Below, one piece after another: positions 1-53,006 of a DNA stretch of 53,006 nucleotides. Numbering within the stretch: position 1 is the stretch's first letter; each line of letters starts with the position of its first letter. The stretch spans positions 1-53,006 of the forward strand of contig CAJXMP010000002.1 in the NCBI GenBank assembly GCA_913056515.1, in the 5' to 3' direction. Below the pieces are notes generated by a model. It was given only the letters and a program-made list of their open reading frames with translations. It did no database searches and was not told the DNA's origin. The stretch is from an uncultured Lewinella sp. Lineage in GTDB: Bacteria; Bacteroidota; Bacteroidia; Chitinophagales; Saprospiraceae. Made by a program: the position numbers and the translations under genes.

Positions 1-560
1 AAGTCATAATCAAGAAATGCTGCTTGGGTAGAATGACCCTTATCATCTAGACCTAACTTTTGAGCTTGTTCTAAAAATGTACCGTCACCATTATTAATGT
101 ATAACGCATTAGCTCTTTGAACTGCAGGCAGGTTTCCACTTCTACAAACATAGATATCTAAGAATCCATCCATATTGATATCTACAATAGTAACACCTGT
201 AGACCATTGATTAGGACTAATATCTATACCAGATTTAATAGTAACATCTTCAAATTGAAAATTCCCCTTATTTAAGTACAATTTATCTGATACCTTATTG
301 CCACAGATAAAGAGATCTTCTAAACCATCGCCATTTATATCACCTACAGCTACTCCTGCCCCTGTGATATTATATTCATAATTAATATAGTCTGCCTGTT
401 CTTCTAAGGATAGAGCATTCTCAAAATGTAAACCTGTGTATGAAGATTCTAATTTTGTAAATAACTTTTTCGAAGAGCTATTTCTTGATAAATCCTCATT
501 TTCACAAGCATAAAATGAGAATACTATAAATAGAATACCTAAATAATTTAAATGTTGCAT
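1..560 (-). CDS. Exported FG-GAP/VCBS-repeat lipoprotein, N-terminal part
   Basis: This gene runs off the left edge, so it is absent from the ORF track. Reading the minus strand from the ATG at 560 gives 186 open codons. The protein starts MQHLNYLGILFIVFSFYAC, a short lipoprotein signal with the lipid cysteine at about residue 19. Two FG-GAP/VCBS-like blades follow, each with a calcium-loop type motif (GVAVGDINGDGLEDLFICG and GVTIVDINMDGFLDIYVC). Bacteroidota carry many long CRTAC1/UnbV-type lipoproteins of this build, often over 1000 residues, which probably form a beta-propeller on the cell surface. The missing C-terminal part would decide whether an ASPIC/UnbV domain is present. The substrate is unknown. 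Confidence 0.8.
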   Translation of the reverse strand, partial: MQHLNYLGILFIVFSFYACENEDLSRNSSSKKLFTKLESSYTGLHFENALSLEEQADYINYEYNITGAGVAVGDINGDGLEDLFICGNKVSDKLYLNKGNFQFEDVTIKSGIDISPNQWSTGVTIVDINMDGFLDIYVCRSGNLPAVQRANALYINNGDGTFLEQAQKLGLDDKGHSTQAAFLDYD

Positions 561-610
561 GGGTATTATTTTAGCGAAAAATGCAACCTAAAATATCGTA
601 AGTATTGAAC

Positions 611-647
611 AAAAAAAAAGTAACCCCGCTAACAGGATTACTTTTTT
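611..647 (-). terminator. Intrinsic terminator after rplI
   Basis: An AAAAAAGTAA arm at about 614 pairs with TTACTTTTTT at about 638-647, with a partly paired GC-rich interior. Both flanks are A/T runs, so it can work in both directions. It lies just after the rplI stop on the minus strand and separates this operon from the FG-GAP gene. Confidence 0.75.
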
Positions 648-685
648 ACAAGAAATTAATGTAATAATTGTTATTCAGCTACAAC

Positions 686-1117
686 TTAGAAGCGTACTTC
701 AGCACTTACTTCTGGGTGCAATCTTACATTTGCTTTGAATGTACCCAACTCTTTAACTTCGTCAGCTAGTTCAACTTTTGAACGAATTACCTCTACTTCA
801 CATTGATCTCTAAGCGCTTGAGCGATTGAAGTGTTAGTAACTGATCCAAAGATTTTACCAGATGTACCAGCTTTTGCACCAATCTTAAGAGTAACCTCTT
901 TCAGACGGTCTGCAACTGCTTGGAATTCACCGATTTGAGCAGCAAGCTCCTCGGCGTGTTTCTGTTTTAATTCATCCAGTTTTGCCAAATTCGTTTGATT
1001 AGCAATAACTGCTTTCTTTGTAGGGATAAGGAAGTTTCTTGCAAAACCATTCTTTACAGTAACTACCTCGTACTTCTCCCCTACCTTATCTATATCTTGT
1101 AGCAAAATGATATCCAT
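686..1117 (-). CDS. rplI: 50S ribosomal protein L9
   Basis: L9 binds 23S rRNA near the base of the L1 stalk and helps keep the reading frame. The 143-residue product has the typical N-terminal rRNA-binding segment (MDIILLQDIDKVGEKYEVV, then NGFARNFLIP), a charged connecting helix at about residues 45-75 and a C-terminal domain. Its length is close to the usual 145-150. It is the last gene of rpsF-rpsR-rplI, with 42 bases between it and rpsR, and is followed directly by a terminator. The start is an ATG with an A/T-rich leader and no Shine-Dalgarno box, as is usual in Bacteroidota. Confidence 0.97.
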   Translation of the reverse strand: MDIILLQDIDKVGEKYEVVTVKNGFARNFLIPTKKAVIANQTNLAKLDELKQKHAEELAAQIGEFQAVADRLKEVTLKIGAKAGTSGKIFGSVTNTSIAQALRDQCEVEVIRSKVELADEVKELGTFKANVRLHPEVSAEVRF

Positions 1118-1159
1118 TGCTTAAGAATTTTATTATTAGGAAATGATTTAAACTTGAGC

Positions 1160-1426
1160 TTATTTCAAGTTATCCGTTACGTATGGTAACATTGCTAAGT
1201 GACGTGCTCTTTTCACAGCAGAAGCCACTTTACGTTGGTACTTCAGTGAGTTACCGGTAATTCTTCTTGGAAGAAGTTTACCCTGCTCATTGATGAATTG
1301 CATAAGGAATTGCTCATCCTTATAATCGATGTACTTGATTCCGTACTTACGGAAACGACAGTACTTCTTACGCTTATCTCCAATATTTGGATTGGATAAA
1401 AATTTAATATCGTCTCTAGAAGCCAT
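1160..1426 (-). CDS. rpsR: 30S ribosomal protein S18
   Basis: S18 pairs with S6 on the platform of the small subunit. The 88-residue protein carries the family core: YIDYKDEQFLMQFINEQGKLLPRRITG, then a basic helix (KYQRKVASAVKRARHLAMLPY). It sits between rpsF and rplI on the same strand with short gaps, so the three are very probably one transcript. The ssb gene that lies in this operon in many Firmicutes is absent, which matches Bacteroidota. Confidence 0.97.
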   Translation of the reverse strand: MASRDDIKFLSNPNIGDKRKKYCRFRKYGIKYIDYKDEQFLMQFINEQGKLLPRRITGNSLKYQRKVASAVKRARHLAMLPYVTDNLK

Positions 1427-1458
1427 TTTTATTTCTTTTTAAGTTAAAAGGTTAGTAC

Positions 1459-1854
1459 TTAAGCTTTTGCCTCAGCACCTTTTTCCTCTGAATCCTCAGA
1501 CTTTGATTCTTCTTTTTTCTTTCCAATAAGGCCATTGCGCTTGTCCTCATTGTACTTTACTCCATACTTGTCCAAACGAACAGTAAGGAATCGCATGATG
1601 CGCTCATCACGACGTAGTGATAATTCCACTTTTTCGATGATCTCGCCGTTTGCTGCCTGAAATTCTACACAGAAATATGCACCGTTGGTGCGCTTCTTAA
1701 TTGGGTATGCCAAAGAACGAATTCCCATGTCGTCAAAGTGAACAGTTTTACAACCTGCTTCCTCTAATGTATCAACATAGGTCTTCGCTGTCGCCTGAAT
1801 CTCATCGCCCGACAGCACTGGATCTACGATGAAAGTAATTTCGTACTGATTCAT
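1459..1854 (-). CDS. rpsF: 30S ribosomal protein S6
   Basis: S6 forms a heterodimer with S18 on 16S rRNA. The protein starts MNQYEITFIVDP and shows the conserved ferredoxin-like core, including GIRSLAYPIKKRTNGAYF and a beta strand ending in RDERIMRFLTVRLDKY. Of its 131 residues, the last 25 or so form a charged, low-complexity tail (KKKEESKSEDSEEKGAEAKA), a variable part of the family. It is the first gene of the operon and lies 68 bases downstream of a well-formed promoter. Confidence 0.97.
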   Translation of the reverse strand: MNQYEITFIVDPVLSGDEIQATAKTYVDTLEEAGCKTVHFDDMGIRSLAYPIKKRTNGAYFCVEFQAANGEIIEKVELSLRRDERIMRFLTVRLDKYGVKYNEDKRNGLIGKKKEESKSEDSEEKGAEAKA

Positions 1855-1921
1855 AATCAGAAACCTATTTTAAATATTAAATAATAAAGCCACATCGTTT
1901 ATGTAGCTATTAAATCGGATG

Positions 1922-1953
1922 CAAAGATACATAAAATTCTAAGAATCAACAAA
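1922..1953 (-). promoter_or_regulatory. Bacteroidota-type promoter for rpsF-rpsR-rplI
   Basis: On the minus strand a TTTG (-33 box) is followed after exactly 20 bases by TATCTTTG, a full match to the Bacteroidota -7 consensus TAnnTTTG. It points at rpsF. This is the only candidate in the window with both boxes at the expected spacing. Confidence 0.75.
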
Positions 1954-1961
1954 CCCAATTT

Positions 1962-1993
1962 AAAAAACAAAGGGGAGAACAAAAGTCCTCCCC
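1962..1993 (-). terminator. Intrinsic terminator of the sdhCAB operon
   Basis: GGGGAG at 1972 pairs with CTCCCC ending at 1993 around a short AAAA loop. On the minus strand the hairpin is followed by TTTGTTTTTT. It sits 27 bases past the sdhB stop and just upstream of the rpsF promoter. Confidence 0.85.
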
Positions 1994-2019
1994 TGCCTAG
2001 CTGTTTATATTCTACAGAA

Positions 2020-2778
2020 TTACTTCTTAGATACTCTTTCTGATGCTAAGGTAGCTGCAAAGTATTCCCGATTTACGCGTGCAATATTCTTCACAGATAT
2101 ATCTTTAGGACACTCCGCTTCACATGCAGTTACATTTGAACATGCTCCGAAACCTTCCGCATCCATCTGGTCTACCATATTCAATACCCGCTGAGCTGCT
2201 TCAACTTCTCCTTGAGGCAACATATTTAGGTGTGAAATCTTTGCCGAAGTAAACAACATAGCAGATGCATTAGGACAAGCCGCTACGCAAGCTCCACATC
2301 CAATACAAGTCGCAGCATCAAATGCCTCAGAGGCCAATTCCTTTTCAATTGGAATGGAATTACCATCTTGTGCTTGACCAGTGTTTACAGAAATATACCC
2401 TCCCGCTTGAATAATTCGGTCAAAAGCTGATCTATCCACAACTAAATCTTTAATCACTGGGAACGCATTCGCACGGAATGGCTCAATGGTAATAGTCTCC
2501 CCATCATTGAAGTGACGCATGTGCAATTGACAAGTTGTAGTACCCTTCATAGGTCCGTGCGGGTGACCATTAATCACCATAGAACAAGTACCACAGATAC
2601 CTTCTCTACAATCGTGTTCGAAAGAAACCGGTTCTTTCTGCTCTGCAATTAACTGTTCATTCAGGACATCAAGCATTTCAAGGAATGACATATGCTCATT
2701 GGCCTCTACAGTATATGTTTCAAACTTTCCGCCGGTCTCAGCACCTTTTTGGCGCCATACTTTTAGGTTCAGTTTCAT
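2020..2778 (-). CDS. sdhB: Succinate dehydrogenase/fumarate reductase iron-sulfur subunit
   Basis: This subunit passes electrons from the flavin of SdhA to quinone at the membrane subunit. The 252-residue protein shows an N-terminal [2Fe-2S] ferredoxin domain (CREGICGTC at about residue 57) and a C-terminal domain with [13 protein letters not shown] and a second cluster motif [12 protein letters not shown]. These give the usual [2Fe-2S], [4Fe-4S] and [3Fe-4S] set. It is last in sdhC-sdhA-sdhB, 51 bases after sdhA, and ends at a terminator. The sequence alone cannot tell which direction (succinate oxidation or fumarate reduction) dominates. Confidence 0.96.
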
Positions 2779-2829
2779 AAGTCTTTTTTTTAGGACCTTG
2801 TCGGTCTATATATTTAATTCAGCTTGATC

Positions 2830-4830
2830 TTATTTATATGAACGAGTTTTAAGCTCTACATTTTCAAATTTCAACTCTTCTTTGTGTAAAACTGGATCAG
2901 TTGAAGTATCCGTCCATTCCCAAGCTGAAACATAAGTATAGTCTTTATCGTTTCTCAGTGCTTCTCCTTCAGGAGTTTGGTATTCCTCTCTAAAGTGTCC
3001 ACCACAAGATTCATTTCGATCTAAGGCATCCACTACCATCAATTCACCCAATTCTAAGAAATCAGCTACACGAGCCGCCTTCTCAAGCTCTGGATTGTAT
3101 TCATTCAAATCACCAGGTACAAAAGCATCTGCATAGAATTCAGCTCTTAGATCCTGGATCATCTTTCTGGCTTTATTTAATCCCTCAGCAGATCGAGACA
3201 TTCCGCAATACTCCCACATAATCTTTCCTAAACGGCGGTGGAAACTTTCAACAGATTGCTTCCCTTTAATGTTCATGAATTGCGCTAGCCTTTCTTTTAC
3301 AGCTTTTTCCGCAGCCTCAAATTCAGGAAGTTGATCATCAATTTTAGGCGTACGAATTTCACCACTTAAGAATTGACCAATAGTATATGGTAATACGAAG
3401 TAACCATCAGCCAGACCTTGCATTAAAGCAGATGCTCCAAGTCTATTAGCTCCATGATCAGAGAAGTTAGCCTCTCCCACAGCAAATAAACCAGGTATAT
3501 TAGTCTCTAAATTATAATCTACCCAAAGTCCACCCATGGTATAGTGCACAGCTGGGAATATCATCATAGGCGTTTTGTATGGATTTTCACCTGTAATCTT
3601 TTCGTACATCTCGAAAAGGTTACCATATTTTGCTTCTACCACTTGCTCTCCTAGAGCTCTGATATCTGCTGCAGATGCATTATATAATCCTTTAGAGTGT
3701 GCTTCTGATTTTCCGTAACGCATAATCGCATCGTCAAAGTCTAGATATACAGCAAGACCAGTAGCATTAACTCCATGCCCTTCATCACAAGCCACTTTTG
3801 CTGCTCTAGATGCTACGTCACGAGGAACTAGATTACCAAACGCAGGATATCTGCGCTCTAGATAATAATCTCTATCTTCTTCTGCTATTTCAGTAGGCTT
3901 TAAACGACCTTCACGAATAGCCAAAACATCCTCTTTCTTTGCTGGAACCCAAACACGCCCGTCATTTCTCAAAGACTCAGACATCAAAGTCAGCTTAGAT
4001 TGATATTCACCCGATACAGGAATACAAGTTGGGTGAATTTGAGTAAAACATGGATTAGCCATCAAAGCACCACGCTTAGTTGCTCTCCAAGCTGCAGTAA
4101 CATTGGAGTTCATGGCATTCGTTGATAGATAAAATACATTGCCATATCCACCTGTACCTAATACCACTGCATGTGCAGCATGTCGCTCAATCTCCCCAGT
4201 TACAAGGTTTCTAGTGATAATACCTCTAGCTTTTCCATCTACAACTACAACATCCAACATCTCGTGTCTATTGTACATCTCCACATTACCAAGGGAAATC
4301 TGTCTAGAAAGAGATTGATACGCACCAATCAATAACTGCTGACCCGTCTGACCTCTCGCGTAAAATGTTCTAGATACTTGAACACCCCCAAAAGAACGGT
4401 TCGCTAATAGCCCTCCATATTCACGAGCAAAAGGTACGCCTTGGGCAACCGCTTGGTCAATGATGTTTCGACTTGCCTCAGCTAAACGGTGTACATTGGC
4501 CTCTCTTGATCTATAATCACCTCCTTTGATGGTATCATAGAATAATCGGAAAACTGAATCACCATCATTTTGGTAATTCTTAGCAGCATTGATTCCTCCT
4601 TGAGCAGCAATAGAGTGCGCGCGTCTTGGAGAGTCATGGAATGTGAAACACTTCACATTATATCCCAATTCCCCTAAGGTTGCCGCTGCAGATGCTCCAG
4701 CTAAACCAGAACCAACAACGATCACATCAATACGTCTTTTATTATTTGGAGCAACCAAATTCATGGTTCCTCTATATTTTGTCCACTTTTCGGATAAGTC
4801 TCCAGCAGGTATTTTACCGTCCAGTTTCAT
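2830..4830 (-). CDS. sdhA: Succinate dehydrogenase/fumarate reductase flavoprotein subunit
   Basis: SdhA interconverts succinate and fumarate with covalent FAD. The 666-residue product has an N-terminal dinucleotide fold ([20 protein letters not shown] near residue 38), the flavin-linking region ([15 protein letters not shown]), a substrate-site motif [13 protein letters not shown] and the late FAD motif [17 protein letters not shown]. The C-terminal part contains the [16 protein letters not shown] segment typical of the Bacteroidota-type enzyme. It lies between sdhC (47-base gap) and sdhB in one operon. At about 665 residues it is longer than the proteobacterial enzyme and fits the three-subunit, cytochrome b-containing class. 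Confidence 0.96.
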
Positions 4831-4877
4831 ATGATTCGAATTTTAAACTTTAAATATTAATAAGGTGATGTATCTGA

Positions 4878-5564
4878 CTACTTTACGAAATAAAAGTAAA
4901 GTGGAATTAGTGCAAATAAAGTAGGCACTAGAATAGCAAAACCTTTACCTAACAATTGAATGAAAGGTGTATATTTTTTATGATTCAATCCCAAGGTTTG
5001 GAATGCAGACTGAAAGCCATGTAGCAAGTGGAAGCACAAACCAATCATGGCTACCACATAGAATGCTACTATCCACTCCACACTAAATGATGCAGCCACC
5101 TTTTCATATAGGTCTTGCACCTCGATACCCTCAATAGTCAAGGTATTTGTTTGGTTAGATTTCATTTTCCACCAAAAATCACCCATATGGATGCCTAAGA
5201 AAATTAATATCAATGAACCCAGTAATGCCATTTGACGAGCAGCAAAACTACTAGTACCAGTTGTTCTTGTAACCTTTACTGCATACTTCGAATTCCTTGC
5301 TTTTCTGTTTTGAAGCGCAAGCACTATACCTTGGATAGCATGTAAAATAATAAAGAAGTATGTACCATAAGATACTGCCTTGATTAATGGATTGTGGGTC
5401 ATCGTATAGGCATACAGATTAAATGCATTCCCTCCATCATCCAACAATAATTGCAAATTACCAGCTAGGTGAACGATCAGGAATAAACAAAGAAAGAGTC
5501 CTGTCAAACTCATGATCAGCTTCTTACCAATGGAAGATGTTAAAAAGCGAGTAAACCAATTCAT
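4878..5564 (-). CDS. sdhC: Succinate dehydrogenase cytochrome b subunit (single membrane anchor)
   Basis: This is the quinone-reactive, haem-b-binding membrane subunit. The 228-residue protein has about five hydrophobic segments, with histidines in or near them (LIVHLAGNLQ, IILHAIQG, FLGIHMGDFWW, CFHLLHGFQSAFQTLG) that fit di-haem ligation. A single fused anchor instead of separate SdhC and SdhD defines the B-type complex found in Bacteroidota, Bacillus and Epsilonproteobacteria. It is the first gene of the operon, 34 bases from a TAnnTTTG element. Confidence 0.93.
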   Translation of the reverse strand: MNWFTRFLTSSIGKKLIMSLTGLFLCLFLIVHLAGNLQLLLDDGGNAFNLYAYTMTHNPLIKAVSYGTYFFIILHAIQGIVLALQNRKARNSKYAVKVTRTTGTSSFAARQMALLGSLILIFLGIHMGDFWWKMKSNQTNTLTIEGIEVQDLYEKVAASFSVEWIVAFYVVAMIGLCFHLLHGFQSAFQTLGLNHKKYTPFIQLLGKGFAILVPTLFALIPLYFYFVK

Positions 5565-5597
5565 GTGTACTTAATTTCTATAATTAGTAAAACTCAA

Positions 5598-5605
5598 CAA
5601 ATGTA
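5598..5605 (-). promoter_or_regulatory. Candidate -7 element for sdhCAB
   Basis: The minus strand reads TACATTTG, an exact match to TAnnTTTG, ending 34 bases before the sdhC start. No clear TTTG box is seen at the ideal distance upstream, so only the -7 part is claimed. Confidence 0.5.
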
Positions 5606-5719
5606 ACGAATATGCATCCAATACCTATGTAAATTCAAGGCATAGCAACACAAATCTCTTATTTAGAATTATTATAAATAAAGAATTCCGTGAAATGTAA
5701 AAAGGTGAAACATATTCTG

Positions 5720-5727
5720 TACTTTTG
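5720..5727 (+). promoter_or_regulatory. Candidate -7 element for the 165-aa gene and rnr
   Basis: TACTTTTG matches TAnnTTTG and ends 27 bases before the ATG at 5755. The -33 box is weak. It would drive the 165-aa gene and RNase R as one unit. Confidence 0.5.
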
Positions 5728-5754
5728 CGTTAGAATAATCGATATTATACACGG

Positions 5755-6252
5755 ATGAAATCACTTAAAATCGACAACAGTTTCGAAGGGTTTTTAGAGT
5801 TTTTCCCTGAAGAAAAACTTCCCTTATCTTTTACAGAGGAAAATGTCTTGGCATTTAGCACGAACAACAGGCCTTTGTCCATTCCTATGATTCAAAGATT
5901 TATTCTGCCCTTGGAAGCTGGTATAGATGATCTAACCGAATTTATTCCCTGTGTAAAAATTCCCGACACCTCCAACTTCCATGCACTCATATATTGGAGA
6001 GGTGGATTAATGGATTCCCAGTATGTCCTGGTAACCTACACCAACCAAGGAGATATCATCGATAAAAAAGTTATTGGAGGAACTTTTTATGATGGGGAAA
6101 TATTAACAAAGTCGGTATCAATCATGAAGGAAGACTGGACTATTCAAGTACTCACAGGACAAGCCAGCGACCTAAAAAACCTTACCTATGATGCCGCCGC
6201 AAGTAAAGCCGTCATTCTAGAACTCATGCCCGACGGTGAAATCAACGATTAA
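5755..6252 (+). CDS. Conserved-looking unknown protein, 165 aa
   Basis: I do not recognise this family. The product is soluble, with no signal peptide or membrane segment, and looks like a mixed alpha/beta domain. It starts MKSLKIDNSFEGFLEFFPEE and contains one cysteine (FIPCVKIP) and a run of alternating hydrophobic strands (FHALIYWRGGLMDSQYVLVTY). Only 14 bases separate it from rnr on the same strand, so co-transcription is very likely and a link to RNA metabolism is possible but unproven. It is a real gene by its promoter element, spacing and position. Confidence 0.75.
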   Translation: MKSLKIDNSFEGFLEFFPEEKLPLSFTEENVLAFSTNNRPLSIPMIQRFILPLEAGIDDLTEFIPCVKIPDTSNFHALIYWRGGLMDSQYVLVTYTNQGDIIDKKVIGGTFYDGEILTKSVSIMKEDWTIQVLTGQASDLKNLTYDAAASKAVILELMPDGEIND

Positions 6253-6266
6253 ACATTAAAAAACAG

Positions 6267-8447
6267 ATGAAAAGAAAAAAATCGAAGCGAGCTGCCAAAA
6301 AAATTGGCAACAAAGAATTGAGGAGAGAGATCATAAACATCCTGCGAAGGAACCCCAACGCCAAACTCCCTGCCAAAGTTATTTCTAAGAAACTTTCTGT
6401 AAAAAAGAACACTGAAAAGATCAAACCTATATTGGATGAGCTGATCCAAGAAGGCAAGATTATTGAAATAGGAAAATTTGTATACCAATACAAAGACCAA
6501 GAAGGGCTTGGTGATAGACAAATAATCACTGGAAAAGTAGATATGACTCGCAGGGGCTCTGCCTTTATCCAGTCTGACGAATTAGAAGAAGATGTGTTTA
6601 TCTCGGAGAAGAAACTCTATGGTGCCTTCCATGGAGATACCGTTGAAATCCAATATTGGAAAGTCAGATCTGGAAAAAGACCTGAAGGACAAGTAATACG
6701 GGTACTTAAAAGAGCCAACTCCCAATTTATTGGAATCATTAAAATCTCTGAAAAATTCGCCTTCTTTATTCCAAACAATGAACGTATAAATACAGATATG
6801 TTCGTAGATCTTAATGATCTGAACAAGGCCAATGACAATGATATAGTGGTTGTCGAAGTAATCAATTGGCAAGAAGGGACCACTAAAAGTCCCGAGGCTA
6901 AAGTAATTTCAGTCATTGGACAAACCGGAGATTCTGAATTAGAAATGAAATCCATTTTAATTAATAATGGATTCAATCTCGAGTTTCCGCCAAAAGTGCT
7001 TGCAGAAGCCAATAAACTCACTGATGAAATCACACCGGAGGAGTTGGCTTATCGAAGAGATATGAGAGATGTACCCACTTTTACCATAGATCCTCATGAT
7101 GCCAAGGACTTCGATGACGCCCTTTCATTTAGGATCTTGGAAAATGGTCATAAAGAAATTGGTGTACATATTGCAGATGTAGCCCACTACATTAAAGAGG
7201 GCTCCGAATTGGATAAGGAAGCCTTTGAAAGATCCACTTCTGTTTATTTAGTAGACCGGGTACTACCCATGCTACCAGAACGCTTATCCAATGGCCTGTG
7301 CTCGCTTCGACCTAATGAAGATAAGTTTACCTTTTCGGCAGTCTTCGAGTTCAACGACAAAGACCAAATCGTGAATCGATGGTTTGGACGTACATTGACC
7401 CACTCCAATCGAAGATTTACTTATGAGCAAGCGCAAGAAGTCATTGAAACGGGCCAAGGTGACTTTGCAGCAGAAATCTTAGAAATGGATAGAATCTCCA
7501 AAGTTCTACGTAAGCGAAAATTCAAGAATGGAGCGATCAACTTTGAGACGGATGAAGTTAAGTTCAAATTAGATGAACATGCTACGCCTATTGGAGTCTA
7601 CTTGAAGGTTAGAAAAGATGCCCATATGCTCATTGAAGATTTTATGTTACTCGCTAACAAAGAGGTAGCTTTTTATATGAGTGAAAAAGGCAAAGAACAA
7701 GAAATACCTTTTGTTTATCGAGTACATGATGAACCAGATCCTGACCGAATCTTGGACTTAAAGAACTTTGCCAGAGAACTGGGTTTTGATATCAATATAG
7801 AATCGCCAACGTCTATAGCGCATTCCTTCAATGCCATGCGATCTCAAGCAGAAGAAAATGAAGCCTTAAAAATGTTGACGCCTATAGCCATTCGCACCAT
7901 GGCCAAAGCCATTTACACAACAGACAATATTGGTCATTATGGCTTAGCATTCCCGTATTATTCTCATTTCACTTCTCCTATTCGCCGCTACAGCGATGTC
8001 CTAGCGCATCGAATTCTATTCCAAAATTTGGATGGGAAAACAACCCGAGTGGATAAAGAAAAACTAGAAGCTCAATGTAGACATATCTCTGACATGGAAA
8101 AAAGAGCCATGGATGCGGAGCGAGAGTCCATACGTTACAAACAAGTAGAATATTTGGAGCAACATATAGGAGAGACTTTTTCTGGAAAAATATCCGGTAT
8201 TATCGATCGGGGCTTTTTTGTAGAATTAGACGATAACAAATGTGAAGGAATGATCGAAATCTTTAGACTACCAGAAGCTTTTGAGATTGCACCATCCCGC
8301 TTATTTGCGACAGGTCTAACCACCAAAAAAGTATTCAAAATGGGCCAATCGGTTCAAGTCAAAGTTATAGATGCAGACAAGACTAAAAAACAAGTCAGTT
8401 TTGAGTTGATGGACACCTATAGCTTTGAAGACTTTGATCATATTTAA
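6267..8447 (+). CDS. rnr: Ribonuclease R (RNase II family 3'-5' exoribonuclease)
   Basis: RNase R degrades structured RNA from the 3' end and takes part in rRNA and tmRNA-linked decay. The 726-residue protein has a basic N-terminal winged-helix-like region (residues 1-75), cold-shock/OB domains (about 85-220), the RNB catalytic domain (about 265-590) with the acidic set DPHDAKDFDDA at about 275-285 (D275, D281, D283, D284 as metal ligands), and a C-terminal S1 domain (about 635-720). Length and order fit RNase R better than the shorter RNase II. The gene follows the 165-aa unknown by 14 bases. Confidence 0.95.
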   Translation: MKRKKSKRAAKKIGNKELRREIINILRRNPNAKLPAKVISKKLSVKKNTEKIKPILDELIQEGKIIEIGKFVYQYKDQEGLGDRQIITGKVDMTRRGSAFIQSDELEEDVFISEKKLYGAFHGDTVEIQYWKVRSGKRPEGQVIRVLKRANSQFIGIIKISEKFAFFIPNNERINTDMFVDLNDLNKANDNDIVVVEVINWQEGTTKSPEAKVISVIGQTGDSELEMKSILINNGFNLEFPPKVLAEANKLTDEITPEELAYRRDMRDVPTFTIDPHDAKDFDDALSFRILENGHKEIGVHIADVAHYIKEGSELDKEAFERSTSVYLVDRVLPMLPERLSNGLCSLRPNEDKFTFSAVFEFNDKDQIVNRWFGRTLTHSNRRFTYEQAQEVIETGQGDFAAEILEMDRISKVLRKRKFKNGAINFETDEVKFKLDEHATPIGVYLKVRKDAHMLIEDFMLLANKEVAFYMSEKGKEQEIPFVYRVHDEPDPDRILDLKNFARELGFDINIESPTSIAHSFNAMRSQAEENEALKMLTPIAIRTMAKAIYTTDNIGHYGLAFPYYSHFTSPIRRYSDVLAHRILFQNLDGKTTRVDKEKLEAQCRHISDMEKRAMDAERESIRYKQVEYLEQHIGETFSGKISGIIDRGFFVELDDNKCEGMIEIFRLPEAFEIAPSRLFATGLTTKKVFKMGQSVQVKVIDADKTKKQVSFELMDTYSFEDFDHI

Positions 8448-8451
8448 AAGC

Positions 8452-8474
8452 ACTTTATGCTTTGTAAGCAAAGT
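8452..8474 (+). terminator. Weak hairpin after rnr
   Basis: ACTTT-A-TGCTT pairs with AAGCA-AAGT a few bases past the rnr stop. No good T-run follows, so it may be a 3'-end stabiliser or a weak terminator. The rest of the gap to 8580 shows no further signal that I trust. Confidence 0.3.
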
Positions 8475-8579
8475 ACAACAGCAAGCCCTTCTTTTCTATA
8501 AGAATGACTAGCCACTAGAAGTAATGTTGATATAGGTAATATTTGACTTTTATTATCTTTAAGCAAAAACTAGCTCACT

Positions 8580-9836
8580 ATGGATCCGTTAATCACAAAC
8601 GATGCCGTTGTATTTGGATTATTACTGGTAATTCTAGCGCTGATTTTCTATACATCTAGCCTAGATTCCTTCAAGAAGTTTTACACCTTTTTTCCACCGC
8701 TTTTACTCTGCTATTTTATTCCTGGCTTGCTGAATTGGCCTTTAAATATCATATCAGGTGAGAGCTCCAACCTCTACTTCGTGGCATCCCGATATATGCT
8801 ACCCGCTTCCTTGATTTTACTCTGTCTCAGTATAGACTTCAAGGGGATCAGACAATTGGGTTCAAAGGCGCTTGTTATGTTCTTAACTGCTACATTTGGA
8901 ATCATTATTGGGGGTCCTGTAGCCTTGTTTGCTGCTTCAGCCATACTGCCTGAAAGTGTAATCAGTGTAAGCACTGACGAATTATGGCGAGGGCTTTCTA
9001 CTATTGCTGGATCTTGGATTGGAGGTGGAGCGAATCAGGCCGCGATGAAAGAAATATTTGAAGTGGATGATTTAGTTTATTCCTCTATGATTGTGGTTGA
9101 TGTAATCGTTGCCAATATATGGATGGCCTTTCTACTTATCGGTGCAGCTCAATCTGATAAAATCGATAAGATTTTAAAGGCTGATAACTCCTCTATTACT
9201 GCACTCAAAGAAAAGGTGAAGGCCTTCAGAGATAAGGTAACCAAAACAGCTACTACTACTGATTTATTCATACTTTTTGCCGTTGCCTTTGGTGGAGTAG
9301 CTTTAGCACATTTAGGTGCCGATCTAGTTACGCCTATGTTTAAAAATATTAATGAAGCGTCAAATAATTGGTTATCGGATAATGGACTCAATACACTGAT
9401 GAGTGGATTCTTTTGGCTTATCGTGATCGCTACTACATTTGGAGTTGGACTATCTTTTACTAAAGCCAGAAACCTAGAAGGTGTTGGGGCATCCAAATTT
9501 GGCTCCGTTTTCATCTATATATTGGTTGCTACCATTGGTATGAAGATGAATATTGGTGAAGTCTTCAAAAATCCAGGTCTATTCGCTATTGGTTTGATTT
9601 GGATGTTGGTACACGTTATTACACTTCTTGGTGTTGCGAAATTGATTAAAGCTCCATTCTTCTTTGTAGCTGTAGGCTCGCAAGCAAACGTTGGAGGTGC
9701 TGCATCTGCTCCAATTGTAGCATCTGCTTTTGATTCTTCATTGGCGCCAGTTGGTGCTTTAATGGCTGTATTGGGATATGCCCTAGGAACATATGGTGCT
9801 TGGGCATGTGCATTGCTCATGCAAGCAGCTAGTTAG
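8580..9836 (+). CDS. DUF819 family integral membrane protein
   Basis: The 418-residue product is almost wholly hydrophobic with about ten to twelve membrane segments. It carries family-typical pieces: LNWPLNIISG, a glycine-rich WIGGGANQAAMKEIFEVDD loop near residue 145 and GSQANVGGAASAPIVASAF near residue 360, which look like paired re-entrant signatures in a two-fold repeated transporter. The DUF819 (YjcL-like) family is probably a transporter, but I know of no firmly established substrate. It is a single-gene unit, and its last bases overlap the stop of the convergent glycosidase gene by 8 bases. Confidence 0.85.
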   Translation: MDPLITNDAVVFGLLLVILALIFYTSSLDSFKKFYTFFPPLLLCYFIPGLLNWPLNIISGESSNLYFVASRYMLPASLILLCLSIDFKGIRQLGSKALVMFLTATFGIIIGGPVALFAASAILPESVISVSTDELWRGLSTIAGSWIGGGANQAAMKEIFEVDDLVYSSMIVVDVIVANIWMAFLLIGAAQSDKIDKILKADNSSITALKEKVKAFRDKVTKTATTTDLFILFAVAFGGVALAHLGADLVTPMFKNINEASNNWLSDNGLNTLMSGFFWLIVIATTFGVGLSFTKARNLEGVGASKFGSVFIYILVATIGMKMNIGEVFKNPGLFAIGLIWMLVHVITLLGVAKLIKAPFFFVAVGSQANVGGAASAPIVASAFDSSLAPVGALMAVLGYALGTYGAWACALLMQAAS

Positions 9837-10845
9837 TTTGATACCACTTCTGTATAGTATAAAAAGCTTGTTTGGCCTGAGGCGTATAATCCGTCTCAGG
9901 CCTTCTTTCTTGAGTGCCTTCATCGATATACCACTTCCAAATAAAGCCTCCTGCCCACCATTCCACAGGACTAAATACAGTAAAAAGGGCTTCAAAAGCT
10001 CTAGCCTGAGCAGCCTCATCCGCTTGGATGCTGCGACGTTGAGGTTCCAAATTCCAATTTTCAAAGGCACAATTCGCAACAGATAAATAACCGAATTCAG
10101 TAAACATAACCGGCTTTTGATAATAGCTATGCAGCTGTTCTATTTGCTTTTGATATGGAACCCAAGCTTGGACTAAATCTTTCACATCAGCCTGAGGATT
10201 ATCTAATAATGGGAAATATGCATCTATACCGATGTAGTCTAAATCTCCCCAAAAAGACACTTGATCATAGGTATCCCAGTTCGCTGCATAGGTTAGTTCG
10301 CCAGAATAAAAACATCTAATTTCGTTAATCAAGTCCATCCAGAAGCCTGGGCGCTTGATAGCCGATTGGTCTAGTTCAGTCCCTATACAAAGCACAGGCA
10401 CCTGTTCTTTAGCAGCAATCCAGGCAAAGTCTAGTATAAAAGCCTTATAACTTGCTTCAAAATTGGACCAGCCAGTCTCCGTAAAATCCACAGCCCCAGG
10501 CCAAGAACCTGGAACATAAACCTGAGGTTTTAGCATAACCTGTAAACCTGCTTCTTGCGCATATTGAATAGACCTCCTTGACCCTTCCAATGTCTCTCCC
10601 CACCACTGCCAAGTATCTAGATTATATCGAACCTCATCAGACCCTGAACGGATAAATCCAAAAGGAATTATTGCAACAGCATCTGCCTGTATCTCTTTCA
10701 AAGCCACATAAGGCTGTGAACCAACATCTATTCTTGGAGCAACAATAGATAGTCCATTAAACATACTAGAGGATTGACCTGCCAATCCAATGGACCAACA
10801 AAAAGCTACTAAGTCAATTAACCTTCTAATCTTGTTCAATGGCAT
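9829..10845 (-). CDS. GH113-like TIM-barrel glycoside hydrolase
   Basis: The 338-residue protein fits the (beta/alpha)8 fold of GH113-type beta-mannanase-like enzymes. Likely acid/base and nucleophile are E157 in VLCIGTELDQ and E250 in PVMFTEFGY, at the ends of strands 4 and 7. Other barrel landmarks are MLKPQVYVP, DYIGIDAYFPL and WWAGGFIWKWY. An N-terminal hydrophobic stretch (IDLVAFCWSIGLAG) suggests export or membrane anchoring. The start ATG overlaps the end of the upstream 497-aa gene by 20 bases, so the two are probably translated together. The substrate is inferred only at the level of a beta-linked hexoside. Confidence 0.75.
   Translation of the reverse strand: MPLNKIRRLIDLVAFCWSIGLAGQSSSMFNGLSIVAPRIDVGSQPYVALKEIQADAVAIIPFGFIRSGSDEVRYNLDTWQWWGETLEGSRRSIQYAQEAGLQVMLKPQVYVPGSWPGAVDFTETGWSNFEASYKAFILDFAWIAAKEQVPVLCIGTELDQSAIKRPGFWMDLINEIRCFYSGELTYAANWDTYDQVSFWGDLDYIGIDAYFPLLDNPQADVKDLVQAWVPYQKQIEQLHSYYQKPVMFTEFGYLSVANCAFENWNLEPQRRSIQADEAAQARAFEALFTVFSPVEWWAGGFIWKWYIDEGTQERRPETDYTPQAKQAFYTIQKWYQTN
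9874..9910 (+). terminator. Terminator of the DUF819 gene, inside the opposing CDS
   Basis: GGCCTGAG (9874-9881) pairs perfectly with CTCAGGCC (9895-9902) and is followed by the T-rich TTCTTTCTT. It lies 38 bases past the DUF819 stop but within the coding sequence of the convergent glycosidase gene. Confidence 0.65.
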
Positions 10846-12319
10846 GTGGTTTAGAAATTATGATGGATATCCAAGTTCCATATTCAAACAAACAAATTTC
10901 ACTCATATAAAAAGGCAAGGTTGACCATTCCATTGCAGGTAATGACTCCTTCAATATATGAATGGCTTCCAAGTCTGCATCACCCATTTTATACTTGCCT
11001 GTCTGTTTTAAAATTAAAAAAAGGTCATGAATAGGCTGATAAGCTGGGTGCTTTTTTAAATAGCGGTATCGATATTTATCCAATTGCTCTGATTTTTCAA
11101 AAAGTGCAGCCCAACCATTTGTATGAGCCATCAAGAAATCAATTAAGTGAATAGCAATGTTTAGTCCCAATTTATCACTAGAATAGATGGGTAATGAGTT
11201 CAGCCAATGCTTATGCCTAAAATTCCGGAAAAAATCCTGCTCATCTTGTATGAGTGCTTTTTGATTTAAAGCAAAAAACAAACCATACAGCAAGTAGAAT
11301 CCTTCCATAAAGGGCAGCTCCAAATTTTTTATTTCCTTAATCACTGGGAAAAAAGATCTAAAAACCTCGAAAGCCTGCTGTAAATCTCCTTTGCGTAAAA
11401 GTATCCGAACTTGAAGATATAATACTCTGCCATACTCTAAATCATTCCCATTATTAGGAAAACTTTGGATTAACAGGAGTGCATCGTCTAGTTGATTTAA
11501 GTGAAAATAAATTTGCCCTTTCAACAATTTTAGATTGTCTAATAGCCTTTGATCAACCTTTGCACTCGACTTAGAAAAATGAATTTCCTTTTCCGTTATG
11601 TAAGCTAAAGCAGCTTGATAATTACACTCCACAATAGCCTTTAAAACCCAGGATGAATGGTAGTAGAAATGTGCATATTTCGATGAAGAATCAGGCGCTT
11701 TATATTGCTGGAAATCTACATCGAACACATCGCTTATTTTTCCTAACCTAAAATTGTAAAGGTGATGGGTCAAAGAGAAATAAACATTGGTCCAATGTTG
11801 CTCCTCTTCAAACAACTTTAAAAATCGCTGTGCATCCTTTTCCATGTGGACATACTCAATAGCATCCCACTTTAAAAGCATGTAATAACGCTTTAAAAAA
11901 TCCGCAAACTTGAATGCTTGTCTATATTTCTTATTTCGCTTCGCAAGTGACAGGCCTTTTTTAGCAAAATATTTACATAATTCTAAATGCCCGCTCTGCT
12001 TAAGTTGAATGGTCAACAACCAATAATTCGATAAGGTATTAGCATTATAGGCTTTAAAAGCTGATTGGTTAGCTATTAAGAATTCATCGATTAATCGTTG
12101 CAAATAACGCGCTTTGAATTTGTTGTAAGCAGCTGTATTACCTGAAGGATATAACTTATTCTTGATAGAGGATTCCTGAGCATTCTGCATAATCGCAGTA
12201 CTGTACTCGATAAATTTATCAGATAGCTTAGTTTGATGAAGTGGGTTAAAGATTTTGGGACACTCCTGATCTAAATAGATCACGAAGACTTTAAGTAACT
12301 TAAAATCCATAGTTTTCAT
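10826..12319 (-). CDS. Alpha-helical repeat protein of unknown function, about 497 aa
   Basis: I do not recognise a named family. The protein is rich in helices and aromatic residues and reads like a degenerate TPR-type solenoid (for example LLDNLKLLKGQIYFHLNQLDDAL and YGRVLYLQVRILLRKGDLQQAFEVF). It opens with a short FKLLKVFVIYLDQECPKIFNPL block, resembling the N-terminus of a group of uncharacterised proteins of about 500 aa that I associate with saprospirian bacteria. The tracked start is a TTG; the ATG at 12319 is preferred, with another ATG at 12310. There is no signal peptide. Its end overlaps the glycosidase start by 20 bases. Confidence 0.75.
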   Translation of the reverse strand: MKTMDFKLLKVFVIYLDQECPKIFNPLHQTKLSDKFIEYSTAIMQNAQESSIKNKLYPSGNTAAYNKFKARYLQRLIDEFLIANQSAFKAYNANTLSNYWLLTIQLKQSGHLELCKYFAKKGLSLAKRNKKYRQAFKFADFLKRYYMLLKWDAIEYVHMEKDAQRFLKLFEEEQHWTNVYFSLTHHLYNFRLGKISDVFDVDFQQYKAPDSSSKYAHFYYHSSWVLKAIVECNYQAALAYITEKEIHFSKSSAKVDQRLLDNLKLLKGQIYFHLNQLDDALLLIQSFPNNGNDLEYGRVLYLQVRILLRKGDLQQAFEVFRSFFPVIKEIKNLELPFMEGFYLLYGLFFALNQKALIQDEQDFFRNFRHKHWLNSLPIYSSDKLGLNIAIHLIDFLMAHTNGWAALFEKSEQLDKYRYRYLKKHPAYQPIHDLFLILKQTGKYKMGDADLEAIHILKESLPAMEWSTLPFYMSEICLFEYGTWISIIISKPHAIEQD

Positions 12320-12468
12320 TTGCAAAATAAACCGGCAACATATTGGTTGTCAGCAAAATAGTTTTCAAGGGGGTGAATTTCTATTCGTTTTTGCTTGTCT
12401 TTTTTGGGTTGAACTGTACTTTAAAATAGCATTTGCGTAGGATAAATTAAAATAAAAAATCTACAACT

Positions 12469-12687
12469 ATGCAAATTCAAAAATTCATCTCCCGTACCCG
12501 AAGATTAGACCATTTGATTCGAAGAAAGTCAACAGGATCACCAGCCCAGTTAGCGAATAGATTGGGTGTTTCAGAAGCAACCGTCTATAGATATATCCAG
12601 GAACTCAAGGATATGGGCGCACCAATAAAGTACTGTAGAGAAAGACAAAGCTATAAGTATGAAAAAGATTACGAGCTGGAATTCTAA
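12469..12687 (+). CDS. Small HTH DNA-binding protein, 72 aa
   Basis: Residues 8-55 form a winged-helix/HTH_11-type unit: DHLIRRKSTGSPAQLANRLG, then SEATVYRYIQELKDMG as recognition helix and IKYCRERQSYKY as wing. The protein is very basic and has no sensor or partner domain, so it looks like a stand-alone regulator. Similar proteins of about 70 residues occur in Bacteroidota. The 5' gap (12320-12468) is A/T-rich and holds no clear promoter match. Directly after the stop comes a strongly folding element (12691-12810), which may be its 3' UTR or a separate RNA. Confidence 0.85.
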   Translation: MQIQKFISRTRRLDHLIRRKSTGSPAQLANRLGVSEATVYRYIQELKDMGAPIKYCRERQSYKYEKDYELEF

Positions 12688-12690
12688 AAA

Positions 12691-12810
12691 AAGGCAGTCC
12701 CTTTTCATTTTGGAATATGTTTGGGGAACTATAGATTAAACTAGTGAGAGTTCCGAAAAGGGCTGCACAACCTATTTATTAAACGCTTCTGATTAAGGTT
12801 GTGCTGCCTT
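12691..12810 (-). ncRNA. Candidate structured RNA with three-way junction
   Basis: Three perfect stems nest into a three-way junction: P1 AAGGCA (12691-12696) with TGCCTT (12805-12810), P2 CCCTTTTC (12699-12706) with GAAAAGGG (12755-12762), and P3 GCACAACC (12765-12772) with GGTTGTGC (12797-12804). P2 is extended by GGAACT (12725-12730) with AGTTCC (12749-12754). The minus strand is chosen because its 3' side runs into seven T residues. No minus-strand promoter is seen. It could instead be the folded 3' UTR of the HTH gene on the plus strand. It lacks signatures of SRP RNA, tmRNA or tRNA. Confidence 0.45.
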
Positions 12811-12825
12811 ATTTGGATAAATTTT

Positions 12826-12858
12826 AAAAAAAAAGAGGAGATTGTATATGATCTCCTC
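12826..12858 (-). terminator. Intrinsic terminator after the DUF4920 gene
   Basis: GAGGAGAT (12835-12842) pairs with ATCTCCTC (12851-12858). On the minus strand it is followed by nine T residues, seven bases after the DUF4920 stop. Confidence 0.85.
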
Positions 12859-12864
12859 TCCTTT

Positions 12865-13368
12865 TTAATTCGTAACCTTTACACCTGAAGCGTAAAACTT
12901 CAGTTGATATTCTGGCTCTGTGATTTGCTCTACTTCTTCTGGAGAAAGACCTGCATCCTCAGCATAATGCCTTAACTCATCTACCGGCGTCATTTCCGAG
13001 AAAGCCTTTCCATTCATGGCAATTTTTGCACCGCTTAAGTCTTTTGGAACAAAAAATCCATAATCCCTAAATCGAACATTTATGACCTGGCTAGTATCCA
13101 GTTCAGACACTACAGTCATCCAACATCCTTTGACTTGACAAACCTCTTTTACCACACCATACACCACTGCATCTAAAGAATCAGATTCAGCAATTTGTGA
13201 TGCATCAATATTCAATATATCCTCTGCTTTTTCATCAGAAAAATCCTCTCCATACAATCCTGGATTATCAACTTCTGTTGATTCATTCTGCTCAGCAGCT
13301 CCTTGTTGTTCATTCGTACATGCAAAAATTGAAATAGCAAATACCCCTAGAAACCAAAGTCTTTTCAT
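12865..13368 (-). CDS. DUF4920 domain lipoprotein
   Basis: The tracked start is too long; the ATG at 13368 gives MKRLWFLGVFAISIFAC, a clean lipoprotein signal with the lipid cysteine at residue 17. After an acidic linker the DUF4920 domain follows, recognised by VVKEVCQVKGCWMTVV, VNVRFRDYGFFVPKDLSGAK and QLKFYASGV. This beta-rich domain is common in Bacteroidota periplasmic lipoproteins; the two cysteines in CQVKGC could bind metal or form a disulfide. The function is unknown. It is a single gene with its own terminator, divergent from the MORN-caspase gene. Confidence 0.85.
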   Translation of the reverse strand: MKRLWFLGVFAISIFACTNEQQGAAEQNESTEVDNPGLYGEDFSDEKAEDILNIDASQIAESDSLDAVVYGVVKEVCQVKGCWMTVVSELDTSQVINVRFRDYGFFVPKDLSGAKIAMNGKAFSEMTPVDELRHYAEDAGLSPEEVEQITEPEYQLKFYASGVKVTN

Positions 13369-13390
13369 TTTTTCCGTTTTTATTTCAAAA

Positions 13391-13398
13391 CAAAAATA
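13391..13398 (-). promoter_or_regulatory. Possible -7 element for the DUF4920 gene
   Basis: The minus strand reads TATTTTTG, an exact TAnnTTTG match, 22 bases before the chosen ATG. The region is very A/T-rich, so a chance match is possible. It also supports the shorter start, because the tracked start at 13413 lies upstream of it. Confidence 0.35.
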
Positions 13399-13574
13399 AT
13401 AATATTCTGTCAACCTACCACTATCAAAATTTCATCGAAAGATTTCCACCTTTAATCCTAAAAAAATTCTTAAAAGCATTAAATTATAAAATATTTATAT
13501 GTATAAAATGTTTATTTGAAGAATAAAATTTCATACTAGACCTAACATCTAGCTAATTAAAAACCGATTGAAGC

Positions 13575-15140
13575 ATGAGACCCTTACTTTTGATTTTTTC
13601 ATTTGGATTTTTACCCTACTTAGTAGAAGCTCAATGTATAGTAGGTGATTGTTTGAATAACTACAGTAGTTACAAATTCTCCGATGGTGGTGTTTACAAA
13701 GGAGATTTCCATGAAGGCAAGCCGCATGGACAAGGAACCATTACCTACAGAGATAACAGTCAGTACACCGGAGCATGGGCCAACGGCACTTATAATGGCA
13801 ACGGTACCTTCACTAATGCTGATGGCAAATATGAAGGTCACTTTAATCAGGGTAAATTTCACGGCTTTGGCGTTTTCCACTTCTCGAATGGTGACATCTA
13901 TGAAGGTCAATGGAACAATCATAAACAACATGGTTTTGGGATTATCCTAAAATTAGATGGAGCAAAGTTTGAAGGATATTTTCATCATGGACAAATGCAT
14001 GGACCTGGTACCATTACGCATACGGATGGTCGAAGCTTTGAAAGTGTGTGGCAATATGGTAAACTACCATCCAATTCATCAAGAATGGTAAGACATAATA
14101 ATGACTTCAGCTTTAACTGTAATGAGCAGTATTGTCATGAAAATACAGGTACCTATCAATATGAAAACGGAAATATTTATAAGGGGGAATTCTTTGATGG
14201 AAGACCCAAAGGATCTGGTCAGTTAATTTATCCCAATGGGGATATTTATAATGGAGAGTTTTCCAACGACAAGCCCAATGGCAAAGGGAAAAAAGTATTT
14301 GTTGATGGAGGAGAGATTCATGGGGAGTTCCACAACGGCAACATAGTTAGAACATTTACAGACTTTGATGTATATCCTCAAGATTATTATGAAGATACGC
14401 AAGCGGCTGATGTAGATATATATGCAGTGTTGGTTGGTGTAAGTGCCTACCCTGGTGATATAGATGACATCTTATATGCGGATGAAGACGCCATGCGGAT
14501 GTATTTTCATTTGAGATCCAAAGAAGGAGGTGCCCTTCAAAAATCACAGATTCGATTGCTAACCAACCAGGAAGCCACCAAAGATAATATCTTGAAAGCC
14601 ACTGCTGAAGTATTTAGTCAAGCAGATGAAAATGATATGGTTATATTTTATTATTCCGGTCATGGTCAATACAATGGCTTTATACCTATTGATTACCATT
14701 ATGGAAAATTAGTCAACTACCAAGCTTTAAGCGAAATCTTTAAGGCATCAAAAGCTAAACATAAATTGATTATCGCAGATGCATGTAGATCAGGAGCAAT
14801 GCCTGATTTTACAGAAAAGGGAATAGGTGAAAGACAGGAGGATATTAACCCCAATTTTTATAAACACTTATATCATTCAGAACCAGGATATGCCTTCTTA
14901 TTATCTTCAACATCAAGGGAATTGTCCTATGAACATGACCCTTTAAGAGCTGGTGTATTTAGTTACTATCTAATCAAAGGAATTAAAGGTCAAGCCAATA
15001 AGAATAATGATGAATTAATTTCTATTGCTGAATTATACAAATTCATCTCTAGCAACGTGAAGCGCTACACAGATGGGAAACAAACGCCTATCATTTATGG
15101 TGATTTTGATGGTAGAACACCTATAAGTTCTATGAAATAA
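13575..15140 (+). CDS. Exported MORN-repeat protein with C-terminal caspase (C14) domain, 521 aa
   Basis: A signal peptide (MRPLLLIFSFGFLPYLVEA) is followed by about ten MORN repeats (residues 35-255), seen as YxGxxxxGxxHGxG units such as YKGDFHEGKPHGQG and YNGEFSNDKPNGKG. The MORN array is headed by CIVGDC at 21-26, and a second cysteine pair CNEQYC is at 182-187. A caspase-like domain follows (about 282-515): a beta-strand start IYAVLVGVSAYPG, catalytic His363 in YYSGHGQ and Cys404 in IIADACRSG. It should be an active cysteine peptidase of the caspase/metacaspase/para-caspase clan. No type IX C-terminal signal is visible, so a periplasmic or outer-membrane place is inferred. It is a tandem paralogue of the next gene and has its own terminator. 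Confidence 0.9.
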   Translation: MRPLLLIFSFGFLPYLVEAQCIVGDCLNNYSSYKFSDGGVYKGDFHEGKPHGQGTITYRDNSQYTGAWANGTYNGNGTFTNADGKYEGHFNQGKFHGFGVFHFSNGDIYEGQWNNHKQHGFGIILKLDGAKFEGYFHHGQMHGPGTITHTDGRSFESVWQYGKLPSNSSRMVRHNNDFSFNCNEQYCHENTGTYQYENGNIYKGEFFDGRPKGSGQLIYPNGDIYNGEFSNDKPNGKGKKVFVDGGEIHGEFHNGNIVRTFTDFDVYPQDYYEDTQAADVDIYAVLVGVSAYPGDIDDILYADEDAMRMYFHLRSKEGGALQKSQIRLLTNQEATKDNILKATAEVFSQADENDMVIFYYSGHGQYNGFIPIDYHYGKLVNYQALSEIFKASKAKHKLIIADACRSGAMPDFTEKGIGERQEDINPNFYKHLYHSEPGYAFLLSSTSRELSYEHDPLRAGVFSYYLIKGIKGQANKNNDELISIAELYKFISSNVKRYTDGKQTPIIYGDFDGRTPISSMK

Positions 15141-15147
15141 TTTATCT

Positions 15148-15172
15148 AAGGCAGTTTATACTGCCTTTTTTT
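15148..15172 (+). terminator. Intrinsic terminator between the two MORN-caspase genes
   Basis: AAGGCAGT (15148-15155), loop TTAT, ACTGCCTT (15160-15167), then T up to 15172. It is a strong, perfect hairpin, so the paralogues are probably separate transcripts. Confidence 0.9.
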
Positions 15173-15252
15173 GATACCCTTCATAATGAAAAAAGGTATT
15201 TTGTCGTTAATTGAATCATACAATACCATCAAACTAATCATAACATTCTATC

Positions 15253-17235
15253 ATGTATTCTAAATCTCGCCGCATCAAATACTTCCTTTCCCTTTCAGCT
15301 CTACTGTTTTGTCTACTCCAAGCTCATGCACAAGAATGCCAAACAGGAAATTGCACCAATGGAACGGGTATAATGACTTTTGCATCAGGTGGAAAATATT
15401 TAGGTCACTTTAAAGATGGCAAAGCAAATGGAATTGGAAAATTCATTTATTCCGATGGTTCTATATACCAGGGTAATTGGCTAAACAATTATCCCGAGGG
15501 GCAGGGAATCAAAATATATCCTGATGGATCGAGAACAGAAGGCTGGTGGAGTAAAGGGAAACCTACTGATCCACCTCAGTCAGAAGAGCCAGCTGAAGCA
15601 GTTGCAGTTGCCTCCAAAAAAGAAGAAGTCCAAGCTGAAGTAATGGATGCCATTATAAAAGAAGAGAAAAAATTAAGCTTACAAGAAAGACTTAGTAATC
15701 CGGACAATAAACCTCAACAAACCGGATGTATTAGCGGTGATTGCACCAATGGCAAAGGTATCTACATATACCCTTCTGGTGCTGCTTATATTGGAGAATT
15801 CAAGGATGGACTTATTCATGGTATAGGTGTTTGTTATTATCCCAATGGGAGCAAGTATCAAGGAAATTGGGTGAAGCGATATCCAGAAGGAAGGGGAACC
15901 AAAATAAGTGCTGATGGTAGAAAATGGACTGGACAATGGAAAAAGGGTCAACCTCTAGATAATGATGGACAAGTGATTGCAGAACTATTTCCAAATGAAT
16001 CTAATAATGAGTTAGAAGCCAATGTTCAAACTGGATGTGTTTCTGGTGATTGTACTTCAGGTATTGGTATTTTCGCTTATGCCAATGGTGCACGGTATGA
16101 GGGCAGTTTCAAAAATGGAAAACCCAACGGTAGAGGTGCATTCTACTACCCAGATGAAAGCACCTATGTTGGAGATGTACAAGATGGTTTGTACCATGGG
16201 GATGGTGAATACACTAGACCAGATGGCCATACGCTTTCTGGTATGTGGGAAGAAGGAACATTAGTGGAAGACCAAAATATGGTTGCTAATGTGGGCTGCA
16301 TCGAAGGAGATTGTTCAAATGGTTATGGCACCTTAGTCAAGCCCAATGGAGACCAATATGTCGGAAACTTTAAAAACGGTGTCTACCATGGTCATGGCAC
16401 ATTAATAGGTGCTGACGGATCAGAAATCAAAGGCAATTGGTATAAGGGCATATTTGAAGCGAGTAAAACCTCTGAAATGCCTACTCGCAAACCCAAACGA
16501 GGTTTCAAAAGACCAAAAGTGTATGCTGTAGTAGTAGGCGTATCATCCTATGATCACATGCCTACCCTTAAGTATACGGATGATGACGCATATAGAGTTT
16601 ACGCTTTTTTAAGATCACCCAAAGGGGGAGCACTGGAGGGAGATCAAATCAGTGTCTTAATTGATGAAGCAGCTACAAAAGTGAAGATTATAGAAGCCAT
16701 GCGCAGTACTTTTGCCAAAGCTGGTCCAGAAGATCTGATCATGCTCTACTTCTCTGGACATGGCTTAAATGGTGCTTTTTTACCTATTGATTTTGATGGA
16801 TACAACAACCGTCTTGACCACGAAACCATTAAATCAATTTTAGAGGAAAGCGACGCTAAATACAAAATCTGCATTGCAGATGCCTGTCACTCTGGTTCTT
16901 TACTAGCTATGAAAAGTGGTGAAGACAAGACCATCATTGAATCTTATTATGATCAATTGGCTCAAGCTAAAGCAGGTACAGCTCTTATTATGTCTTCTAA
17001 GTCTCAAGAAACCTCTTTAGAGTCTCAGGGTCTAAGACAAGGAGTATTTAGTCACTACCTCATCAAAGGATTAGAAGGAGAAGCAGATATACAGCCAAGG
17101 GATAGAATAGTTACCATAGCAGAGCTTTTTGAATTCATCAATACAAATGTAAAAGCATATACTGGCAAAAGACAAACTCCGGTAATTCAAGGGGATTTCG
17201 ATCCAAATATGCCGGTCAGTGTACTTGGATTGTAA
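15253..17235 (+). CDS. Exported four-module MORN protein with C-terminal caspase (C14) domain, 660 aa
   Basis: A signal peptide ends at about residue 27 (LLQAHA). Four modules follow, each opening with a cysteine pair and a glycine motif: CQTGNCTNG (29), CISGDCTNG (159), CVSGDCTSG (262) and CIEGDCSNG (349). Each is followed by three or so MORN units such as YIGEFKDGLIHGIG. Linkers between modules are charged; the first (about 104-155) is rich in E and K. The caspase domain spans about 422-655 with His503 in YFSGHGL and Cys545 in IADACHSG, the classic metacaspase-type signature. The basic stretch TRKPKRGFKRPK just before the domain could be a processing site. It is paralogous to the preceding gene but with a different module layout. 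Confidence 0.9.
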   Translation: MYSKSRRIKYFLSLSALLFCLLQAHAQECQTGNCTNGTGIMTFASGGKYLGHFKDGKANGIGKFIYSDGSIYQGNWLNNYPEGQGIKIYPDGSRTEGWWSKGKPTDPPQSEEPAEAVAVASKKEEVQAEVMDAIIKEEKKLSLQERLSNPDNKPQQTGCISGDCTNGKGIYIYPSGAAYIGEFKDGLIHGIGVCYYPNGSKYQGNWVKRYPEGRGTKISADGRKWTGQWKKGQPLDNDGQVIAELFPNESNNELEANVQTGCVSGDCTSGIGIFAYANGARYEGSFKNGKPNGRGAFYYPDESTYVGDVQDGLYHGDGEYTRPDGHTLSGMWEEGTLVEDQNMVANVGCIEGDCSNGYGTLVKPNGDQYVGNFKNGVYHGHGTLIGADGSEIKGNWYKGIFEASKTSEMPTRKPKRGFKRPKVYAVVVGVSSYDHMPTLKYTDDDAYRVYAFLRSPKGGALEGDQISVLIDEAATKVKIIEAMRSTFAKAGPEDLIMLYFSGHGLNGAFLPIDFDGYNNRLDHETIKSILEESDAKYKICIADACHSGSLLAMKSGEDKTIIESYYDQLAQAKAGTALIMSSKSQETSLESQGLRQGVFSHYLIKGLEGEADIQPRDRIVTIAELFEFINTNVKAYTGKRQTPVIQGDFDPNMPVSVLGL

Positions 17236-17242
17236 TAAAGCA

Positions 17243-17272
17243 GGTAATATCTAGTTGGTATTACCTTTTTTT
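17243..17272 (+). terminator. Intrinsic terminator after the second MORN-caspase gene
   Basis: GGTAATA (17243-17249) pairs with TATTACC (17259-17265), followed by seven T residues. It starts 8 bases past the stop. Confidence 0.85.
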
Positions 17273-17328
17273 GACTGCTGTTTAAACCATTAACAACGAT
17301 TTTGCTTTATATCTAAAAAGAAACAATT

Positions 17329-17919
17329 ATGCGTTACCTAATACTAAGCACACTGCTAATACTAAGTGCCACAACTTGGGCCCAGAAATATGAAAAAGCG
17401 ACCTTTGGCGGCGGATGCTTTTGGTGTGTAGAAGCAGTTTTTGAAGAATTAGAAGGAGTTGTATCTGTAGTATCAGGCTATTCAGGAGATACTAAATACT
17501 ATTCCTACGAAGAAGTTTGTACGGGTAGAACCAAACATGCAGAAGTGGTTCAAATAACCTACGATCCTTCGAAGATAGACTTTAAATTTTTATGTGAAGT
17601 TTTTTTTACAACACATGATCCTACAACCTTGAATCGACAAGGGAATGATAGAGGCCCTCAATACCGCTCCGTCATTTTTTATCACAATAACAAGCAAAAG
17701 GAAATTGCTATGAATGTTAAAAGAATCTTCGCGACTACGCTTTGGGAAGACCCTGTGGTGACTGAAATTTCGCCCTTCATAAAATTTTATGATGCAGAAC
17801 AATACCACCAAGATTTCTATGAAAATAATACCTCTTACGGGTATTGTAGAGTAATCATTAATCCCAAAATTGAAAAGTTCAGGAAGCAATATGCTGCTTA
17901 TCTTAAAAAATCCAACTAA
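17329..17919 (+). CDS. msrA: Exported peptide-methionine (S)-S-oxide reductase
   Basis: MsrA repairs the S form of methionine sulfoxide. The 196-residue protein has a signal peptide ([18 protein letters not shown]), then [19 protein letters not shown] with the catalytic cysteine in the GGCFWC motif. Other family marks are [39 protein letters not shown] and AEQYHQDFY. The signal peptide places it in the periplasm, where it would guard exported proteins. Its TAA shares one base with the ATG of msrB (TAATG), so the two are translationally coupled. Confidence 0.94.
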
Positions 17920-18284
17920 TGAGTAAGTCTTATAATCCACTGAGTCCGGAGGAAGCAAGAGTAATTCTGCATAAAGGAACTGAAAGGCCCTTTACTGGGG
18001 AGTATAATGATCATAAGGTAGCAGGCACTTATTCTTGCCGTCAATGCGATACACCACTGTACCAATCCGAGGACAAATTCAGTTCTGGTTGTGGTTGGCC
18101 GAGTTTTGATGATGAAATAGCAGGTGCAGTAGAACGCGTCCCTGATGCAGATGGTCGACGAACTGAAATTATTTGCTCGAATTGTAAAGGGCACCTTGGG
18201 CATGTCTTTTTAGGAGAACGATTTACCGCAAAAAACACCAGGCACTGCGTTAATTCCATTTCACTCAAGTTCACACCTAAATAA
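17919..18284 (+). CDS. msrB: Peptide-methionine (R)-S-oxide reductase
   Basis: MsrB repairs the R form of methionine sulfoxide. The 121-residue product carries two zinc-binding CxxC pairs (CRQCDTPLY and [10 protein letters not shown]), the motif [10 protein letters not shown] and the catalytic cysteine in [11 protein letters not shown]. Unlike MsrA it has no signal peptide ([16 protein letters not shown]), so it appears cytoplasmic even though the genes overlap by one base. Confidence 0.95.
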
Positions 18285-18309
18285 TAGGGTAACTACATTC
18301 CTATTGTAT

Positions 18310-18317
18310 TATATTTG
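18310..18317 (+). promoter_or_regulatory. -7 element for the MOSC gene
   Basis: TATATTTG matches TAnnTTTG and lies 21 bases before the ATG at 18339. It covers the TTG that the ORF track used as start, which argues for the later ATG. Confidence 0.5.
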
Positions 18318-18338
18318 GTTAATACAAAATCAGCTGTT

Positions 18339-18824
18339 ATGGCCAATAAACTAGATCAACTCGTTCTTCATGCACCTCAAAGAGGGACTGTAACCTATAT
18401 TTCTTATCGCACAGAACGAAGAGGTGAGGTTATTCCTGCTGATTCCGTCCAAATAGAGGAAGGAAAAGGTATTGCTAATGATCATTACGGCAAGTTAGGC
18501 AACCGAATGGTCACCATTATGCAGGAAGAACACCTAGCAACAGTAGCGGCACTTTGCGGGAAATCAAATATTGATCCTAAAGATACCCGCAGAAATATCT
18601 TAGTAAAAGGGTTTAATCTTAAAGCCCTTGTTGGAAAACAATTCAGCCTAGGGTCTGAAGTTATTCTAAAAGGAACGGGAGATTGTGTTCCTTGTGATCG
18701 AATGGAAGAAAACATCGGCCCTGGAGGGTATCAAGCTATGGTGGGCCATGGTGGCATAACTTGTAAAGTCATTCGTGGAGGTCAAGTCAGAATCGGGGAT
18801 GAACTAGCTGTATTGAGTGAATAG
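18339..18824 (+). CDS. MOSC domain protein
   Basis: MOSC (MOCO sulfurase C-terminal) domains act as sulfur carriers or in molybdenum-cofactor-linked reduction. The 161-residue protein is a single MOSC domain: GIANDHYGK near residue 48, NRMVTIMQEEHL, DTRRNILVKG and the conserved cysteine region TGDCVPCDRMEE. The tracked TTG start at 18315 is rejected because it lies inside the promoter element; the ATG at 18339 gives MANKLDQLVLH. No molybdenum enzyme genes lie nearby, so its partner is unknown. Confidence 0.85.
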   Translation: MANKLDQLVLHAPQRGTVTYISYRTERRGEVIPADSVQIEEGKGIANDHYGKLGNRMVTIMQEEHLATVAALCGKSNIDPKDTRRNILVKGFNLKALVGKQFSLGSEVILKGTGDCVPCDRMEENIGPGGYQAMVGHGGITCKVIRGGQVRIGDELAVLSE

Positions 18825-18841
18825 ATAATACCCACCCAACA

Positions 18842-19603
18842 CTAGTCTCTAGTGATTCCCTCTTCAGCAAATTCTTTTCGAAGTTTTAATATATCTGTAT
18901 CAATCCATTGTTGCGCCTCGGCTAATAATTTTTCCGGATCATCACCGTATATCGCAGGACCTACAGAGGCCTTGATATAAACTTCTTTTTTGCCAAAGGT
19001 TTTAAAGAAATGAGGTAAAAACATATCTGTACCTATCCAGGAATCTTCATCTTTAGAAAATTCAATAGACATTGGAATAACTGGTACACCTAACTTCGCC
19101 GCTAAACGAAAAGATCCCAATTTAAATTGAAGGGTCTTTGGGTCTGCAGTGGTGGTTCCTTCTGGATAGATAAGGATATTATTTCCTTTTTTTAATTCTT
19201 TTTCCATCCCAGCAAGGGTATCCTTTCTACTTTGTCGATCCTCTCTTCGCACAAACAGTACTCCGGTATAATCTGCTAAAAATCCAATCAAGGGCCAGCT
19301 ACTCACCTCTGCTTTTGATACAGGCATAGCTTTAACCAATCGTAGAGCTGTCATGGGATCAAAATAAGATTTGTGGTTTTGAACGATTATGGCAGGTCCC
19401 TCAATTTCAGGAAGAACACCTTTCATATCCAACTTCACCCCTACTCGCTTGATCGTATATCTAACCCACTTACGCCTAACTTCCAATATATAATCCTGTC
19501 CTTTTTGCTTATCCAATTTAAGACTGACCATGATTCGCATCACTGTCCAAACCGCTGTAACCAAAAAGAAAGAAAATCGATATGTTGCCCTAATCTTACT
19601 CAT
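18842..19603 (-). CDS. plsC: 1-acyl-sn-glycerol-3-phosphate acyltransferase
   Basis: This enzyme adds the second acyl chain to make phosphatidic acid. The 253-residue protein has an N-terminal hydrophobic segment (FFLVTAVWTVMRIMV), the catalytic NHKSYFDP (HX4D motif), the FVRRED motif II and YPEGTTT motif III that binds the glycerol-phosphate. Order and spacing are typical of PlsC. It stands alone on the minus strand, convergent with the MOSC gene across 17 bases. Confidence 0.9.
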   Translation of the reverse strand: MSKIRATYRFSFFLVTAVWTVMRIMVSLKLDKQKGQDYILEVRRKWVRYTIKRVGVKLDMKGVLPEIEGPAIIVQNHKSYFDPMTALRLVKAMPVSKAEVSSWPLIGFLADYTGVLFVRREDRQSRKDTLAGMEKELKKGNNILIYPEGTTTADPKTLQFKLGSFRLAAKLGVPVIPMSIEFSKDEDSWIGTDMFLPHFFKTFGKKEVYIKASVGPAIYGDDPEKLLAEAQQWIDTDILKLRKEFAEEGITRD

Positions 19604-19956
19604 CCTTTAACCTCGTTTTTCTATGCCCTAAGGCACATCATTAAAATCTAAATTAAATAAAATCAACCAATACAATAGAGAAGGAGGAATTCCACATTAA
19701 AACTAATAAACCAAGCTTTGAGTTTATTATATTTCAATAGAAGAGTCTAAACTTTTAAATATTTAAGAAAACAAGTCCAGTTAGAATAGTGGATTTAATC
19801 TAAATCAAATTAACTTTGATGCTTCATTTTTAAGCATGGTAGACTAGTAAAACATTTACAATAGACTAAAAGAATTGAAAATCAACAAGCTAACCAAATT
19901 AACAAGAGCAGTATGAAATTGCGGGTTGGCTTATGTATGAATCATAAAAAATCAAT
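19604..19956. other. A/T-rich gap between plsC and the malic enzyme gene
   Basis: This 353-base stretch separates two divergent genes. The only signal seen is TAACTTTG at 19811-19818, a TAnnTTTG match on the plus strand 138 bases before the malic enzyme start, which would give a long leader. No ORF, tRNA or strong hairpin is seen. Confidence 0.4.
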
Positions 19957-21150
19957 ATGGATTATTTTAAGGAATCCTTGAATTTACACAAGCGGCTAAA
20001 GGGAAAAATCAGAGTCAATCCTAAAATAGATGTGCGTACAAAAGAAGATCTTTCTTTAGTGTATTCACCTGGTGTCGCGGAACCTTGTAAAGCAATTGCA
20101 GCAGATGTAGAGGCAGTATATGATTACACGATTAAAAGTAACACGGTTGCTATCGTAAGTGATGGTTCGGCTGTGTTGGGTTTAGGTAATATTGGCGCAC
20201 ATGCATCTATACCGGTAATGGAAGGAAAAGCTATGCTATTTAAGCGTTTTGCAAATATCGATGCCTTCCCAATTTGCTTGGACACCCAGGATGTAGATAA
20301 AATTGTAGAGACGGTAAAATTAATCGCTCCAGTCTTTGGAGGAATCAACCTAGAAGATATTGCCGCTCCTAGAAGTTTTGAAGTAGAGGAAAGACTACAA
20401 GATATTGGTATTCCTGTATTCCATGATGATCAGCACGGAACTGCCATCGTTGTACTAGCTGGACTAATCAATGCTGCAAAGGTGGTTAAAAAGAATCTAT
20501 TTGACCTAAAAGTAGTCATTAATGGAGCAGGTGCAGCTGGTATCGCAATTGCCAAATTATTGCGCTGTGTCCATATGGAGGATGCTAGTTCATGTATCTC
20601 CGTGAAAGATGTTATCCTATGTGATAGTAAAGGTATTGTACACAGAGGAAGAACAAACTTAAACTCTGCAAAAGAAGAAATTCAGAACTATACAAATATT
20701 GAAAATAAAGCTGGATCCCTTCAGGATGCCCTAGTCGATGCTGATGTATTTATTGGAGTAAGTGTAGGTAATTTACTTACAGCAGCTGATGTTCAGACCA
20801 TGGCTAAAGATGCAATCATCTTCGGTCTAGCTAATCCTATTCCAGAAATCATGCCAGAAGAGGCCAAGAAAGGTGGTGCTGCTATAGTTGGTACAGGCCG
20901 ATCCGATCTTCCAAACCAAATCAATAATGTTCTTGGATTCCCAGGAATATTCAGAGGAGCTTTGGATGCTAGGGCTAAACGCATTTCAAATGGAATGAAA
21001 TTAGCAGCTGCGTTTGCGATAGCAGACCACATCAATGAACCCACTGCAGATTGCATCATACCTCCGACATTGAATGAATCAGTAGCCTGGAAGGTTGGCA
21101 AAGCGGTCCAAGAAGTAGCTCTAAAAGAGCAAAAAGAACAAAAAGATTAA
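19957..21150 (+). CDS. NAD(P)-dependent malic enzyme, short form
   Basis: Malic enzyme converts malate to pyruvate and CO2 with NAD(P)H. The 397-residue product has the malic N-terminal domain (VYSPGVAEPCKAI, the SDGSAVLGLGNIG loop, AFPICLDTQD), the metal-site motif FHDDQHGTAIV and a Rossmann fold with INGAGAAGIAIAKLL near residue 190. It lacks the phosphotransacetylase-like extension of the 750-residue MaeB type and matches the compact bacterial form. Cofactor preference cannot be fixed from sequence alone. It is monocistronic, with a terminator inside the convergent gene. Confidence 0.92.
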   Translation: MDYFKESLNLHKRLKGKIRVNPKIDVRTKEDLSLVYSPGVAEPCKAIAADVEAVYDYTIKSNTVAIVSDGSAVLGLGNIGAHASIPVMEGKAMLFKRFANIDAFPICLDTQDVDKIVETVKLIAPVFGGINLEDIAAPRSFEVEERLQDIGIPVFHDDQHGTAIVVLAGLINAAKVVKKNLFDLKVVINGAGAAGIAIAKLLRCVHMEDASSCISVKDVILCDSKGIVHRGRTNLNSAKEEIQNYTNIENKAGSLQDALVDADVFIGVSVGNLLTAADVQTMAKDAIIFGLANPIPEIMPEEAKKGGAAIVGTGRSDLPNQINNVLGFPGIFRGALDARAKRISNGMKLAAAFAIADHINEPTADCIIPPTLNESVAWKVGKAVQEVALKEQKEQKD

Positions 21151-21686
21151 TTTCTTACATCACCTCCGGGTCTTTGATTGATTCGGAGGTTTTTTTCATC
21201 CGGCTGTTCTCTATAAAATGAATGCGCTGGTTTACCGAAAAGAATAGAAGAACTAGCATAAGAAGTTCCAAAGGTATCCGCCAAATTCACCACTTGATTC
21301 ATGGCATCCTCTAATTGATATTCGTCCAAGTAGCTCAAAGGATGAGAGAATAAAGCAATCACATACTCATTATATAGGCCATACTTAGCGTCTAAAGCGG
21401 TATGAAAATTAGCTTCCAACATGCGTTCCCACTCAGAATGATCAATCTCATCCCGATTGACTACGGGTGTAAAAATTCGCATCCTATCCGAATCTTCGTC
21501 AGCAAAAACAAGTATCCAACGGTCCTCAAAGTTGACCATCCATACACCATCCTCGCCCTCTGTCTCTAATTCTAATTTTTTGAAAAAGCGCTCGACCCTT
21601 TTTTCATTCATCTGCTGCGCTTGAGCTGGAATGCTCATTATAAGGCAGGTTAATACCAATGCCAGAAAGGTAAGTGTTTTGTTCAT
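21147..21686 (-). CDS. Small secreted protein, possibly YbjN/CesT-like fold, 179 aa
   Basis: A clear signal peptide (MNKTLTFLALVLTCLIMSIPAQA) is followed by a soluble domain of about 155 residues. The pattern of strands and two helices (VERFFKKLELETEG, WMVNFEDRWILVFAD, then FSHPLSYLDEYQLEDAMNQV) resembles the YbjN/type III chaperone-like fold, but this is a low-confidence reading. The last residues are encoded over the malic enzyme terminator, and the stop overlaps the malic enzyme stop by four bases. Function unknown. Confidence 0.8.
   Translation of the reverse strand: MNKTLTFLALVLTCLIMSIPAQAQQMNEKRVERFFKKLELETEGEDGVWMVNFEDRWILVFADEDSDRMRIFTPVVNRDEIDHSEWERMLEANFHTALDAKYGLYNEYVIALFSHPLSYLDEYQLEDAMNQVVNLADTFGTSYASSSILFGKPAHSFYREQPDEKNLRINQRPGGDVRN
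21162..21196 (+). terminator. Malic enzyme terminator, embedded in the opposing CDS
   Basis: ACCTCCG (21162-21168) pairs with CGGAGGT (21184-21190) and is followed by T up to 21196. It starts 12 bases after the malic enzyme stop and lies inside the last codons of the convergent 179-aa gene. Confidence 0.85.
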
Positions 21687-21916
21687 GAGTGTTTGTTTTT
21701 GTATTAATAAGATAGATTTTATTCAAATGGACGAGTGTCTTGCAATTTACATTGCTTGTCCTGACTGCTACTTTTTCGAGAAACAACCAAAATTGGCCTT
21801 TTTTTGGAATCAGAGCCGATTAGCCCTAAAAGACTGCAAGGATTAACGGAAATTCCATTATTTTAGTCCAAATCAATCTGCTCACGACTTGATCGTGCTT
21901 ACTAAAAAAGATTTTG

Positions 21917-24412
21917 ATGAAAAAACTATCCATTACCCTTACATTGTCCTTACTAGTCACACTTTCTTTGTTCGGACAAAAACAGCGCACAGCTGGTCAA
22001 ATATTCACAGACATCCAAAAATTAAACACTGTAGGTACAGTTCTATTTGTAGCTGCACATCCAGATGATGAGAATACCCGCATGATTTCTTATTTATCCA
22101 ATGAAAAACATTTGGACATCACCTACTTATCATTAACACGTGGAGATGGTGGACAAAACTTGATTGGATCTGAAATTAGAGAGTTATTAGGTATCATACG
22201 AACTCAAGAACTATTAGCAGCCAGAAGAGTAGACGGAGGAAATCAATTATTCTCTAGAGCAAATGACTTTGGATACTCCAAGCATCCTGACGAAACGCTT
22301 AATATTTGGAATAAAGCTGAAGTCCTTGAGGATGTTATATGGACCATTAGAAAACTTCAACCTGATGTAGTCATTAATCGATTCAATCATAGAACACCAG
22401 GATCCACACACGGACATCATACCTCTTCTGCTATGCTTTCCGTAGAGGCTTTTGGAATGGCAGGAAATCCCAAAATGTTCCCAGAGCAACTGGAATATGC
22501 AAGTCCTTGGACTCCACAAAGATTGTTCCTGAATACCTCATGGTGGTTTTATGGATCAAGAGAAGCATTTGCAAAAGCAGACAAAACAAACCTTTGCACA
22601 GTAGATGTTGGTACCTACTATCCTGTCCTAGGTAAATCGAATACTGAGATTGCAGCCGAAAGTAGAAGTATGCATAAATGCCAAGGGATGGGAAGAACGC
22701 CTACCAGAGGAACTACCTTAGAATATTTGGAATTACTGGAAGGTAATATGCCTATAGATCGAAGTAATCCTTTCGAAGGTATTGACATGACTTGGAATCG
22801 TGTAGAGGGAGGTAAAAAAATTGGAGAAAAGATTGGACAGATTCTTAAGACATACGATTTAATGGCTCCAGAAGCCTCTGTTCCTGCATTACTGGAAGTG
22901 CATGAAATGATTGCCCTAATGCCAGATAATAAGTGGAAAGACCAAAAACTACAAGACCTTACTCAAATCATTCGTCAAGCGATGGGATTGTATATTGATG
23001 TGGTTATGGACGCACCTAATGCAGCTCCTGGAACAACTATTGGACTTAACGTAGAGGTAGTCAATCGTTCAAATATCCCTGCAAAATTGATTAAAGTAGA
23101 TTATCTACCCCTGGAGCAGGATAGCCTGTTACAACTCCAATTAACGAGTAATGAGGTATATAATTTCAATAAGCTTATAGATATACCAGCAGACATGGAT
23201 TATACGAGTCCATATTGGTTAAACGAGGATCCAGCCCTAGGTATGTATCAAGTAGAAGATCTGTTATTGAGAGGACTTCCTGAAACTCCAAGAAGTCTTA
23301 AAGCATCTTTTCTATTTGAGGTACAAGGGGTCAATATTCGAATTGAAAAAGATTTAGAATACAAATATACCGACAACGTTAAAGGAGAAATCTATCAACC
23401 TTTTGAAGTGCTACCTAAAGCTTTTGTTCGAATTGAAGAACCTGCATTTATTTTTGGTAATGCCGATCCAAAGCCAATGAATGTGATTGTTCAAGCAGGT
23501 GTAGATCAGTTGAAAGGATCCGTTTCCATACAATTACCGAAAGGTTGGAGGACTGAACCAAGTGCTTTTGACATCAATCTAGATCGAAAAGGAGCGAATC
23601 AATTGGTTGAGTTTATGCTATACCCGCCATCGAATGCTTCTGAAGTAGAATTACAAGCAGTATTTGAAGCTGATGGCGAACAATTTGATCGCTCGCTAAC
23701 GCTTATTGAGTATGATCATATCCCTACTCAATCTATTCTACTTCCAGCAAAAGCAAAAGCAGTTAATATTGACCTCACAATAGCAGGAAATAAAATTGCT
23801 TATATCAAAGGAGCAGGTGATGAAGTACCGGCAAGCCTAGAGCAAATCGGTTATCAAGTGGATCAAATAGAAGTAGGCACACCGCTGAAAGAATTACAAA
23901 AATACGATGCAGTTGTGTTAGGTATTCGAGCATATAATACCATTGAGGCCCTACGCTTTTATAATGAAACACTATTTGATTATGTGCGCCAAGGTGGAAC
24001 CATGATTGTTCAGTATACAACCACCTGGGGGCTAAAAATGCCTAAAGGTGAAGTTCCGCCATATCCTTTGAATATCAGTAGAAAACGGGTATCAGACGAA
24101 CAAGCAGAAATCAGGGTACTTGCTCCAAATCATCCAGTTATGACAACACCCAATAAATTAAATGCAGGTGATTTCGATAATTGGGTACAAGAAAGAGGGC
24201 TTTATTTCCCAGATGAATGGTCTGAAGAATACACAGCAATACTTTCGTCCAATGATAAAGGAGAAGATCCACTTGATGGAGGATTATTAGTTGCAGAATT
24301 AGGAGAGGGTTATTACGTATATACTGGTTTATCCTTCTTCAGAGAATTACCAGCAGGTGTCCCTGGAGCTTATCGCCTATTTGCCAATTTAATCGCCCTA
24401 AACAAACAATGA
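21917..24412 (+). CDS. Large exported PIG-L (LmbE-like) deacetylase, 831 aa
   Basis: The ATG at 21917 is preferred to the TTG at 21914. After a signal peptide (MKKLSITLTLSLLVTLSLFG) the PIG-L domain spans about residues 35-260, with the zinc motif AAHPDDENTR and a later HGHHTSSA. PIG-L enzymes deacetylate N-acetylglucosamine-type groups. A long middle part (about 350-600) looks like beta-sandwich domains, and the end (about 620-830) resembles a ThuA/GATase-like flavodoxin fold (YDAVVLGIRAYNT, YVRQGGTMIVQYTT, YYVYTGLSFFRELP). It is followed after 3 bases by a 47-aa ORF and then an SSS symporter, suggesting one uptake/processing unit. Confidence 0.85.
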   Translation: MKKLSITLTLSLLVTLSLFGQKQRTAGQIFTDIQKLNTVGTVLFVAAHPDDENTRMISYLSNEKHLDITYLSLTRGDGGQNLIGSEIRELLGIIRTQELLAARRVDGGNQLFSRANDFGYSKHPDETLNIWNKAEVLEDVIWTIRKLQPDVVINRFNHRTPGSTHGHHTSSAMLSVEAFGMAGNPKMFPEQLEYASPWTPQRLFLNTSWWFYGSREAFAKADKTNLCTVDVGTYYPVLGKSNTEIAAESRSMHKCQGMGRTPTRGTTLEYLELLEGNMPIDRSNPFEGIDMTWNRVEGGKKIGEKIGQILKTYDLMAPEASVPALLEVHEMIALMPDNKWKDQKLQDLTQIIRQAMGLYIDVVMDAPNAAPGTTIGLNVEVVNRSNIPAKLIKVDYLPLEQDSLLQLQLTSNEVYNFNKLIDIPADMDYTSPYWLNEDPALGMYQVEDLLLRGLPETPRSLKASFLFEVQGVNIRIEKDLEYKYTDNVKGEIYQPFEVLPKAFVRIEEPAFIFGNADPKPMNVIVQAGVDQLKGSVSIQLPKGWRTEPSAFDINLDRKGANQLVEFMLYPPSNASEVELQAVFEADGEQFDRSLTLIEYDHIPTQSILLPAKAKAVNIDLTIAGNKIAYIKGAGDEVPASLEQIGYQVDQIEVGTPLKELQKYDAVVLGIRAYNTIEALRFYNETLFDYVRQGGTMIVQYTTTWGLKMPKGEVPPYPLNISRKRVSDEQAEIRVLAPNHPVMTTPNKLNAGDFDNWVQERGLYFPDEWSEEYTAILSSNDKGEDPLDGGLLVAELGEGYYVYTGLSFFRELPAGVPGAYRLFANLIALNKQ

Positions 24413-24415
24413 AAT

Positions 24416-24559
24416 ATGGAAGATCAATCCAAATTAAACGACCAACATGAAGAAGCGCCTCCATTTCTAGGTACTTGGAAGCGGGTGTATACCTACACCT
24501 TGATCTTGCACTTTATAATACTTTGTAGTTTATACTTTTTCTTTAACCAATATGCATAA
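24416..24559 (+). CDS. 47-aa single-span membrane peptide upstream of the SSS symporter
   Basis: This ORF is too short for the track. It starts at the ATG at 24416, three bases after the PIG-L stop, and ends five bases before the symporter ATG. The product has a polar N-terminus (MEDQSKLNDQHEEAPPF), then LGTWKRVYTYTLILHF leading into one membrane span (about residues 25-43). The position, exact packing between two real genes and plausible topology support a real gene. It may be an accessory subunit of the symporter, in the way YhaN/DUF997-type small proteins accompany some SSS carriers; that role is inferred. Confidence 0.7.
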   Translation: MEDQSKLNDQHEEAPPFLGTWKRVYTYTLILHFIILCSLYFFFNQYA

Positions 24560-24564
24560 CTAGA

Positions 24565-26283
24565 ATGGAATTAAGCACACTGGATTGGATTGTTATGCTA
24601 AGTACCCTGTTTGGAATCGTTGGGTATGGGGTATGGAAAACAAGATCTGTTAATAATGTCAAAAGCTTCTTATTAGGCGATAAAGACTTAAAATGGTGGA
24701 CCATTGGCCTATCCATAATGGCGACCCAAGCATCTGCCATTACCTTCCTCTCTACACCAGGAAAAGCCTTCCAAGATGGTATGGGTTTTGCCCAATTCTA
24801 TTTTGGAATGCCAATCGCCATGGTCATCATTTGCGTATTCTTCTTACCCATATACTATAAGCTCAATGTATATACAGCTTATGAGTATTTAGAAAGACGC
24901 TTTGATTTAAAAACAAGGATGTTTACTGCCTTATTGTTCTTGATTTCTAGAGGACTCGCAGCAGGTATTACCATTTTTGCACCAGCCATTATCATGTCCT
25001 CCATCCTTGGTTGGCCATTAGAACAAACCAATCTTTTCATTGGTATCCTAGTGATCATCTATACCGTTGCAGGAGGGACAAAGGCGGTGAGTGTAACTCA
25101 AAAACAACAAATGATTATCATTCTGACGGGGATGTTCATTGCCGCAGGGGTAATTATTTACAAGTTACCAGCCGATATTCATTTCACTGATGCCCTTCAG
25201 ATTTCAGGTAAATTAGATAAGCTAGAAATAATCAATTTCAAATTTGATCTTACTGAAAAGTATACTATTTGGACAGGATTGCTGGCTGGGGTATTTTTAT
25301 TCTTGTCCTACTTTGGAACCGACCAATCACAAGTTCAACGTTACTTATCCGGTAAATCCTTAAATGAAAGTAGACTAGGCTTAATCTTTAATGGTATCAT
25401 TAAAGGTCCGATGCAGGTATTGGTGTTATTTGTAGGTATTTTGGTCTTTGTATTTTTCCAATTCAACAAGGCTCCTTTACACTTTAACCCAGGCAATGTG
25501 GAGGCCGTATATGCCTCTCCAAATGCAGCAGCTTTCCAGTCTTTAGAAGCAGAATATGATGTAGTCTTTGAAGAAAAGCAAGCAGCTATTCGCGCATTCA
25601 ATGCTAGTGAAGCAACTAGTAGTAACTATGCGAGTAATTTGGCTGCGGTAAAAACATTGGAGCAACAGGAAAAAGACTTAAGAAATGAGGCTAAAGCATT
25701 AATCTCACAAACAGATGAAAATCTGGATACCGAAGATGGAGATTACATCTTTATCAATTTCATTCTAAACTACATGCCTATTGGGCTAATAGGATTACTT
25801 CTTGCGGTGATCTTCTCCGCAGCGATGTCATCCACCGCATCTGAATTAAATGCTCTGGCTACTACTACGATGGTAGACTTTTATAAACGGGTATTTAAAT
25901 CCAATGAATCAGACAAGCACTACTTGGTCATGAGTAGAGTTTTTACTGTTGCTTGGGGATGTGTAGCCTTATTCTTTGCTATGATTGCCAGTTTATTCGA
26001 TAACCTGATTGAAGCGGTAAATATCATTGGCTCCTTATTCTATGGCACTATCCTTGGAATTTTCTTGACAGCTTTCTTCTTGAAGCGAGTAAAAGGAAAT
26101 GCAGTATTTGTTGCAGCTATTATTACTGAGACTGTTATTGTTTGTATCTATGCATTTACACCTCTTGCCTTTCTTTGGTTGAATCTGATCGGTGGGATTC
26201 TAGTGTTGATACTGGCTTTATTGATTCAACAATTGATAGGTAATAATGAATCTGATCCCAGGTTAGATTCTAGCACAACATAA
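24565..26283 (+). CDS. Sodium:solute symporter (SSS family), 572 aa
   Basis: The protein has the SSS (SGLT-like) LeuT fold with about 13 membrane spans: it starts LDWIVMLSTLFGIVGYGVW, and has TQASAITFLSTPGKAFQDG in the core helix 1 region, AAGITIFAPAIIMSS, and a Na+-site type helix IFSAAMSSTASELNALATT. A roughly 100-residue charged loop (about residues 293-393) with a coiled-coil-like EQQEKDLRNEAKAL segment sits between two spans and is unusual in length. The substrate is probably a sugar or sugar derivative, judged from family and from the adjacent PIG-L enzyme. It ends at a perfect palindromic terminator. Confidence 0.9.
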   Translation: MELSTLDWIVMLSTLFGIVGYGVWKTRSVNNVKSFLLGDKDLKWWTIGLSIMATQASAITFLSTPGKAFQDGMGFAQFYFGMPIAMVIICVFFLPIYYKLNVYTAYEYLERRFDLKTRMFTALLFLISRGLAAGITIFAPAIIMSSILGWPLEQTNLFIGILVIIYTVAGGTKAVSVTQKQQMIIILTGMFIAAGVIIYKLPADIHFTDALQISGKLDKLEIINFKFDLTEKYTIWTGLLAGVFLFLSYFGTDQSQVQRYLSGKSLNESRLGLIFNGIIKGPMQVLVLFVGILVFVFFQFNKAPLHFNPGNVEAVYASPNAAAFQSLEAEYDVVFEEKQAAIRAFNASEATSSNYASNLAAVKTLEQQEKDLRNEAKALISQTDENLDTEDGDYIFINFILNYMPIGLIGLLLAVIFSAAMSSTASELNALATTTMVDFYKRVFKSNESDKHYLVMSRVFTVAWGCVALFFAMIASLFDNLIEAVNIIGSLFYGTILGIFLTAFFLKRVKGNAVFVAAIITETVIVCIYAFTPLAFLWLNLIGGILVLILALLIQQLIGNNESDPRLDSSTT

Positions 26284-26316
26284 AAAAAGGGGACTTGAAT
26301 TCAAGTCCCCTTTTTT
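26282..26316. terminator. Bidirectional terminator (symporter and DUF2911 genes)
   Basis: A perfect 22-base palindrome GGGGACTTGAATTCAAGTCCCC (26289-26310) is flanked by seven A and six T. It ends 2 bases from the DUF2911 stop and follows the symporter stop directly, so it serves both convergent genes. Confidence 0.92.
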
Positions 26317-26317
26317 A

Positions 26318-27211
26318 TTACATCTTTGAGCTTCCAGGTTTTACTTTTCCAGATTTAGCATCTTTCTTAGCGCTCCATTCAGCGATAGACTCATTGTTCA
26401 TTTTTACATATTGCATATTACCAGCTTCTTTTGCCATAGCAGCAGATTTCTTAGCAACTTCAATTGCTCTATTGTAGTTACCCATCTTTCCTAAGATTAA
26501 AGCCTCTACACGCAACTGCCAGTATTTAGGATCCATCTTATTAGCCGTAGCAGCCCACTCAGCAGCCTGTGCCATATCTACATGGTCAGAATCTAAATAG
26601 TAACGAGCAGCTAAATAATAATCACGAGCTGTAGGTCCAGCCAATGTTTTATTAATAGAAGCAGAAACCACTGCATCCGTATCCATAGATACTGGAATAC
26701 CAACATAGGTATTATCCCAAGCCAAAACAATATTACAAGAGTTCATTGTGATATTATCAACAGCAATCATCATAGACTCAATAGTAGTTTCATGCGTATT
26801 AGCAGGAACATTTAAGGTAGCAGCTACTTTGCCTTCATCCCAAGATTCTGGATTTCCCCAATTCTCAGTATCGGTATACAAGTAGATTGTCCACTCGTCA
26901 GCTCTAGGAATAGTAAAAATAGCGTATGTACCTGCTGCAACAGCTTGATCACCTACCATAACATCTGTAGAGAAAGTAACCATAGAGTTTCTATTAGCAC
27001 CAGTTCTCCACATTTGATCGAAAGGAACTAGACCATTTTCAGCGAAAATAGTTCTTCCTTTCACACTTGGACGAGAATACTCCAATGTGATTTCACACAT
27101 ACCCACCATCTGCGTTGTTTTACATGCTGGAGATGGAGCTGGAGTTGTAATTTGTGCTTGTGCGCTAAAGGAAAAAACCATAGCCACAAGAGCGATAAAC
27201 AAGTTTCTCAT
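26318..27211 (-). CDS. DUF2911 domain exported protein with TPR-like tail
   Basis: A signal peptide (MRNLFIALVAMVFSFSAQA) precedes the DUF2911 domain (about residues 25-180), recognised by CEITLEYSRPSVKGRTIF, WRTGANRNSMVTFSTDV and GTYAIFTIPRADEWTIYLY. The C-terminal third holds TPR-like helices (QAAEWAATANKMDPKYWQLR, NYNRAIEVAKKSAAMAKEAG) and ends in a basic tail. DUF2911 proteins are common in Bacteroidota and their role is unknown. Confidence 0.9.
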   Translation of the reverse strand: MRNLFIALVAMVFSFSAQAQITTPAPSPACKTTQMVGMCEITLEYSRPSVKGRTIFAENGLVPFDQMWRTGANRNSMVTFSTDVMVGDQAVAAGTYAIFTIPRADEWTIYLYTDTENWGNPESWDEGKVAATLNVPANTHETTIESMMIAVDNITMNSCNIVLAWDNTYVGIPVSMDTDAVVSASINKTLAGPTARDYYLAARYYLDSDHVDMAQAAEWAATANKMDPKYWQLRVEALILGKMGNYNRAIEVAKKSAAMAKEAGNMQYVKMNNESIAEWSAKKDAKSGKVKPGSSKM

Positions 27212-27269
27212 TTCTTTTATTGTTTGAATTGAATTAAAATGGTTAGTAAATATAATTAAATAGAACCTA

Positions 27270-28067
27270 TTAGAGCTTATAATCTAATATGGATCTAAAG
27301 TTATGCCCAAATTCATCCTTTATCCTCTCGTTACTAATGATACGTTGCTGGATAGCTTTCTTCCCATCAGTATAAGTAGGTGGAAGAATGCCAAATCGCT
27401 TAGCCAGCGCCCCATAATACAATCTTTTTGAAATCTGTTCACCTGAACTTAGGTTATAAACCTGATATGAATCTATAGATGTTGTGGTATTTAACCTACT
27501 CAGTATCTTAGAAATGACACCTATTATATCTTCTTGATGAATCAAATTTACGGTTTGATTCTCATTGGAATCTATAGTCCGCCCGGACAAGTTGAATACT
27601 GGATGCCGCTTGGGACCAATCAATCCAGCAAATCGCAGTACTACCCGATTGAACCCTACATCTGTTTGCAAGTAATGTTCTAGTTCTACTAATAAGGCCC
27701 CAGATCTTCTCCCTCCCTCTAAGGAACTAGTTTCATGCAGAACCCCAGTTTGATTTCCATAAACAGAAGTGGATGAACAAAACAAAAGAGTAGCACTAGA
27801 GGGTATTTCCTCAAACAAAAACTTAGTCTTGATAACAAATGCCTCATCGGCAGCTGGAGGAAGAGTAAAAATATAATAGTCGGCTTTCCGAAGTTCAATT
27901 GGTAGGGATTCGCCTAATTGCCATGTACTAATATGGAGCCCATTTTTGGGTAATTGATTAGGTAAATTACGCTTAGTGCCGTAAACGGAGTATCCCTCCC
28001 GAAGCAATTGATTTGCCAAAGGAAGACCCAACCAGCCTAAACCAAGAATAACAACCTTTTTATTCAT
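27270..28067 (-). CDS. Extended/atypical SDR, NAD(P)-binding epimerase-like protein
   Basis: The Rossmann start is VVILGLGWLGLPLANQLL, followed by TKRN, a pattern seen in atypical SDRs of the YeeZ type. The usual YxxxK pair is not evident, so catalysis of the classical kind is doubtful. The tracked start at 28106 is too long; the ATG at 28067 overlaps the stop of the upstream beta-helix gene by eight bases (ATGAATAA), pointing to coupled translation. The substrate is unknown. Confidence 0.8.
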   Translation of the reverse strand: MNKKVVILGLGWLGLPLANQLLREGYSVYGTKRNLPNQLPKNGLHISTWQLGESLPIELRKADYYIFTLPPAADEAFVIKTKFLFEEIPSSATLLFCSSTSVYGNQTGVLHETSSLEGGRRSGALLVELEHYLQTDVGFNRVVLRFAGLIGPKRHPVFNLSGRTIDSNENQTVNLIHQEDIIGVISKILSRLNTTTSIDSYQVYNLSSGEQISKRLYYGALAKRFGILPPTYTDGKKAIQQRIISNERIKDEFGHNFRSILDYKL

Positions 28068-29562
28068 ATTGATATTCAAAACAACCAATATCAGGATTGG
28101 TTGCATCGCGCGCTCTATTTAGCAGATCTAAGGAAATCCCATTGATCACCTTAGCAGCCTCTTCAGCAATAGAAAGCGTATCAAGCTGGTAGTCATTTTC
28201 ATTAATGCTCACAAATAGAGTATCTCCATAAACAGCATTAATACAATCTGTTGTAAAATCTTCAAAGAAGTTTGGATAAGCTCCTTCGGTAGGATCAAGC
28301 ATATCTTTTACCTGAACAATACAATGATCAAATTGAATATTGAAATCAAAGAATGAGGTTCCTCCAAAGAAATCAGACATCACCAATTCATCGTTTCTTG
28401 ATCCTGTAATGATACAATTATTGAAACGAGCAGTGATACCATTGGTTAAAAACTGGGTGCAAAGTGGATCAAGACAAACCCCATTCGATAAGCGCAAAGC
28501 AGGACTATCAAAACCGTAGTTGGCTAATGTGCAATAATCAAAGAAATAATCACCCCCATAGGATAACTGCACTGCCTGACCTGCATTTTCATAAAACAAG
28601 GAATTCTCGGCATCAATCCGAGCATGCCGTCCAAATAAAGCTGGACCAGCAGTATGGTGTATTTGACTATGCTTAATCGAAAGTTCTGCAGCGGAATCCA
28701 CATAAAAGCCATACAAGGCATTTTTCACTTCAGCATATTCCACCGTATTATCTGCAGAGCTTAATCGAATACCCGCCCATTGACCAGGTTCCTCTTGAAA
28801 AACTTCTTCCAATCTGTCCCCTTGAATCACCACGGGCTCGTCCACTGTACCTGTGATATTTAATCTTCCATCAGGTAACACAAATAGCATCCCATCATTA
28901 TATGCAAAATTCGAACCAGTACCATCATCACCCAAAGCTACTCCCCCATGCACATAGACATCCGTACCTGCAGGAATATTTAAGGTGCAACTATCAATAA
29001 ATAAAATGCCGTATATCACATAGGGCTTAGGGTCATCCCAAGTGATTTCACCAAAATCACAGGATAATAGAGAAAAAGTCCCACTACTAAATCTAGACGG
29101 AATGTAATTAGCATTCTGACCCCATGCTTCAAGTGTAACCTGTTGTTCATTACCATTGGTTTCAAAAAGTAGGCGTTCTGTTATAACAAATGGAGATACC
29201 GAAAGTGGTGCGTCAGGATCTACGGTCACCTCAGCAAAAATGTAGATACTATCATTTGCTGGAACTTCAATATCAGTAGCTGGATCTCCAGGGATACCAT
29301 CCACATTAATTCGAAAAAATGACTGATCTCCCGCTTCTAAGCGAATCTCCGAAATATTAATTGGATTATCGTGTCGGTTATAAACCCTTATAAACTTTGT
29401 TGCAGACCCTAGTTCAGTAAACACGGTATCGAATCGAAGGGTATCCACTGAAAACTCCAATTTCGCACTACTATCAGTGATCAACTCATCATCAGACTGA
29501 CACGCTTGTATACACAAGAGTAGGGCTACTGTAGAAAATATATAGAGTAAGGTGGACCGCAT
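28060..29562 (-). CDS. Beta-helix lipoprotein, 500 aa
   Basis: The tracked start is a TTG; the ATG at 29562 gives MRSTLLYIFSTVALLLCIQAC with a lipid cysteine at residue 21. Residues 30-150 look like an immunoglobulin-like or HYDIN-type beta domain (LEFSVDTLRFDTVFTELGS). The rest is a right-handed parallel beta-helix, seen as VIQGDRLEEVFQEEPGQWAG, NTVEYAEVKNALYGFYVDSA and IKHSQIHHTAGPALFGRHA. Such surface lipoproteins in Bacteroidota may bind or cleave polysaccharide, but no catalytic residues can be named. It is coupled to the downstream SDR-like gene. Confidence 0.82.
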   Translation of the reverse strand: MRSTLLYIFSTVALLLCIQACQSDDELITDSSAKLEFSVDTLRFDTVFTELGSATKFIRVYNRHDNPINISEIRLEAGDQSFFRINVDGIPGDPATDIEVPANDSIYIFAEVTVDPDAPLSVSPFVITERLLFETNGNEQQVTLEAWGQNANYIPSRFSSGTFSLLSCDFGEITWDDPKPYVIYGILFIDSCTLNIPAGTDVYVHGGVALGDDGTGSNFAYNDGMLFVLPDGRLNITGTVDEPVVIQGDRLEEVFQEEPGQWAGIRLSSADNTVEYAEVKNALYGFYVDSAAELSIKHSQIHHTAGPALFGRHARIDAENSLFYENAGQAVQLSYGGDYFFDYCTLANYGFDSPALRLSNGVCLDPLCTQFLTNGITARFNNCIITGSRNDELVMSDFFGGTSFFDFNIQFDHCIVQVKDMLDPTEGAYPNFFEDFTTDCINAVYGDTLFVSINENDYQLDTLSIAEEAAKVINGISLDLLNRARDATNPDIGCFEYQYE

Positions 29563-29609
29563 AGATTGCAAACTTAATAGGATTTATGTTCTTTATTAAT
29601 GTTCAAAAG

Positions 29610-29617
29610 CAAATTTA
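29610..29617 (-). promoter_or_regulatory. Possible -7 element for the beta-helix gene
   Basis: The minus strand reads TAAATTTG (TAnnTTTG), 48 bases before the ATG at 29562. A second match (TAAGTTTG, 29569-29576) lies only 6 bases before the ATG and would give a nearly leaderless message. No -33 box favours either. Confidence 0.3.
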
Positions 29618-29643
29618 TGGTTTAATTTTACTTTTTTTAACGC

Positions 29644-30339
29644 ATGAATCAGAAAGCTGCTATAGACGTAATCATTCCGGCATTTAATGAGGAGCATTCC
29701 ATAGGAAAAGTCGTGGAGGCTATCCCATCTAATTGGGTTAGAGAAATCATCGTCTGTAATAATAACAGTACCGATAACACCGCACAAGTTGCCCGTGCTG
29801 CAGGTGCCACTGTTGTAGATGCTAATCAAAAAGGATATGGCTCTGCATGCTTAAAAGGAATGGATTATATCAGTCAAAAAAAGAAGCTTCCTGAAATCAT
29901 TGTATTCCTAGACGGAGACTTTTCTGATCATCCAGAGCAATTACCTGATTTAGTTCAACCCATTTTAAACGCTGACATGGATTTAGTCATTGGTTCCCGT
30001 GCTCTAGGCAAACTTGAAAAAGGATCTATGACTATCCCTCAGATATTTGGAAACTGGTTAGCTACTACCTTGATCAAAAAGATTTACAACTATACGTTTA
30101 CAGATTTAGGCCCTTTTAGAGCAATTAGATACAATAAACTTATGGAACTTCAAATGGAAGACCCTAATTTTGGTTGGACAGTAGAAATGCAAGTAAAAGC
30201 AGCAAAACAAGGCATGAATTGTACTGAAATACCCGTAGATTATCGACAACGTATTGGAGTTTCAAAAGTTTCTGGCACCATCAAAGGGACCATACTAGCT
30301 GGGTATAAAATTCTTTGGACCATATTTAAGCTCATTTAA
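29644..30339 (+). CDS. Family 2 glycosyltransferase, polyprenyl-phosphate-hexose synthase-like
   Basis: The 231-residue soluble GT-A enzyme starts with DVIIPAFNEEHSIGKVV and has the metal/nucleotide motif FLDGDFSDHPEQ and the conserved end motif VSGTIKGTILAGYK. These match the dolichyl- or undecaprenyl-phosphate mannose/glucose synthase subgroup without the C-terminal membrane domain. It would transfer a hexose from a nucleotide sugar to polyprenyl phosphate. It is first of three glycosyltransferase genes spaced by 4 and 0 bases, so its lipid-linked product probably feeds the GT-C enzyme two genes downstream. Confidence 0.85.
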   Translation: MNQKAAIDVIIPAFNEEHSIGKVVEAIPSNWVREIIVCNNNSTDNTAQVARAAGATVVDANQKGYGSACLKGMDYISQKKKLPEIIVFLDGDFSDHPEQLPDLVQPILNADMDLVIGSRALGKLEKGSMTIPQIFGNWLATTLIKKIYNYTFTDLGPFRAIRYNKLMELQMEDPNFGWTVEMQVKAAKQGMNCTEIPVDYRQRIGVSKVSGTIKGTILAGYKILWTIFKLI

Positions 30340-30343
30340 ATCT

Positions 30344-31828
30344 ATGCAGATTATATACTACAGCATACTCCTGATTTATTCTTTAGCATTAAGCTATATC
30401 ACCGTCTATTGCCTGATACAATTCACCCTATTGTTTAAATACTTAAAAGCGCATAGGAATCAGCTCCAACCCAAGGTAGACACAACACCACAAGAATGGC
30501 CCTTTGTAACCATTCAACTCCCTATCTACAACGAAAAATTTGTAGTAGAACGCTTGATAGATAATATCACCTTGATGGACTATCCTAAAGATCGATTTGA
30601 AATCCACATTTTAGATGACTCCACCGATGAGACCCTAGATATAACGGCACAAAAAGTCAAAGAATATCAGGCAAAGGGATTTCAAATAGAACAAATTAGG
30701 AGACCTGAAAGAGTGGGGTTCAAAGCTGGTGCCCTACAGTACGATATGTCTGTATCTAAAGGTGAATTCTTGGCCATATTTGATGCAGATTTTTTACCTC
30801 GCCCTGATTTCCTGAAAAAAACTATTCCCCACTTTACTTCCGAAAAAATTGGTGTAGTGCAAACCCGATGGGAACATATCAACAAAGATTATTCCATCAT
30901 TACTAAGTTGCAAGCACTTCAGCTAAACGTACACTTTTCAGTAGAACAAGTAGGTCGTAAAACAGGAAACTATCTCCTTCAATTCAATGGCACTGGAGGT
31001 GTCTGGAGACGTTCAGCTATTGAGGACGCTGGGGGATGGCAAGCAGATACACTCACCGAGGATTTAGATTTAAGTATAAGAACCCAGCTGAAAGGATATG
31101 AAATAGTCTATCTAGAAGATATCGGTTCACCTGCCGAATTACCTGCAGAAATGAATGGACTAAAATCTCAGCAATTTAGATGGATGAAAGGTGGAGCAGA
31201 AACAGCTAAAAAAATGCTCCCAAAAATCTGGAGATCTTCCCTATCATTTTCACAAAAGCTTCATGGTAGTGCACATCTCTTAGGGTCTTCAATCTTTGTA
31301 TTTATTCTGATAGCAGCTATCAGCTCGGTCCCACTGCTATTCTTCTTCCATAAGTTAGATCATTTGCCGTTGTACATTTATTCCTACTTTATGCTCTCTT
31401 GGCTGTCTATCATTTCCATTTATTATGTGGCCAATGTTTGGGCTTTTTACAATACGGAATCCTGGCTCAAAAAGATGGGTAAATTCATCGTTCAGTACCC
31501 CTTATTTTTAGGCCTATCCATGGGTTTATCTTTGCATAATTCCATTGCTGTACTAGAAGGATTCATGGGTAAAAAATCAGCCTTTATCCGAACGCCGAAA
31601 TTTGATTTAAAATCAGGAAAAGATCAGATCAAGTCCAATGCATATCTAGCCAAACAAATACCGACTTCTACTCTCATTGAAGGATTATTAGCCATTGTAT
31701 TTATAGGCACAACAGCCTATGCATTGACTACAGGTCAACGAGCCTTTATAGTCTTTCACTTATTACTAGCCATAGGGTTCGGTAGTATTTGTTTCTATTC
31801 TATTAAACACTTACAACTCAATAAATAA
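30344..31828 (+). CDS. Processive family 2 glycosyltransferase, CslA-like
   Basis: The 494-residue membrane enzyme begins with a hydrophobic span, then the GT-A domain: PFVTIQLPIYNEKFVVERL, FDADFLPRPDF (DxD), TLTEDLDLS (TED) and QQFRWMKGG (QxxRW). About five C-terminal spans follow. The D, DxD, TED and QxxRW set defines processive beta-glycan synthases; overall it resembles the CslA-type glucomannan/mannan enzymes and glucan synthases. It lies between two other glycosyltransferase genes in one operon. The polymer is not determined by sequence. Confidence 0.85.
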   Translation: MQIIYYSILLIYSLALSYITVYCLIQFTLLFKYLKAHRNQLQPKVDTTPQEWPFVTIQLPIYNEKFVVERLIDNITLMDYPKDRFEIHILDDSTDETLDITAQKVKEYQAKGFQIEQIRRPERVGFKAGALQYDMSVSKGEFLAIFDADFLPRPDFLKKTIPHFTSEKIGVVQTRWEHINKDYSIITKLQALQLNVHFSVEQVGRKTGNYLLQFNGTGGVWRRSAIEDAGGWQADTLTEDLDLSIRTQLKGYEIVYLEDIGSPAELPAEMNGLKSQQFRWMKGGAETAKKMLPKIWRSSLSFSQKLHGSAHLLGSSIFVFILIAAISSVPLLFFFHKLDHLPLYIYSYFMLSWLSIISIYYVANVWAFYNTESWLKKMGKFIVQYPLFLGLSMGLSLHNSIAVLEGFMGKKSAFIRTPKFDLKSGKDQIKSNAYLAKQIPTSTLIEGLLAIVFIGTTAYALTTGQRAFIVFHLLLAIGFGSICFYSIKHLQLNK

Positions 31829-33169
31829 ATGAAAGGGTTTATCAAACACTGGCAAGCTGTCCAATGGCCCGAGGCACTCCTAGGCCTCGCTTTTTTGCTG
31901 GTGTTAATCCCCTTGAACTATCTACTCGAGCAAGATCAATTTCCAAAGATATTGGCCTCTTACTCCCTCCTTTTCGGAATCTATTTTCTAGTCTTAAAAA
32001 AAGGACAGTTACACTTTTGGATAAGCATAGCTTTCTTAGCTCGAATAAGTCTATTATTTGCCTTTCCAAATCTATCTGACGATATCTATAGATTCATCTG
32101 GGATGGTTATCTCAACAACTTAGGATTTAACCCCTTTGCTGAAATACCAAGCTATTATATCGATCAACAAATAGCACCAGCTTACTTAAGTCCTGAACTC
32201 TACCAAAAGCTGAATTCACCCCATTATCACTCGGTATATCCTCCTTTTGCCCAAGGGATTTTTTCTACAGCAACTTATCTAGCTGGACAAAATTGGCTGG
32301 CTGTAAGCACACTAATAAAAGCCTTGATATTAATAGCAGAAACAGGCACTATAATACTGATATACAGACTATTAAAATCATATCGTATTCATCCAAGAAA
32401 CTTACTTATATACACCCTCAACCCACTTATAATCATTGAACTAAGTGGTAATGTACACTTTGAAGCATTTTTGATTGTATTCTTTTTCTTAGCCCTACAC
32501 GCCTTACTCCACCAGAAACCTGTTCAGGCAGCTTTATTAATGGGTTTATCCATTTCCAGTAAACTCATCACGCTCATCCCACAAATCTTCTTAATCAGAC
32601 GCTTTTCCATTAAAAAATTGCTGCTATACGGTATGGCTTTACTTCTAGTATTGGGTATAAGTTTTAGTCCTTTCCTATCTGCTGATTTCCTATTCAATAT
32701 GACAGATAGCCTTGATCTATACTTCAGAAACTTTGAATTCAATGCAAGTATATATTACCTACTAGACTGGATTATTAAATTAAAATTTGGTTATGGGATG
32801 ATTCATTATGTAGGTCCCATTTTGAGTTTAATTACTTTATTGGCGTGTATTATCTTAGCCATACGAGATAGAAGTACAGATGTATTAGGGTTGATACAAA
32901 TAAGTTTTTGGGCCTTTTGTATCTATCTGATTGGCTCAACTACCGTACATCCATGGTATTTAGCCTTACCCATAGCACTATCTGTTTTCACCTCCTATAG
33001 ATTTATACTGATTTGGTCTGCACTTGCTTGTCTCAGCTATATCAAGTATAGCGATTATGAGCACTTATACTTTGTAGTTATTATCATTGAATACCTCATT
33101 GTATTTGGCTACATGATTTGGGAAATCACACAACACCGATCAAAAATCAAAAATAGACCTTCCTTTTGA
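31829..33169 (+). CDS. GT-C type polyprenyl-phosphate-sugar glycosyltransferase
   Basis: The 446-residue protein has about ten to twelve membrane spans and a GT-C-like first outer loop with acidic pair and aromatic residues: LSDDIYRFIWDGYLNN, then HYHSVYPPFAQGIF. Later motifs LNPLIIIELSGNVHFEAF fit the mannosyltransferase-like (DUF2029/PMT-clan) group. Such enzymes use polyprenyl-phosphate sugars on the outer face of the inner membrane. Its ATG directly follows the stop of the previous gene with no gap, so the three enzymes are expressed together. Confidence 0.8.
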   Translation: MKGFIKHWQAVQWPEALLGLAFLLVLIPLNYLLEQDQFPKILASYSLLFGIYFLVLKKGQLHFWISIAFLARISLLFAFPNLSDDIYRFIWDGYLNNLGFNPFAEIPSYYIDQQIAPAYLSPELYQKLNSPHYHSVYPPFAQGIFSTATYLAGQNWLAVSTLIKALILIAETGTIILIYRLLKSYRIHPRNLLIYTLNPLIIIELSGNVHFEAFLIVFFFLALHALLHQKPVQAALLMGLSISSKLITLIPQIFLIRRFSIKKLLLYGMALLLVLGISFSPFLSADFLFNMTDSLDLYFRNFEFNASIYYLLDWIIKLKFGYGMIHYVGPILSLITLLACIILAIRDRSTDVLGLIQISFWAFCIYLIGSTTVHPWYLALPIALSVFTSYRFILIWSALACLSYIKYSDYEHLYFVVIIIEYLIVFGYMIWEITQHRSKIKNRPSF

Positions 33170-33215
33170 TCTAAATAAATAGATATTTGTTCTCTTCAAA
33201 GATCTAGCATAGTTC

Positions 33216-35141
33216 ATGTCAGGAAATAATATTAATAATAGAAAAGCCATAACCGCACTCTTAGAACAGAGCAAAGCAGGACTAGAGGCAGAGCGCGAGC
33301 ACGAACGTAAGCATTTTCAAGAATGGGTGCTCAGAATGCCATTGGCTGAACGCAAAAAGGCAGGGTATAGCTGGTATCCATTAGATATACAACGTAAGGG
33401 ATATACAATCGGTGGAAGAGCCTTTGTCATCTTCACCAGGATCAATAATATTGGCGAACCACACAAATTTCGAAGTGGCAACACGGTTAGATTATTTACA
33501 CAATATGCTAGTGCAAATAAGGCAGAGATGAATGGAGTCATTCACTTTGTAGAGAAAAATAAAATGAAAGTTATCCTATCGAGCAAGGATCACCCGGACT
33601 GGATAGATAAAGGCATGTGTGGTGTAGATTTAGGTTTTGAGGAGCGGTCTTATGTTGAAATGGCTAAAGCACACAACAAAGTAGCTCAAGCAGAAAAAGA
33701 TAGGATAGCGGAGCTGAGGGATATTCTACTGGGCTTTAAAACAGAAGAAAAACACCCCATAGCGTCTATACCCAACATCAAACTTAATCCCTCCCAGAAT
33801 CAAGCCCTCAATCACTTAAACAGTAATCATCTAGTATCTATAATCCATGGACCTCCAGGGACGGGAAAAACAACCACGATCGTTGAAGCTGTGCGCGAGC
33901 TAAGCAAAAGGATGAATAATATCTTGCTATGTGCTCCTTCCAATACAGCAGTAGATTTACTAACGGAAAGACTAGCAGCAGCTGGAATACATGTATTGCG
34001 GATAGGAAATATTTCGAGGGTTAGTGAATCCTTATTATATCATACCCTGGAGGCTAAATTAGGTACACATCCAGAAGCTAAAACACTAAAGAAAATTAGA
34101 AAAGACGCAGCTGAAGCGCGGAGGAAAGCCAAAAAATACAAGCGTAACTTTGATCGAGATGCCTATCTAGAACGCAAGGACCTTTTCAGAGAAGCAGCTG
34201 AATTAGAAACTTGGGCCCATCAATTAGAACAAAGACTGATTGATCAGATTATCAGCAGTGCTCAGGTAATTTGTGCCACCTTAGTTGGTGCAAGCGACCG
34301 AGTCCTGGAAAACATCAAATTTCCGATGTGCATAATTGATGAGGCAGCTCAAGCACTTATGCCCTCTTGTTGGATTCCTATAAGTCGATCTGCAAAGGTT
34401 GCGCTTGTAGGTGACCCACAACAGCTCCCACCCACTATCAAATCGGATCAGGCTAGAAAGCATAGATTTGAACGAACCTTATTGGAATATGCTCTACAGT
34501 ACAACCATACAGCAAGCCTGCTCAATATACAGTATCGGATGCACGAACAGATCATGCAATTCTCCAATGAGCGATTCTATAAGGGCGCCTTACAGGCTGA
34601 TGCTTCTGTAAAAGAGGTTCGATTACAGATTGCTGCTAACCAGCCCTTACAGTTCATTGATACTGCTGGGTGTGGATTTGAGGAACAAGTGAACCCTAGC
34701 AGTAAGAGTAGATTCAATCCAGATGAATATTTGATTATTCGAGAGCATATGCTACAACTGATAGAAGCGTGTAAAAAGGAAGGAGATCAAGCGGATATAG
34801 CTATCATCTCACCTTATAAGGAGCAGGTAAGCTATATTGAAGATCAGCTTAAGGATGATGAACAACTCCGAGACCATCAAATTAAAGTGAGTACTATTGA
34901 TGGCTATCAAGGGCAAGAAAAAGATGTAGTATATATCTCACTGGTGCGATGCAATGAAAAAGGAGATATAGGCTTTTTAAAGGACTACAGGCGAATGAAC
35001 GTAGCGATGACAAGGGCAAAACGTATGTTGGTTTTAGTGGGTGATAGTGGCACTATATCATCCGATAAATTTTATTCCGCTTTCTTAAATCATATCGATC
35101 AAGTTCAAGCCTATCGATCCGCTTGGGAATTCATGCAATAA
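33216..35141 (+). CDS. Upf1/IGHMBP2-like superfamily 1 helicase, 641 aa
   Basis: Residues 1-185 form a beta-barrel-like N-terminal region found in Upf1/SMUBP2-type enzymes (YTIGGRAFVIFTRI). The SF1B motor follows: Walker A HGPPGTGKTTTIV near 210, Walker B CIIDEAAQALMPS near 370, VGDPQQLPPT, the arginine-bearing QYRMHEQIMQFSNERFY, STIDGYQGQEKDVVYIS and NVAMTRAKRMLVLVGD. A charged insertion with coiled-coil character (about 285-345) separates motifs Ia and II. It probably moves 5'-3' on nucleic acid. The bacterial role is not well known. It is a single gene ending at a terminator shared with gldN. Confidence 0.9.
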   Translation: MSGNNINNRKAITALLEQSKAGLEAEREHERKHFQEWVLRMPLAERKKAGYSWYPLDIQRKGYTIGGRAFVIFTRINNIGEPHKFRSGNTVRLFTQYASANKAEMNGVIHFVEKNKMKVILSSKDHPDWIDKGMCGVDLGFEERSYVEMAKAHNKVAQAEKDRIAELRDILLGFKTEEKHPIASIPNIKLNPSQNQALNHLNSNHLVSIIHGPPGTGKTTTIVEAVRELSKRMNNILLCAPSNTAVDLLTERLAAAGIHVLRIGNISRVSESLLYHTLEAKLGTHPEAKTLKKIRKDAAEARRKAKKYKRNFDRDAYLERKDLFREAAELETWAHQLEQRLIDQIISSAQVICATLVGASDRVLENIKFPMCIIDEAAQALMPSCWIPISRSAKVALVGDPQQLPPTIKSDQARKHRFERTLLEYALQYNHTASLLNIQYRMHEQIMQFSNERFYKGALQADASVKEVRLQIAANQPLQFIDTAGCGFEEQVNPSSKSRFNPDEYLIIREHMLQLIEACKKEGDQADIAIISPYKEQVSYIEDQLKDDEQLRDHQIKVSTIDGYQGQEKDVVYISLVRCNEKGDIGFLKDYRRMNVAMTRAKRMLVLVGDSGTISSDKFYSAFLNHIDQVQAYRSAWEFMQ

Positions 35142-35175
35142 AAAAAGCCGTTTCGACAATCGAAACGGCTTTTTT
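35141..35175. terminator. Bidirectional terminator (helicase and gldN)
   Basis: GCCGTTTCGA (35147-35156), loop CAA, TCGAAACGGC (35160-35169), with A- and T-runs on the two sides. It ends both the plus-strand helicase gene and the minus-strand gldN transcript. Confidence 0.92.
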
Positions 35176-35190
35176 GATCTTTGCGACCTA

Positions 35191-36066
35191 TTAGTAAGAC
35201 CAAAGGTCTTGCTCTAGGTTGAAAATTTCATTCTTAATCTTTTCACCTTCGTATAAGATATCTATACCAGATAGATAATCTTGAAGACGTTGATCAAATT
35301 CGTTTTCACGCTTGATGATATAAGAAGCAAAGTATCTAGCTTCCATGATATCTTCCCAAGACAATGGAGAAGCACCGTTACCTGCATTGAATGCACGTTC
35401 CCTAGCTAGAACCTCTCTTGCATGTGGGTAGTACACCCAGAATAAAGGCTCCTCATAAAGGAAAGTACCATTTTCATCCAATACATCTTTAAGTGGTGCA
35501 ATACCAAGGATGCGTACACGCATTTCTGAAGACTCCTCATCCATAAACCAAACCTCCTTTACACGGAAACGCTTGATATCATCTGGATTGATTTCATTAC
35601 GCGTGATCTCAATTTTTTCTTCGTACGTTTCGATATCAAATGTTACCACGGTATCGATACGTGTACCTTTAGAAGCTACTTCTTCAGCTGTTAAAGGAAT
35701 AGTAAACTTGTCATTTTCTGTACTATAAACAGTGATATCACCATCTACAGCTGCATCCAATAGGATAGAGAAAAAGTGACGCTCAGGATAAGCAAAAGGC
35801 TTGTTCATTTTTTCACGAACATCAATCACTCTCCAAATTTTTCTTTGCCACATGATATCCGCTTCACGAACATGGTCGTAAGGCAGAACTCTGTGATCCA
35901 GGACTAACCTTTCTTCCACTACACCATCGATAACAGGTCTAGCATCTAATGGCTCACCTGATTCAGTAGTGATCCCAGTAGGAGTCCCTTGTGCAAATAG
36001 TCCAAGTGGCATCAACATTACCACTAGAGACAAAACAAAACCTAATTTTTTAAGAGTCTTCTTCAT
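35191..36066 (-). CDS. gldN: Type IX secretion/gliding protein GldN
   Basis: GldN (PorN) sits in the periplasm and forms with GldK the ring under the outer membrane that links the GldLM motor to the secretion translocon. The 291-residue protein has a signal peptide (KLGFVLSLVVMLMPLGLFA) and the conserved DHRVLPYDHVREADIMWQRK, IWRVIDVREKMNKPF and later LFWVYYPHAREVLARERAFN motifs. It is the last gene of the gldL-gldM-gldN cluster. A strong hairpin separates it from gldM. Confidence 0.95.
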   Translation of the reverse strand: MKKTLKKLGFVLSLVVMLMPLGLFAQGTPTGITTESGEPLDARPVIDGVVEERLVLDHRVLPYDHVREADIMWQRKIWRVIDVREKMNKPFAYPERHFFSILLDAAVDGDITVYSTENDKFTIPLTAEEVASKGTRIDTVVTFDIETYEEKIEITRNEINPDDIKRFRVKEVWFMDEESSEMRVRILGIAPLKDVLDENGTFLYEEPLFWVYYPHAREVLARERAFNAGNGASPLSWEDIMEARYFASYIIKRENEFDQRLQDYLSGIDILYEGEKIKNEIFNLEQDLWSY

Positions 36067-36084
36067 TTTACAGCAATTTAATAG

Positions 36085-36112
36085 ATGGCCGAATACCGAA
36101 ATATCCGGCCAT
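36085..36112 (-). other. Strong hairpin between gldM and gldN
   Basis: ATGGCCG (36085-36091) pairs with CGGCCAT (36106-36112), with ATA/TAT extending the stem inside. On the minus strand no T-run follows, so it is not an ordinary terminator. It could act as an mRNA processing or stability element setting the GldM:GldN ratio (inference). Confidence 0.5.
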
Positions 36113-36126
36113 TAAGAAGATTTTAT

Positions 36127-37731
36127 TTATCTGATTGTAAATACCATAGATGGTAGGCTACGACCTGCAGCATCACCTGGGCATTTACCCTTAATATTTC
36201 TAAAGTAATATGTATCTCCTGGCTTAGCCTGGTTTACCAGTCTTTGTGCCTTATCATTGTATCTTGCTCCTTTGTTTTGAGCAGTTACTGGATCCTGACG
36301 AGATGCGATACGTACCAAATCAAATGTTTGGATGTTACATCTTGCATCAAAATCGAAGTTCTTCAACTCAGCAATTACACCTTGGTATGCTTTGAATGTT
36401 CCGTTACCCATATTTCCTTCATGTACACCTGGTGCTAATGCAGGAACTGGATCTGGAATACGCTTCACACGGAAAGGTACTTTTACTGGCTTTGGACCTC
36501 CTGTTACAGTAACGAAAGCAAACTTATTTAATGGTGTTGGCTTAGTTACTTTAACATTATATGAGCTACCACCTGTCTTAGAGATAGAACCACCTCCATC
36601 TCCAGTCATGGAAACATTTATTGCATTTGAGTTGATACCCGCAGCTGAAACTGTTACAGGATTATCTACACCGATGTAGAATACATTCATCTGATCTGCT
36701 GCAACAGCGATAGATGGCTGACCTACTTCGAACTCGAATTTCTGCTCGTAAGATTCGGTCTCCTGCGTTAGTGGGTTAGTTACATCAATCTTAACGTTGT
36801 AAGAGTTTGTACCTAACTTCGAACCTGTAGCAGAATAGATACCTTTACCTTCTTCCATCTCAATCTCACGTCCGTTTACGTAAATCTTAGTCGATTCACT
36901 AGCAGCCGTTGAGAAAGCTGAAAGGAAGATATCCGCTTCATACTTTTCACCTTGTAGAACATAGCTCGATTTAGCAGAAGCAACAGGGAAGAATGCATCA
37001 AATTTGATAATCTCACCTTTTGATTCAGCAAACATTTCATTCATTACTGCAGAAGCGGATGTTTTTGCATCTGCCTGGAATGAACGAAGCATAGGAATTA
37101 CTGCCGCTACTGGCATCTGACGGAACTTATAAGTAGTCCACGTAGTATTCTTCTGTGCCTTATCTAGAGTAGCAGTCTCCTGCCAGTTCTCAATGTTTCG
37201 ACCTAGAGGCATTGCACTTTCCAATTGTTCTTGCTTTTCAGCAGATACTAAACCTTTAAGTTTGTCTCTAGTTTCGATAATTTTTGCGTAAATCTGGGGA
37301 CCTAATGGCTCAATACCTTGCTTAGGTTGACCATCCACTAATAGACGCGTAGTGATATCTTTATTCTTTTTGTCTTTTGGAATATGAGAGCCCGGTTTTT
37401 TGGGATCTTCACCTCCAGCAGCCGCAAAGATTTCATCATAAATACCTTCGATGTATGCATCGAAATCGTCAGCAATTACTTTAGCCTCAGTTGCTTTCTC
37501 AAGCGCAATTTGCTTCAAGGTATCACCCTCATAAGCTTCTGCTTCAGCTTGGATAGCCTCTAATACTTTTTCATTACTTTCCGTTACAATCGCATTCGAT
37601 GTAAGCATACTTTTCTCCAATGTAAAGAACGCGTTCATTACAGAGGCAGAAACATTTAACGCAAGCAGTGCTGTCAAAACCAGATACATCAGGTTAATCA
37701 TCAGCTGCCGCGGTTCCTTAGGAATTGACAT
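36127..37731 (-). CDS. gldM: Type IX secretion/gliding motor subunit GldM
   Basis: GldM forms with GldL the proton-driven inner-membrane motor; its periplasmic part reaches GldK/GldN. The 534-residue protein starts MSIPKEPRQLMINLMYLVLTAL with one membrane span at about residues 11-32, then a long periplasmic part made of a helical D1 region (about 40-230) and beta domains D2-D4. The arginine just before the span (R8) corresponds in position to the R9 of Flavobacterium GldM described as important for motor function. It lies 48 bases after gldL. Confidence 0.95.
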   Translation of the reverse strand: MSIPKEPRQLMINLMYLVLTALLALNVSASVMNAFFTLEKSMLTSNAIVTESNEKVLEAIQAEAEAYEGDTLKQIALEKATEAKVIADDFDAYIEGIYDEIFAAAGGEDPKKPGSHIPKDKKNKDITTRLLVDGQPKQGIEPLGPQIYAKIIETRDKLKGLVSAEKQEQLESAMPLGRNIENWQETATLDKAQKNTTWTTYKFRQMPVAAVIPMLRSFQADAKTSASAVMNEMFAESKGEIIKFDAFFPVASAKSSYVLQGEKYEADIFLSAFSTAASESTKIYVNGREIEMEEGKGIYSATGSKLGTNSYNVKIDVTNPLTQETESYEQKFEFEVGQPSIAVAADQMNVFYIGVDNPVTVSAAGINSNAINVSMTGDGGGSISKTGGSSYNVKVTKPTPLNKFAFVTVTGGPKPVKVPFRVKRIPDPVPALAPGVHEGNMGNGTFKAYQGVIAELKNFDFDARCNIQTFDLVRIASRQDPVTAQNKGARYNDKAQRLVNQAKPGDTYYFRNIKGKCPGDAAGRSLPSMVFTIR

Positions 37732-37779
37732 GGATCTTTTTTTTAGTGTTTAAAAAATAATTGACTCAGTGAACCTCAA

Positions 37780-38370
37780 TTAGTTCTTACCAATGTTAGA
37801 CATTGCGTTAAGTACGTTACCGTACACAGAGTTCAACGATCCAAGATTCTCATTCAAAGCAGCCAACTGATCTTTGTATGCTTTAGTATCCTCAACAGAA
37901 TCCTGTAGGTCTGCCATCGCCTCGTTCAAGCGTGTATAGAAGTTACCCATAGCTTTTACTTGCTCAGATGTTCCAGAAAAGTCAATTTCCTGAAGTGCCT
38001 TCAATGATCCTAAAGAAGTGGACATTGTTTTTAATTCTTCTAGCATTCCGCTTAGGTTAGCTTCAACTGCATCAGCATTAAGTGGCTTAGCAACTTCACC
38101 TAAATCACCAGCAGTAAGCGGAGCGATATTTGATTCATAGTCAGATAGACCTGGGTATAATTTTTCCCAGTAGTAATCTTTGTCTGGTCCTAATACACCT
38201 AACATTAAGAAGATTAGTGCCTCTACACTTAGTCCGATAATAAGCATTTCAGATGCATATGGCCATGATTGAAGCTTAAAAAGTGCTCCCATTAGTACAA
38301 CTGCTGCACCCACACCAATAATCAAGTTCTTAGCGTATTTAAAACTTTTAGATTTAACAAAACTACTCAT
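37780..38370 (-). CDS. gldL: Type IX secretion/gliding motor subunit GldL
   Basis: GldL is the proton-conducting ring subunit of the type IX motor. The 196-residue protein has two N-terminal membrane spans (about 15-32 and 42-62) with the family motif GALFKLQSWPYASEMLIIGLSVEALIF and a cytoplasmic helical tail. E50 in the second span fits the buried glutamate reported as essential in Flavobacterium GldL. It is a little shorter than the usual 210-220 because of a short tail. It heads gldL-gldM-gldN. Confidence 0.94.
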   Translation of the reverse strand: MSSFVKSKSFKYAKNLIIGVGAAVVLMGALFKLQSWPYASEMLIIGLSVEALIFLMLGVLGPDKDYYWEKLYPGLSDYESNIAPLTAGDLGEVAKPLNADAVEANLSGMLEELKTMSTSLGSLKALQEIDFSGTSEQVKAMGNFYTRLNEAMADLQDSVEDTKAYKDQLAALNENLGSLNSVYGNVLNAMSNIGKN

Positions 38371-38477
38371 TTCCTTAAAATTTAATTTTGATTAGTCAAT
38401 GGATAAAAAAATTGCTGTATTCACCTTTTAAATCAGATTAACAATAAAAGTTACATCCTTAAGGAGAATTTTTTCAA

Positions 38478-38535
38478 CAAAAAAGGATATAAAATATGGA
38501 TGCCAGCATTTGGTTTTATTTGACATCCATATTTT
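38478..38535 (-). terminator. Hairpin between gldK and gldL, likely terminator or attenuator
   Basis: AAAATATGGATG (38491-38502) pairs over 12 bases with CATCCATATTTT (38524-38535). On the minus strand it is followed by TTTTATATCCTTTTTT. It lies 12 bases past the gldK stop and 108 bases before the gldL start in a 177-base gap, so gldK transcripts may end here at least in part. Confidence 0.55.
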
Positions 38536-38547
38536 CAATTAAGGTTC

Positions 38548-39786
38548 CTAGAAGTCGTCAATTGAACGACCTAAGAAAGTAAGTGCACATCTGAAACCGA
38601 TGTATGACTTAGTTGTGTCTTCGTACTCCCAGTGGCGTGTACCTGTTTCCAAGAAGAACTTAACATCCTTCCAAGAACCACCGCGAACTACTTTTCTTTT
38701 ATATGCGATTGGATCATCTTCCTTCGAATCGTAGCGGATATCTGGATTCAAATCGTGAATGTGTGCGTATGCACCAGCCTCATAAGAAGAACTCGTCCAC
38801 TCAGCTACATTACCTGACATATTGAATAATCCGTAATCATTCGGGAAGTAAGCATCTGCCTTAACCGTATATAGACCACCATCTTCTGGATAGTTACCAC
38901 GACCAGGCTTGAAGTTGGCTAATAAACAACCTTTAGCATTTCTGATGTAATATCCACCCCAAGGGTAAGGAGCTAGTTCGTGTCCACCACGAGCTGCATA
39001 TTCCCACTCGTGCTCGAAAGGAAGGCGGAAATCTTCAGAATTTACCCCATTAGCAGCGTAAGAGTTCCAAAGCTTCGTTCTCCAGAAGCAGAACGCATTA
39101 GCCATAGACCAATTTACACCAACAACTGGGTAATCATCAAAGGCAGGGTGCCAAAAATAGTTACGAGTCATAGGCTCGTTGTATGAATAAGAGAAATCTC
39201 TAATCCACACCATAGTATCTGGATATACGTTTACCTTTTCTTCCATGATGAAGTTTCTCCTAGGAGATTTTCCTTTATCATGAGCGGCTTTTTTCCAATC
39301 AAACCACTGGTATTCGTATTCTAATTTACTTACATCTAATTCTTTCTTACCGGCAAACTTGTTGTTACCTGTATAGAACATTTCTTCTAATTCTTCAGAA
39401 TCCCAATCGATGTCAGCATACCAATCAATGTATGTCTCACTACCGTCTTCAGACTCGTAAGTATTATCTAAAATAGAATGTGCAATTGAATCTTTGACCC
39501 AGTATACAAACTGACGGTATTCGTTGTTTGTAATCTCCGTTTCATCCATGTAGAAACCTTGGATGGAGATTGATTTAGGTCGTTGTGTGTAGGTATTTGC
39601 AATGTCTTGGTCACTGTTACCTATGTGTACTGTTCCTGATGGGATATAAACCATTCCATAAGGATTAATACCGTTCCACGCTGGACGATCCATTACACCG
39701 ATTAATTGACCGTTTTCGCGAGTACCGCACGATGTTACTACCGCTAGCAACATAAGTACGAAAGATGTCTTTAATAAATTCTTCAT
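38548..39786 (-). CDS. gldK: Type IX secretion/gliding lipoprotein GldK
   Basis: GldK (PorK) is the outer-membrane lipoprotein of the periplasmic ring. The 412-residue protein has a lipoprotein signal (MKNLLKTSFVLMLLAVVTSC) and a formylglycine-generating-enzyme-like domain (about 40-405): MVYIPSGTVHIGNSDQD, IQGFYMDETEITNNEYRQF, VVGVNWSMANAFCFWRTK, RLPFEHEWEYAARGG, NMSGNVAEWTSSSY and VVRGGSWKD. The catalytic cysteines of true sulfatase-modifying enzymes are not expected here, in line with a structural role. It stands 177 bases before gldL and 290 bases after porP. Confidence 0.95.
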   Translation of the reverse strand: MKNLLKTSFVLMLLAVVTSCGTRENGQLIGVMDRPAWNGINPYGMVYIPSGTVHIGNSDQDIANTYTQRPKSISIQGFYMDETEITNNEYRQFVYWVKDSIAHSILDNTYESEDGSETYIDWYADIDWDSEELEEMFYTGNNKFAGKKELDVSKLEYEYQWFDWKKAAHDKGKSPRRNFIMEEKVNVYPDTMVWIRDFSYSYNEPMTRNYFWHPAFDDYPVVGVNWSMANAFCFWRTKLWNSYAANGVNSEDFRLPFEHEWEYAARGGHELAPYPWGGYYIRNAKGCLLANFKPGRGNYPEDGGLYTVKADAYFPNDYGLFNMSGNVAEWTSSSYEAGAYAHIHDLNPDIRYDSKEDDPIAYKRKVVRGGSWKDVKFFLETGTRHWEYEDTTKSYIGFRCALTFLGRSIDDF

Positions 39787-40036
39787 TTTACACCCGAGTT
39801 TTCCTTCATTTTGATAAGAGTCCGTAAATATAGTTTCTTAATTATTTATCACAAAATGAAATTTTTGTTTTCTCGAAATAATCAATAAAAACTTAACATT
39901 TATGCCATAAAACAAGCAAAAAATGTATAGAACTGCTTATTTCTGAAATTTTCTATTTGCAGCAAAAAATTGAAACCTATAGAAACCTAACTATTTAAAG
40001 CACAGTAACCTGTGCGTAAATCCTAACCTAAACTAA
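39787..40036. other. A/T-rich gap upstream of gldK
   Basis: Together with the hairpin at 40037-40078 this forms the 290-base gap between the PorP/SprF gene and gldK. It holds a small perfect hairpin GCACAG-TAAC-CTGTGC (40000-40015). I find no exact TAnnTTTG element on the minus strand, although a gldK promoter is expected here. Confidence 0.4.
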
Positions 40037-40078
40037 GATTTTAAACGTAACATCACAACATTAATTTCGTTTAAAATC
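40037..40078 (-). terminator. Hairpin at the end of the PorP/SprF gene
   Basis: GATTTTAAACG (40037-40047) pairs over 11 bases with CGTTTAAAATC (40068-40078). The stem overlaps the TGA stop at 40077-40079. On the minus strand it is followed by TTAGTTTAGG, a weak T-rich tail, so it is at best a moderate terminator. Confidence 0.4.
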
Positions 40079-41048
40079 ACCTCTTGTAACGCTGATTGTA
40101 AATTATTGGCGGTAATTTACCTTTCCATACCGCTTTTCCCAGATCATAGCGAATCAAGAGCTCATGCGAACCTCCGTGCACTGACTGCAGGGCTGAGATG
40201 CCAATATCATAACCATAATAAAGGCTCAAGCCTGATCCAAAGAAATAACCAACAAATGGTATGACCGAATCTACAGAGGTTTCGTTATACCCTCTGAACG
40301 AACCACCAAACACAATATTGTCATCATAAACAAATTTCACACTTCCTTCTAGTTGGCTCTGCGACAAAATGGTTTTTAACAAAACAGATGGCGTAAACGT
40401 GATATGTCTTCCTACCTCAAAACTATTCGCCACATAAACATAATATGCCCTACCTTCATATAGATCTAATCCATTAATCGATCGACTACTTTCAAAAACA
40501 TTATTAACAGAGAGGCCAACTTCAAAAGCATTTGAAATAAAATAAACCCCTGCATCTGCAGCTAAGCTATTGCCTTGCATTAATCCTGAGCTCAAAAAAT
40601 TGTCCTCATGATCAAATATATTCTCATTATATGTGCCATCTGGTGTCCGGATACGACTTCCATCAATAGAAAAGTTTTGCCAGTACAAGGAAGTCCCTAA
40701 TCGCAATCTTCCTGTATTCCCGATATAATAATTATAAGCATAGGACAAACCCACTTTACTACCTCGGGTTAAACCTAATTGATTCTGTTCGAAATACAAG
40801 CCAAGGCCACCCGCAAGCGGTTGAGCACCAAACTGAACATTAGCATGCTGACTCACCGGAGAACCTGGAAGTGCACTCCATTGATTCCTAATACCACCTG
40901 TCAATATGATATTTTCTTCCACTCCAGTAGCAGCAGGATTAAAACTACCTGGATTCAAAAAATATAAACTGTACTGCTGGTTGTTCTGTGCAGAAATAGC
41001 ACCAACAAAGGAAAAGATTAAAATGGCAACTTGTAAGATTCTTCTCAT
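40077..41048 (-). CDS. PorP/SprF family type IX secretion membrane protein
   Basis: The 323-residue protein has a signal peptide (MRRILQVAILIFSFVGAISA) and the typical PorP/SprF opening NNQQYSLYFLNPGSFNPAATG, where an outer-membrane beta-barrel of about 14 strands is expected. Family motifs include YAYNYYIGNTGRLRLGTSLY and FYGYDIGISALQSVHGGSHELL-type strands near the end. These proteins anchor or export large T9SS substrates such as SprB-type adhesins. Which member it is cannot be decided because such genes are multi-copy. It precedes gldK on the same strand. Confidence 0.9.
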   Translation of the reverse strand: MRRILQVAILIFSFVGAISAQNNQQYSLYFLNPGSFNPAATGVEENIILTGGIRNQWSALPGSPVSQHANVQFGAQPLAGGLGLYFEQNQLGLTRGSKVGLSYAYNYYIGNTGRLRLGTSLYWQNFSIDGSRIRTPDGTYNENIFDHEDNFLSSGLMQGNSLAADAGVYFISNAFEVGLSVNNVFESSRSINGLDLYEGRAYYVYVANSFEVGRHITFTPSVLLKTILSQSQLEGSVKFVYDDNIVFGGSFRGYNETSVDSVIPFVGYFFGSGLSLYYGYDIGISALQSVHGGSHELLIRYDLGKAVWKGKLPPIIYNQRYKR

Positions 41049-41191
41049 ATAGGGATATCCTGTTAAGTTAAAAGGGAAATTAAGCTAAATAATTGTTTTA
41101 ACCTCATGCATTAACATCATGCGTAATTAACTAACAAAGCTTAATAGATTTAAGTTACGGACATTTTGCATAAATAACATATACCACTGCA

Positions 41192-41211
41192 CTCTTAATA
41201 TCTATTAAGAG
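41192..41211. repeat. Perfect inverted repeat at the LRR gene stop
   Basis: CTCTTAATA (41192-41200) and TATTAAGAG (41203-41211) are perfect inverse copies around TC. The stop codon of the LRR gene lies in the right arm. No T-run follows on the minus strand. It may be a 3'-end hairpin or an operator. Confidence 0.35.
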
Positions 41212-42566
41212 CGAATGTATGTCTTAATGTATTTAGGTACTTGAAGCTTACCTGCCCGCTCAAGTTGATTTAATTCTTTTTTGAAATTCCATACCAAGGC
41301 ATGATGCAAGATCATATCTAAACCCATTTTCCGGAAGGCCTCTGTATTGGAATATATCAAGTCCCTAATTTGATTCATCCTAGATTCATCCGTATATCCA
41401 CGACCGTATAACTCCCAGAAGCGATCTAAACTAATACCTCCCTCTAGCGAAGGATTCGTTTTCTGCTTACCAAAAACACACCAGCCTCCTCGCTCTTTTT
41501 CTACTTGTACTTTTAAGCTTAAATGCTGTTTCCAAATTTCAAGTAAATATTTAGGCAAGCCGCAAGAATCCTCAAAATAAATAGCATCGGCATCCTCAAA
41601 TGTTCTATCTGTAGTAGTCCTAGTATACAAGGCGCGCTGATATTTTAATTGACTGAATCGTTTAGCGTCTAAGCTTTTCAATGCTTGGACCAATGCCACA
41701 TCAGACCAATCCATTGGAGTTTGTTGGAATAAAACATCAAAAAGGATAGCCCGTAAATCAGGCGCAATATTTTTGAAGGAACAACGCTTTGTAAATGCGA
41801 TAAATGGAGCTGTAGCCTGCTTCGACCTAATCTTTTTTAGTCGTCCTGATCCCAGCAAAATATCTTTTTCATTAAATGCGATACCCCTAGTATCTAATTC
41901 TTCCAATTTCACTAATTCAAAAACAGATGGTGGTAGCTGCTCTAACTTAGTTTTATAGAGACTTAATATTTTTAAAAAAGGAAAGCGGGTGGCATCAAGT
42001 TTAAAGGAAAGTAGCGGGTTGTTACTACAATCTAAATGCTCCAAAAACTTTAAATCTTGCGCACTCCAATCCAATTGTTTCAGCATATTGTTAGATAGGT
42101 CCAAGTGTTTAAGTAGATGAAGTCCCTGCACCTTATCTGGCCAACGCTCTATTTTATTTTTACTCAAGAACAAATTCCTCAATAGCGTTGCTCCGGCAAA
42201 TACCTGGGGTTCTATCTTTTTAAGTCTATTCGCACTGATATCTAGGCTATGCAGTTCAGGAAAGTATGGCCCAAAGCCTGGAAGTAAGTCTATTTGATTT
42301 TTCGATAAATCTAAACGCCTGATCGTCACTGAATGATCGGGTAAGGATAAAACTTTGATTTTGTTAGAACTCAGATTTAAGGTCCTTAATTGGGGTAATT
42401 GAAAAAGCCAAACTGGTAGCACTCGAATGGAATTATTGGAAAGATCCAATTCTTGAAGATTAACGCAAGCCTTGAGCTCCTCAGGCACTTTTTTTATTTG
42501 ACGTGCCGACAAATGGATGCGCGTGGCGGTAGGATCAATATTTATCGAAGTGTTCGACCTTTCCAT
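41205..42566 (-). CDS. Leucine-rich-repeat protein, about 453 aa
   Basis: The tracked start is a TTG; the ATG at 42566 (MERSNTSINIDPTATRIHL) is preferred. Eight or nine LRRs fill about residues 10-240, with the bacterial pattern LxxLDLSxNxIxxLPxx (for example LQELDLSNNSIRVLP and LRTLNLSSNKIKVL). The C-terminal half (about 250-453) is a soluble helical part without a recognised domain. There is no signal peptide, so a cytoplasmic protein-binding role is likely. Its start overlaps the end of the upstream GT2 gene by 25 bases. Confidence 0.82.
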   Translation of the reverse strand: MERSNTSINIDPTATRIHLSARQIKKVPEELKACVNLQELDLSNNSIRVLPVWLFQLPQLRTLNLSSNKIKVLSLPDHSVTIRRLDLSKNQIDLLPGFGPYFPELHSLDISANRLKKIEPQVFAGATLLRNLFLSKNKIERWPDKVQGLHLLKHLDLSNNMLKQLDWSAQDLKFLEHLDCSNNPLLSFKLDATRFPFLKILSLYKTKLEQLPPSVFELVKLEELDTRGIAFNEKDILLGSGRLKKIRSKQATAPFIAFTKRCSFKNIAPDLRAILFDVLFQQTPMDWSDVALVQALKSLDAKRFSQLKYQRALYTRTTTDRTFEDADAIYFEDSCGLPKYLLEIWKQHLSLKVQVEKERGGWCVFGKQKTNPSLEGGISLDRFWELYGRGYTDESRMNQIRDLIYSNTEAFRKMGLDMILHHALVWNFKKELNQLERAGKLQVPKYIKTYIRS

Positions 42567-43666
42567 GAATAGCTTTTCTTGAATAAGGACAAGCCACCTA
42601 TGCCAACTAAATAAAACACATGAGCAACTTGCACTAAGCAATATAGGATTTTATTCATCCTTAGCCTATAATGCTTAGCCAACTGATTCAAATACCAATA
42701 ATCTACTAGGATTCTTAGCCCCCAAAACATCAGCATAATCCACACCCAGTTAGTCCACACCAAAACACCCAACCACCCAAAAATAAGCCAGACACTAAAG
42801 GCAAAGGCTATACCGATATGTTTTTTCAAAACATTGGACTTATAGGCGGTAGTTTTACCTGCCCAGCGCAATCGCTGCATCCAGAATGCCGCCCATGGTG
42901 TAGTTGCCAAGGTCCTTACTTGAGCAGCAGGATTAGATTGAAATGCAATTTGTCTTGGATCTTTGGCCGCTAGTTGTTGCACAATCCACATATCATCACC
43001 TGATGCATGCTGTTCGCTACCTGTAAAACCTCCACATTCCATAAAAACAGATTGCCTGAATGCTAAATTGGCACCATTGGCCAGTTGAAACCCTAAATGC
43101 CTATGACCAGCTGCAGTCATACCCATAACCCCTAGCATATCCAACATTTGTACTTCCGTAAGTACAGAATTTTGAGACATTACGTGTACTGGACCACAAA
43201 TGGCCCATACCCCATTATTATCTATACCACTAAAAAGTGCAGCTATCCAATCCGGCTGCATAATACAATCCGCATCTGTACAGATCACCCAGTCGGTACC
43301 TGCTTGCTCCATACCCCAGGTCAAGGCTTTTTTCTTTCCTGTATAGTTTCCAGGTGCTTGGAGTATATTAAAATGACTAGGTAAGCTTAAAGACTCCAGG
43401 ACAGCGAGTGATTCATCTGTTGAATGGTCATTAATCAAACTTACAGACCAATTCGAATGAGGAATTGCTAACTGTTGAAGGCTTTCAACAATTGCTGGTA
43501 AGTGCTTAGATTCATTTCTAAACGGAACTAGGATGGTGAAATCAGGGACCCCATTGGTATGGGCTGACTCGCTATTTAATGCTATGCCATATTTTGAATA
43601 TTGCCACACCTGGAAAGTATAACTGAAGGCCAGTATAGCCCCGATCAGGATGGCAATCCAAGCCAA
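42542..43666 (-). CDS. Membrane-anchored family 2 glycosyltransferase with TTG start
   Basis: The 374-residue protein has an N-terminal span (IAILIGAILAFSYTF), a GT-A domain with FTILVPFRNESKHLP, a DxD motif ICTDADCIMQPDW, GDDMWIVQQL and the QRLRW motif (MQRLRWAGK), and three C-terminal spans. It belongs to the CESA-like/hyaluronan-synthase-like GT2 set. The start appears to be TTG at 43666: an in-frame TAA lies two codons upstream, and no ATG occurs before the catalytic domain. It begins three bases after the stop of the small membrane protein gene, so they are coupled. Confidence 0.82.
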   Translation of the reverse strand: MAWIAILIGAILAFSYTFQVWQYSKYGIALNSESAHTNGVPDFTILVPFRNESKHLPAIVESLQQLAIPHSNWSVSLINDHSTDESLAVLESLSLPSHFNILQAPGNYTGKKKALTWGMEQAGTDWVICTDADCIMQPDWIAALFSGIDNNGVWAICGPVHVMSQNSVLTEVQMLDMLGVMGMTAAGHRHLGFQLANGANLAFRQSVFMECGGFTGSEQHASGDDMWIVQQLAAKDPRQIAFQSNPAAQVRTLATTPWAAFWMQRLRWAGKTTAYKSNVLKKHIGIAFAFSVWLIFGWLGVLVWTNWVWIMLMFWGLRILVDYWYLNQLAKHYRLRMNKILYCLVQVAHVFYLVGIGGLSLFKKSYSWKGRTLR

Positions 43667-43669
43667 ATC

Positions 43670-44071
43670 TTAATCTTTATTTAGTCTTGGAAGGTCTAAA
43701 GGATCTTCCAATTCTTCAAATTCAATATAATCGCCCTCCAATGCTTCTTCCTGCTGTTTCATCCGTCTACCCAATCTGTAATTCATCAACGATCGAGCAA
43801 ATAGAAAGGCAAATAGAAATGGGAATCCAATCGCACTAAGCGCTGTTAGGGCTAAACCACCCATTAGATTCACTTGATATTGTTTCCCCAACCATTTGAA
43901 ATAGTTGAGTGGTACTTTTTTATCTAATAAAAAGGATGCAATGAACATGAAAGGAGCAAAAACACTCAACAGTTTCCATAATCCGCTAATCAAAAACCAA
44001 ATCATAGCCATAAAAAGCACAGCTACAAGTAATCCGGTTAATGGGTTTATCTTAAAAATTCTATTATTCAT
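43670..44071 (-). CDS. Small membrane protein of unknown function, 133 aa
   Basis: The protein has about three membrane spans (GLLVAVLFMAMIWFLI, LLSVFAPFMFIASFLL, ALTALSAIGFPFLFAFLFA) and an acidic cytoplasmic tail (EEALEGDYIEFEELEDPLDLPRL). I do not recognise a characterised family. The ATG at 44071 is clear. It lies just upstream of the TTG-started GT2 gene and 113 bases downstream of the ABC exporter. A role in membrane glycan assembly is possible by context only. Confidence 0.72.
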   Translation of the reverse strand: MNNRIFKINPLTGLLVAVLFMAMIWFLISGLWKLLSVFAPFMFIASFLLDKKVPLNYFKWLGKQYQVNLMGGLALTALSAIGFPFLFAFLFARSLMNYRLGRRMKQQEEALEGDYIEFEELEDPLDLPRLNKD

Positions 44072-44184
44072 GTCAATTTCTTAATTCGATACAGTAAAAA
44101 TACAGCAGCTCAGCTATATATGTTCATCAATTTAGACCAGCGGCTCCATTGTTTAGCTTAGCGTAATCAAAATGGAGGACTAAA

Positions 44185-45936
44185 TCATTTTGCTGCCAAA
44201 AACTGCATGTCATGCAATTTCCTGAAATGACCATCTTCTAATTCTAGTAATTCTGCATAACTTCCGTTCTCAACTATACGCCCCTTATCTAAGACCAAAA
44301 CACGATCCGCATTTTTGATAGTGGATAACCTATGTGCAATTACGATAGAGGTTCGTTTATCAATCAATTTTTCAATGGCATATTGAATAATATCCTCTGA
44401 CTCTGGATCAATAGATGAAGTCGCCTCATCCAAAATTAAAATATCTGGTTGATATACCAATGCGCGTACAAAGGAGACCAATTGACGCTGCCCCATAGAT
44501 AGGGTAGCACCTCTTTCTTGTACCTCATAATCATACCCATCAGGTAACTTCATGATAAAATCATGTGCCCCTATCATCTTAGCGGATTCAATCACTTGGG
44601 CTCTACTGATATTCGGATTACGGAGCGTTATGTTCTCTAGGATGGACCCAGAGAATAAGAATACATCCTGTAATACAACAGCCATTCTGGACCGGAGTGC
44701 ATTTAATTCATAATCCTTTACATCTACTCCATCAACTAGTATCCGACCGCCATTCAATTCATAAAACCTAGACAACAGATTAATGATGGTAGACTTTCCA
44801 GACCCAGTACTTCCCACTATAGCTAGGGTTTGGTTGGGCTCTAATGTGAAACTAACTTCGTTCAGTACATAGTGTTCATCATCATAAGCGAAATCCACTT
44901 CTTCAAAGGCAACAGATCCTTTTAATCGATTGACTAGGATGCTCCCCTCATCTTGAATCTGCTCTGTACTATCCAACACATCAAAAACCCGTTCTGCAGC
45001 AATTAAACCCATTTGAAGGGTGTTAAATTTATCCGCTAGCATCCGAATAGGTCGATATAGCATATTTAAGTAAATTGGGAAAGCGACTAGCATACCTGGA
45101 CTGACTAAGCCTTCTAAACTACTCTTAGCCCCCCACCATACCATCAGTCCTAAGGATAGGGCAGAAATAATTTCAACAACAGGGAAGAAAACGGCATAAT
45201 ACAGTATAGAATCCAAGTTGGCCTGCGTATAGGTCCTATTGATTTTCTTAAAGGAATCCAGCTCTCTTTCCTCTGAACCAAAAGCTTGAACGATACGCAT
45301 ACCAGTGATTCGTTCCTGTAAAAAAGCATTCATCTCGGCTACCTGATTCCTAACCTTGGTATATGCTGCTTTCACTTTTTCTTTGAAAATGTAAGTTGCA
45401 TAAACCAATAGTGGCATGGTGATCAAAATAATTAAAGACAATCTCCAAGAGGTCAAAAACATGATGGTCAAAACCGTAAACACAGTCAATAAATCAGAAA
45501 TAATTGTAATCACTCCTTGCGTAAAAATGGAGTTGATGGTTTCAATATCATTTATAACTCTGGTGGTAGACTTCCCGATAGGTGTAGTATCAAAGTACCT
45601 TAATTTCAGGGAGTTGATGTGATTAAACACCTTGATCCGTAAATCCCGTATGACGGATTGCCCCAATAGATTGATATCGTATAAAAACAGGTATTGGATA
45701 ATGGAGTTTGCCACTAAAACAAGAAGCACATAGACGAGTATTCGAACCATGCCATTGAGGTCATAGTTGAAAATATAGTCATCAACCATAACCTTAATTA
45801 GATAAGGTCTTACCGTCATCAAAACAGCTAAAGATATTGCAAAGGTAAAAGCCAGAATGAATAACTTTTTATAAGGCATAGCCTCTCGAAGTACCCTAGC
45901 TAATAGCTTAAAATTAATGCTGTTTTTGTTCTCCAT
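44185..45936 (-). CDS. MsbA-like ABC exporter, fused membrane and ATPase domains
   Basis: The 583-residue half-transporter has six membrane spans (about residues 15-315) and an ABC domain (about 340-575): Walker A VGSTGSGKST, the Q-loop VVLQDVFLF, signature LSMGQRQL (M in place of the usual G), Walker B ILILDEATSSID and the H-loop VIAHRLSTI. It would act as a homodimer and export lipid or a lipid-linked compound. It is probably transcribed from the TATATTTG element 37 bases upstream and may be in one unit with the membrane protein, GT2 and LRR genes. Confidence 0.92.
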   Translation of the reverse strand: MENKNSINFKLLARVLREAMPYKKLFILAFTFAISLAVLMTVRPYLIKVMVDDYIFNYDLNGMVRILVYVLLVLVANSIIQYLFLYDINLLGQSVIRDLRIKVFNHINSLKLRYFDTTPIGKSTTRVINDIETINSIFTQGVITIISDLLTVFTVLTIMFLTSWRLSLIILITMPLLVYATYIFKEKVKAAYTKVRNQVAEMNAFLQERITGMRIVQAFGSEERELDSFKKINRTYTQANLDSILYYAVFFPVVEIISALSLGLMVWWGAKSSLEGLVSPGMLVAFPIYLNMLYRPIRMLADKFNTLQMGLIAAERVFDVLDSTEQIQDEGSILVNRLKGSVAFEEVDFAYDDEHYVLNEVSFTLEPNQTLAIVGSTGSGKSTIINLLSRFYELNGGRILVDGVDVKDYELNALRSRMAVVLQDVFLFSGSILENITLRNPNISRAQVIESAKMIGAHDFIMKLPDGYDYEVQERGATLSMGQRQLVSFVRALVYQPDILILDEATSSIDPESEDIIQYAIEKLIDKRTSIVIAHRLSTIKNADRVLVLDKGRIVENGSYAELLELEDGHFRKLHDMQFLAAK

Positions 45937-45973
45937 AGATGATAGAATCGAAGTACTGATTGCTTCAACAATA

Positions 45974-45981
45974 CAAATATA
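45974..45981 (-). promoter_or_regulatory. Candidate -7 element for the ABC exporter gene
   Basis: The minus strand reads TATATTTG, an exact TAnnTTTG match, 37 bases before the ATG at 45936. No clear -33 box is seen. Confidence 0.5.
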
Positions 45982-46038
45982 AATTTAATTTGTTCAGGTA
46001 TATCCTACGGTCTACAATTTTATGACTTCAGCTGTTCA

Positions 46039-46722
46039 TTATGTTGCTTTTTTAAGCATGCCTTCATCCGCAAAGCTGTAATAAGCCTCATCAGAAACAA
46101 TCAGGTGGTCTAAAATCACGATATCCAATGTCTGCCCAGCTTGAACCAATTTATTGGTCAGTTGGATATCTGCTTGTGAAGGGATAAGGTTCCCACTCGG
46201 ATGATTATGAACAAAGATTGCCGAAGAGGCAGAAAACTGTATGAGTTTAAGAAAAACCAACTTGGCATCTACCACTGTCCCTGAAACACCACCACTAGAT
46301 ATTCTTTGCATGCTGATTAGTTTATTCGCTCTGTTCATAATCATGATCCAGAATTCCTCGTGAATGAGATTACTCAATCTTGATCGGACTAATTGAAAAG
46401 CGTCTGCACTGCTACTTATGGTACTCGCTTTTTTAGGGGATGCAATAGGTCGATTACTCAGCTCAATTGCAGCCAATAAACGATCGACATCATCTTGTTT
46501 AAGGTTTAACTCTTGAAAAAATTGCGGAGATAAATGTCGTAACTGGCGGATATCATGATTACAAGCCTGTACTAAGCTGTTGATTATGGTTTCTTCTACT
46601 TGTTCAGTCCCTATGATTACTTGTAAGAGTTCTTCTAAAGTAAAAACTCTTGGGTCAGATTGAATGAGCTTTGGATTTGGGGTGTTAAACCAATCTACAC
46701 TAGGATTTTTCAATTTATTCAT
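46039..46722 (-). CDS. radC: RadC/JAB-domain protein
   Basis: The 227-residue product has an N-terminal helix-hairpin-helix-like part (about 40-90) and a C-terminal JAMM domain (about 100-225) with EEFWIMIMNRANK and the metalloprotease-like motif VHNHPSGNLIPSQAD, then LDHLIVSDEAYYSFADEG. RadC was named for DNA repair, but its actual activity remains unclear. It is divergent from rnpA. Confidence 0.92.
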   Translation of the reverse strand: MNKLKNPSVDWFNTPNPKLIQSDPRVFTLEELLQVIIGTEQVEETIINSLVQACNHDIRQLRHLSPQFFQELNLKQDDVDRLLAAIELSNRPIASPKKASTISSSADAFQLVRSRLSNLIHEEFWIMIMNRANKLISMQRISSGGVSGTVVDAKLVFLKLIQFSASSAIFVHNHPSGNLIPSQADIQLTNKLVQAGQTLDIVILDHLIVSDEAYYSFADEGMLKKAT

Positions 46723-46805
46723 GGTCTTTTTTATTCAATCTCAAGCTTTTGACTTCAATCCAATGCGAGTACATGTAAATGCAGTCATTTTTCTTGCTGA
46801 ATGCT

Positions 46806-46813
46806 TATCTTTG
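46806..46813 (+). promoter_or_regulatory. -7 element for rnpA
   Basis: TATCTTTG matches TAnnTTTG exactly and lies 20 bases before the ATG at 46834. It overlaps the tracked start at 46801, so that longer ORF start is not transcribed as a full message. Confidence 0.55.
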
Positions 46814-46833
46814 GTTTTAAAGTGACGTATCAT

Positions 46834-47226
46834 ATGAGCCTAAGGGTAGGAACATTTCCTAAAGCAGAGCATTTGAAGAGCCAGAAACAAATTGAGCAAT
46901 TGTTTCAATCTGGCACGGTGGTAAAGGCCTTTCCTATCCGAGCTATATTCGAATATACTGATCGTCAAGAAGGGCAAGCAAAGATTCAAGCTGCAGTATC
47001 TGTATCTAAACGCAATTTTAAAAGAGCAGTAGATAGAAATAGAATAAAGCGCCTGATGCGGGAAGCGTTGAGGTATCAAAAGCAATTATTGGAAGACTCC
47101 TGGGCCATAGAGGGAAAATGTCTGACTGTGTTCTTTATCTATGTCAACCGAGAACCTATCACTTTACCGAAAATGGATAAAGCGTTTGAGAAGTTTTTTA
47201 AAAAATTAAATCAAGCACAACCCTAA
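46834..47226 (+). CDS. rnpA: Ribonuclease P protein component
   Basis: RnpA binds the RNase P RNA and helps mature tRNA 5' ends. The protein has the family core KIQAAVSVSKRNFKRAVDRN followed by RIKRLMREALR (the RNR motif). The preferred ATG at 46834 gives 130 residues starting MSLRVGTFPKAEHL, the usual length, whereas the tracked start adds 11 residues across the promoter. The common rpmH neighbour is absent here. Confidence 0.92.
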   Translation: MSLRVGTFPKAEHLKSQKQIEQLFQSGTVVKAFPIRAIFEYTDRQEGQAKIQAAVSVSKRNFKRAVDRNRIKRLMREALRYQKQLLEDSWAIEGKCLTVFFIYVNREPITLPKMDKAFEKFFKKLNQAQP

Positions 47227-47262
47227 TGCTAGGGAAAAACTCTTTAAAGTAAAGCGTTCCAC

Positions 47263-47757
47263 ATGAAGCAACTCGCACACATCTTAATCCTTTCACTCTT
47301 CTGCACGCTACACGCTTATGGCCAACTCTTTGTAAAAATTGAAAAATCGGGTACTACATTCAGTGAGCGTATTTATCCAGGCAAGCTGCTAGAGTTTAAA
47401 ACCACGCAGGATGAAGATTGGAGACAGGCTGAACTAATAGATATCATACCTGAAACGCAATTACTTCTATTTGATGATCAAGTACATGAGTTAAGTAGTA
47501 TTGTGGCTATTCGAGACAATAGACGAAGCAGGTGGTCTGGTCCATTGGGTACTAGTTTAATGACCTTTGGTTTAAGCTGGAATGTGTATGCGGGTGGTGC
47601 ACACTTCTTTGATGAAACCTTTACCTATACCAAACGCGATGCGATCATTGGTGGTACAACTATATTATCTGGCTACTTACTCCAACGACTGATTCGATAT
47701 AAAACCATCCGTTTAGATGGGAAATACCGACTTCGTATTATTGATATGCGTATTTAA
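47263..47757 (+). CDS. Secreted protein of unknown function, 164 aa
   Basis: The signal peptide is MKQLAHILILSLFCTLHAYG. The mature part begins with a beta-rich domain (LFVKIEKSGTTFSERIYPGK, LLFDDQVHELSSIVAIRD) and ends with a hydrophobic pair of segments (WSGPLGTSLMTFGLSWNVYA, AIIGGTTILSGYLLQRLI), so it may be membrane associated. I do not recognise the family. It follows rnpA by 36 bases and is convergent with aroQ, overlapping its stop by four bases. Confidence 0.75.
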   Translation: MKQLAHILILSLFCTLHAYGQLFVKIEKSGTTFSERIYPGKLLEFKTTQDEDWRQAELIDIIPETQLLLFDDQVHELSSIVAIRDNRRSRWSGPLGTSLMTFGLSWNVYAGGAHFFDETFTYTKRDAIIGGTTILSGYLLQRLIRYKTIRLDGKYRLRIIDMRI

Positions 47758-48176
47758 TCTTTGAATATCAAATACTGTATGGCTAAAGCATATCCCTGCA
47801 TACCCATACCGACAATAACAGCATCAACCACTTCAGCCATATAACTTGATTTCCTGTAGGATTCGCGCGCATGAATATTAGACATGTGTACCTCCACCAT
47901 TGGTATAGTAACAGATCTTAAAGCGTCAGCTATGGCAATAGATGTATGTGCGTAAGCTCCTGCATTGATAATCAGGCCATCTACTTCGTTTTTTAACTGT
48001 TGGATTAAATCAATAAGGATTCCCTCTTGATTTGATTGATGCAATTGAATTTGCGTATGTGGGAATAATTCTTCCCATTGATGACCAGCCTCCTCGAAAG
48101 AGGTGGATCCGTAAATTTCTGGTTCGCGTGTCCCAATCTCGTTTAGATTAGGACCATTTATAATTGCAATTCTCAT
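47754..48176 (-). CDS. aroQ: 3-dehydroquinate dehydratase, type II
   Basis: AroQ dehydrates 3-dehydroquinate in the shikimate pathway. The 140-residue protein shows IINGPNLNEIGTREPEIYG with the catalytic arginine/tyrosine loop, NQEGILIDLIQ, INAGAYAHTSIAIADAL with the catalytic asparagine and the EVHMSNIHARESYR histidine segment. It lies five bases after the recQ stop on the same strand, an unusual pairing but a likely operon. Confidence 0.95.
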   Translation of the reverse strand: MRIAIINGPNLNEIGTREPEIYGSTSFEEAGHQWEELFPHTQIQLHQSNQEGILIDLIQQLKNEVDGLIINAGAYAHTSIAIADALRSVTIPMVEVHMSNIHARESYRKSSYMAEVVDAVIVGMGMQGYALAIQYLIFKD

Positions 48177-48181
48177 GGGTA

Positions 48182-50383
48182 TTAGTTAGCCATGGAGCTC
48201 ATAAAGTCGATTCTTACCAGTTGAATTTCTTCTAAAGTAATATCGTCTTCTTCCAATTCTTCGAAAGCTTTGTGTATGTCATCACTGTCTGCTTCCATAA
48301 AGTAATCTCTGATATCTTCATTAGAATATTCATCGACATTCTCCTCAATGTAATAGTTGATGTCCAGGCGAGTACCAGCGTTTACGATCACGTACATTTC
48401 ATCTAGTAGCTCTTCCATGGACATGCCATTTGCATCAGCAATATCATATAAAGGAATCTTTTTGTCAACAGACTGAATAATATTCACTTTGTTCTTAGAC
48501 TTGTTGGCTACTTGTTTGATAACAAACTCCTCTGGACGAATGATATTATTTTCCTCTACATACTTTGCAATCAAAGAAGTAAATCGAGTTCCGTAGCGTA
48601 GTGCTTTCCCTTTACTAACCCCAGAAATATTAGCTAAATCATCCGTATTAACTGGATAATTGGTTGCCATTTCCAATAGGGATGGATCTTGGAAGATCAC
48701 GAATGGAGGTAAATCTTTTTCTTTAGAGATTTGCTTTCTAAGGTCTTTCAATAAACTAAGTAATTGCTCATCAAGCACTGCCTCACTACCTCTATCGTCT
48801 ACATCAAAATCACTAGTCAATTGATCAAAATCTTGGTTGATAGCAATGTGATGTACTTCAGGTGATTGGATAAAAGCTCTTCCTTCTTCAGTTAATTTGA
48901 CTACTCCATATTGTTCAATGTCCTTGAATGCAAAACCATTCAATAAGGCATAGCTATAAACAGAGGACCAGAATAATTCAGATTGCTTCGCACCCTTACC
49001 AAAATCTTGGTGATCATTAAATTTATGGTCTAGAATAATCTTTGTCGTCTTACCAACGGCAAAATCAACTAAGGTATTGAGCTTAAATTCTTCTCTCAAA
49101 GTATCTATGGAAGATAAAGCCAATTGAAGCTCTTCTTTGATAGCAATCTTTTCTTTGGGTTGAGCGCAGTTATCGCACATCTTACTACATGCTGATGCAT
49201 CAAAACGCTCCCCAAAATAATTCAATAGAAAGGTTCTTCTACAAGAAGCTGTCTCCGCAAAAGCGGTAACCTCATTCAATAATTGCGTACCTAATTCTCT
49301 TTCAGCAACAGGCTTATCTCGCAAGAACTTTTCTAATTTTTGGATATCCTTGTGTGCAAAGTATGCAATACAAGTAGATGGTAATCCATCTCGTCCAGCT
49401 CGTCCGGTTTCTTGATAATAATTCTCAATACTCTTTGGAATATCGTAGTGGATCACAAAACGAACGTCAGGTTTATCAATACCCATACCGAAGGCAATAG
49501 TTGCTACAATTACATCTATCTCCTCCATCAAGAAATCATCTTGAGCCTTATTTCTTGTCTTAGCGTCTAGACCAGCATGATATGGTGCTGCTTTAATGCC
49601 ATTTACCGTTAAAAGATCAGCAATCTCTTTGGTAGACTTTCTAGCTTGCACGTATATAATACCTGATTTACCTTCAAACTGCTTAATTTGCTGAACGATG
49701 TTCTTAAAAACATTTTCTTTTTGACCCTTTGGTCTAATCTCATAGAACAGGTTGGTTCTATTGAAAGAAGAGCTAAAGTGATTTTCATCTTGCATGCCTA
49801 AGTTCTTAACGATATCAGTTTGAACTTTCGGCGTTGCAGTCGCAGTCAGTGCTATAATTGAAATATCTTGTGCTATTGCATTAATCATGCTCTTTATTCG
49901 GCGGTACTCCGGTCTAAAATCATGACCCCATTCCGATATACAATGGGCTTCATCAACAGCAACCATAGATATCTTTACCGATTTTAAGAATGCAATATTT
50001 TCTTCTTTAGTTAATGTCTCAGGGGCTATGTAAACCATCTTGGTAGCGCCTGATTGTATATCACTCTTAACTTTATTGATTTGAGTCCTAGATAAGGAAG
50101 AATTCCAAAAGTGGGCAACTGAATCATTCTTAGCATAAGAACGCACACTATCCACTTGATTTTTCATCAATGCGATAAGGGGAGATATAATGATAGCCGT
50201 ACCATCCATGATCATAGCTGGTAATTGGTAACATAAAGATTTACCACCACCAGTTGGCATAGTTACAAAGGTGTCTTTTCCTTCTAGTACGGATTGAATA
50301 ATTGCCTCTTGCTCTCCTTTGAATGTATCAAATCCGAAGTGCTGTAACAATGATTCATTTAAATTGAGTGACTTCAATACCAT
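48182..50383 (-). CDS. recQ: ATP-dependent DNA helicase RecQ
   Basis: RecQ unwinds recombination and replication intermediates 3'-5'. The 733-residue protein has Walker A TGGGKSLCYQLPA near 45, the DEAH box VDEAHCISEWGHDFRP, QETGRAGRDGLPS with the arginine finger, zinc-binding cysteines (CRRTFLLNYFGE, CSKMCDNC), an RQC winged helix, an HRDC domain (about 545-615) and a C-terminal extension resembling the HTH_40 domain. It is about 120 residues longer than E. coli RecQ because of that tail, common in Bacteroidota. It is co-directional with aroQ. Confidence 0.94.
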   Translation of the reverse strand: MVLKSLNLNESLLQHFGFDTFKGEQEAIIQSVLEGKDTFVTMPTGGGKSLCYQLPAMIMDGTAIIISPLIALMKNQVDSVRSYAKNDSVAHFWNSSLSRTQINKVKSDIQSGATKMVYIAPETLTKEENIAFLKSVKISMVAVDEAHCISEWGHDFRPEYRRIKSMINAIAQDISIIALTATATPKVQTDIVKNLGMQDENHFSSSFNRTNLFYEIRPKGQKENVFKNIVQQIKQFEGKSGIIYVQARKSTKEIADLLTVNGIKAAPYHAGLDAKTRNKAQDDFLMEEIDVIVATIAFGMGIDKPDVRFVIHYDIPKSIENYYQETGRAGRDGLPSTCIAYFAHKDIQKLEKFLRDKPVAERELGTQLLNEVTAFAETASCRRTFLLNYFGERFDASACSKMCDNCAQPKEKIAIKEELQLALSSIDTLREEFKLNTLVDFAVGKTTKIILDHKFNDHQDFGKGAKQSELFWSSVYSYALLNGFAFKDIEQYGVVKLTEEGRAFIQSPEVHHIAINQDFDQLTSDFDVDDRGSEAVLDEQLLSLLKDLRKQISKEKDLPPFVIFQDPSLLEMATNYPVNTDDLANISGVSKGKALRYGTRFTSLIAKYVEENNIIRPEEFVIKQVANKSKNKVNIIQSVDKKIPLYDIADANGMSMEELLDEMYVIVNAGTRLDINYYIEENVDEYSNEDIRDYFMEADSDDIHKAFEELEEDDITLEEIQLVRIDFMSSMAN

Positions 50384-50636
50384 AATAACTTAATTTATCA
50401 TTCAAGTCGCTGAAATAGCGGATTTGAGATAAATAACTTGGACATAAAACAATTAAATCTATTAATTGATTAAAAAATCATAATTTTCGAGTGTAAAAAG
50501 GAGAGTTAAATTGGTGTGTTTTTCAAAATTTCACCGAAAGTAAGATTTAAACATCTAAAATTCAACTAATTACAATCAAAAAAATTAGGCTTTGATTTTT
50601 TTCTAATCGAAAGCGTACAAAAATAAAAAAATACAG
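50384..50636. other. A/T-rich intergenic region between recQ and kdsD
   Basis: This 253-base stretch separates divergent genes. It is rich in A and T runs and holds no exact TAnnTTTG element on either strand and no strong hairpin. Both promoters must lie here, but I cannot place them. Confidence 0.3.
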
Positions 50637-51605
50637 GTGATTAGCACTATAGAAATACTAGAAACTGCAAGAGAAACTATAAAAATTGAGCATCAGGCAA
50701 TTAGCCGACTATTAGATGCAATTGATGATGATTTTGCACAAATCGTTCAATTAATCTATGGCAGCGCTGGCCGATTAGTGATCACTGGAATTGGGAAAAG
50801 TGCACTGGTGGGTCAAAAAATTGTGGCCACACTCAATTCTACTGGCACACCCGCTTTATTCATGCATGCAGCAGATGCCATCCATGGAGACCTCGGCATG
50901 ATTCAGGAATCAGATATCCTGCTATGTATCTCAAAAAGTGGTGAAACTGCAGAAATCAAAGCACTAGTGCCTTTAATCAAACAACTTCAAGTTCCATTGA
51001 TTGCTTTAGTAGCCAATAAAGATTCATACTTAGGTAAGCATGCTAATTGGATTTTACATACCCCAATGGAAAAAGAAGCAGATCCGAATAATCTAGCACC
51101 CACCACCTCTACTACCCTACAGATGGTCATGGGAGATGCGCTAGCTACTGCTTTACTTAAAGCAAAAGGATTTACTCCAAATGATTTTGCTCAATTTCAT
51201 CCCGGAGGTGCTTTAGGTAAACAACTCTACCTGAAAGTCGCAGACTTATTTCCCAATAACGAAAAACCGAGTGTACAAGCGCATACAGATATTCGATCAT
51301 TAATATTAGAAATCACCAGTAAACGACTGGGTTGTGCGGTAGTAGTTGATGAAAAAGAACAAATCCTAGGTATCGTTACCGATGGAGATTTAAGAAGAAT
51401 GTTAGAACAACATAAAGATACCTCGAATCTCACAGCAGGTGATATAATGAGTACTGCACCCAAAACCACTCCATCCGATACCCTTGCAGTCAAGGCATTG
51501 AATATCATGCGAACCAATAGTATTTCGCAATTGATCATTACAGAAGATGGAGCCTATAAAGGAATAGTCCACTTACATGACCTCATTCGAGAAGGTATTA
51601 TCTAA
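50637..51605 (+). CDS. kdsD: D-arabinose-5-phosphate isomerase (KpsF/GutQ type)
   Basis: This enzyme makes arabinose 5-phosphate, the first step to Kdo for lipopolysaccharide. The 322-residue product has an N-terminal SIS domain (GIGKSALVGQKIVATLNSTG, HGDLGMIQESDILLCISKSG, then ETAEI) and two CBS domains (about 205-320). The start is GTG at 50637; no in-frame ATG occurs near the N-terminus. Its TAA shares one base with the ATG of the next gene (TAATG), so at least three genes form an operon. Confidence 0.92.
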   Translation: MISTIEILETARETIKIEHQAISRLLDAIDDDFAQIVQLIYGSAGRLVITGIGKSALVGQKIVATLNSTGTPALFMHAADAIHGDLGMIQESDILLCISKSGETAEIKALVPLIKQLQVPLIALVANKDSYLGKHANWILHTPMEKEADPNNLAPTTSTTLQMVMGDALATALLKAKGFTPNDFAQFHPGGALGKQLYLKVADLFPNNEKPSVQAHTDIRSLILEITSKRLGCAVVVDEKEQILGIVTDGDLRRMLEQHKDTSNLTAGDIMSTAPKTTPSDTLAVKALNIMRTNSISQLIITEDGAYKGIVHLHDLIREGII

Positions 51606-52600
51606 TGCGGTGGATTACCCTACTTGTAGTCTGTATATTTTGGACAGCTTGCTCTAATGAACCTACTGAGGTAACATTGAGCTTTTATCATTGGAAAAGT
51701 ATTCCAGATAAGCCATCGGATGTTGTAGCATATCTGGATCAAGTTGACAATGAACATATACACTACCGAATATTTGATTTAGTCCAACAAGGCGAAGAGA
51801 TCGTGCCAGTAGCGGATGCTGCCCTAGATACAGTATTACTGCAAAACAGAACCTTTACTGCATGTATTTTTATCACCAATGCATGTTTTAAATCCAATAG
51901 ACAGGTGGAGGAATTGGCACGAAAGACTTGGTTCAAAATTCAAGACAAACTTTCGAAAGCAGCTCTTTTAGAGCAGTGCATTGAAATTCAAATCGATTGC
52001 GATTGGACAGCCGGAACTCGTTCAGCATATTTTGAATACTTAACTGCATTAAAAAACATACTCCCAGATTCAATAGCAATCACCGCTACGATTAGACTAC
52101 ATCAAGTGCGATATCCAGCAGAGACCGGAATACCTCCTGTTGAACGCGGTGCATTGATGTGTTATAATATGGGTGATATTCAAGATATGGATGAGATTAA
52201 TTCCATTTTTTCCTTGGATATTCTTAAAACTTATTTACTAGACAATATGAGCTACCCCATACCGCTAGATATTGCGCTGCCTGCTTTTGACTGGTATTTA
52301 GTTTACAGGGACAACAAGCTTTTCAAAATCATTCATAAACCAGAAGATAAGCTTACAGCCTTACTTCAAGATCAATCCAGTTTTATTTTAGATGCAGACC
52401 AATACGTGGCAGGCCATTATTTATATCGTGGTGACTATATCAAATTCGAAGAAGTACAGGTCCAAGACCTCCAAGTAGCTTTAGAGTATATAAATAAAAC
52501 GAAGTTGAAGACCGGCAAATATTTATTATTTTACCATCTGAATAATGAATTGACAACAAAACTTCCTAATGAAATCATACAGCAACTTGTTCATCCATAG
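51605..52600 (+). CDS. Lipoprotein resembling DUF3142 TIM-barrel proteins
   Basis: A lipoprotein signal (MRWITLLVVCIFWTAC) gives a lipid cysteine at residue 16. The middle part contains IEIQIDCDWTAGTRSAYFEY and ITATIRLHQVRYP, MCYNMGD and LDIALPAFDWYLVYR, a layout that fits a TIM barrel of the DUF3142 or glycosidase-like class. No catalytic pair can be assigned with confidence. It is translationally coupled to kdsD, and its end overlaps the next gene by 32 bases. Confidence 0.72.
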   Translation: MRWITLLVVCIFWTACSNEPTEVTLSFYHWKSIPDKPSDVVAYLDQVDNEHIHYRIFDLVQQGEEIVPVADAALDTVLLQNRTFTACIFITNACFKSNRQVEELARKTWFKIQDKLSKAALLEQCIEIQIDCDWTAGTRSAYFEYLTALKNILPDSIAITATIRLHQVRYPAETGIPPVERGALMCYNMGDIQDMDEINSIFSLDILKTYLLDNMSYPIPLDIALPAFDWYLVYRDNKLFKIIHKPEDKLTALLQDQSSFILDADQYVAGHYLYRGDYIKFEEVQVQDLQVALEYINKTKLKTGKYLLFYHLNNELTTKLPNEIIQQLVHP

Positions 52601-53006
52601 CTTAAAGTGTTGTGGCGTACTTACCTTATTGTTGTTTATCCCTTTTCAAGTGGATTGGGCTTGTGGCCCATATGTAGATGAAGGATATACTTTTCATTTC
52701 ATTGACCGAGCTATTTTAGGAGAAGAACTTCGTTCCGACATGATATTGGAGCACTTAGCATCAGACTATATCTACTACGATAGACTAGAAGATGCCGCCA
52801 TGAATAATATTCAGGAATGGCAAAAAAGTGTATGCGAAGATGCGCCCATAGAGGATGTACAAGCTGCGATATATGATTTTTCAAAGAAGGACTATGAAGA
52901 TCTACTTCAAAACATTCGAGTGGACCACATGCCCGTGCCTTACCACATGACCCGAAATGCTTTTGTATCCTATTTACACCAGAACAAATGCCAAGGAACA
53001 GTAGAG
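52569..53006 (+). CDS. Secreted protein, N-terminal part (runs off the right edge)
   Basis: From the ATG at 52569, 146 codons stay open to the window end. The product has a signal peptide (about residues 14-31: CGVLTLLLFIPFQVDWA) and then ACGPYVDEGYTFHFIDRAIL, followed by a helical, acidic region. I link the ACG-P-DE opening to a group of large secreted Bacteroidota proteins of unknown function, from memory. The start lies within the end of the preceding gene in another frame. Function unknown. Confidence 0.65.
   Translation, partial: MKSYSNLFIHSLKCCGVLTLLLFIPFQVDWACGPYVDEGYTFHFIDRAILGEELRSDMILEHLASDYIYYDRLEDAAMNNIQEWQKSVCEDAPIEDVQAAIYDFSKKDYEDLLQNIRVDHMPVPYHMTRNAFVSYLHQNKCQGTVE

Follow-up and report, generated by a model that had tools for sequence, protein, structure and literature searches.

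Caspase homologues of bacteria have mostly been discussed as enzymes of cell death or defence. The family considered here, Saprospiraceae, presumably includes the genus Haliscomenobacter. Multi-metacaspase operons were noted in 2012 and Haliscomenobacter was described as metacaspase-rich, with 28 genes (PMC3501461), and MORN-metacaspases were already catalogued in 2016 (PMC4933709). Based on a window of 53,006 nucleotides (the whole stretch of DNA analysed) from an uncultured Lewinella sp. and on homologous loci from related genomes, two neighbouring genes encoding predicted exported MORN-caspases, A and B, were characterized. The reading preferred here, to which about even confidence is attached, is that they are exported orthocaspases that arose by one tandem duplication and were kept as a specialised envelope pair.

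Gene A (13575..15140, + strand), identified from its open reading frame and Pfam matches, encodes a predicted exported MORN-caspase of 521 amino acids. A putative signal peptide (13575..13631, +; MRPLLLIFSFGFLPYLVEA, cleaved before Q), assigned from the sequence and a hydrophobic-segment score, is followed by the CX4C motif CIVGDC (C21-C26; 13635..13652, +), a continuous MORN array with approximate limits of 13653..14384 (+), and a Peptidase_C14 domain (14421..15098, +), whose SGHG and DACRSG motifs hold the dyad His363 (codon 14661-14663) and Cys404 (codon 14784-14786). Gene B (15253..17235, +; open reading frame and Pfam) encodes a predicted exported MORN-caspase of 660 amino acids, with a putative signal peptide of 26 residues (15253..15330, +; from the sequence and an N-terminal helix in a structure model), four MORN modules, and a Peptidase_C14 domain (16522..17190, +) carrying His503 (codon 16759-16761) and Cys545 (codon 16885-16887) in SGHG and DACHSG. 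Both proteins lie above the Pfam cut-offs for MORN (PF02493; 117.8 bits for A and 130.6 for B, cut-off 22.5) and Peptidase_C14 (PF00656; 70.6 and 71.9 bits, cut-off 21.4), which, with the reading frames and dyads, confirms the combination of a signal-peptide-like N-terminus, MORN array and intact caspase domain that a sequence-only reading had described for both genes. The same reading had assigned a separate terminator to each gene, and a terminator-like hairpin does follow A (15148..15167, +) and B (17242..17266, +); both are likely rather than proven, since the scan returned 6 sites in the region versus 3.3 (sd 1.5) in shuffles. The hairpin between the genes and the gap of 112 bp between stop and start argue against tight co-transcription of A and B. 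Upstream of A, a divergent intergenic region of 206 bp (13369..13574) is the presumed site of promoters for both A and a DUF4920 gene; no clear promoter motif was found in it, and a Bacteroidetes-type promoter was dropped, as the four matches in the window were at chance level and none lay inside this region. In the source genome, a 3.19-Mb draft with 87% completeness, no C14 gene besides A and B was found. Downstream of B lie genes for an exported MsrA and, directly after it, MsrB (17329-18284, +); these adjoin the pair in the window's genus only (3 loci, among them L116 and L181) and were rejected as a partner for this reason.

Homologues were collected from 100 loci in 80 further genomes, giving 136 scored copies with the window's two included. 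The catalytic Cys and His are intact in all 136 copies (134 with SGHG and 2 with AGHG), and the DACRSG of the window's A is unique among them. An initial regular expression found no DAC-SG in several upstream genes; the idea of a degenerate upstream paralogue (a pseudo-protease) was rejected because variants such as DACHAG keep the Cys in the alignment. The Asp columns aligned with the metacaspase LRGCxND and DSC positions, which are assigned to the metacaspase pocket, are invariant. A and B are read as orthocaspases of the C14B type, and from these two Asp positions they are predicted to cut after Arg or Lys.

The export call was made from hydropathy and the cleavage-site pattern in place of a dedicated predictor. 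The N-termini of A and B contain a hydrophobic, signal-peptide-like stretch with a cleavage site of the Ala-Gln type right before the first Cys, and the mature proteins would start with Gln-Cys or Gln-Glu-Cys just after it. A hydrophobic N-terminal segment (11 residues with a mean hydropathy of 1.84 or more, upstream of the first motif) is present in all 133 caspase copies not truncated by a contig end, the 3 of 136 copies that do not have it beginning at contig ends; it is also present in 51/51 DUF4920 proteins, as against 0/27 for HD, 2/18 for rpsF, 0/17 for rplI and 1/9 for serC. Both A and B are predicted to be exported, as had been proposed from the window, presumably by Sec and with a cleavable signal peptide. 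Neither homologues devoid of a signal-peptide-like segment nor homologues with a replaced catalytic Cys, either of which would speak against an envelope system, were encountered among the complete copies. No NCBIfam match to a T9SS C-terminal sorting domain was found in A or B at E values up to 0.1, both proteins end shortly after the caspase domain, and T9SS export was rejected. Since such a sorting domain was not found, A and B would be expected to stay in the periplasm after Sec export and signal cleavage.

The difference in repeat layout between A and B, also claimed in the sequence-only reading, proved real. In B, four MORN modules are each led by a CX2GxC (C-x2-G-[DN]-C) motif: CQTGNC (15337..15567), CISGDC (15727..15957), CVSGDC (16036..16266) and CIEGDC (16297..16458), all on the + strand and delimited from the model and sequence. 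A contains its one regular CX4C and a degenerate CX4C (CNEQYC) within the continuous array. Across the family, A-type copies carry a single regular CX4C pair ahead of an uninterrupted MORN array, and B-type copies carry three or four CX4C-MORN modules; all 47 copies with at least three CX4C modules score as B-type, and none of the 73 A-scoring copies exceeds two. An AF2 model of B, built with 23 sequences (pLDDT 75.6), starts with a helix, continues with four MORN blocks folded as beta-solenoids and ends in a caspase-like domain; the relative placement of these parts is not fixed by the model because of its pTM of 0.40. Foldseek matched the solenoid to MORN1 crystal structures (3.7e-20), and for the C-terminal part it returned legumain and metacaspase (1.9e-07). 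Lipid binding, which had been mentioned earlier as a property of MORN repeats, is not supported, as solved structures of eukaryotic MORN1 proteins favour protein-protein interaction and dimerisation (PMC7725318); for the arrays of A and B, too, protein binding or dimerisation is the best reading. Given the predicted export, the cysteine pairs are compatible with disulfides, which may rigidify each MORN solenoid block. By binding a protein partner or dimerising, the arrays could place and activate the caspase domain, and the continuous A array and modular B array might bind different partners or each other. A conserved basic linker for autocleavage, ahead of the caspase domain of B, was dropped as a candidate, the RKPKRGFKRPK of the window being absent from most homologues.

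By using a caspase-domain profile, the subfamily was detected in 98/130 Saprospiraceae genomes and in 3/3 genomes of the window's genus; in a class-wide sample it occurred in 8/295 genomes, three of these 8 being Saprospiraceae. Caspases of any kind were present in 176/199 family genomes, which often have many other C14 genes, and the relatives of B that carry a name in the genome collection came almost entirely from Saprospiraceae or other Bacteroidetes drafts; genomes of Portibacter, a cultured relative, also have a member. As the locus set consists of drafts partly picked for carrying pairs, the following fractions are not unbiased frequencies: two copies in one locus on the same strand in 35/81 genomes (34 of these within about 1.3 kb), A-type and B-type on different contigs in 20/81, A only in 23/81 and B only in 3/81, where drafts may miss genes. 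The expected side-by-side recurrence is seen across the family but is partial, 26 genomes having one of the two types and 20 having them on different contigs; given the genomes with A only or B only, A and B need not act together. By HMM score, 30 of the 35 tandem genomes are A+B and 5 are B+B, the latter being the three of the window's genus, with a fast-evolving A, and the genomes of loci L177 and L178. At L177 and L178, the tandem copies are short, combine about one MORN repeat with a C14 domain and group apart from A and B; they constitute a second kind of MORN-caspase pair.

In a maximum-likelihood tree of 64 domains from 32 two-copy loci (L176, L177 and L178 left out), the upstream and downstream genes were split by one branch (96/84), which 98% of the 200 bootstrap trees contained. 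A faster tree with the full set of 136 agreed for most copies; in it, the upstream genes from L179 and from the window's genus fell outside the A group, on long branches. Since the split falls on one branch and the layout follows it, the best reading of the sequences is that a single ancient tandem duplication, early in the history of a Saprospiraceae lineage, gave rise to A and B, with the order kept; the split and the distinct layouts also bear out the earlier suggestion that the paralogues diverged after duplication. A is fast-evolving in the window's genus, with 50% identity to the same relative versus 70% for B, and pN/pS for the genus pair is 0.42 for A and 0.25 for B (dN/dS was dropped because synonymous sites are saturated, leaving only pN/pS usable). 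The three upstream genes of this genus are slightly nearer B by HMM score, which is likely a long-branch effect.

Divergent from A lies the gene for a DUF4920 protein (PF16267) of 167 amino acids (12865..13368, - strand; 109 bits, cut-off 25), whose translation contains a lipoprotein-like signal (IFAC) and a CQVKGCWM motif; it is single copy in the window's genome. With locus types assigned by the number of CX4C modules, DUF4920 divergently adjoins the caspase gene in 27/31 A+B, 22/49 A-only and 1/14 B-only loci, and it is the first upstream gene in 28/34 two-copy loci, as compared with 8/33 for the commonest first downstream family. Of 130 family genomes, 109 have it, only one of them in more than one copy, and the 51 aligned copies retain the CxxKGCW motif. 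Among the neighbours, DUF4920, which the sequence-only reading had not remarked on, is the strongest candidate for regulating the caspases or being their client. It was also found in 95/149 class genomes, and ten class loci had the same motif but lacked C14 genes in the roughly 3.2 kb examined, so its basic role does not depend on the caspases. Its structure model is weakly OB-like, with Foldseek matches mostly to SSB and tRNA-synthetase OB domains and none with E <0.001, and assigning a function from this generic fold was dropped. No paper on DUF4920 was found in the literature searched, outside which most subscription journals fall. Beyond DUF4920, HD-domain-like, TPR-adenylate-cyclase-like and other proteins (named by eye) recur upstream; such generally conserved gene order weakens a functional reading of DUF4920, whose link with the caspases may be inherited gene order.

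Several other neighbours were observed. A TPR plus adenylate/guanylate-cyclase-like gene lies near the caspases at L108 (10381-12525) and 12 other loci, mostly beyond DUF4920 upstream. A glycosidase-like gene (TIM-barrel-like, by eye; 9829-10845, -) has homologues upstream of A in 10 other loci, possibly through inherited gene order. An rpsF-like gene, with rpsR- and rplI-like genes after it, was found near the caspases in about 18 loci (L109, L113, L119, L120, L125, L179 and others), in most cases immediately after B or after a single copy, and possibly marks the ancestral location of the caspase genes.

With regard to function, the sequences make it plausible that a specialised pair carries out proteolysis at the envelope. 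The two-component response and the different signals that the sequence-only reading had proposed for A and B find no support here. A broader version, in which DUF4920, A and B would together form an envelope proteolysis module of three genes that much of Saprospiraceae has conserved, with disulfide-braced proteases acting jointly through different docking arrays and DUF4920 as regulator or client, is considered improbable; if true, it would amount to a periplasmic caspase circuit. It is quite doubtful that DUF4920 serves caspase A as a cognate regulator or inhibitor, by analogy with the potempins, the protease-inhibitor lipoprotein pairs of Tannerella: its neighbourhood counts, export-like N-terminus and OB-like model with a weak potempin A match (E 0.013, TM 0.31/0.48) are consistent with this, but the mostly SSB and tRNA-synthetase matches and the class genomes and loci described above argue against it.

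Somewhat unlikely, in our assessment, is that A and B work independently of each other as exported proteases of general purpose, for nutrient or housekeeping tasks, inherited in adjacency and order with no shared pathway. The 46/81 genomes in which they are apart or alone, the separate terminators and the frequent abundance of other C14 genes would fit this, whereas the 34 loci that keep the genes close together next to a variable first downstream gene, and the distinct and consistent layouts of A and B, argue against it. There is little to recommend an envelope-facing cell-death or anti-phage module, in which the caspase domains would kill the cell once the MORN repeats had sensed phage or damage. 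Caspase peptidases are effectors in bacterial conflict systems (PMC10907252), and both proteins match the PADLOC 'caspase' model (1.7e-15 and 1.4e-15). However, this match is limited to the catalytic part, scores against NF047832 (EACC1-associated caspase) are 80.1 and 92.8 bits with a cut-off of 140, and no defence gene was recognised among the recurrent neighbour families listed, mostly judged without a profile scan. The near-family-wide presence and recurrent synteny are also unlike mobile defence islands.

Among the closest known systems are the prokaryotic orthocaspases/metacaspases of MEROPS C14B (PMC3501461, PMC6426788), which share with A and B a C14 p20-type domain, a His-Cys dyad and acidic S1-type positions; A and B differ in being predicted to be exported, fused to MORN repeats and maintained as a tandem pair. 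EACC1-associated caspases are the best NCBIfam match to the catalytic domain, but A and B fall below their cut-off and no conflict-system partner was recognised nearby. Eukaryotic MORN1 (PDB 6t4d, 6t6q and 6t4r; PMC7725318) is the best sequence and fold match to the MORN beta-solenoid, although it is cytoskeleton-associated and has neither a protease domain nor the CX4C modules of B. The MORN-metacaspases of the 2016 catalogue share the architecture with MORN N-terminal to C14 and come from aquatic bacteria; the passage on them covers a handful of sequences with 1-4 MORN repeats and does not mention a signal peptide, pairing, A/B types or a neighbour (PMC4933709). In the literature searched, which leaves out most subscription journals, no precedent was found for the pairing of exported A and B, for its single origin, for the layout rule or for the DUF4920 linkage. 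DUF4920 gains a genomic context from the caspase pair, and vertically kept, predicted exported, paired caspases with an intact dyad point to routine envelope proteolysis as a further role.
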